A stretch of 32,620 bases of DNA, taken from assembly GCA_937904325.1 (NCBI GenBank), contig CALGTK010000439.1:1-32620 (forward strand). Direction: 5' to 3'. Every line of letters starts with the position of its first letter. Positions within the stretch are counted from its first letter, which is position 1. A program made the translations under genes and the position numbers. Positions 1-32,620 of this stretch are shown piece after piece. The stretch is from an uncultured Planctomyces sp. (GTDB taxonomy: Bacteria; Planctomycetota; Planctomycetia; Planctomycetales; Planctomycetaceae). Under the pieces are notes generated by a model. It was not told where the DNA came from. It made no database searches and worked only from the letters and a program-made list of their open reading frames with translations.

Positions 1-1584
1 AAACAAAGTTTCGATCTTTGCCGCTGTATTCTTATTTCTAGAGCGTGCCGCTCGTGTGGCAGCAAGACGGGCCTGAGTCGCAGTCTTCGGCGCATTTTTT
101 AAATCTTCATCCGGCCGCCCCGTTGCAGACAAAACGACTCTCCGCAAAAAGCTGCCACTGCCTCCGCCAAGAGCATTTCTCATCAACTGGCCATTCATCA
201 GCAACAGAGCCTGCGGGATCGTGCCGTTGAAAGAAGTACTCTCGTCATTCTCATCAGTCCCAAAGGTCTGCACAAACTGCCGCAACCAGGTAGACCGTTG
301 AGCCTGGGCCTGGTCTGAAGTTCGGTTGGCCTGATCGGCGGCAGTCGCGATCAAGAGTGAATCGTAGAGCTGCTCAGCTCGAAACTGCTTGAGGTACATG
401 TGGCTGAAAATCGGCATCTCGCCAGCTGCCGGATTGTCGTCGAGGTTTGCTTCATTAAATTTGCTGGTCAGATTGTAAGCCTCGCTGGCAGCAATCCACC
501 GAATCATCCGCTTGTTGTCATACCCTGATTCCCGGAACTGGCCAGCAAGATACGCCAACAACTCCGGATGTGATGCCTGATTGTGAGGCCCCATATCGTC
601 GACTGGCTTCGTAAAGCCATAACCGAACAGATTCCCCCAAACGCGATTGACCTGAGTTTCCGCAAGGAAAGGCTTGCTTGGATCGGTAATGTAGTCAGCA
701 AGTTCTGCGCGAGGCTTCGCGAGTGCTCGCTTCTGTCCACGATTTCGCAGTTCCAGGATATCTACAGTAACGTCCAGTTCGGCGACCTTCGCGCCGTCAC
801 CGTCGAAGAACTGGCGCCGCGCTGACTGCATCGTGCCGTTCCGTTTTTCGAAATCAACCATCGTGACTGCTGGAGCGTCGATCAATGTCACTGCTCCTCG
901 ATTTGGATTTCCCTGTCGACGAGTCCCGCGGAAGAAAGCGTTCATCCCCCAGAACTGAGCCTGTTGCCAATCATTGAACGGATGATTGTGGCACTGCGTG
1001 CATTGCAGTTGCCTGCCGAGAAACAAGCGGGACGTGATCGCCGTTGCCGGAACGGCCATCTCATTCAAATGGCTGGACAGAAAAACGACAGCACCGTTCT
1101 CATCGCTACTTCCTTCGGCGGTGATCAATTCTTTGACAAACTGATCGTACGGGATGTTCGTATAGATCGCATTTCGCAGCCAACGGTCAAGGGCGGCTCG
1201 TCCCCCACCTCGATTGTTTGATCGGCCGACAAGCAGGTTACCCCAGATGCTCGCTGCGTTGCGGATGTAGTCCTCGTTGTCGAGCAGTTGATCAACAAAT
1301 CGCTCCCGTTTGTCGCGTGCTTCAGATTCGATAAACTCTGTCAGCACGGAGTAAGTCGGGATGCGGCCAACGATGTCCAGCGACGCTCGTCGAGCGAACT
1401 CGGCATCATCTGCACGCTCAGACGGAGTAACTTCGTTGTCTTCCCACCCCTGCTGGAGGTGTCGATTAATTGTCGCGACGATTACTGAATCCGAGTCAGC
1501 TCGGACAATCGGCGTGGTAAGCCCATTGACAATCGCGACTGTGCCTAAAGCTGCCAGAATTCGTACTGCTGATAATAAATTCAT
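1..1584 (-). CDS. DUF1549/DUF1553 (PSCyt2/PSD1) domain protein, C-terminus cut off by the window edge
   Basis: The minus-strand frame starting at ATG 1584 stays open to base 1, giving 528 codons with no stop. The start has a good ribosome site (GGAG, 6 nt before ATG). Residues 1-29 look like a signal peptide ending near a VRADS site. A DUF1549-like region follows, with the c-type haem-like motif CTQCH at about residues 195-199 inside the family signature CTQCHNHPFNDW. A DUF1553-like region comes next, with QVNRVWGNLFGYGFTKPVDD and later SFNGTIPQALLLMNGQ. These paired domains are a hallmark of planctomycetes, where such genes usually sit beside a DUF1501 gene. That partner, if present, would lie left of the window. 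The biochemical role is unknown. The gene is probably complete in the genome, since the reading frame is clean up to the edge. Confidence 0.9.
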   Translation of the reverse strand, partial: MNLLSAVRILAALGTVAIVNGLTTPIVRADSDSVIVATINRHLQQGWEDNEVTPSERADDAEFARRASLDIVGRIPTYSVLTEFIESEARDKRERFVDQLLDNEDYIRNAASIWGNLLVGRSNNRGGGRAALDRWLRNAIYTNIPYDQFVKELITAEGSSDENGAVVFLSSHLNEMAVPATAITSRLFLGRQLQCTQCHNHPFNDWQQAQFWGMNAFFRGTRRQGNPNRGAVTLIDAPAVTMVDFEKRNGTMQSARRQFFDGDGAKVAELDVTVDILELRNRGQKRALAKPRAELADYITDPSKPFLAETQVNRVWGNLFGYGFTKPVDDMGPHNQASHPELLAYLAGQFRESGYDNKRMIRWIAASEAYNLTSKFNEANLDDNPAAGEMPIFSHMYLKQFRAEQLYDSLLIATAADQANRTSDQAQAQRSTWLRQFVQTFGTDENDESTSFNGTIPQALLLMNGQLMRNALGGGSGSFLRRVVLSATGRPDEDLKNAPKTATQARLAATRAARSRNKNTAAKIETLF

Positions 1585-1792
1585 TTACTTCTCCGCCCTG
1601 AATACCAACAACCGATCGTTGTTGCCATAACGTAAGTTTTGACGCAATGCCACGACGACGCAAAGGAACTTACCGTTCACGCGACCGGCCATTATGATAA
1701 ACCATAACATCACACTCGGATCACAGAATCCAAAAATAAGCAGAAACCAACACAAACACACAAATCCAATATTCTAAAGAAGCAATTGACGC

Positions 1793-3094
1793 TTATTTGT
1801 GTTTTGCATCGGAACCATTCCCGCCTGAAAAAGACGAACCGAGATCAAGCAGATGATGTCGCAGCAGATTCAGCGCTCCCTTGGCCGCTCGTGAACGAGC
1901 GATGGCCGGGTCCACCAGAATTTTGTGTTCGTGAACTTCGTTGACATTTTCTCCAGCCAGAGCCATGAACGAAGTCGCCGGTTCACCGGGCACTGACGGT
2001 TCGGAGAACGGAGAAATCGACAGGGCGAAATCGCTTTCGAAACGTCGTCGAGCGTTCTGTGCCATCTCTAAAGTCTCTTCGGCTGAAACGAGACTCATCG
2101 ATCCCACTTCCGAATCTGCGTCAGCAGCCTGGTCGTCATCGCCGAGTGAAATCACCACGCTCGGCGATGCGTTCAGTACGACTCCGCCCAGAAAGCACAA
2201 ATCCGATCCCGGAGTTGTACTCAACATCTGAGCAAGCAAGCCTCGCGTTCCCGCTTCGACAGTTGTGATCGCCAATCCCCGCTGCAGCAACATGCTGACG
2301 ACAGATGATTCGAGCGTGTGGTCGTCTTCTCCGAAGATAAGTGCTCCCAGCTTTTTTGAAATCAGTGATTTCGTTTCGGCGATGGCAACGTCGCATTCTT
2401 CGATGCTTGATCCATGAGCGGCGATTCTCAGGCTGATCGTAGCCGAGGATGCCGTGATACCAACTTCCGGATTGCGGTCTCTGGCAGTCAGGTCACCAAG
2501 CATTTCTTCGATGTTCGATTCCCCCTGCCCAAAACAATGCACGCTGCTGCGCCGGATGACTCGCTCTCCCTGTGGGAGTCGCGGGATCACCTGATCTCGG
2601 TACATCAACTTCATTTCGCTCGGCACGCCTGGCATCGCGGCCAGGAGGCTTGGTGGTCGACCTTCACGAGCAACTTCCATCCAGACACCAGGAGCAGTGC
2701 CGACTGGGTTGTGCATTACTTCGCTACCTGCCGGGAACATCGCCTGGATTCTGTTCCGATCAGACATCACTCGACCGCGTTTTGAAAACAGCTTCTCGAT
2801 GAATTCCAGCGAGGGTTCGTCGAGAACGAGTTCCGTGCCGGTCAGCTGTGCAATCAACTCACGCGTCAGATCATCAAGTGTCGGCCCGAGTCCGCCTGTC
2901 ACAAGCACAATGTCCGACCGATTGACTGCGGTCTGAAAAACTTCGAGCATTGTCTGCCGATCATCGGCCATCGTCGCGTGAAAGTGGACGGGAATGCCGA
3001 TTTCGGAGAGTTGCGTGCTCAGCCATTGGCTGTTGGTGTCAAGCTTCGCTCCGCTGGTGAGTTCGCTGCCGATCGAAATGATCTCTGCCTTCAT
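1793..3094 (-). CDS. CinA-like protein: intact N-terminal MoCF-type domain, degenerate NMN-deamidase domain
   Basis: 433 residues, close to the usual CinA length of about 415. The N-terminal COG1058 (molybdopterin-binding-like) domain is well kept: IISIGSELTSG at residues 5-15, VTGGLGPTLDDLTRE at 65-79, and AMPGVPSEM at 153-161. The C-terminal domain should carry the AESCTGG motif of nicotinamide-nucleotide amidase. Here that position reads VEAGTRG (279-285), so the Ser and Cys are gone. The later conserved stretch (usually SVTGIAGPDGG) reads SISPFSEPS. The fold is probably retained, but deamidase activity is doubtful. The gene lies 73 bp downstream of the MFS gene on the same strand and could be cotranscribed with it. 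A weak AGGA lies 11 nt before the start. Some would annotate this simply as cinA; the enzymatic half should not be assumed active. Confidence 0.85.
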   Translation of the reverse strand: MKAEIISIGSELTSGAKLDTNSQWLSTQLSEIGIPVHFHATMADDRQTMLEVFQTAVNRSDIVLVTGGLGPTLDDLTRELIAQLTGTELVLDEPSLEFIEKLFSKRGRVMSDRNRIQAMFPAGSEVMHNPVGTAPGVWMEVAREGRPPSLLAAMPGVPSEMKLMYRDQVIPRLPQGERVIRRSSVHCFGQGESNIEEMLGDLTARDRNPEVGITASSATISLRIAAHGSSIEECDVAIAETKSLISKKLGALIFGEDDHTLESSVVSMLLQRGLAITTVEAGTRGLLAQMLSTTPGSDLCFLGGVVLNASPSVVISLGDDDQAADADSEVGSMSLVSAEETLEMAQNARRRFESDFALSISPFSEPSVPGEPATSFMALAGENVNEVHEHKILVDPAIARSRAAKGALNLLRHHLLDLGSSFSGGNGSDAKHK

Positions 3095-3167
3095 ACCGAA
3101 TGTATTCCTACCAGCTATGCTGTCTGCAGATTTGAGAGTTAATCCAGTTCAATTGCCGCGTCGAAGT

Positions 3168-4916
3168 TCACTCTTCGTTGTCGTCCAGCAGCGGCTGAGT
3201 CGCGTCCAAAAGCAGGCCGCAGATGCCTGAGAAAAGAAACGCTCCGGCACATACTAGAAACATCATGTTCCATTCTCGAAGCCCTGGCGTTTCGCCCAGA
3301 TAGTAATCGTAGATCAGCGGCGAAACGGCAGCACCCAGGTTCCCCCACATGTTTCCCCAGCCGAGCACTGATCCCACCTGCCGACCACCAATATCCTGAG
3401 TAAACGCCCAGATCGATGGCGTGCCGAAGTCCGTCGAGAATGCGACCACAGAAAACAGTCCGACGAAAACCCACGGCGTGTTCAACGCCGAATTTTCCGG
3501 CAGCAAGGTCGTGATCGCAACACAACAAAGATAAGCAGACAACCCGACGACTCGAGAGCCGGCGATTGGAAGCCGGCGTCCCCATTTGACGCCGAGTTTT
3601 GCTGCCAGGCTGTCGGTAACTTTCCCCCCCGACATCATACCCAGCATTCCGATCAGCACAGGGGTCATCGCCATCGTACCACGTTCGAGGATGGGGACAC
3701 TGTGAACGTCCAACAGGTAGCGAGACAGCCAGGTCACCAGAAACACCCAGCCAACGTTCGTGCCCCACTGCGAGAAACAACTGCACCACATGTTGAAACT
3801 CAACACGAGCGCTTTGAGCGGAGCCGGCTCCAGTTTCTGCCCGTCGTGCCTGGAAAGCTCTTCACGACCTTCCAGAATCAGCGCATGTTCCGTCTCGTTA
3901 CTCCACGGGTGAACTTCCGGGCGATTGTGGAAGAAGATCCAGAAGAACGCAGCGACGAAAATTCCGGCGAAGCCGTAGATATACATGATCGGTCGCCAGC
4001 CTTTTCCGTACAGCTTCGCCAATCCTCGAGGAAACACACCTTCCAGCAAAAATCGATGAAACCGTACTCGCTGGTCGCGCGAAAGTTCTTCGCCCTCGTT
4101 CACCAGGGCCAGCATCCGAAGACCTTCTTTAGGCAACTTCACCGTGCCCATCTGCTGCTCGTTGTAAATTTCGTCAGACTCGATAATCCGATTCAGCATG
4201 TCGACAAGATCTTCGGCTTCGACACCTGAGTACATTCGGGATTTGTCGATGTCTTCTTGAGCTGCAGGCGTTGCAGCATCCAGTTTATCAGTGTCGCCTT
4301 GCGTGAGATGAGCACGCAGAGAGCTCACTTTCCCGTCGGTCTGCAGTCGTTCAATGACCTCACTGGAATTCAGGATGTCTTTAGGAACAAGCTCGACAGG
4401 AGTCCCCATCGGCACGAACTGGACGATTAGATAAGCAGTGAGCACCGGAGCAAGAGCACCGCCAATGCGGCCGCCGTTGGCAACGATCGCGCTCGCGCTT
4501 CCGCGAGCCGTAACCGGCATCCAACGTCCAACAATCGATGCTGCTGTCGGATAGGCCCCTGCCTGACCGAATCCCAGACCGAGCCGCGACACAATCAACA
4601 TGGCAAAACTGTTGGCTGCTCCAATCAGCCCAGTGAAGAATGACCAGGTCAGGATATAGACAACGAGCATGATCCTCGCGCCGTATCGATCACTCAGCCA
4701 GCCGGCAGGAACCTGAGCGAGTGCGTAAGACCAGAAGAAAGCGCTTAGAAACCATTTCACCTGCCCCTGACTCATCCCCAGATCCTGACGGATATAGTCA
4801 ACGGCAAAAGAGACGCAGAACCGGTCGAGATAAAGCAGGAACGACATCAATGTCGCTGCGGCGACAATCAAATACCGGACACGTGTCGCGCGTTTTTGCA
4901 TCGCTGCTTCAGGCAT
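3168..4916 (-). CDS. MFS transporter, anion:cation symporter-like, with a large extra loop domain
   Basis: 582 residues, well above the 420-450 usual for this family. The N-terminal half matches sugar-acid/anion MFS carriers: TM1 with a DRFCVSFA segment (31-38), the loop-2 motif GWLSDRYGAR (72-81), and RLGLGFGQAGAYPTAASIV (111-129). Between the fifth and sixth membrane segments (about 168-308) sits a hydrophilic insertion of some 140 residues, rich in Glu, Asp and Lys, predicted on the periplasmic side. The C-terminal half resumes with six membrane segments. The start at 4916 is supported by AAGGA 6 nt upstream; a second ATG lies five codons in. Located between gntP-like and cinA-like genes on the same strand. 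The substrate is probably a hexuronate-type or other organic anion, inferred only from the family and the neighbours. Confidence 0.88.
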   Translation of the reverse strand: MPEAAMQKRATRVRYLIVAAATLMSFLLYLDRFCVSFAVDYIRQDLGMSQGQVKWFLSAFFWSYALAQVPAGWLSDRYGARIMLVVYILTWSFFTGLIGAANSFAMLIVSRLGLGFGQAGAYPTAASIVGRWMPVTARGSASAIVANGGRIGGALAPVLTAYLIVQFVPMGTPVELVPKDILNSSEVIERLQTDGKVSSLRAHLTQGDTDKLDAATPAAQEDIDKSRMYSGVEAEDLVDMLNRIIESDEIYNEQQMGTVKLPKEGLRMLALVNEGEELSRDQRVRFHRFLLEGVFPRGLAKLYGKGWRPIMYIYGFAGIFVAAFFWIFFHNRPEVHPWSNETEHALILEGREELSRHDGQKLEPAPLKALVLSFNMWCSCFSQWGTNVGWVFLVTWLSRYLLDVHSVPILERGTMAMTPVLIGMLGMMSGGKVTDSLAAKLGVKWGRRLPIAGSRVVGLSAYLCCVAITTLLPENSALNTPWVFVGLFSVVAFSTDFGTPSIWAFTQDIGGRQVGSVLGWGNMWGNLGAAVSPLIYDYYLGETPGLREWNMMFLVCAGAFLFSGICGLLLDATQPLLDDNEE

Positions 4917-4940
4917 TTCACATCCTTACACCGACTCTGG

Positions 4941-5057
4941 CAAAACTTAAACGCAGAGAAACTGAGATTCACAGAGCAAGACGCGGAGAACCATTGGAGA
5001 CCTCTCCGTTCTCTGTAAAGCCCTCAGCGCAGTCTGCGGTCAAAAACTTCTTTTTTC
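4941..5057. repeat. Quasi-palindromic intergenic repeat of the GCAGAG/CTCTGC type
   Basis: The left half carries CGCAGAG, CACAGAG and GACGCGGAGAA. The right half mirrors these as CTCTCCGTTCTCTGT and CAGTCTGCGGT. The outer ends are AAACTTAAACGC and the roughly complementary GTCAAAAACTTCTTTT. Sequences of this kind recur between genes in many bacterial genomes, so this is probably a copy of a dispersed palindromic element. It fills almost all of the gap between the GntP and MFS genes. Copy number cannot be judged from one window. Confidence 0.5.
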
Positions 5058-5076
5058 TAACTGATCTCAGTCGCCC

Positions 5077-6816
5077 TCAAACCATTGGAAACAGAATCGC
5101 GCCGGCAATCGTGACAACGAGTCCGACAACGCCCATCAGCGTCGTCATGGGGGTGATGTATTTCAGACCTTCGCCTTCGGTCATGCCGCTCATCCGAGTG
5201 ATCACCCAGAATCCGGAATCGTTCATCCAGGCAATCGGCTTGGAACCACAACCGATGGCAAGTGCCAGGTAAACCGGATGAAACGGCAGCGTTCCAGACT
5301 GCGCAAGGCCTCCCAGAATCCCAACGGCGGTCATCATGGCAACGGTCGCCGAGCCTTGAGCTGTCCGAATGGCCGCCGTGATCAGCCAGGCCATCGTGAT
5401 AATCATCGCTGGCGACGTCACTGAGAGATCCTGGATCAACGTCGCAACTCCCGTTGCCTGCAGTGTCTTGCCGAATGCTCCGCCAGCAGACGTGATTAGA
5501 ATGATGATCCCTCCGCTGGCCAGTGACGCTCCGACAGCATCCGCCAGTTCTTTCCGGGAAAGTCCACGAGACCGGATCAGCGTGAACATGGCAATCACAG
5601 CTGAAATAATCAGCGCAATATTCTTGTCTCCGAGCGTGGCAGCGATCTTGCTGACTGTTGGCGACATCTCAACTTCCAAAGCCTTGATCACGCTATAGCC
5701 AGCAATCAGTACGACGGGGAGTACGATGGGGAGTATAGACAACCAGAATGGTGGCAGTTCCGACTCATCTCGGTTGGACAGTGTTTCCAGATCCTTCAGC
5801 GAAAAATCAGACGTCTCACGTAGCGGCAACGTCCAGATTTTGTTGGCAAACATCGACGCGTACAGGTATCCGAATCCCGCAGTGAAAAATCCCACGCAAC
5901 AACCCGCGAGGATCATCATGCCGATGTCGACACCGAGTTCCTCAGCCACTACCAGCGGCCCCGGAGTTGGTGGAACGAGCGAGTGTGCCATCGTCGCTCC
6001 CGCCACGATCGTCAGAACGAAGAGCAGATAGTTTCGGCCAGTCCGCAGTTGCATTGCCTTGCCAAGCGGAATCATCAAATAGAAGACCGTGTCGAAAAAC
6101 ACCGGCACACCCAGTAGAAATCCACTGAACACAAAGGAAAGCGGAGCAAACTTTTCGCCGAACTTCGCAAGAGCCGTGCGAACGATTCGGTCCGCGGCCC
6201 CGCTGTCCAGCAAACACTTTCCGATGATCGACGCCATAGCGATCAGAATGCCGATCTTCCCGGCGGTCGTGCCGAACCCAGACGCGACACGAGATGCAAC
6301 CGTTTGCCTGGACTCCTTCACCGCCGACGCGTAGAGATGAGGCTCAATGACGAAATCGCCAACCTGCGGACGATTGCCGGCAGAATGATCGACAACGACC
6401 ATGACCAGTGCCGTCGCCACCGGATCGGTGCCGGTGTTGGAACCCAGTCCGTCCACTGGATCAATTCGGGGGATGATTACTTTATATACATCACCCATCC
6501 GCCGAATCAGCATGTATTCGCGATCGAATCCGAATTGATCTTTGTCAGGAATACCAACGAGCACATTAGTCGCTGGCGTGAGACTACCATCCAGATCGGC
6601 TCGGTCGTACTCCACGTCCTCAGTATAAGTGACCCGGGTTGCACTATTGCTGATTTCATAGTGCTGCGTGGCTGACTGCGGAGTCATGATTGCGACAACC
6701 AGCGCGGCGAACGTCAAAGCCAGGAAGGCATGCAGTCGCAACGCCAGGATGCCTCCAATGACGATCAGCATTCCAATGCAAAGGGTCGCGATCGTCCAGA
6801 TTGTAGAAGGTTCCAT
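5077..6816 (-). CDS. GntP-family (gluconate:H+ symporter-like) permease with a soluble insertion
   Basis: 579 residues, against about 440-450 for typical GntP proteins. The N-terminal pair of membrane segments ends with LRLHAFLALTFAALVVAIM (27-45). Then comes an unusual hydrophilic stretch of about 120 residues (46-168, including YTEDVEYDRADLDG and IIPRIDPVDG). The GntP core resumes at GFGTTAGKIGILIAMASIIG. Core family features are clear: SGFLLGVPVFFDTVFYLMIP, MAHSLVPPTPGPLVVAEELG, RTAQGSATVAMMTAVGI, and GCGSKPIAWMNDSGFW. If the topology follows E. coli GntP, the insertion faces the periplasm. The start has AGGA 9 nt upstream. Next to an aldo/keto reductase and an MFS anion carrier on the same strand, which points to uptake of a sugar acid. 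The true substrate is not known. Confidence 0.92.
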   Translation of the reverse strand: MEPSTIWTIATLCIGMLIVIGGILALRLHAFLALTFAALVVAIMTPQSATQHYEISNSATRVTYTEDVEYDRADLDGSLTPATNVLVGIPDKDQFGFDREYMLIRRMGDVYKVIIPRIDPVDGLGSNTGTDPVATALVMVVVDHSAGNRPQVGDFVIEPHLYASAVKESRQTVASRVASGFGTTAGKIGILIAMASIIGKCLLDSGAADRIVRTALAKFGEKFAPLSFVFSGFLLGVPVFFDTVFYLMIPLGKAMQLRTGRNYLLFVLTIVAGATMAHSLVPPTPGPLVVAEELGVDIGMMILAGCCVGFFTAGFGYLYASMFANKIWTLPLRETSDFSLKDLETLSNRDESELPPFWLSILPIVLPVVLIAGYSVIKALEVEMSPTVSKIAATLGDKNIALIISAVIAMFTLIRSRGLSRKELADAVGASLASGGIIILITSAGGAFGKTLQATGVATLIQDLSVTSPAMIITMAWLITAAIRTAQGSATVAMMTAVGILGGLAQSGTLPFHPVYLALAIGCGSKPIAWMNDSGFWVITRMSGMTEGEGLKYITPMTTLMGVVGLVVTIAGAILFPMV

Positions 6817-6831
6817 CGATACAATTCCTGG

Positions 6832-6854
6832 TTGGTCAGGCTGTGCCTGACCAA
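6832..6854. promoter_or_regulatory. Perfect 10-bp inverted repeat in the leader of the GntP gene
   Basis: TTGGTCAGGC, a three-base loop TGT, then GCCTGACCAA. The dyad lies about 15 nt upstream of the GntP start codon, just before its ribosome site, in the 91-bp gap behind the aldo/keto reductase gene. It could be an operator, an RNA hairpin affecting translation, or a copy of a dispersed palindromic repeat. No U-run follows on the minus strand, so a terminator is unlikely. Confidence 0.5.
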
Positions 6855-6907
6855 GTTCTATTCGTCATTTGAAATTCAAAACTATCAAACTGCCGCAATT
6901 AGATTAT

Positions 6908-7915
6908 TCATGCGCGAGGCCGGCCTGTTACTGGATAGGCTGTGTCCTGGAAGCCTTTGCCGCTGTGTTCGCCAACCGGAATCAGATTATCGATAAAATC
7001 TTCATCAGCGGCGGTGATATCTACATCAAAACACTTCATGTTGTCTTCGAATTGAGCCAGCGTCTTTGGTCCGAGGATGATCGACGTCAGGATCGGATTC
7101 GCCAGGCACCATGCCAACGCAAAGTGAGTCGGTTCGCAGCCTTTCGTGTTTCGAGCGTACTCGGCAATCTTCTGTGAGAGCTTAATGCTCGCATCACGAA
7201 GTTCTGCCTGCTGCATCCGCGGATCGTTGCGCGACGCTCGGCTGCCTTCGGGATAGCCTTCGCCCAACTTGTACTTGCCGGTCAGGATGCCACGAGCGAG
7301 TGGCGAGTAACTGACGACGCCGAGCCCCTTCTCCTGACACATCGGCAGCACTTCGACTTCGATGTCGCGGTTCATGATGTTGTAAAGTGGCTGCAGAACC
7401 GAAAACGCGTGCAGGTTCAGCTTGTCACTGGTCCAGAGTGCTTCGCAGATTCGCCACGCTCGGAAGTTCGAGCACCCAATGTAGTGGACCTTGCCGGAAC
7501 GAATCATGTCGTCGAGAGCTCGCATCGACTCTTCGATCGGCGTCGAGTAGTCCGGCGCGTGATAATAGTAGACGTCGATGAAGTCGGTATTCAGCCGTCG
7601 TAAACTTTCGTCGAGGGCATGCATGAGGTGCTTGCGACTGGCGCCCTGATCGTTGGGTCCGTCGCCCATCTTCTGGACGCCCTTAGTAGCCAGCACGACA
7701 CCGTTACGCCGATCAGCAATCGCCTTACCCGTGACGACTTCGGATTCGCCACCCGCGTACATGTCGGCGGTATCGATAAAGTTAATCCCCAGATCATTCG
7801 CCTGATGAATGATCCTGATTGAGTCTGCTTCACTGGTCTGCCCCCCGAACATCATCGTTCCGAGACAGATGGGTGAGACTTTGACGCCAGCTTTTCCGAG
7901 ATTCCTGTAGTCCAT
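6908..7915 (-). CDS. Aldo/keto reductase
   Basis: 335 residues, a full-length AKR TIM-barrel oxidoreductase expected to use NAD(P)H. The catalytic tetrad is visible: Asp48 and Tyr53 in NFIDTADMYAGG, Lys78 in VVLATKG, and His119 in DVYYYHAPD. The cofactor-binding side is seen in IGCSNFRAWRI, VVSYSPLARGILTGKY and the C-terminal ILGPKTLAQFEDN. The likely start is ATG at 7915 with AGGA six bases upstream; a GTG one codon earlier (7918) is also possible. It is the first gene of the minus-strand set running into the GntP permease. The context suggests reduction of a sugar or sugar-acid-derived carbonyl, but AKR substrate cannot be read from sequence. The cytoplasmic location fits the absence of a signal peptide. 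Confidence 0.93.
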   Translation of the reverse strand: MDYRNLGKAGVKVSPICLGTMMFGGQTSEADSIRIIHQANDLGINFIDTADMYAGGESEVVTGKAIADRRNGVVLATKGVQKMGDGPNDQGASRKHLMHALDESLRRLNTDFIDVYYYHAPDYSTPIEESMRALDDMIRSGKVHYIGCSNFRAWRICEALWTSDKLNLHAFSVLQPLYNIMNRDIEVEVLPMCQEKGLGVVSYSPLARGILTGKYKLGEGYPEGSRASRNDPRMQQAELRDASIKLSQKIAEYARNTKGCEPTHFALAWCLANPILTSIILGPKTLAQFEDNMKCFDVDITAADEDFIDNLIPVGEHSGKGFQDTAYPVTGRPRA

Positions 7916-7967
7916 CACGAGTCCTGCTGCAGTGAGTCCATAAAGTTACGAGGTCACATCGACGAAC

Positions 7968-7980
7968 CTCAATTATTGAG
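7968..7980. promoter_or_regulatory. Short dyad upstream of the aldo/keto reductase
   Basis: CTCAAT-T-ATTGAG, six-base arms around one central base, about 55 bp before the aldo/keto reductase start. It is a possible regulator site, but short enough to occur by chance. Confidence 0.25.
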
Positions 7981-8060
7981 ACTCACGGTCACGATGTCAC
8001 GCCGGGCAGCAGATTCATCAACAGTGTTGCGGACAGGCGGATGTCCAAATGAGGTAGAGG

Positions 8061-8080
8061 AACTTTCAGTTTTGAAAGTT
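8061..8080. promoter_or_regulatory. Inverted repeat upstream of a small plus-strand ORF
   Basis: AACTTTCA-GTTT-TGAAAGTT, perfect eight-base arms with a four-base spacer. It lies 62 bp upstream of the 49-codon ORF at 8143 and about 145 bp from the aldo/keto reductase start on the other strand, so it could serve either as an operator. No matching regulator is visible. Confidence 0.35.
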
Positions 8081-8142
8081 ATATCTCTCAAACTTGAACA
8101 CTATTCATCCGGACTCAACACACAAAACCAGGGAGCCGGGAA

Positions 8143-8292
8143 ATGGTTTCGATACTCGAATGCGGTCCAACTTCCCCAGGCTGGATGATCATCCTAATCC
8201 TGTGTGTGGAAATGGTTCACAATCATCCGGTAGCTGTGCTTTCGATTGGAGTAAGTGCGGCTCTGGCAATCCAACATTTATTCCGGAGTTAA
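8143..8292 (+). CDS. Possible small membrane protein, 49 residues
   Basis: ATG at 8143 is preceded by GGGAG with 7 nt spacing, one of the better ribosome sites in the window, and the frame runs 49 codons to TAA at 8290. The product begins MVSILECGPTSPG, then has a hydrophobic stretch WMIILILCV (14-22), a short polar turn with EMVHNHP, a second stretch VAVLSIGVSAALAI (30-43), and ends in QHLFRS. This fits a small two-segment hairpin membrane peptide. I recognise no family. The gap from 7916 to 8710 has no other protein candidate on either strand. It converges with the small RNA described at 8340-8432. Chance ORFs of this length exist, so the strong ribosome site and the hydrophobic pattern are the only support. 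Confidence 0.4.
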   Translation: MVSILECGPTSPGWMIILILCVEMVHNHPVAVLSIGVSAALAIQHLFRS

Positions 8293-8339
8293 ACTCAGTG
8301 AAATGTATGTTCTCTGGCTCGCCTCACTGTGGACTAAAC

Positions 8340-8432
8340 CTCGGCGCAAAAAAAAGCGTGACGGATGACCAGAGTCATCCGCCACGCTAAGACCGACGGT
8401 AACAAGTGCGGGCCAACGCCTGCTACCGCTGA
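8340..8432 (-). ncRNA. Candidate small RNA with two stem-loops
   Basis: Reading the minus strand, a promoter-like element (8439-8459) is followed by about 90 nt that fold into two stem-loops. The first stem pairs CGGTAGCAGG (8428-8419) with CTTGTTACCG (8406-8397): ten pairs including two G-U, with a 12-nt loop. The second is the Rho-independent terminator at 8388-8348, ending in eight U. No ORF with a ribosome site is seen in this transcript. It starts 279 bp beyond the end of the sulfatase gene, so it could also be the processed 3' tail of that message, but the promoter signal argues for an independent RNA. I recognise no known RNA family. Start and end are estimated from the promoter and the U-run. 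Confidence 0.5.
8348..8388 (-). terminator. Rho-independent terminator (minus strand)
   Basis: The hairpin has arms AGCGTG plus CGGATGAC on one side and GTCATCCG plus CACGCT on the other, with a single mismatch and a four-base loop CAGA. On the minus strand it runs straight into eight U. It would end the candidate small RNA and any read-through from the sulfatase gene at 8711. Confidence 0.85.
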
Positions 8433-8438
8433 AACTCC

Positions 8439-8459
8439 ATTAAAGCATTCGTTGTGCCA
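8439..8459 (-). promoter_or_regulatory. Promoter-like element for the small RNA (sigma-54-like or extended -10)
   Basis: The minus strand reads TTGGCACAACGAATGCTT. The GG and GC are separated by exactly ten bases, as in -24/-12 sigma-54 promoters (consensus TGGCAC-N5-TTGCW; here ATGCT replaces TTGCW). The same place also holds TGCTTTAAT, an extended -10 for the housekeeping factor, though the nearest -35-like TTGTCA is 21 bases away. Either reading puts the start near 8432. Confidence 0.45.
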
Positions 8460-8710
8460 AACATGTGACAAACTTTAAAACGTCAGAAGTTTTGCCTTCC
8501 GGCAACCTGTTAGTCGTGAATTGCACCAGCGTCGATCATTGCGGCAGGTCGCACATTGTCACGTGCAACATTATGTACTGCTGCTTTTTGCAACAGCCTT
8601 ACGCAAAATCATCCGAGCAGTTTGCTGCATCGGAATGTGTCGATCGGTTCACGGGTTGCTGTTTCCGTCTGATTTGATACGTAAGCCTCACCGGAAATGG
8701 AACGCATGTT

Positions 8711-10144
8711 TCATTTAGAAGCGGATAGTGGATCGCCGTTGTCCTTCATCCATCGGTGAAGCGTCGTCGCCATCCCAATCCGTCTCCTGGCCCGCTGCGG
8801 GTCATCTGAGAGATCGTGTAATTCGTCAGGGTCCTCGGAAAGGTGAAACAACTGTACTCTATCGGCTGACGGATACTCGATGTACTTCCATCCGGAGTAG
8901 CGAATCATCCTCTGAAACGTACGAAAGTACCCCACTACAAACGGATGAATCTGCTCCTTTTCGCCAAGCAGAGCTGGCTGAAGGCTTCGCCCATCAATCC
9001 GCTCACCCGGACCTTCAACACCGGCCAGATCGCAGAGTGTCGGAAAGAGGTCTCGCAAGTAGCACTGCGTGGCCAGCCGCTTTCCACTTGAGATACCCGG
9101 CCCAGCCATGACCAGAGGAACTCCGATGGTGTGTTCGTACATACTCTGTTTGCCTCGCAAACCGTGACTGCCGACTCCGAGACCATGGTCGCTCGAAAAA
9201 ACGACGATCGTGTTCTCCAGCTCGCCGCTGGCTTTCAACGCCTTCAGCACACGACCAATCTGCGCGTCCATGTGTGAAATCACTGCGTAGTAAGCAGCCA
9301 GTTCGCCCCGGGTTTCTTGCGGAGTCCTCGGCCAGGCGAACAGCTTTTCGTCACGACCGTCGAAGTTGCCATGATCAAACGGGTGCTCGGCGGCGAAGTT
9401 CTTCGGCAGAGGCATCTTCGCCGCGTCGTACATCTTTTCAAACTCTGGCTCGACCATCAGCGGATCATGTGGAGCCGTAAAATTGACGTGAATAAAGAAT
9501 GGTTTATCACCTGGCTGTTCGAGCAACTCGATTGCGGCATCCGCAAACTTCTCGCTGATATCTGACATCAGCCCAACGCCGCGCTCTGGATACTTCGTTC
9601 CGTCGTCTGACTGGAATATCCATCCCCGATACCCTGTGACCGGTCGCCCGAACCAATCGACTTGAGGCTTGTACCACTTCCTTCCACCGCCTCGGTAGAG
9701 GCCGTTGGATTTCGAATAACCGCGATCGATCGGTGCTCCGTCGTTGTGCCACTTGCCGACGTACGATGTCCGGTACTCAGCATCCGCAAACCAACGAGCC
9801 ATCAGTGGCAACTCGGGATCGATCGATTTTCCAAAGTCGAGAACGCCATTGCGGAAGCTCGAGCATCCAGAAAGGATCTCAGCGCGGCTCGGAGTGCAAA
9901 TTGGATTACCGCACGTTGCTCGCGTGAACGCCGTCCCTTCACGTACGAGGCGATCTAGATTCGGCGTCTGAATCACATCGTTGCCCAACGCGGCAATTGT
10001 GTCCGGCCGCTGATCGTCGCTCACGATCAGCAGGATATTCGGTCGCTCCGCCGACACAGCAAACCTGCTGGCGAAGGAGAAAACCATGACAACCAGAAAT
10101 CGCTGAAAGTATGCTGCCAAGCATCGAACATTGAGACGTGTCAT
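8711..10144 (-). CDS. Secreted S1-type sulfatase
   Basis: 477 residues. A signal peptide spans about 1-32, ending in a FAVSAERP region. The alkaline-phosphatase-superfamily sulfatase domain starts with NILLIVSDDQRPDT, whose Asp43/Asp44 are calcium ligands. The formylglycine signature is CTPSR with Cys83, the residue converted by sulfatase-modifying enzyme, within the longer sulfatase signature ending EILSG. Further metal and active-site blocks are YVGKWHNDG and VVFSSDHGLGVGSHGLRGKQ. The C-terminus has the usual GWKYIEYP and LFHLSEDPDELHDLSDDP. It should hydrolyse a sulfate ester, probably from an algal polysaccharide, outside the cytoplasm; the substrate is unknown. GAGG lies 7 nt before ATG. 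The gene stands alone between the pgk terminator and the small RNA region. Confidence 0.95.
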   Translation of the reverse strand: MTRLNVRCLAAYFQRFLVVMVFSFASRFAVSAERPNILLIVSDDQRPDTIAALGNDVIQTPNLDRLVREGTAFTRATCGNPICTPSRAEILSGCSSFRNGVLDFGKSIDPELPLMARWFADAEYRTSYVGKWHNDGAPIDRGYSKSNGLYRGGGRKWYKPQVDWFGRPVTGYRGWIFQSDDGTKYPERGVGLMSDISEKFADAAIELLEQPGDKPFFIHVNFTAPHDPLMVEPEFEKMYDAAKMPLPKNFAAEHPFDHGNFDGRDEKLFAWPRTPQETRGELAAYYAVISHMDAQIGRVLKALKASGELENTIVVFSSDHGLGVGSHGLRGKQSMYEHTIGVPLVMAGPGISSGKRLATQCYLRDLFPTLCDLAGVEGPGERIDGRSLQPALLGEKEQIHPFVVGYFRTFQRMIRYSGWKYIEYPSADRVQLFHLSEDPDELHDLSDDPQRARRRIGMATTLHRWMKDNGDPLSASK

Positions 10145-10337
10145 GTTTCACCCTCAGAGACAGACTAACGAAAACGGACAACTCATAAGCACGTCATTGT
10201 TACCCGACACGCCACTTGCACTCACAAGGACCACAAATGGACACGCATTAAAGAATAAGTGCATCTACCATTATTTGTTTCCAGAACCAACTATTCACGT
10301 GTCCTTACCCGGTACCAGACAACTGGCGATAAATCTC

Positions 10338-10372
10338 AAAAAAGGCCCGGCAGAAATAGTTTCTGCCGGGCC
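10338..10372 (-). terminator. Strong Rho-independent terminator of pgk
   Basis: A perfect 13-bp stem, GGCCCGGCAGAAA with TTTCTGCCGGGCC, and a three-base loop, followed on the minus strand by six U. It lies 59 bp after the pgk stop codon and separates pgk from the sulfatase gene. Confidence 0.92.
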
Positions 10373-10430
10373 ACCAGTATTCACACTCGCCCTGCAGGTT
10401 CGACCGTGAAGCAACTGACGATACCTCTGC

Positions 10431-11630
10431 TTACGCTTCGTCGAGTAGATCGACGGCTGCAAAGGTTTTGCCTTCCAGCATTTCCAGGCTCGCTCCGCCG
10501 CCGGTGCTGATGTGCGAAACCTGGTCAGCAAAACCAAGCTGCTGGATTGCGGCGGCGCTATCGCCACCACCAATAATGCTCGTGTTGTCTCCGTCGGCGA
10601 CCGCCTGAGCGACCATTGTCGTTCCTGCGTCGAATGGCGGAATTTCACAGACGCCCATCGGTCCGTTCCAGACAACGGTCTTTGCAGTTAGAACAGTCTC
10701 GGCATACTTCTTTGCCGTTTCCGGTCCGACATCGAAGCCTTCGAAGTTAACGGGGATGTTGCCTGCTTCGACGACGCACTTGTTGCAGTCGCCACTGAAG
10801 TCGTCGCCGCAGTGCGTGTCTATTGGCAGTTCCAACCTGTCGCCACCTTCTTCCATCAGCTCTTTGGCGAGTTTGACGCAGTCATGCTCGACGAGGCTCT
10901 TCGCGACGTTGCGGCCTTTGGCCAATTCAAAGGTGTATGCCATCGCCCCGCCGACCAGGACCTTGTCGCAGATGCCAAGCAGGTTGCGGATGACGTTAAT
11001 CTTGTCAGAAACTTTGGCTCCGCCCACGATGGCAACGAAAGGCCGTTCCGGAGTTGAGATGGTGTCGGCGAGATATTTGATTTCCTTCTCGACAAGGCAC
11101 CCAGCAACCCGCGACTTACCTTCCATCTTCAAAGGCACGAGGTACATCGACGAGTCCGTGCGGTGACAAGTGCCGAATGCATCGTTCACGTAAACATCGC
11201 CGAAGGTTGCCAGCGTTTCGGCAAATGGTTCTTTGACGTTGTCTTCCTGCTTGCGATCTTCACCCGGGTTAAACCGAACGTTCTCAAGTAAAACCACTTG
11301 GCCGGGCTGCAGTGCTTCGACTTTGGCTTTGGCGTCGTCGCCGACCGTGTCCGTTGCAAAGGCGACATCCTGCCCGATCAATTCAGCAAGCTTTTCGGCA
11401 GCTGGCTTTAGACTCATAGCCGGGACGACTTTGCCCTTTGGTCGCGAAAGATGGCTCATCAGGACAAGACTTCCTCCGCGTTCCAGCACCGACTTTACCG
11501 TCGGCAGCGCCATCCGGATTCGTAAGTCATCAGTCACGTTCAGGTCGTTGTCCAACGGAACGTTAAAGTCCACCCGAACGAGGACTCGCTTGCAGGAAAC
11601 ATCGACATCTTTGATCGTCTTCTTGGCCAC
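10431..11630 (-). CDS. pgk: Phosphoglycerate kinase
   Basis: Converts 1,3-bisphosphoglycerate plus ADP to 3-phosphoglycerate plus ATP in glycolysis, in the cytoplasm. The longest frame starts at 11846, but the likely start is GTG at 11630: AGGAG lies 9 nt before it, the protein then begins [20 protein letters not shown] as other PGKs do, and the length becomes 399 residues, the family norm. Signatures are present in order: RVDFNVPLD near residue 19, [46 protein letters not shown] and [12 protein letters not shown]. All look intact. The gene is transcribed alone, diverging from the PQQ-propeller gene, with a strong terminator just downstream. Confidence 0.97.
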
Positions 11631-11846
11631 TTCAAACGGCTCCTGAGAGTTCTGGCCGAGCGAATCGGCCGCAATTCCGGGGTAAATCATGAGCTCCGGC
11701 ATCCTACGTCGTCGTAAGACGAACGCAAGCCAGCGAGTCTCGCCCAAAGACGCATCGACCGGGACAGATTCGTTCGCTGTTCGGCATGTCGCTCGGAAAG
11801 TATCGTAGCGGCTTCCTGCCACGACATTCGGCCGGAAAGCATGCAC

Positions 11847-11927
11847 GCTGGAACAACCTCCGCACAGTTACGGCATTGCACGCGAACGATTTAAGAATTG
11901 CCGGAACTGTGCGGAGTTTGTTCCAGC
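11847..11927. repeat. 29-bp imperfect inverted repeat between pgk and the PQQ-propeller gene
   Basis: The left arm is 11847-11875 (begins GCTGGAACAACC) and the right arm 11899-11927 (ends TTTGTTCCAGC). The arms match at 27 of 29 positions, with a 23-bp spacer. The rest of the 332-bp gap (11631-11962) holds the pgk leader and ribosome site, and I see no gene in it. The repeat could form a long RNA hairpin in either transcript, be a regulator site, or be a small non-coding transposable-like element. No U-run follows on either side, so it is not a typical terminator. Confidence 0.7.
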
Positions 11928-11962
11928 TTACCTAACGACTGATACTACGGAGTTACGAACTG

Positions 11963-13243
11963 ATGAATCGCATGCTTCCCTGCTTTCTGCTGATCGCCAG
12001 CTTTGTCGGTGCGGACACCTTCTGTGTTGACGCTATTGCTGACAACTGGCCGAACTGGCGAGGCCCCACATCAAACGGCATCGCTGCTTCCGGCGACTAT
12101 ACAACGTCGTGGAGTGCCACTGAAAACGTTAAGTGGAAAGTAATACTGAACGGCCGCGGAGCGTCGACACCGATCGTTTGGGAAGACAATATCATCCTGA
12201 CGATGGGTCGTGGCGGAAAAAACGTTCTGGTCAGCTATGACCGATCCGGGAAGCATAACTGGGAACTGAAGGTCGGCAACGACAAAGCAGGCAAGCATAA
12301 GAAAGCCAGCGGCAGCAATCCGTCGTGTGTCACCGATGGCAAGCTTGTCTTTGCGTACTTTAAGAGTGGCGACCTGGTGGCAGCCGACCTGCAGGGAAAC
12401 CTCAAATGGCACATCAACGTCCAGGAGAAATTCGGTGAAGATACGCTGTGGTGGGACCTCGGCACGTCGCCGATCCTGACTAAGTCTCATGTCATTATCA
12501 CTGTGATGCAGACCGGCCCGTCGTACCTGGCTGCGTTTGACAAGACTTCGGGCAAATCAGCGTGGAAGGTCGACCGCAACCTGAACGCTCCGGAAGAAGC
12601 CGCACAGGCATACTCGACACCCGTTGTTGAATGGATCGACGATAAAGAACGTATCTATGTGCTGGGAGCCGACCACGCCACCGGCCATGACGCTGCCACT
12701 GGCAAAGAGCTTTGGCGGGTGGGCGGTTTGAACCCGACTCAGCACCAGTACTTCCGGTCGATCTCCGGGCCAGTCCTGGCGGGAAGCACACTCGTAGCAC
12801 CCTACGCTCGCGGCGGTTCGGTGACTGGAATTCAACTCGGCGGCAGCGGCGATGTCACAAAGAGTCACGTTGTCTGGACCACTCTCGAAGTCGGCTCGGA
12901 CGTTCCAACGCCAACCTTTCTTGGCGACAGAGTCTTCATCTGCCGAGACAACGGCAAGGCCAAAGGCACCCTGACGACGCTCGATCTGAAATCAGGCGCA
13001 GTCGTCGACCAAATTCTGCTCGAGAAAAACCGCAACGGATTCAGCTCATCGCCGACACTGGCCGGAAATCATCTTTACGTCACGCGTGAGGATGGCACGA
13101 CCTTCGTCGTTGACGTTTCCGACAAAGCAAAAGTAATCGCAAAGAATCATCTGACGGACGAATTCACGGTGGCCACACCGATCCTCGTCGACGGAACAAT
13201 TCTGCTGCGAACGTACGAGCACCTTTATTGCATCGGCAAATAA
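11963..13243 (+). CDS. Secreted PQQ-like beta-propeller protein
   Basis: 426 residues with a signal peptide at about 1-26. The mature part opens with NWPNWRGPTSNGI, the usual beginning of planctomycete outer-membrane-assembly/PQQ-repeat proteins. Repeated propeller blades can be followed: ENVKWKVILNGRGASTPIVW, LVAADLQGNLKWHINV, SYLAAFDKTSGKSAWKVDR, GHDAATGKELWRVGG and TTLDLKSGAVVDQ. No haem motif and no clear catalytic residues are seen, so an enzyme activity cannot be assigned; such proteins may be scaffolds or dehydrogenase-like. GGAG lies 10 nt before ATG. It is followed after 17 bp by a Gfo/Idh/MocA oxidoreductase gene on the same strand, probably one operon. Confidence 0.9.
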   Translation: MNRMLPCFLLIASFVGADTFCVDAIADNWPNWRGPTSNGIAASGDYTTSWSATENVKWKVILNGRGASTPIVWEDNIILTMGRGGKNVLVSYDRSGKHNWELKVGNDKAGKHKKASGSNPSCVTDGKLVFAYFKSGDLVAADLQGNLKWHINVQEKFGEDTLWWDLGTSPILTKSHVIITVMQTGPSYLAAFDKTSGKSAWKVDRNLNAPEEAAQAYSTPVVEWIDDKERIYVLGADHATGHDAATGKELWRVGGLNPTQHQYFRSISGPVLAGSTLVAPYARGGSVTGIQLGGSGDVTKSHVVWTTLEVGSDVPTPTFLGDRVFICRDNGKAKGTLTTLDLKSGAVVDQILLEKNRNGFSSSPTLAGNHLYVTREDGTTFVVDVSDKAKVIAKNHLTDEFTVATPILVDGTILLRTYEHLYCIGK

Positions 13244-13260
13244 AGACGGAGACTTGTCGC

Positions 13261-14364
13261 ATGGCGAAGTACCGAGTCGCGATTATCGGCAGCACGAATC
13301 AAGGAAACTACGGGCACGGTCTTGATGGCCCGTGGCAACATCTCGATTCGTGCGAAGTCGTCGCCGTCGCGGACGAGCACGATGGTGGTCGCGCGGCAGC
13401 GGTCAAGCGTTCGGGAGCAAAGACCGGCTACGCGGACTACCGCGAGATGCTCACAAAAGAGAAACCGAATATCGTAGCCATCTGCCAGCGTTGGATAGCT
13501 CGGCACCACGAAATGGCGATGGCAAGTGCCGAACACGGCTGCCACATCTACATGGAGAAACCATTCTGCCCGACTCTCAAAGAATGTGACCAGATCATCA
13601 AAGCGTGTGAGATGCGACACCTTAAAATGGCCGTCGCGCATAACACACGACACTCGCCCATCGTTCGCGTCATCAAAGGTTTGATTCGAGACGGACGGAT
13701 CGGTGACGTGCTCGAAGTTCGAATCCGTGGTAAAGAAGATTCGCGCCGCGGCGGCGGCGAAGACCTCTGGGTTCTGGGAACTCACATGCTTGACCTGGCG
13801 GACATGCTGTTCGGTGCGGTTGAGTCGTGTTTCGCGACAGTCCGGGAAAACGGCGAGCCGGTTTCGAAGAAACACGTAAAGCCAGGCAATGAAGGAATTG
13901 GTCCGCTGGCTGGCGATCACATTCAGGCAACCTATCAGTTTAAGAATGGAGTCAACGGTTTCTTCGCCTCGAAACGCGGAGCCGGTGGCAGCCCGACACG
14001 TTTTGGCCTGCGGATCGTCGGATCGAAAGGGCAGATTCATCTGCAGTCAGGATACGGCCGCACGGCATACATTCTGGAAGACTCAAGCTGGTCACCGGGA
14101 CAGTCAGGGTCAAAGTGGCAACCGATCTCATCGAACGGAGTCGGCAAACCAGAAGCGATCACGTCCGACAGCCATGACGGAGGCAACACCTCAGCAGCTA
14201 TCGACCTGATTTCATCCATCGAAAATGAGCGGCAACCACTCAGCAGCATGTATAACGCAAGAGCCGCGACTGAGTTGATCGTTGCCGTCTTCGAGTCTCA
14301 CCGACTCGGCCAGCCAGTCACGTTGCCTCTGAAAACACGCGAAAATCCGCTGACGCTGCTTTGA
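13261..14364 (+). CDS. Gfo/Idh/MocA-family NAD(P)-dependent oxidoreductase
   Basis: 367 residues from ATG 13261, chosen over an in-frame ATG at 13228 because the latter overlaps the previous gene and GGAG lies 9 nt before 13261. The N-terminal Rossmann fold begins KYRVAIIGSTNQGNYGHG, a variant of the usual GxGxxG. The family's EKP motif is at 99-101 in IYMEKPFCP. The C-terminal alpha/beta domain contains DVLEVRIRGKED, LWVLGTHMLDLADMLFG and RIVGSKGQIHL. No signal peptide is seen. Substrates in this family are sugars or sugar derivatives; here the substrate is unknown. Close spacing to the PQQ-propeller gene suggests joint expression. Confidence 0.93.
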   Translation: MAKYRVAIIGSTNQGNYGHGLDGPWQHLDSCEVVAVADEHDGGRAAAVKRSGAKTGYADYREMLTKEKPNIVAICQRWIARHHEMAMASAEHGCHIYMEKPFCPTLKECDQIIKACEMRHLKMAVAHNTRHSPIVRVIKGLIRDGRIGDVLEVRIRGKEDSRRGGGEDLWVLGTHMLDLADMLFGAVESCFATVRENGEPVSKKHVKPGNEGIGPLAGDHIQATYQFKNGVNGFFASKRGAGGSPTRFGLRIVGSKGQIHLQSGYGRTAYILEDSSWSPGQSGSKWQPISSNGVGKPEAITSDSHDGGNTSAAIDLISSIENERQPLSSMYNARAATELIVAVFESHRLGQPVTLPLKTRENPLTLL

Positions 14365-14698
14365 AACGAGTGCAACCTCGATTGAGACGATCGCTTGAGA
14401 CATCCTGAGCGAATCGCTCATAAATCTAAAAACCGAGCCAGCCCTGCCGGAATAGATTCTCTATCCTGGTCCCCTTGTTCGATGGAAGAGCGACACGGCT
14501 GATCTGGATGTGTGTTCGAGAATGCGGATTATACGGATTCCGCCGGGCATCACTCCGCGACGTGCCGATGTCATCGTTAGCTGTTCGGTTTGCGCGAATC
14601 GATCAGTCCGCTTATACCGATTCTCCTGAAGCCTGCACTGCGTTGCTGGCACGACGCTCCTCTGCCGCGCGGCAGAGCCAACCCCACACTCCTCGCGG
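14365..14698. other. Intergenic region with two palindromes, no gene seen
   Basis: The first 60 bp hold TGAGCGA-A-TCGCTCA (14406-14420), a dyad just after the oxidoreductase gene that lacks a U-run and is at best a weak terminator. Near the other end is the 18-bp palindrome listed separately. Short frames exist on both strands but have neither ribosome sites nor protein-like composition. The region presumably carries the promoter of the cytochrome gene, but I cannot define its -35/-10. Confidence 0.45.
14660..14677. promoter_or_regulatory. Perfect 18-bp palindrome upstream of the cytochrome gene
   Basis: CTCTGCCGCGCGGCAGAG ends 21 bp before the first possible start codon of the hexahaem cytochrome. 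It could be an operator, or a leader hairpin close to the ribosome site. It could also be part of a dispersed repeat. Confidence 0.4.
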
Positions 14699-16708
14699 AT
14701 GGTGACAAGGATGTCCCACAGCCACTTAATCTGTTTGCTGGCCGGCGCAGCCATCTGTACCGTTCCAGTGTACGAAGAATCGAAGCTGGTGAGCCTCACT
14801 TCGTCAGCCACAGCAGCGCCGCACACGATCAGCAACGTTGAGCATCCATACGACGTGAACTGGCCAGACGTCCGCCTGATGCTCGCTCAAAAGTGCAACG
14901 CGTGCCATCGCCCCGACACCGAGCAGACGGACCTCACCAACTGGGAAGCGTTGGTCGACACACCACATCTTCATGGCAAGAAACTTGTCGTGCCGGGCAA
15001 GCCGGAGTCGTCGTTGCTGTGGCAATACGTCGTCTGGAACGCTTCGGAGCGGCTCGACTCTGAAGAAGCCGAAAAGCCGCTCATGCCGCCAGAGAAATCC
15101 GAGTGGCTCACAACCGGACAACTGGAAACTCTGAAGCGATGGATCCGAAATGGCGCTCTCAAGTACCGCTTGCCGGATACCTGTGACACGTGGCCACTTA
15201 CCGAACTGGATTTCCCATCAGCCAGAGAATGCAGCACTTGCCACCCTAAACAGTACACCGAATGGTCGCGTTCGATGCACGCTTACGCGCAACACAGTCC
15301 GGTGTTCGAGGCCTTCAACCTGACACTGCAGGAACGAACCAGCGGAACGCTTGGAACGTTCTGCACTCGCTGCCACGCGCCACTTAGTGCGGCACTCGGA
15401 GAAAACGGGCAGCGTCGAAACGTGAACCGCTCTCGACTTTCGATGGAAGGCGTGACCTGCATAACCTGCCACCGAGTTGCTAAGCCATACTACAAAGCCG
15501 GCACTCGTCGGCACATCGTTTCCGGGAAGCTTTCGGAAGGATGTATGTTCGGACCTTTCCAGAATGAGATCTCGGTCGACGACAACCTACACGGTGCGAC
15601 AAAGTCTGTCTCGATCAGATCGAGTGCCTTCTGCGGAACTTGCCACGACGTTTACAGCCCGGAAGGCATCCGTCTGGAAGAAGCATTCAGCGAGTGGCTG
15701 AACAGTCCCGCCGCAAAAAATCAACAAACCTGCCAGCACTGCCACATGGGTCCCGTTCAAGGAAAGCCGTTCCTTGAGTGTGAAAGACCACTTGGTCGAG
15801 CAGCCACTGTGCCAGGCATCGATCCTGAAACAATTCCGCTGCGACCACTGTCGGATCACACATTTGCCGGCCCGGACTACTCGTTGCTACCAGATACAGA
15901 GTTTCCGTACAAACTCGACTGGATGTACGAAACAGATTACCGGCGTACGGAGCGTCTAACGCTGCATCAGAAAATAACGCTTAATCAGCTTCGTCACAAA
16001 AACCGCAAGCAGCTCCGCGTCGCTCGTGAAAAGCGATACGAACTTCTGCAGAACGCGGCGGAGATTCTCGTAACGGCCCCTGAAACTGCGTCCTGCGGTG
16101 ATCGGATTTCGGTTCGTGTCGACGTCCGTAGCCTTGTTGCCGGACACAACTTCCCAACGGGCTTCACCGAAGAACGTCAGCTTTGGGTCTCTATCGAACT
16201 TTGCGACGAATACGGGCGGAACGCATTTATCACCGGCAACTTCGACCTGAATGGGGATCTCCGAGACGAACACAGTCACGCAGTACTCGGCGGACATGCT
16301 CATTGGGATCGGAATCTTCTGAACTTTCAAAGTAAGTTCGTCGGGCTGGCTACTCGTGGCACGGAGCGACCGCTGATTCTTTCAGTCAATCGGCAGCTCG
16401 CACCACTCAACATCGTCCGACCCGCCTCTGAGCCGACAGCCGCTTTTGGCCGACCATCGACGTTCCGAATTTCCAAAGGCAGCCTTGCACCACTCAGCAC
16501 CGCGTCGAAGAAGTACTCTATCACCGTTCCTGAGCAGACAGGTCGCTACAGCCTGCGAGTTCGACTGAACTATCGACACATCCCACCTCACCTGATGGAC
16601 GAAATTGGAACGCCACACTTGAAGCCGCTGCTCGAAACAGTCGTCATCGACCAGCACGACTGCGTGATGCAGGTTGGACATCGTCGAGGGGGACTCTTCC
16701 TGCGATGA
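14699..16708 (+). CDS. Hexahaem c-type cytochrome with PSCyt1-like N-terminus
   Basis: 669 residues from ATG 14699; ATG 14711, directly after AAGG, is an equally possible start. A signal peptide spans about 5-40. Six CxxCH haem sites are visible: CNACH 66-70, CSTCH 178-182, CTRCH 222-226, CITCH 254-258, CGTCH 312-316 and CQHCH 345-349. The first lies in a PSCyt1-like domain that ends KPLMPPEKSEWLT, where Met could be the distal ligand. The other five form a block resembling cytochrome c554-type multihaem proteins (CHPKQYTEWSRSMHA). Residues after 360 form a haem-free, beta-rich C-terminal part with GHNFPTGFTEERQLWVS. Probably periplasmic electron carrier or redox enzyme. Its last four bases overlap the start of the next gene (ATGA), indicating coupled translation with a probable outer-membrane protein. 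Confidence 0.9.
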   Translation: MVTRMSHSHLICLLAGAAICTVPVYEESKLVSLTSSATAAPHTISNVEHPYDVNWPDVRLMLAQKCNACHRPDTEQTDLTNWEALVDTPHLHGKKLVVPGKPESSLLWQYVVWNASERLDSEEAEKPLMPPEKSEWLTTGQLETLKRWIRNGALKYRLPDTCDTWPLTELDFPSARECSTCHPKQYTEWSRSMHAYAQHSPVFEAFNLTLQERTSGTLGTFCTRCHAPLSAALGENGQRRNVNRSRLSMEGVTCITCHRVAKPYYKAGTRRHIVSGKLSEGCMFGPFQNEISVDDNLHGATKSVSIRSSAFCGTCHDVYSPEGIRLEEAFSEWLNSPAAKNQQTCQHCHMGPVQGKPFLECERPLGRAATVPGIDPETIPLRPLSDHTFAGPDYSLLPDTEFPYKLDWMYETDYRRTERLTLHQKITLNQLRHKNRKQLRVAREKRYELLQNAAEILVTAPETASCGDRISVRVDVRSLVAGHNFPTGFTEERQLWVSIELCDEYGRNAFITGNFDLNGDLRDEHSHAVLGGHAHWDRNLLNFQSKFVGLATRGTERPLILSVNRQLAPLNIVRPASEPTAAFGRPSTFRISKGSLAPLSTASKKYSITVPEQTGRYSLRVRLNYRHIPPHLMDEIGTPHLKPLLETVVIDQHDCVMQVGHRRGGLFLR

Positions 16709-18489
16709 TCAGGCCGACATACCCATTACAGCTCTTCGGAAAAATCATTCGCTGTCGCGGTGTGAGGAGCGTGTGCATTCTGCTGGCAGCTACAGTCATT
16801 GTGACTGGGACGTCTACAGGAGCCGACTCTGTTTTCCTGCAAGGTGTCAACCGCCTACTGGAGTCATCCTTGCCAGTAGTGACGAATTATAAGCCTGAAT
16901 CAACCGTTCGAATTGGTCCTTCATCATCGTTGTCTGCTTTGACAGCTCGGCCGTCACCTGATCCCACAACGGACTCGTCGACCGAAACCCGATCCGTTGC
17001 TCAGACCATCGCTCATCAACAAAGTGGTTCCACACAGGCTCCGCTCAGCACTGGCAACGTTCCCAACCCACCAGAACCTCACCGGTTCACCGCAACAGCC
17101 GCTTCGGAAGGCGACGTCCCGTTGCCTTCGCTGGCTGCCGAACTTCAGCGTTTCGGAGGCTCGTCTCTCTACGAAGCCGCAGGCGGACACGCGAACGCGG
17201 ATTTCCTTTCGCACGACGACGATCAAGTCAAGATGCTCAGGCTGCCTGAGTCGTGGGAGAAGCCATTGCCGACAGCAACGGCGTATCAGGAATTTCTCGG
17301 CTCGGATCCAGTCGGTTCGTGGGAAGGGCTGAAATGGTTCGGCGACAATGGTTTTCAATGGGAACCTCGATTGGTTGCTAATGGCTCGTACGAAATGTTC
17401 GGACTGTTTCTTGAACAAGGAGGAACTCGCCAGGATAGCGTCGGACATCAACTCATTGTCGACTTGGATTTACGTCTGACCGGTACGGAGCGTGCCCATG
17501 TGCAATTTCGACCACTCGGACGACGTAATACTGGTGGTTCATTCTTCCGTCTCGACGATCCAACCGGGTACGACGACAACTCGACCGGCATCCCTGATCG
17601 GTGGTGGATCGAAGGTGAATTCTACAGTCTGTTCGGCGGCCTGATTGACGACCAGTTTACGCCACTGGACTATCACATCACCGTTGGAAAAGTTCCATAC
17701 GCAGTTCACAACTCGTTGCTGATCAACGACGAAGTCACGGGACTCATCGTTAATAAAAACACGCTGCTGATCCCGCCGCTCAGCAACCTTAACGTTCAAG
17801 GCTTTTACTTCTTTGACGACGTAGACACGGCAACGCCTCGTTCGGCGGAACTGGTCGGAATGCACGCTTCAGCGGACTGGCGTAACGCTTTCATTGAAGG
17901 GACTGTCGCTTACGTCAGCCACGCAGACGACAACCAATTCGACTCCCGATACGCTGCCTTAAGCACCACGCAGTTCTTTGGTCCAGTCACACTGGCAGGC
18001 CGAGCGTTGTTCAAAGACGGCGACGAAGGTGGAACCGGTGACGGATCCCTGTTCGTCGCCGAAAGCAATCTGACGCGTCTCGCGCCGCGCGAAATCCGAT
18101 GTGCTACCGGCATAGAACATGTCGTATTCTACGGAAACTTATTTAAAGCGACGAGCGGCTGGAGCCCGATCAGCGGAGCAAACTTCAACCGACTGCGAAG
18201 CTCGTTCGCAGTCGATCCGCTGATTCGAATCGGTCAAGGCGTCAACCCGGCTGACACAATCGGAGCGTCCCTGGGCGTTCAACTCTTCCGCAACCACGAG
18301 GACGAATCCATCACTCCCGAACTTGCCTGGGAGCAACCACAGGGCGACTCGGTCTGGGGAGTGGGCCTGCGCTGGCAAAGAAAACTCGGCCCACAGATTT
18401 TTCTCGACGCTTCCGGAATCATTTCCCGATCCGACAACCGCCAACGCGAACGCGAAGGCATCTTCGTCTCAACCTTCATCGTATTCTGA
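16705..18489 (+). CDS. Probable outer-membrane beta-barrel (porin-like) protein coupled to the cytochrome gene
   Basis: 594 residues. A basic N-terminus and hydrophobic stretch (20-38, SVCILLAATVIVTGTSTG) form a signal peptide. Residues about 45-150 are low-complexity, rich in Ser, Thr and Pro. From about 215 the sequence alternates in the way of transmembrane beta-strands: EPRLVANGSYEMFGLFLEQG, HQLIVDLDLRLTGTERAHVQ, and so on. It ends in GIFVSTFIVF with a terminal Phe, as outer-membrane barrels do. Planctomycete carbohydrate or conduit porins are the nearest idea, but I recognise no specific family. The ATG overlaps the cytochrome stop by 4 bp, so the two are made together. Shared work in electron transfer across the outer membrane is an inference from this coupling only. 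Confidence 0.75.
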   Translation: MIRPTYPLQLFGKIIRCRGVRSVCILLAATVIVTGTSTGADSVFLQGVNRLLESSLPVVTNYKPESTVRIGPSSSLSALTARPSPDPTTDSSTETRSVAQTIAHQQSGSTQAPLSTGNVPNPPEPHRFTATAASEGDVPLPSLAAELQRFGGSSLYEAAGGHANADFLSHDDDQVKMLRLPESWEKPLPTATAYQEFLGSDPVGSWEGLKWFGDNGFQWEPRLVANGSYEMFGLFLEQGGTRQDSVGHQLIVDLDLRLTGTERAHVQFRPLGRRNTGGSFFRLDDPTGYDDNSTGIPDRWWIEGEFYSLFGGLIDDQFTPLDYHITVGKVPYAVHNSLLINDEVTGLIVNKNTLLIPPLSNLNVQGFYFFDDVDTATPRSAELVGMHASADWRNAFIEGTVAYVSHADDNQFDSRYAALSTTQFFGPVTLAGRALFKDGDEGGTGDGSLFVAESNLTRLAPREIRCATGIEHVVFYGNLFKATSGWSPISGANFNRLRSSFAVDPLIRIGQGVNPADTIGASLGVQLFRNHEDESITPELAWEQPQGDSVWGVGLRWQRKLGPQIFLDASGIISRSDNRQREREGIFVSTFIVF

Positions 18490-18535
18490 GCGGCGCGGGT
18501 TCCCGACTGAAATTCAATGAAGGCTCACCGCTGGA

Positions 18536-19678
18536 CTATCGCCCAGCGGGATCTGCCACGGGCGCGACAAGCAGTGTCGACAGCACCTGAGCGTACACAC
18601 GGTGGCCGAAGTCATTGGGATGATTCACTCCGTTGCCGGTGAGATCCCAGTCCTGTTTTCGCTTCAGCAATTCCTTCCAGATCGACGTCATGTCCGCGAG
18701 GGCGATTCCCGGCTCACACAGTTCTCTGAGTGCGTCGCGGTACTGTGGGAACAATTCCTGCTTCAGTCTTGGCCAGTCACGATTTCCCAGCATCGTTGCC
18801 ACAAGAATGAATTCGGTGTTTGGAAGCTCGTCTCGAATCTTCGTCATGACGGCTTTTGTGTTGGTTTGATATTCCTTCGCCGATCGTCCGGCGGCATCGT
18901 TCATTCCGAACGCAACAACCACCAGGTCTGGCTTCGGCTTGACGACCAGATCGATGGTTGACAGCACCCAACGAGTGTCCTTGCCACTGACAGAAGGATT
19001 CGTCATTTGCACTTTCGACTGATACCGAGCTTCCAGATGCTGCTGAAGCAGTCCTGGAAATGACGGCTGATACGGTGCTCCGCCGGCCCAGCCCGATGCG
19101 TTACATCCAGACGAAATACTGTCGCCAATCAGCACGATGGACACCGGCTGCCCTTTTCGAAGACGACCGATTGTTCGAGGTAAATCCTGCTCGTCGAACT
19201 TCGGAATGATCGTGCTCCACTCCGTCGGCTCATGCTTGTACGTAATGCAGGTCTGCATGTTGTGATATTCAAGCTTCGCGCCGAAGAAGATTTCTCCGTT
19301 CCCGTCACGATGAGTCAGTTTGTACTTCTGCGAATCATCCGGACGACGCAGGTCAGCAGTCGTGAACGATGGAATCCGTGTACCAGCAGGAATCGTGATC
19401 TCACGAGAACCACGTTTCCATAAATAGTCACGGCCCTCTTCGTACGTCATGTCGCCCGCTGAATTATGAACGCTCAAGACGGCCTCAATCGGAAACAGCA
19501 CCGACGCCTTCGAGGTACCGGTCTTTGAATCTTTGATGAACAACATCGACTCGCCCTCGACGGTGTCTCCCTCCCAGAACGGTCGAAGCAGTTTCGGAGC
19601 GTAGTCCCATTTTGAATCTAAAGGTTCGTCTGCGAGGACAGAATTCGTCGACAGCCATGCCACGATCAGGGCTTGCAT
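18536..19678 (-). CDS. Secreted SGNH/GDSL-type hydrolase
   Basis: 380 residues from ATG 19678, which gives a compact signal peptide (ALIVAWLSTNSVLADEP) with AGG 7 nt upstream. The open frame extends to 19861, but those extra 61 residues do not look like a secretion signal. An N-terminal beta-rich region (20-165) precedes the SGNH hydrolase domain: VSIVLIGDSISSG with nucleophile Ser187, SVSGKDTRW with the oxyanion Gly, VVVAFGMNDAAG with Asn260, and GNGVNHPNDFGHRVYAQ with His353. The usual Asp three residues before the His is not evident in this variant. Likely an esterase acting on acylated polysaccharide outside the cytoplasm; the substrate is unknown. It converges with the beta-barrel gene and diverges from the BlaI gene. 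Confidence 0.88.
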   Translation of the reverse strand: MQALIVAWLSTNSVLADEPLDSKWDYAPKLLRPFWEGDTVEGESMLFIKDSKTGTSKASVLFPIEAVLSVHNSAGDMTYEEGRDYLWKRGSREITIPAGTRIPSFTTADLRRPDDSQKYKLTHRDGNGEIFFGAKLEYHNMQTCITYKHEPTEWSTIIPKFDEQDLPRTIGRLRKGQPVSIVLIGDSISSGCNASGWAGGAPYQPSFPGLLQQHLEARYQSKVQMTNPSVSGKDTRWVLSTIDLVVKPKPDLVVVAFGMNDAAGRSAKEYQTNTKAVMTKIRDELPNTEFILVATMLGNRDWPRLKQELFPQYRDALRELCEPGIALADMTSIWKELLKRKQDWDLTGNGVNHPNDFGHRVYAQVLSTLLVAPVADPAGR

Positions 19679-19930
19679 CAGCAAACCTGCAGGCGACACA
19701 GTGTCGTTTGAATTTTTTGAAGCTGAACATTGACGGGTTCGGAAAATCGGTACGTACACGGAATACTCCAGAAAACGTTTTGAGAACTCAGCCCGATGAA
19801 CACTGAGCATCTTCGGCAACTCGCCACTCCGCAAGCGTTCGCACATCGCAACATGACACATTGCTGCTCAACAGGGGTGCGGACCAAGCGGTCTTGTGGT
19901 GTTTTGAGATCGGCTCTGGATTTGGCCATT

Positions 19931-19952
19931 CAAATTTGACCCGTCAAATTTG
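19931..19952. promoter_or_regulatory. Operator-like dyad upstream of the BlaI-type gene
   Basis: CAAATTTGAC-CC-GTCAAATTTG: perfect ten-base arms around two central bases, 40 bp before the BlaI start codon. A TTGACC that could serve as a -35 overlaps the left arm. BlaI/MecI repressors bind dyads as dimers and usually repress their own gene, so this is the natural candidate operator. The bases differ from the classic TACA/TGTA sites of Gram-positive BlaI. It lies in the gap shared with the divergent SGNH hydrolase gene (19679-19992) and might control both. Confidence 0.7.
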
Positions 19953-19992
19953 TAAGAGCAAATTCGATGGCCAGAGAATCAAGGAAGGTGAG

Positions 19993-20319
19993 ATGACCGA
20001 ACCACAGTCGAAGGAATTGACCGAGCGCGAACTGGTTGTGTTGCGAGCCTTCGTGGATGAAGGCTCCGGGACAGCCGACCACGCTCGGCAACGACTGGCT
20101 GACGCTGGCGTCGAACAGGCGTATGTCACGGTCGCTAACGTCGAGCGAGCACTGGAAGACAAGAACTTTCGCAAGCAACTCAACAAGTCTCGCCCATTTC
20201 AGTATCGCGCGGCACGGTCGTTCGCAGACGTTTCCAAACGGCTCGTCGGTGATCTGGTTGAACGATTGTTTGACTGTTCAAGACAAAAGCTGCTCGTCCA
20301 GATTCTGGACATGAGATGA
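19993..20319 (+). CDS. BlaI/MecI/CopY-family transcriptional repressor
   Basis: 108 residues, slightly shorter than the usual 120-130. The start at 19993 is set by a strong GGAAGGTGAG just upstream. The winged-helix N-terminal domain is recognisable: LTERELVVLRAFVDEGSGTA (8-27), then AYVTVANVERALEDKNF as recognition helix and second helix, with FQYRAARSF forming the wing strand. The C-terminal dimerisation helices VSKRLVGDLVERLFDCS and KLLVQILDM close the protein. Such repressors are normally inactivated by a membrane M56/BlaR1 peptidase encoded next door. Here that neighbour is broken, so the repressor may be constitutive or answer to a sensor elsewhere. A dyad 40 bp upstream is the likely operator. 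Confidence 0.88.
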   Translation: MTEPQSKELTERELVVLRAFVDEGSGTADHARQRLADAGVEQAYVTVANVERALEDKNFRKQLNKSRPFQYRAARSFADVSKRLVGDLVERLFDCSRQKLLVQILDMR

Positions 20320-20378
20320 TTGTCAAAGACCGAACGCGAATTCCTCAAACAGATCCTCGTTGATCAGGGAGAGGACGC

Positions 20379-21105
20379 ATGACTTCGATTGATTTAATAC
20401 TCAGCCTTACGCAAATCTCCGCCGTCGAAACCCTGTCAGTCGTTGCCGGGTACTGGCTGCTGCGCCGCCGCCCCGACATTGTTCCTGGGCGGATTACTGT
20501 CTGGCTGCATGCTTCTGGCCGTTTCCAGAGTCGACCTGCTGATACTCTGGGAATCACCAATTCATGTGGCCAGCCTGTTGCTGAGGCGAATGTCAGCGGC
20601 GACGGTGAGAGGCTGTCGGGCACGGGTGCAACTCCACGTCCAGGAATATCGCTGGCAACGGTTAGCGAGTTTCTTAGAAACGTCGACGTAGATGACTCAA
20701 CAGCCACGTTCAGCACGACTGTCAATGTGATGACCGTGCTGGGAGCACTTATCGCATTGGCATTCTGCCGACTTCTGTTCGGACTGGTCGCCATGTTCTG
20801 ATTTCACAAATAAAGCACCGTCGTCACCGGAGTGCGTTTGCAGAAGCTTCAAGCCACATTTGGCGGAATTATCGAAAATCTGGACGACCTGGAATTTCGA
20901 GAATCTGAGCAGGCTCACGCCCTCTGTGTCACCGCGATCAAGCGACGCTGCATCTATCTTCCCGCTGACTGGCGTAACTATTCTGACGACGAAGTCTGCC
21001 GAAACAGAGACCAAACGACGTTGCCTGTTGATGCCAACGACGTTTTCTTATGCGGGCATCTCTCACGCGTGGCGAGCCCACGACGGTTCCACCGACACAC
21101 GTAGC
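20379..21105 (+). pseudogene. Decayed M56/BlaR1-type membrane peptidase gene
   Basis: A ribosome site (GAGAGGA) and ATG at 20379 open a frame whose first membrane segment, SAVETLSVVAGYWLLRRRP, fits the N-terminus of M56 sensors. The next hydrophobic segment, LFLGGLLSGCMLLAVSRV, is found only in another frame, so a frameshift is likely. The first frame then gives a TM3-like piece ALIALAFCRLLFGLVAMF and hits TGA at 20799 and TAA at 20811. Past the stops the same frame still reads KLQATFG and CIYLPADWRNYSDDEV, the conserved M56 stretch that normally precedes the HExxH zinc site. No HExxH follows. The order after a BlaI gene is the standard one for this pair. The remnant ends just before the convergent gene at 21113. 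Confidence 0.7.
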
Positions 21106-21112
21106 GGTCTGC

Positions 21113-22678
21113 TCACGACTTAAGAGCGGCGCGCGTTCTTTGAACCAGACCGTTGTCGCGGTCGTTTGTTCCGCGCAGGTTGAACACGCTGGCCGCCAGA
21201 AACTGGTTTCGCCACACCGGCGAAATGTGGGTATAGTCTTCCAGCGTGGCCGAGCTGAATTTGTAATCGTGCGAGTTGTTGCCTTTCAGGAAAATCAGCC
21301 GGCGTGCCGCGTCGATGAACGATTTGCCATCGTTTCCTGCATTGAGCCAGTCCAGCGTCTTGCCGGCAGCTTGAAAATGGTTTCGGCCGACGTCGTCATA
21401 AATATCGTCGAGGCCTTCAGCGCCTGTCGAAGTTCGCACTGGCTGCAGTTCGTCGATCGCCGCGTCTCCAACTTGTCCGCGACCGCGCATCGCATCGCGA
21501 AACATCGGCAGGAATGACGCATTCTGCAGCAGCAGCAAGCGGCGAGTTTCTTCATGCCCGCCTCCCGACGTCAACTGACGAAACGCGTATTGCAAGGCGT
21601 TTGTGGTTGTCACCGCGTGCATGGCAATAATGCCTCGCTGCCGAAGCAGCAGCTCGACGGCCGCCAGATAGAGGCCGTCAGTCACCGACTGCACGGAAAC
21701 TTTCTTGTTGAACATGTCGACCACCACGTCGCTGGCCTGGGTCGCTGAACACGTTCGAAGACTGCGGACGAGTTCTCTCGTCGAATCGGAATCAGCGGCG
21801 CCATCGGGTAGTTCACCTTTGATGCGGGACGCCAGCTTCTGGTTGTGACGCCAGGGACGATCCGCCGCCAGATCGTTGTCCCCAGGATTCGGCTCTCCCG
21901 AGTGGTTCTGAAGAGCATAAGCGATTGCTCGAAGCATCGGCTCTGAATGGTGCCAGCCAATGTGCTGCAGCGTTCGGAAGCCGTTGGCAACGAAAATCGC
22001 TTTGTGACCAATACTCCGAAAGTCGCGTGCTCCCATACGAGCGAACATGGGAAACAGGTCTTTCGCACTTCCGACCCTGGCCAGCGCCGCGGCCGTGTGA
22101 TCGGCAGCGTCCGGCTGCCAACGGTCCATCGCAGTTTCAAATCGCGTCAGGGTCGTTTGAGGCTGAACACCGGGTTCGCTGGCAAGTTTCTGAACCGACG
22201 CTTCGTGAGCGGCGGACATCGTCCAGTCACCCTCGGTGACGTCCCGCGCTTGCGACGCCTTGAACTCATCGATCGCCCAGAAAATGGGCAACCAGCGGTC
22301 CGACTCGGGAGATGACTGTGCCGCCAGGTGTGCCGAGTTCACAACCAGGACTGCGTGAAACTTGAAGCCAACCGAGGGGCGAGGCTGCACGTTTCGCACT
22401 CCCGCCAGTTGAACAGCGGTGACCACTTCACGGTACGTCGTTCCTTTGCGAAGTCGGTCCGCCACTTCTTCGAGCACCCTATCGCGTGGGGTGTCTTCGA
22501 TCAGCCGAACGAGCGGCTCGATTTCCGGTTGAAACTTCACGGTCGCCGGATTCGATACCGAATCCGCGGCAGAAACTGGATCGAGTTTCGACAGGAATGA
22601 CAGATCGCCCAGACCACTCAGAAGGCCGACACTTGTACCGCCAGCCAGAAATCCTCGACGTGACAGGTGCTGAGCCAT
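21113..22678 (-). CDS. Tat-exported protein of unknown function
   Basis: 521 residues from ATG 22678, chosen because GGAG lies 6 nt upstream and the product then starts with a clean twin-arginine signal: AQHLSRRGFLAGGTSVGLLS, cleaved near VSAADSV. The Tat route suggests folding or cofactor insertion in the cytoplasm before export. I recognise no named domain. The mature protein appears largely helical and has several His-containing conserved-looking stretches: FKFHAVLVVNSAHLAAQ, RSIGHKAIFVANGFRTLQHI, GWHHSEPMLRAIAYALQNH and RPWRHNQKLA. These could bind a metal, but no standard motif is present. It lies 44 bp downstream of a sulfatase gene on the same strand and is likely the last gene of the tricarboxylate-transporter/sulfatase operon. 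Confidence 0.82.
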   Translation of the reverse strand: MAQHLSRRGFLAGGTSVGLLSGLGDLSFLSKLDPVSAADSVSNPATVKFQPEIEPLVRLIEDTPRDRVLEEVADRLRKGTTYREVVTAVQLAGVRNVQPRPSVGFKFHAVLVVNSAHLAAQSSPESDRWLPIFWAIDEFKASQARDVTEGDWTMSAAHEASVQKLASEPGVQPQTTLTRFETAMDRWQPDAADHTAAALARVGSAKDLFPMFARMGARDFRSIGHKAIFVANGFRTLQHIGWHHSEPMLRAIAYALQNHSGEPNPGDNDLAADRPWRHNQKLASRIKGELPDGAADSDSTRELVRSLRTCSATQASDVVVDMFNKKVSVQSVTDGLYLAAVELLLRQRGIIAMHAVTTTNALQYAFRQLTSGGGHEETRRLLLLQNASFLPMFRDAMRGRGQVGDAAIDELQPVRTSTGAEGLDDIYDDVGRNHFQAAGKTLDWLNAGNDGKSFIDAARRLIFLKGNNSHDYKFSSATLEDYTHISPVWRNQFLAASVFNLRGTNDRDNGLVQRTRAALKS

Positions 22679-22722
22679 AGGTCGCTCCATGAAAGTGGTG
22701 AATGTCGATTGTTGCCCCAATG

Positions 22723-24120
22723 CTACATGGGAGCGATTCGTTTTGAGCCGACGTCTGTCGTCTGCATGACGTGCGAGTTGAAGCTTTTCCAGATCAGTTT
22801 ATTGCGAACGTCGGCGAACGCGGGATTGTCCCAGAGGTCATTGAATTCCCAGGGATCAGCGTTCAAATCATAAAGTTCGCCAAGCTGCTGATCGTGGTAA
22901 ACAGTCAGTTTGTACTGCTCATCGCGATACATCGTGGCGTAGCTTCCCGGTCCGCCCGTGAAGAATGGATCGAGCGCTTCGAAGTACTCACAGCGGACGT
23001 TGTCTCTAAGGTCATTGCCGCCTTCTTCCCCTCGCAGAACCGGTAACAGACTGCGGCCCTGGAAGTAGCCGGGGATTTCGACGCCGCACAGCTCAAGAAT
23101 CGTCGCAGACATATCGAGCAACTCGACCAGCCCATCGCACTGTAGATTTTTCTGAAATTGACCCGGCCATGAGAAAATCAGTGGCACTCGGACGAGACCT
23201 TCGTAGAACCGACAGCCTTTGAACATCAAGCCGTGATCACCCAGTGTCTCGCCGTGATCGCTGGTAAAAATGATGACTGTGTTATTTCGCTGACCGGTTT
23301 GTTCGAGGCAATCGAGGACTCTCGCAAACTGATCGTCGATCAAAGCGATCATTGCGTAGTACTTTGCCTGAGCATCCTTCGCGTTGTGTTCTTCGGGAGT
23401 TCTGATCTCATCCTGGAAGTCGACGCTGGCAAACTTCGCTTGCTGAGCAAGATCGCTCTCCTGGAAGTACGGGCCTGGCATATCTTCCGCTTTGAATTCG
23501 TCGGCGTACGACTTCGGCGGAATAAACGGCGGATGCGGGTCGTAAATATTGACGTTAAGCAGCCAGGGTTGATCGCGCTCCCGCGAAATAAATTCAATCG
23601 CCCGCTCCGACGCCCAGGTTGTCTGATGCAGCTCAGCCGGCACACGATCTTTGCTTTCACGAAGAACGTTGAGGTCTCCACCTTGCGCACGAACCCAGTC
23701 GGCATAGTCGTGAGTTCCCTCGGGCCAGTCGTCACGTGGAGCATGGCTGTGCCACCAGTCGTTGAATCCGTCGTCGAGTCGTGGTTCCGGTCGATGTCCA
23801 CCGCTCGTCAGGTGGAACTTCCCAATGAGACTGCAATCGTAGCCCGAGTCCGCAATCATCTTGCTGATCAATGGTGGTGAGTCGGGAAACGTGTCATTGC
23901 CGTTTCGCGTGTTGTGAACACGGCTCGGGTACATGCCTGTCATGATGCTCGCGCGGCTGGGCGTGCAGATCGGACTCTGGCAATAGGCATGAGTAAAGGC
24001 CACGCCGTCGCCAACCAACGCGTCGATATTTGGCGTGCGCACGTGTTCGTTACCTAACGCCTTGATCGTGTCAAAACGTTGCTGATCGGTGCAGTACCAC
24101 AGAATGTTTGGTCGAGTCAT
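22723..24120 (-). CDS. S1-type sulfatase without signal peptide
   Basis: 465 residues from ATG 24120; the frame is open to 24159, but MTRPNILWYCTDQQRFDT is the normal beginning of this sulfatase type. The formylglycine site is CTPSR with Cys52 inside PICTPSRASIMTG. Further active-site and metal blocks are SLIGKFHLTSGGHRPEPR, NVNIYDPHPPFIPP and IIFTSDHGETLGDHGLMFKG. The C-terminal part has QYKLTVYHDQQLGELYDLNADPWEFNDLWD, typical of choline-sulfatase-like enzymes. No signal peptide is seen, so it should act in the cytoplasm on an imported small sulfated compound. The upstream TctA and TctC-TctB genes would supply such import, which makes a sulfated organic acid an attractive but unproven substrate. 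Confidence 0.93.
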   Translation of the reverse strand: MTRPNILWYCTDQQRFDTIKALGNEHVRTPNIDALVGDGVAFTHAYCQSPICTPSRASIMTGMYPSRVHNTRNGNDTFPDSPPLISKMIADSGYDCSLIGKFHLTSGGHRPEPRLDDGFNDWWHSHAPRDDWPEGTHDYADWVRAQGGDLNVLRESKDRVPAELHQTTWASERAIEFISRERDQPWLLNVNIYDPHPPFIPPKSYADEFKAEDMPGPYFQESDLAQQAKFASVDFQDEIRTPEEHNAKDAQAKYYAMIALIDDQFARVLDCLEQTGQRNNTVIIFTSDHGETLGDHGLMFKGCRFYEGLVRVPLIFSWPGQFQKNLQCDGLVELLDMSATILELCGVEIPGYFQGRSLLPVLRGEEGGNDLRDNVRCEYFEALDPFFTGGPGSYATMYRDEQYKLTVYHDQQLGELYDLNADPWEFNDLWDNPAFADVRNKLIWKSFNSHVMQTTDVGSKRIAPM

Positions 24121-24161
24121 AGTGTCTAGAGATCTCTTGAAAGGCCACCCGGATACCACAT

Positions 24162-24182
24162 CCTCATACTTTGAGTATGGGG
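24162..24182. other. Small hairpin between TctA and sulfatase genes
   Basis: CCTCATACT-TTG-AGTATGGGG forms a stem of nine with one mismatch, six of the pairs being perfect CATACT/AGTATG. It sits in the 69-bp intercistronic gap. Without a U-run it is unlikely to end transcription fully; it could stabilise the upstream message or reduce sulfatase expression. Confidence 0.35.
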
Positions 24183-24189
24183 GGCGAAG

Positions 24190-25686
24190 TTACGAAGCAG
24201 TTGCAGTCGGCATCTTAGCGCCGCGCCGTCGTTGAATCTGCGGTACGACCAGCAGAATAAAACTGATCACGAGAAAAATCGCGGACATCGGCCGAGTGAC
24301 CAGCGGAAGATAACTTCCTCCCGAGGCCATCAAACCGGCACAAAGATTCTTTTCTGCGACTGGACCCAGCACAAAACCGATCACAAACGGAGCGAGCGGA
24401 ATTCGCAGCTTCTCCATCCCGAATCCAACCAGCCCAAATATGAGCATCACCCAGACGTCGAACATTCGGTTGCCGAGAGCGTACGAACCGACAACACAGA
24501 ATGTCAGGATCACCGGGATCAGGAACGCTCTGGGAACATCCGTCAGACGGGCGATCTGCCGTACGGCCAGTACAAGGAATCCAAACATGAAAAAGTTCGC
24601 GATGAAGTACGTGCCCATGATCGTGTAAATCAGGGATGGACTCTGCTTAAACAGTAGAGGACCCGGCTGAAGCCCATGCAGGACGAGCGCTCCCAGCAGG
24701 ATAGCATCGATCACGCTTCCCGGGATTCCCATCGCAACCAGAGGAATCAACGCTCCGCCGATCGTCGCATTGTTGGCGGCTTCCGACGCAACGATGCCTT
24801 CTTCGCTACCGTGTCCGAATTTCTCTGGCGTCTTCGAAAAAGTCCGAGCCGTTGAGTAGGCCGCCACCGATCCGATGTTTGCCCCAATCCCTGGCAGAAT
24901 ACCGATCCAGGTTCCAATGACAGATGAGCGAAGCATGTTGACCGCATGCTGCTTCCAGTCGGCCATCGCCGGAAAGAGCTTCTGCCTGGAGATGGAAATC
25001 TGCTCGATTGCATTGTCAAGTCGCAGCACGTCGTTGATTACCTGACTGAGCGCGAACAAGCCGATCAGTACAGGCAGCAGTTTCAGACCACCGTTCAAGT
25101 CTTCGAAGCCCAGCGTCATACGTACTTCGCCGGTCGCCTCAGAGACTCCAGGCATCGCGCACAGAATTCCGAACATCCCGGAGAACAACGCGGCACTCAA
25201 CGACTTGCCGCCAACAGACGCGATCAGGACCAAAGCCATCATGACCAGCGAAAAGAATTCGAAGGGACCAAACTTCGTCGACAGTTCGGCCATCGGTTCG
25301 GAAAGAGCGATCAGAAAAAGCCACGACACAACACCGCCGGCAAATGACGCCATGATGCTTAGTGACAGCGCGCGGCCGGGTTGGCCTGCCTTCGCCATTG
25401 GATAGCCGTCCAGCGTTGTCATCACAGAAGCCGGCGTGCCAGGCATCCGCAGCAGCGTTGCGGTAATCAGTCCGCCACTGATTGATCCGACATACATGCT
25501 CACCAGAAGGATCATCGCGTTGCCGGCGTCCATCGAGTACGTCAGCGGAAGCGTCAGCGCGATCACCATCGCACCGGTGAGACCGGGAATGGCTCCCACA
25601 GTAATCCCCAGACTGGTCCCGACAGCAATCAGGACGAGGCCCGTTGGAGCCGTAAGCAGTGCGATGGCTTGTTCGGTCGGTGTCAC
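24190..25686 (-). CDS. TctA-family permease of a tripartite tricarboxylate transporter
   Basis: 498 residues, normal for the large membrane subunit, with about 12 hydrophobic segments. Family signatures are clear: SLGITVGAIPGLTGAMVIAL near the N-terminus, TATLLRMPGTPASVMTTLDG, GILPGIGANIGSVAAYSTAR (the second copy of the internal duplication) and ALIPLVAMGIPGSVIDAILL. The start is GTG at 25686; I see no strong ribosome site, but the position gives the usual N-terminus and follows the fused TctC-TctB gene after 35 bp. Works in the inner membrane with those partners to import a carboxylate by an ion gradient. The substrate is unknown; the downstream sulfatase may process it. Confidence 0.95.
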   Translation of the reverse strand: MTPTEQAIALLTAPTGLVLIAVGTSLGITVGAIPGLTGAMVIALTLPLTYSMDAGNAMILLVSMYVGSISGGLITATLLRMPGTPASVMTTLDGYPMAKAGQPGRALSLSIMASFAGGVVSWLFLIALSEPMAELSTKFGPFEFFSLVMMALVLIASVGGKSLSAALFSGMFGILCAMPGVSEATGEVRMTLGFEDLNGGLKLLPVLIGLFALSQVINDVLRLDNAIEQISISRQKLFPAMADWKQHAVNMLRSSVIGTWIGILPGIGANIGSVAAYSTARTFSKTPEKFGHGSEEGIVASEAANNATIGGALIPLVAMGIPGSVIDAILLGALVLHGLQPGPLLFKQSPSLIYTIMGTYFIANFFMFGFLVLAVRQIARLTDVPRAFLIPVILTFCVVGSYALGNRMFDVWVMLIFGLVGFGMEKLRIPLAPFVIGFVLGPVAEKNLCAGLMASGGSYLPLVTRPMSAIFLVISFILLVVPQIQRRRGAKMPTATAS

Positions 25687-25721
25687 AATGATTCGTTCTA
25701 CTACGCGATGAGATGATCGTT

Positions 25722-27104
25722 CTACGGCAGGTCAGTGACAACGATTTTTGTCAGCACAAACTGGACACCAAAAGCGACGAGCAGCGACGTTTCGACAAGA
25801 ATCAAAGCGTGCGATCGTTTGTGCTGGCTGAGCAGAAATCCGCCGCAGGGTATGAACACAAGAGTCGCCCAGACAAAAGGTACCCCGTACTGCATGGCAA
25901 AAACGTAGGCCGCTGTTGCCGCCAGAAGCCCGACGGTTCTTATCGTCGCAGGCGAGGCCTTTGGCGTGTCTGTGACCGGCGAGTCGATGGCCGGCGAGTC
26001 GATGGCCGGCGAGTCGATGGCCGGCGAGTCGATGGCCGTTGAGCCGATGGTTGGGCGTCGTCGTTCCAGAATTATCGCCACAGCACACACGACAAGCACC
26101 CAAACTACGCCCGTGGGGATATCGGGAACGTCCGGTTTCTTTTGTTCTCCAACTGTCTGAGCCGCCGCCACCTGGTTGTCGATGTAGTCGGCAAATTCAT
26201 GCCCCTGCAGAAAATTTGGCTCCATCTTCAATTCCGCCAGCCGTTCGCGAACGTGCTCCGTTTGCATGGCCTTTCTCAGAACGCCAGCAATGTACTCGCT
26301 GCATTCCTGCGGGGTACCTTTGGGAAACCACCAATAGTGACGGTTGTAGTCTACAACGTCGATCCCCTGTTCGAGCGCCGTTGCAACTTCCGGCAAGGCG
26401 TCGCAACGTTCTTCACCGAGAAAGGCGACAGCTCGAATACCCTGCGACTTAAATCCGACATACTCCGAGACTGAAAACGATGAGACCTCAATGTGGTCGC
26501 CGACGAGCTTCTGCACGCGATCCGCGCCGTCGCCTGACTGCGTGAATCGAAACTTCGCTCCCTCAAACGCCTGCTCCAGCTGCAGCCCGGCGAAGTGCGT
26601 CGGAGCACCAAGATTCACTCCGTTCGTCACAGTGTCTGGTTTTTCATTGCACTCTTTAAGCAACTGCGTCAGCGTCTCGAACCGTGACGAATCCTTCACG
26701 ACGATGACCATCCCGATTTCGCCAGTCGATGCAACAGGTTCGAAGGCCTCTGGACCGTAGTTCACCTTGCCCGAATACTTCGCCGTAATGATCGCATCGT
26801 GTAACAGCAGCAGTGTGTATCCATCGGGTTTCGCGTCGCGAACGTACCGACTGCCTATCGTCGCGCTGCCGCCTGGCCGGTTGATAATCACAAACGGCTG
26901 CGGCAGCAGTCCCGCCTCATCAATGCCGCGTTTGATAATTCGCCCAAACGTGTCACTGCCTCCGCCCGGCCCGAACGGAACGACAAGCTTAATCGGCCGC
27001 GCCGGGTAGGCTCCCCCATCGCTCCCCGAGTCGCTTCCGAAACACGCCACCATCAAAGCAACTATCGCAACGCTGGTTATTAGATGTCCGAAAAATCGCT
27101 TCAT
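25722..27104 (-). CDS. TctC-TctB fusion: lipoprotein solute-binding domain joined to small membrane subunit
   Basis: 460 residues from ATG 27104 (the frame opens 12 codons earlier with TTG). Residues 1-21 are a lipoprotein signal with lipobox LMVAC, Cys21 anchored. Residues about 33-320 are a TctC/Bug-type solute-binding domain: YPARPIKLVVPFGPGGGSDT, NRPGGSATIGSRYV and PDGYTLLLLH. Then comes a membrane segment (329-346, IPTGVVWVLVVCAVAIIL), a loop with four AIDSP repeats (357-376), and three further membrane segments to the end. The four segments together match a TctB subunit. TctC and TctB are normally separate proteins; here one chain would tether the binding protein beside TctA, encoded 35 bp downstream. 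The repeat lies in the loop expected on the cytoplasmic side. Confidence 0.88.
   Translation of the reverse strand: MKRFFGHLITSVAIVALMVACFGSDSGSDGGAYPARPIKLVVPFGPGGGSDTFGRIIKRGIDEAGLLPQPFVIINRPGGSATIGSRYVRDAKPDGYTLLLLHDAIITAKYSGKVNYGPEAFEPVASTGEIGMVIVVKDSSRFETLTQLLKECNEKPDTVTNGVNLGAPTHFAGLQLEQAFEGAKFRFTQSGDGADRVQKLVGDHIEVSSFSVSEYVGFKSQGIRAVAFLGEERCDALPEVATALEQGIDVVDYNRHYWWFPKGTPQECSEYIAGVLRKAMQTEHVRERLAELKMEPNFLQGHEFADYIDNQVAAAQTVGEQKKPDVPDIPTGVVWVLVVCAVAIILERRRPTIGSTAIDSPAIDSPAIDSPAIDSPVTDTPKASPATIRTVGLLAATAAYVFAMQYGVPFVWATLVFIPCGGFLLSQHKRSHALILVETSLLVAFGVQFVLTKIVVTDLP
25981..26040. repeat. 15-bp tandem repeat, four copies, inside the TctC-TctB fusion gene
   Basis: The unit GAGTCGATGGCCGGC occurs three times exactly and a fourth time with the last two bases changed (GTT end). 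A degenerate unit follows at 26041. The unit length is a multiple of three, so each copy adds AIDSP to the protein and changes in number would keep the frame. It looks like recent slippage. Confidence 0.95.
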
Positions 27105-27166
27105 GCTGCGCACTAACTGCGTCTTGATGCTTGAGAACAAACTGTGTTGCTACATCGTGATGACTG

Positions 27167-27205
27167 AAAAACGAAACCCGCCTCTGATTATCAGAAGCGG
27201 GCTTC
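27167..27205 (-). terminator. Rho-independent terminator behind the DUF1552 remnant
   Basis: On the minus strand the arms GAAGCCCGCTTCTGA and TCAGAGGCGGGTTTC pair over 15 positions (two are G-U) around a UAA loop, followed by GUUUUUC. It lies 28 bp after the stop codon of the decayed DUF1552 fragment and 63 bp before the TctC-TctB start. It should now end transcripts of the NCS2 permease gene. Confidence 0.88.
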
Positions 27206-27232
27206 ATCAAATGTCGTTTCTTCGCAGCAGTA

Positions 27233-27835
27233 TTACAAGTCGGTGATTGAATTGTCGCTGAATATTTCCTGCCCGACTTCGAGTTTTCTGGCCAACGTCG
27301 CGTGCAGACTGAACAGCGGGGTGTATTTTGAGCAGACCAGGTATCATCCCGATTCCATACGGCCCTGACCGACACCGGCCAGCAGAATCGGCCGATTCTC
27401 GCGAATTTGACAGTTGCCGTATTTCATGCCAGAGCCGTACTGCACGATCGAGTCATCCAGCAGGCTGCCGTTGCCTACGGCGATCGCCTTCAACTTCTGT
27501 AGCATGCCAGAGAATATCTCGATGTACCAGCGGCTGACTGTGGTGTACTCAGCGACGGCGGTGTCCCGACTCTTGCAATGCGACATTCCATGGTCGTCGC
27601 TGTTCACGCCGTCCAGAAATCTTAAGTTCTGACGACAAAAACCGTAAGCAGTCTGCAACATGTCTGCTCGCGTGTGTCTAACCGAAAGGCCAACACCATC
27701 AAATCAATCATTGGTTGCAGAAACTCGTCGAAACACCGTGGAATTCCGGACACCGAAGCGGCCCGATCAGAGCTTCTTCCGGCGAGCCGGATGAGGGACT
27801 CTTCAGGGCACCAATTTACCGAGTACGCATTTCCA
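27233..27835 (-). pseudogene. Decayed 3' fragment of a DUF1552 gene
   Basis: Three minus-strand frames together give the C-terminal third of a DUF1552 protein. One frame reads SGIPRCFDEFLQPMIDLMVL and on to AFRLDTRE (about 27758-27680). A second starts near 27661 and gives NLRFLDGVNSDDHGMSHC, EYTTVSRWYIEIFSGMLQKL and GNGSLLDDSIVQYGSGMKYG, ending at TGA near 27344. A third resumes with TPLFSLHATLARKLEVG and EIFSDNSITDL, then TAA at 27233. At least two frameshifts separate them, and the second frame also has a TGA at 27704. The 5' two thirds are missing; the remnant begins within a few bases of the NCS2 stop codon, so a deletion probably joined the two. DUF1552 genes usually accompany DUF1549/1553-type genes in planctomycetes. 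Confidence 0.82.
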
Positions 27836-27842
27836 TCGCGAA

Positions 27843-29183
27843 TTACTCAGTCCACAGAAAAGCGACGGCAAAAACGACAGCAGCCGCGTAGAGCAATGGA
27901 TGCACTTCTCGAATTCGCCACGTAACTATTCGCATCGCAACGAATGTCAGCAGGCCGTAACCAATTCCGTGCGAGATCGAATAAGTCAGCGGAATCAGAA
28001 GAAGCGTGACGAACGCCGGGATTCCGATATCGGGCTTCGTGAAGTCGATTTTTGTGATCGACTCGGCCATCAGAAAGCCAACGACGATCAATGCAGGAGC
28101 CGTCGCAGACGCTGGCAAGAGTGCAACCAGAGGAGCGGCGAAAATGCAGAGCAGGAAGAGGACACCTACAACGACCGAATGTAACCCCGTCCGCGCTCCC
28201 TCAGAGACACCGGACGCGGATTCGATGTAACTGGTTACGGAACTGACTCCGAAGAACCCTCCAATCGCGGCGCTGGCAGAATCAACCGCAAGAATTCTCC
28301 GCAGGCCGATGACTCGGTTCTGAGCGTCCTTGACGTTTACCTGGTCGCCAATCGCCGTGACAGTTCCCAGCGTGTCGAAAAAGTCGACAATCAACAGAGT
28401 CAGTAGCAATGGTAAAAATTTGAACTGCAACGCCGTCATTACATCGGCCTGACCAATCAGCTGGCTCATGTCGGTGAAACTCGGCCATGAAAACAACGTA
28501 ACGGTTTCCGAAGCGGAATCTTCGACTTCCGCAGTCACGTTAAGACCGGTGGTCCAATGCAAGACCACTCCGCAGACGACGATCCCGATCAGGATTGCGC
28601 CTGGAACTTTTCTGGCCAGCAGGACACCGGTCAACACGACTCCGCCGAGAGTGACCAGGACCGTCGGGTCGTTGAACGATCCTGGGCTGACCGGCGGAAT
28701 GAGCATCCCCGATGACTTAACGATTCCCGCGTTAACGCAACCGATCAACGCCACAAATAATCCGATACCGGCCGCCATCGCATGGCGAAGTTCAATCGGA
28801 ATGGCGTCCAGCATCGCCTCGCGCAGGCCAGCGGCGACCAGAGCCGAGATGACCAGGCCATCGAGAACGACAAGCCCCATTGCGGCCTGCCAGGAACCCA
28901 TCGCCGGGGCAGCGGTAAACGCAATGAACGCGTTGAGGCCCATCCCGCTAGCCAGTGCCAACGGAAAATTTCCCAGCAACCCCATTGCAATGCAGCAGAT
29001 CCCGGCTGCAAGAGCCGTGCAGATAATCGCCGGCTGTAGAGGAACTCCGGCGGCGGTCAGAATTCCAGCGTTGGCCGCCAGAATGTATGCCATTGTGAGG
29101 AACGTCGCGACACCGCCGCGAAGCTCTGTCCCAACAGTGCTGCCTCGTTCGTCGATATGAAAAAATCTATTGAGTCGGTTCAT
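27843..29183 (-). CDS. NCS2/AzgA-type purine permease
   Basis: 446 residues with about 12-13 hydrophobic segments. It matches hypoxanthine/guanine/adenine permeases of the AzgA/PbuG branch: RGGVATFLTMAYILAANAGI near the N-terminus, LASGMGLNAFIAFT, VDFFDTLGTVTAIGDQVNV (the substrate-site region), and ILAVDSASAAIGGFFGVSSV followed by TSYIESASGVSEGARTGLHS. All these are intact. It would import purine bases by proton symport through the inner membrane. No ribosome site is evident before ATG 29183. The decayed DUF1552 fragment begins immediately after the stop codon, and its terminator now serves this gene. Confidence 0.94.
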   Translation of the reverse strand: MNRLNRFFHIDERGSTVGTELRGGVATFLTMAYILAANAGILTAAGVPLQPAIICTALAAGICCIAMGLLGNFPLALASGMGLNAFIAFTAAPAMGSWQAAMGLVVLDGLVISALVAAGLREAMLDAIPIELRHAMAAGIGLFVALIGCVNAGIVKSSGMLIPPVSPGSFNDPTVLVTLGGVVLTGVLLARKVPGAILIGIVVCGVVLHWTTGLNVTAEVEDSASETVTLFSWPSFTDMSQLIGQADVMTALQFKFLPLLLTLLIVDFFDTLGTVTAIGDQVNVKDAQNRVIGLRRILAVDSASAAIGGFFGVSSVTSYIESASGVSEGARTGLHSVVVGVLFLLCIFAAPLVALLPASATAPALIVVGFLMAESITKIDFTKPDIGIPAFVTLLLIPLTYSISHGIGYGLLTFVAMRIVTWRIREVHPLLYAAAVVFAVAFLWTE

Positions 29184-29262
29184 GCGCGTCTGCGTAGAGT
29201 CGAACTGATCGTCGTTCAGGCTGTGTGCGGATCATCGTTAAAGAGTACAATTACCTGTCGCT

Positions 29263-30399
29263 CTACTTTCCATTCGGTCTAAAGTCGCGGCCACTAAACC
29301 GTGGTCGGGGTGGGTTCGTCCCGTTGGGATGTCGATTTAGAAGTTTGTCGAACGTACCCCAAATTCGGGATAGACTTTCTTCAGCTTTGGGCGATAGACG
29401 ACGCGTTACCCACACCTGTTGCAGAAATCGATCGCCCAATTCTTTTGGCATCCCTGCAATGCCCTTACGACGATCATCTGGCAGACTTTTAAATACGCGA
29501 TCAAGTTCTTCGTCGGTTGGTTTTAAAAAAACCGCAACCCGACGCGTCTCGTTGAACAATCCGCGCACAAGCAACGTCATCACCATCATATTTTGAATGT
29601 TGACAGTTCGACCTGAAATCGCTTGCCGAATGTTCGGATCGCTCAGTTTGGCCAGCAAGGCTTTACGCAGTTTGTCAGGAAACATCGGACGAGGTCGATT
29701 CCCAGTTCGACTCATCGTAGTTCTCCAACCTGGAAGTATCTCGTCCAGAATCGCTGCGAGCACTGAAGAGTGATACTCCAATTGCCCTGATGCAGTTTTG
29801 TTCGCTGACTCGGATGGCAGATTTAACCACTTTGCCCCTGCTACCATCATTCGTTCGTAGTCATGTAAAGAAACTTGAAGGTTCGCGAATTGAGTTCGCG
29901 TTGCCATATCCAACGCTGGTTTGGATTCCTGCTGCGATGGTGGCGACGCTGCCTTTGTCTTGACGCGGCGGATAATCTGCAAGCGATCTTCGACATTCAC
30001 GGTCGCCAGCAGTTCTTCACGTTCACCTAACGAAAGCGTCGCCAGCCATGAGTGAAACTCTGCAATAGTTTTGTCCAGCCGCTGATTGTTCTGTGCGGCA
30101 TCATGGATCCGCTGCACACGTTGAACGCCCTTGCGTGAAAGATTTTCAAACTGCTCCTGGTTATGCCGCAACCGGTTTCGTTCGGCACGCGACATCTCTT
30201 CGATTACCTGCCGATTTTTCCGCATCTCTGGCGTCTCAGCCCGCTTTGCTTCCGAACGAGCAATCATCAGTACGACCAGCGTCCCGGCGATGTACCAGCG
30301 GTTGTCGCCCAACCATGTAAGAATTCGATTCGGCTTTTCCGAAACAGGCTCGCCGTCTTTCGAAGGCGAATCAGTCTTGAGGAGCTTTGTCTCGCTCAT
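29263..30399 (-). CDS. One-pass membrane protein of unknown function in an ECF sigma operon
   Basis: 378 residues from ATG 30399 (GGA 7 nt upstream), which overlaps the end of the anti-sigma gene by 29 bp; the frame itself opens at 30462. A single membrane segment (WYIAGTLVVLMIA, about 35-47) follows a cytoplasmic-type N-terminus. Next comes a highly charged, probably coiled-coil region (55-105, with EEMSRAERNRLRHNQEQFE). The rest is hydrophilic and helical, with no domain I recognise. Positively charged overall. Its tight linkage to the sigma and anti-sigma genes suggests part of the same signalling unit, for instance a sensor or a partner of the anti-sigma factor; this is inference from position only. 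Confidence 0.78.
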   Translation of the reverse strand: MSETKLLKTDSPSKDGEPVSEKPNRILTWLGDNRWYIAGTLVVLMIARSEAKRAETPEMRKNRQVIEEMSRAERNRLRHNQEQFENLSRKGVQRVQRIHDAAQNNQRLDKTIAEFHSWLATLSLGEREELLATVNVEDRLQIIRRVKTKAASPPSQQESKPALDMATRTQFANLQVSLHDYERMMVAGAKWLNLPSESANKTASGQLEYHSSVLAAILDEILPGWRTTMSRTGNRPRPMFPDKLRKALLAKLSDPNIRQAISGRTVNIQNMMVMTLLVRGLFNETRRVAVFLKPTDEELDRVFKSLPDDRRKGIAGMPKELGDRFLQQVWVTRRLSPKAEESLSRIWGTFDKLLNRHPNGTNPPRPRFSGRDFRPNGK

Positions 30400-30895
30400 C
30401 GAACAATCCGCTTTCGCTAAGAGTTTTGAGAAACTCGACGTCGCCAATTTCCTGGTACTCATCCAGTCGCTGGATCACCGGAAATTCGGTCAACAACTCA
30501 TCAATTGGTTTGCTACTCTGCTTGAATGCTCCGTTGAAACCAGCCGTCGCCGCGAACATCAACCCCAGAAACGCGCCAACGCGAATTCCCCAGGCAATTG
30601 CGTATCGATAAACGTTGGGTTGTTTTTTTTCGACCGGCGAGGGTTTCTCAGTCACTTTCGTATGCGGCACACTTTGCTGTGTTCGGATTGCCGTGAGCGT
30701 CTTCTCGGCAAAACCGTCAGACGCCTTTGCAGGTGGGAGCAGATCGAGCAGGTCGAACGTTTTGGTCAATTGCTCGACATCACTTCGCACTGCGGCATCG
30801 TCGACAAGCGACTTCTCCACAAGTGAAGCTGACTCATCCGGCAGTTCGCCGTCGAGGTAAGCAATGAGTTCTTCTTTTTCTTTGTCAGACGACAC
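30371..30895 (-). CDS. Membrane anti-sigma factor
   Basis: 174 residues starting with GTG at 30895 (GGA 8 nt upstream). The N-terminal 70 residues have the anti-sigma pattern EELIAYLDGELPDESASLVE and DVEQLTKTFDLLDLLP. The zinc-binding HxxxCxxC of ZAS-type anti-sigma factors is absent, so it is a zinc-free variant. One membrane segment lies at about 104-125 (AWGIRVGAFLGLMFAATAGF), leaving about 50 residues outside, rich in acidic residues. It lies 90 bp downstream of the ECF sigma gene and presumably holds that factor at the membrane. It overlaps the next gene. Confidence 0.82.
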   Translation of the reverse strand: MSSDKEKEELIAYLDGELPDESASLVEKSLVDDAAVRSDVEQLTKTFDLLDLLPPAKASDGFAEKTLTAIRTQQSVPHTKVTEKPSPVEKKQPNVYRYAIAWGIRVGAFLGLMFAATAGFNGAFKQSSKPIDELLTEFPVIQRLDEYQEIGDVEFLKTLSESGLFDERDKAPQD

Positions 30896-30985
30896 AGGTC
30901 GATTCCATCAGCGGCTAAGTTTCGTTAAGCATGCACTACCCAATGATCGGATAAATTCTCGTGAGCAACACTCACCCTGCATCTT

Positions 30986-31630
30986 CTAATTTGATCCTCT
31001 TTCAGGTGAACCCGTCAGGTAAGGTTCCAGTTGAATTCGAAGATTTTCTCGAGCCCGCGTCAGCAACGACTTGACGGCCTGAACTGACAAATCCATCGAT
31101 GCAGCGATGTCTGCGTAGCTCATGTGTTCGAACTTGTTGAGTAGCAATGCGATGCGCTGTCGATCGTTCAAAGTGTCCAGAGATTGCCGCACGACTTCCC
31201 GCATCTCTTGATTGTCGAGTTGCCGGGTCGGCATCAATGCAGACTTTTCAGCCGCCAACTGTTCGGGATTCGGAAGCGATTGCCGTCCGGAATCTGCCCC
31301 TTTCATCGAGACTTCTTTTCGTCGAGATAAAGATCGCAGTCGATTCGTCGCCAGATTATTCGCAATGCGAAACAACCACGTCGCAAACTTCGCCGTCGGC
31401 TGGTAACGATGCCTTGCCCGATAAACTCGCAAAAACGCTTCCTGAGCGAGATCTTCCGCCGCCGAACTGTCGTGCAGGACGTGCGTGAAGATTCCGATCA
31501 GCCGATTCTGGTAGGCCTCGACCAGTTCTCCAAACGCAGCTTCATCGTCATCCCGCACTCGCAGCATGCGCTGCACGTCCGGATCCCGAAGCCAGGCGAT
31601 TTGGTCGATCTGGTGAGTGGCAGAGGACAT
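30986..31630 (-). CDS. ECF-type RNA polymerase sigma factor
   Basis: 214 residues. Region 2 spans about 28-100: AFGELVEAYQNRLIGIF, AAEDLAQEAFLRVYRAR (core-binding and -10 recognition) and FATWLFRIANNLATNRLR. A variable linker of about 40 residues follows. Region 4 (150-200) has TLNDRQRIALLLNKFEHMSY and ADIAASMDLSVQAVKSLLTR, the helix-turn-helix that reads the -35 element. The anti-sigma gene directly downstream is the likely partner. The N-terminus ahead of region 2 is about 25 residues longer than minimal ECF factors. The signal sensed and the regulon are unknown; ECF factors often activate their own operon. Confidence 0.95.
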   Translation of the reverse strand: MSSATHQIDQIAWLRDPDVQRMLRVRDDDEAAFGELVEAYQNRLIGIFTHVLHDSSAAEDLAQEAFLRVYRARHRYQPTAKFATWLFRIANNLATNRLRSLSRRKEVSMKGADSGRQSLPNPEQLAAEKSALMPTRQLDNQEMREVVRQSLDTLNDRQRIALLLNKFEHMSYADIAASMDLSVQAVKSLLTRARENLRIQLEPYLTGSPERGSN

Positions 31631-31661
31631 TCCGGTCCAGATACAGAAATGATTTGAATAG

Positions 31662-31802
31662 CTAACTGTGTAGAGTATCGCAGAATTCTTCTTCAGGATC
31701 GAACTGTTTCAGCAAAAGCACCGAGACTGATCCTTCGTCGGGAGTAAGAACCATGGCGAATCCGCTCAAACCCCGTCGCTCTGCGAAGGTTTCGGAATTC
31801 AT
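31662..31802 (-). CDS. Possible small protein, 46 residues
   Basis: ATG at 31802 has AGGTGG 8 nt upstream. The frame ends with TAG at 31662, 31 bp before the sigma gene start on the same strand. The product begins MNSETFAERRGLSGFAMVLT, continues through GSVSVLLLKQ and ends FCDTLHS; it is acidic and protein-like in composition. A longer open frame (to 32342) runs through the lipoprotein gene in another phase and is not credible, so only this 3' part is proposed. It lies just after the lipoprotein terminator and would need its own promoter, perhaps shared with the sigma factor. No family recognised. Confidence 0.3.
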   Translation of the reverse strand: MNSETFAERRGLSGFAMVLTPDEGSVSVLLLKQFDPEEEFCDTLHS

Positions 31803-31836
31803 GCTGGCAGCCACCTGGGCTCCACCCGCGCAGCAG

Positions 31837-31877
31837 AAAAGCCGGCAGGAAATAACAAACCTGCCGGCTGCTTTTTT
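31837..31877. terminator. Terminator hairpin behind the small lipoprotein gene, possibly bidirectional
   Basis: Perfect ten-base arms AGCCGGCAGG (31840-31849) and CCTGCCGGCT (31860-31869) with a ten-base loop. On the minus strand it is followed by UUUU, 56 bp after the lipoprotein stop. On the plus strand it is followed by GC then six U, so it could act both ways. Confidence 0.85.
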
Positions 31878-31924
31878 AATCTCAGAATGCAGCGGTCGCC
31901 AAGTTGAGATTGTCGCGAGATTGC

Positions 31925-32221
31925 TCAGCGATAAGTCGGCAGCGAGTCCATCGCGATGGTCGGCTGCATCATCTGCGGATAGGCAACCTGCTGCTGCGGG
32001 TATGGATAACTGGCTACGGGTCCCTGTTGGGGATAACCAGTCTGAATCGTGCCAACGCCCTGGTTGTAACCGACGCCTGGAGGACATCCGCCAGGACCGC
32101 AACCACCAGTGGCACAACCACTTTGGCAACCACCAAACGGAGTCCAAAGGCCTGGCCAGCAACAGCCACTCAGGAGTGAAACAGCACAAACACTCGCCAT
32201 CGATAGAACAAGGCGTTTCAT
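31925..32221 (-). CDS. Small Cys/Gly-rich lipoprotein
   Basis: 98 residues from ATG 32221, fixed by AAAGGA 5 nt upstream and by the lipoprotein signal MKRLVLSMASVCAVSLLSGC with lipid-anchor Cys20. The mature part has two zones: residues 20-50 rich in Gly and Cys (Cys at 21, 32, 36, 41 and 46), and residues 52-98 rich in Gln, Tyr and Pro (GYPQQGPVASYPYPQQQ). Such Q/Y/P tails are common in planctomycete surface lipoproteins. Disulfide cross-linking in the envelope is plausible. No enzyme motif is present. The gene is transcribed alone and has a strong terminator. Confidence 0.82.
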   Translation of the reverse strand: MKRLVLSMASVCAVSLLSGCCWPGLWTPFGGCQSGCATGGCGPGGCPPGVGYNQGVGTIQTGYPQQGPVASYPYPQQQVAYPQMMQPTIAMDSLPTYR

Positions 32222-32620
32222 GGGAATCCTTTCCGCAAGAATCTGGACGGGACCGCATTGTCGACAGCCGAGTTGCGGAACGAATTCCACCGACGGTGCC
32301 GGGTGCAGGTATGAGAAGCTGAAGAAGTGTCTCGGAGGGCAATCAGAGGGGTGCAGGTAAAGCCAGAACGGCTCCACCGACAGGTTGAGCGCGAAAGTTA
32401 CGCAGATCACCAGAACGGGTCAAGGTGAAGTTATCTGATGTATTTCCGATAAATTAAGCAATTAATTACTCACCAATGACGCAATAAAACTGGAGCGACA
32501 AGATCTGGTTCACACACTGAAGATGGAGCCTCGTTTCGTCGCGCGACACAGCCAAACTGACTATGCAGGCTCAGGTTACTGAAAACGAATTTCACTTACG
32601 CTCCCGCGTGCGAGCGGTGG
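32222..32620. other. Right-end intergenic stretch, no gene seen
   Basis: This includes the upstream region of the small lipoprotein gene. AT-rich sequence at 32440-32475 may hold its promoter, but I cannot place -35 and -10 boxes. All frames are broken by stops. A plus-strand frame from ATG 32563 is open to the edge (19 codons) but lacks a ribosome site. Confidence 0.5.

Follow-up and report, generated by a model that had tools for sequence, protein, structure and literature searches.

The gene pair

The window analysed here, a stretch of 32,620 nucleotides from an uncultured Planctomyces sp. (contig CALGTK010000439.1), codes on its forward strand for a hexahaem c-type cytochrome followed directly by a predicted outer-membrane beta-barrel protein (Table 1). 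A sequence-only reading of the locus had described a six-CxxCH cytochrome and a Phe-ending protein overlapping by ATGA, and both the coordinates and the reading frames are exact. Only some family members share the overlap; in others the two genes are separated by as much as about 160 bp. A search for a lipobox in 18 homologues of each protein recovered none, and the window cytochrome contains no in-frame TGA.

Table 1. Features of the cytochrome-barrel locus, with positions in the window
Feature	Position	Strand	Basis
Hexahaem c-type cytochrome, 669 aa	14699..16708	+	ORF, six CxxCH
Cytochrome domain order: signal sequence, monohaem (PSCyt1-like), pentahaem module, C-terminal beta-rich domain	14699..16708	+	
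N-terminal monohaem domain, residues ~49-158, CNACH 66-70	14843..15172	+	PSCyt1 match residues 66-116, below threshold
Pentahaem module, residues ~172-400, CxxCH 178, 222, 254, 312, 345	15212..15898	+	PF22113, PF13435, ExtKL matches
C-terminal beta-rich domain, residues ~440-660, conserved GHNFPTG (His483)	16016..16678	+	AF2 strands
Shine-Dalgarno-like run GAGGGGGA	just upstream of the ATGA overlap, within the cytochrome gene	+	sequence
ATGA overlap, cytochrome stop / barrel start	16705..16708	+	sequence
Outer-membrane beta-barrel protein, 594 aa, C-terminal Phe	16705..18489	+	AF2, Foldseek, VIA-align
Extended N-terminal region ahead of the barrel, residues ~41-215, largely unstructured	16825..17349	+	pLDDT mostly <50
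Predicted 18-strand barrel, residues 219-594	17359..18486	+	AF2, Foldseek, VIA-align
Best-conserved stretch of the barrel, TGTER...QFRPLG..NTGGS...IPDRWW.EGE, residues 260-303	17482..17613	+	

Co-inheritance of the pair and its relationship to PCC4 clusters

The two genes, earlier taken for a unit from their overlap, indeed stay together: at every close homologue found (27 distinct loci) the barrel gene adjoins the cytochrome gene on the same strand. Among 392 planctomycete genomes the close cytochrome occurs in 12, and exactly these 12 also hold the close barrel, always as its direct neighbour, a pairing far beyond chance. At one locus (L042) an apparent fusion of cytochrome and barrel was rejected, as a stop codon separates the genes. 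The pair might still comprise co-expressed but functionally unrelated genes, such as those for a general porin and a detoxifying cytochrome, and the lack of conservation in the rest of the neighbourhood would suit such an arrangement, there being no third gene common to the pairs of the window clade beyond close species or genera. However, adjacency persists from 87% down to about 25% identity across dozens of genera, and the cytochrome and barrel trees share the same deep splits, which makes unrelated functions very improbable. Cultured carriers of the window clade include Blastopirellula marina and Thalassoglobus neptunius, both aerobic heterotrophs in which, to our knowledge, metal respiration is not known.

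Trees of both genes set the window clade (type A, with six haems and an N-terminal monohaem domain) fully apart from a set of distant pairs (type B; 100/100). The type B pairs, present in 47 of the 392 genomes, have five haems and are devoid of the N-terminal PSCyt1-like domain. Many of them adjoin genes for 4- and 10-haem cytochromes, a PF13247 cNMP/Fe-S protein and an FNR-like protein, and the inner-membrane protein encoded at these loci displays two WX3HX13H motifs and one SGXXG motif. This is the gene make-up published for PCC4 subgroup II, which includes Planctomycetes (He et al. 2017, PMC5566968), and the barrel and 5-haem cytochrome genes that lie side by side in these planctomycete clusters are homologous to the window pair. 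By gene content and inner-membrane motifs, rather than by porin homology to proteobacterial PCC4, we identify these type B loci as the PCC4 clusters of that study, PCC4 itself being a genomic hypothesis.

The window cytochrome corresponds to the five PCC4 haems plus one, the latter borne by the extra N-terminal monohaem domain, and the five haem motifs are common to both clades together with His194, His298, His387 and His483. In contrast to PCC4 clusters the window pair stands alone, with no Fe-S or PCC4 inner-membrane partner nearby, and the 4- and 10-haem cytochromes of type B loci are absent from the window and from the type A loci in general. In a tally made by hand, 26 of the 47 type B genomes have the PCC4 inner-membrane gene within about 17 kb of the pair, whereas it lies near none of the 12 type A pairs (Fisher p 5.5e-4, in a test that ignores shared ancestry), and 10 of the 12 type A genomes are without any match to this gene. 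The novelty suggested earlier for the unit thus has to be narrowed, as a 2017 paper already reported the wider family; it can be kept for the stand-alone, PSCyt1-extended form, of which we found no published description in a literature largely outside subscription journals.

Domain architecture of the cytochrome

The CxxCH motifs of the window cytochrome start at residues 66, 178, 222, 254, 312 and 345, and all six are invariant across 18 close homologues. By comparison, 5,000 shuffles of the protein gave a mean of 0.03 motifs and a maximum of 2. The earlier label of the protein as PSCyt1-type applies to the domain of the first haem and not to the other five. Even there the window sequence scores 20.9 bits against PSCyt1 (PF07635), for which the Pfam gathering cut-off is 22, and a match at E<=0.001 is seen in 7 of 18 homologues. 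Within this domain W55, C66, C69, H70, W113, M129 and W148 are invariant in the 18 type A sequences, while 20 type B sequences have gaps or unlike residues at these positions; Met129 is the likely axial ligand.

The five remaining haems form an MtrC/ExtKL-like pentahaem module, with Pfam matches to PF22113 (E 4.3e-9) and PF13435 (E 9.3e-8). The region also matches the ExtKL profile NF040886 (E 1.4e-12), at 46.9 bits versus a curated cut-off of 250 and over residues 175-351 only. Its haem motifs and His194, His298 and His387 are retained in all 38 type A plus type B sequences, making these three histidines candidate distal haem ligands. In the C-terminal domain His483 is kept in 38/38 and His525 in 33/38 of the same sequences. 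The AlphaFold2 model of the cytochrome is poor overall (mean pLDDT 46); despite this, strands of the beta-rich domain are predicted in parts at pLDDT 70-91.

The predicted barrel and the width of its channel

The barrel had originally been called from strand pattern, and structure prediction bears this out: AlphaFold2 places 18-19 strands in residues 222-593, mostly at pLDDT 80-93, and a C-terminal Phe is present in 17 of 18 aligned sequences. Foldseek comparisons of the model with 18-strand porins reached E-values down to 1e-11, and VIA-align gave Z-scores of 24-27 over about 300-330 residues, the best being 27.4 over 321. The protein is thus predicted to be an OprD/OccK/AlgE-type 18-strand barrel, in fold only. 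It differs from the OprD/OccK, MOMP and AlgE channels in its low identity to them (7-13%) and in its cytochrome partner, and sequence searches of Pfam, NCBIfam and PDB assigned it to no family.

The region preceding the barrel, which is probably periplasmic, carries the conserved motifs LPPLEEELxxHGGSYLYEPEG and LRLPExW, with L140, L143, E146, G151, G152, Y156, L178, R179 and L180 invariant. The best-conserved stretch of the barrel itself includes a long loop between strands, a candidate constriction or docking loop; of 16 type B barrels, 15-16 retain the TER motif and E303 of this stretch.

The sequence-only reading had proposed a porin-cytochrome conduit, of the kind in which a multihaem protein lies inside the barrel. 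The MtrAB, MtoAB and PioAB systems are comparable in pairing a porin with a multihaem protein, and PF22113 is the profile of MtrC/MtrF domains II/IV, but the window pair has 6 rather than 10 haems and 18 rather than 26 strands. MtrA is 30 x 35 Å wide and the MtrB barrel is made of 26 strands (PMC7198977). Because an 18-strand barrel would leave a lumen estimated at about 23 Å, MtrAB-style sheathing is doubtful, and the haem protein is probably too wide for the modelled channel. MtrB and Cyc2 structures were not among the fold matches listed, which by itself excludes nothing; the window system further differs from Cyc2-type cytochrome-porin fusions in that haem protein and barrel are products of two genes and not one polypeptide.

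Part of the cytochrome might nevertheless insert into the barrel and pass electrons to extracellular partners as in MtrAB, most plausibly the slim N-terminal monohaem domain, on the pattern of Cyc2, or else a closely packed portion of the pentahaem module. The gene pairing and the kinship with PCC4 would agree with this, and a single-haem domain might just fit the lumen. However, beyond the strand number and the dimensions of MtrA, no gene for an extracellular cytochrome lies nearby, and type B pairs manage without the monohaem domain, so that we regard a sheathed conduit as unlikely. What survives of the original proposal is a conserved pair of multihaem cytochrome and predicted barrel, homologous to the outer-membrane pair of the putative PCC4 system, and not a haem wire within an MtrB-like barrel.

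Proposed function

A layout similar to that of the window pair is seen in ExtHIJKL of Geobacter, which combines a porin (ExtI) with the periplasmic pentahaem selenoprotein ExtKL and no surface cytochrome. This system supports the partial reduction of metals and the reduction of selenite/tellurite (PMC6148476, PMC5877670). The likeness lies in this layout and in the haem region, and the rhodanese lipoprotein gene of that system has no counterpart beside the window pair. Verrucomicrobial clusters of the PVC superphylum likewise place a porin beside a periplasmic multihaem cytochrome, although these are described as having 8 haems and a predicted 20 or more transmembrane segments (He et al. 2017, PMC5615132).

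ExtI has been proposed to import selenite (PMC5877670), and by analogy the window pair could combine a substrate-specific uptake channel with a periplasmic multihaem reductase or oxidase (NrfA-, Otr- or Mcc-type), moving no electrons across the membrane and having no tie to an export chain. The nearest folds of the barrel are indeed substrate-specific OprD/OccK/BenF and AlgE channels, and the pentahaem module is related, among others, to cytochromes c554 and c552 and to MccA. Yet neither CxxCK nor any other variant catalytic haem motif occurs in the 18 close cytochrome homologues, the histidines conserved in the type A plus type B alignment nearly suffice for full bis-His ligation, and type B pairs belong to clusters that encode several cytochromes and a b-type protein of the inner membrane. 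An uptake channel serving an enzyme is accordingly unlikely.

Based on these observations, and counting the ExtHIJKL analogue as support, we propose with a probability of about one half that the pair is a two-gene redox unit of the outer membrane, a reduced form of PCC4/Ext-like systems whose cytochrome would lie in the periplasm at the mouth of the channel. The unit would either descend from the outer-membrane pair of PCC4-type clusters or be its sister. The hexahaem cytochrome, having a Sec-type signal and no lipobox, would be exported to the periplasm, where its pentahaem module and beta domain may contact the periplasmic mouth of the 18-strand channel. The added His/Met monohaem domain would exchange electrons with soluble periplasmic c-type carriers, which would replace the tetrahaem, decahaem and inner-membrane partners encoded by PCC4 clusters. 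Electrons might then flow to or from a small redox substrate entering through the channel, candidates being a metal ion, a chelate, an oxyanion or a shuttle, with no wire fully sheathed by the barrel. The poor cytochrome model and the aerobic heterotrophy of the cultured type A carriers are points against this reading.

A more tentative possibility is that aerobic planctomycetes possess in this pair a minimal, self-sufficient outer-membrane electron-transfer unit, which arose from a PCC4 pair by gaining a monohaem relay and shedding its inner-membrane and multihaem partners, and for which a narrow channel and a six-haem protein suffice. If so, two genes and a narrow channel would be enough for a porin-cytochrome unit, and outer-membrane redox chemistry would extend to ordinary planctomycetes that can be cultured and in which metal respiration is not known. 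As a single two-gene operon is concerned, the proposal would be open to a simple genetic test in organisms such as B. marina and T. neptunius.

A conserved two-gene unit

The hexahaem cytochrome and beta-barrel protein genes, along with the overlap joining them, lie exactly where the sequence-only reading had placed them (see the table).

Features of the cytochrome-barrel gene pair in the window
Feature	Position	Strand	Kind
Cytochrome, 669 residues	14699-16708	+	ORF
Barrel protein, 594 residues	16705-18489	+	ORF
ATGA shared by both ORFs	16705-16708	+	sequence

The Shine-Dalgarno-like run GAGGGGGA sits within the cytochrome gene, shortly 5' of the barrel gene start. As the preceding plus-strand gene stops 335 bp ahead of the pair and the first gene 3' of it is convergent, the pair looks like a two-gene operon of its own. 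Both proteins have signal-like N-termini, and no lipobox was detected in either, in the window or in the 17 relatives checked.

Scanning of GTDB contigs for close cytochrome relatives (53-87% identity) recovered 17 loci, whose named hosts, including Blastopirellula marina DSM 3645 and Thalassoglobus neptunius, are all planctomycetal. The six haem motifs are invariant in these relatives, and a barrel gene lies directly 3' of the cytochrome gene on the same strand at 17/17 loci. Likewise, among 392 evenly drawn planctomycete genomes a close cytochrome was found in 12 and a close barrel protein in the identical 12, with the genes adjacent. As two loci of this set duplicate loci of the contig scan, there are 27 distinct window-like (type A) loci, the window included. 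The gene overlap is retained in only part of the family, other members having a gap of up to ~160 bp, and outside close species or genera the flanks of type A pairs have no further gene in common.

Domain architecture of the cytochrome

The six CxxCH motifs stand far above expectation, shuffled versions of the same protein showing a mean of 0.03 and a maximum of 2. Residues 175-350 match PF22113 (MtrC/MtrF domains II/IV, E 4e-9) and PF13435 (cytochrome c554), and also the Geobacter ExtKL pentahaem profile NF040886 (E 1e-12, below its cut-off). The PSCyt1-type label concerns only the N-terminal haem, whose region resembles PSCyt1 with a score of 20.9 bits, just under the 22-bit threshold; 7 of 18 relatives match PSCyt1 at E<=0.001. 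Met129, which is invariant, could plausibly serve as an axial ligand of this haem. The C-terminal domain is beta-rich, and the predicted structure of the protein is poor (mean pLDDT 46). Type A cytochromes additionally show two cysteines absent from type B, C162 (17/18) and C282 (18/18), which possibly form a disulfide.

A predicted 18-strand barrel

The barrel protein sequence has no match in Pfam, NCBIfam or PDB. An AlphaFold2 model built from an 18-sequence alignment shows an N-terminal part that is disordered (roughly residues 30-200), followed by 18-19 beta strands across residues 222-593, mostly at pLDDT 80-93. With this model, Foldseek searches of the PDB recovered outer-membrane channels of 18 strands, with E as low as 1e-11, and VIA-align 2 gave Z 24-27 over about 300-330 residues against Campylobacter MOMP, BenF-like, OccK/OprD and AlgE structures. 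These results support the earlier call of a barrel, albeit one of OprD/AlgE-like size with 18 strands. Standard barrel geometry puts the backbone diameter at about 33 A for 18 strands, leaving a lumen of about 23 A; the corresponding values for 26 strands are about 47 A and 37 A. MtrA, a decahaem cytochrome of ~80 x 30 x 35 A, is housed in the 26-strand MtrB (PMC7198977). A fully sheathed wire across the barrel would be feasible only with a slim portion of the cytochrome inserted into it.

Relationship to PCC4

Distant barrel homologues (22-34% identity) occur in 47/392 genomes; one of these (G137) also carries a type A pair, and the other 46 do not. Nearly everywhere flanks were read, these type B barrels adjoin distant cytochrome homologues with five CxxCH and without the monohaem domain. 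All 38 cytochromes compared, drawn from both types, have the five CxxCH common to A and B as well as His194, 298, 387 and 483, and 33/38 keep His525. The cytochrome and barrel trees both separate the types with support of 100/100. A third well-supported clade of five-haem cytochrome and barrel (L080, L090, L091, L094) splits alike in both trees. At L080, L082, L068 and L076 tandem five-haem cytochrome genes or whole pairs adjoin type B barrels, which suggests repeated duplication of the module; at L084 (G064:C55) the neighbours of a type B pair include two cytochromes with 17 and 15 CxxCH.

Type B loci often also encode tetrahaem and decahaem cytochromes, a cNMP-binding/PF13247 Fe-S protein, an FNR-like flavoprotein and a ~275-residue membrane protein with two WX3HX13H motifs and SGXXG. 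They thereby share the features of PCC4, a putative porin-cytochrome cluster comprising a porin, 4-, 5- and 10-haem cytochromes and an inner-membrane protein with WX3HX13H/SGXXG, whose subgroup II has the PF13247 protein and includes Planctomycetes (He et al. 2017, PMC5566968). Genomic predictions have already described this kind of system: the role of PCC4 in extracellular electron transfer is a proposal from genomes (PMC5566968), and the literature searched yielded no experimental test of it and no description of a planctomycete two-gene version that stands alone and carries the PSCyt1 extension.

Unlike PCC4, type A pairs stand alone, without its usual partners nearby. With the inner-membrane protein located by profile search and tallied by hand, its gene lies no more than about 17 kb from the pair in 26/47 type B genomes versus 0/12 type A pairs (Fisher p 5.5e-4, genomes treated as unrelated), and the profile has no match at all in 10/12 type A genomes. 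In G137 this gene is beside the type B pair, about 170 kb from the type A pair. In the genome the window comes from, the match is weaker, split and on another contig. L109 (G000:C156:1-5407), on another contig of this genome, encodes in order a cNMP/Fe-S protein, an 806-aa protein with two HX13H haem-b motifs split by a long Ala/Pro/Lys-rich insert, and a multihaem ORF truncated where the contig stops. This set resembles a PCC inner-membrane module; no porin was recognised in its surroundings.

Proposed mechanism

We favor a reading in which the periplasmic cytochrome would dock at the mouth of the 18-strand channel, its monohaem domain exchanging electrons with soluble carriers and its pentahaem module acting as the site of reaction for a small redox substrate that arrives via the channel. 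A self-contained reductase supplied through the channel is a serious alternative. For docking the cytochrome and constricting the channel, the obvious candidates are the long, conserved N-terminal extension of the barrel protein (LPPLEEELxxHGGSYLYEPEG) and its invariant TGTER...EGE stretch. Between types A and B, the monohaem domain is present where the usual partners are missing, and we infer that this extra domain replaces the PCC4 partners as the link to periplasmic carriers.
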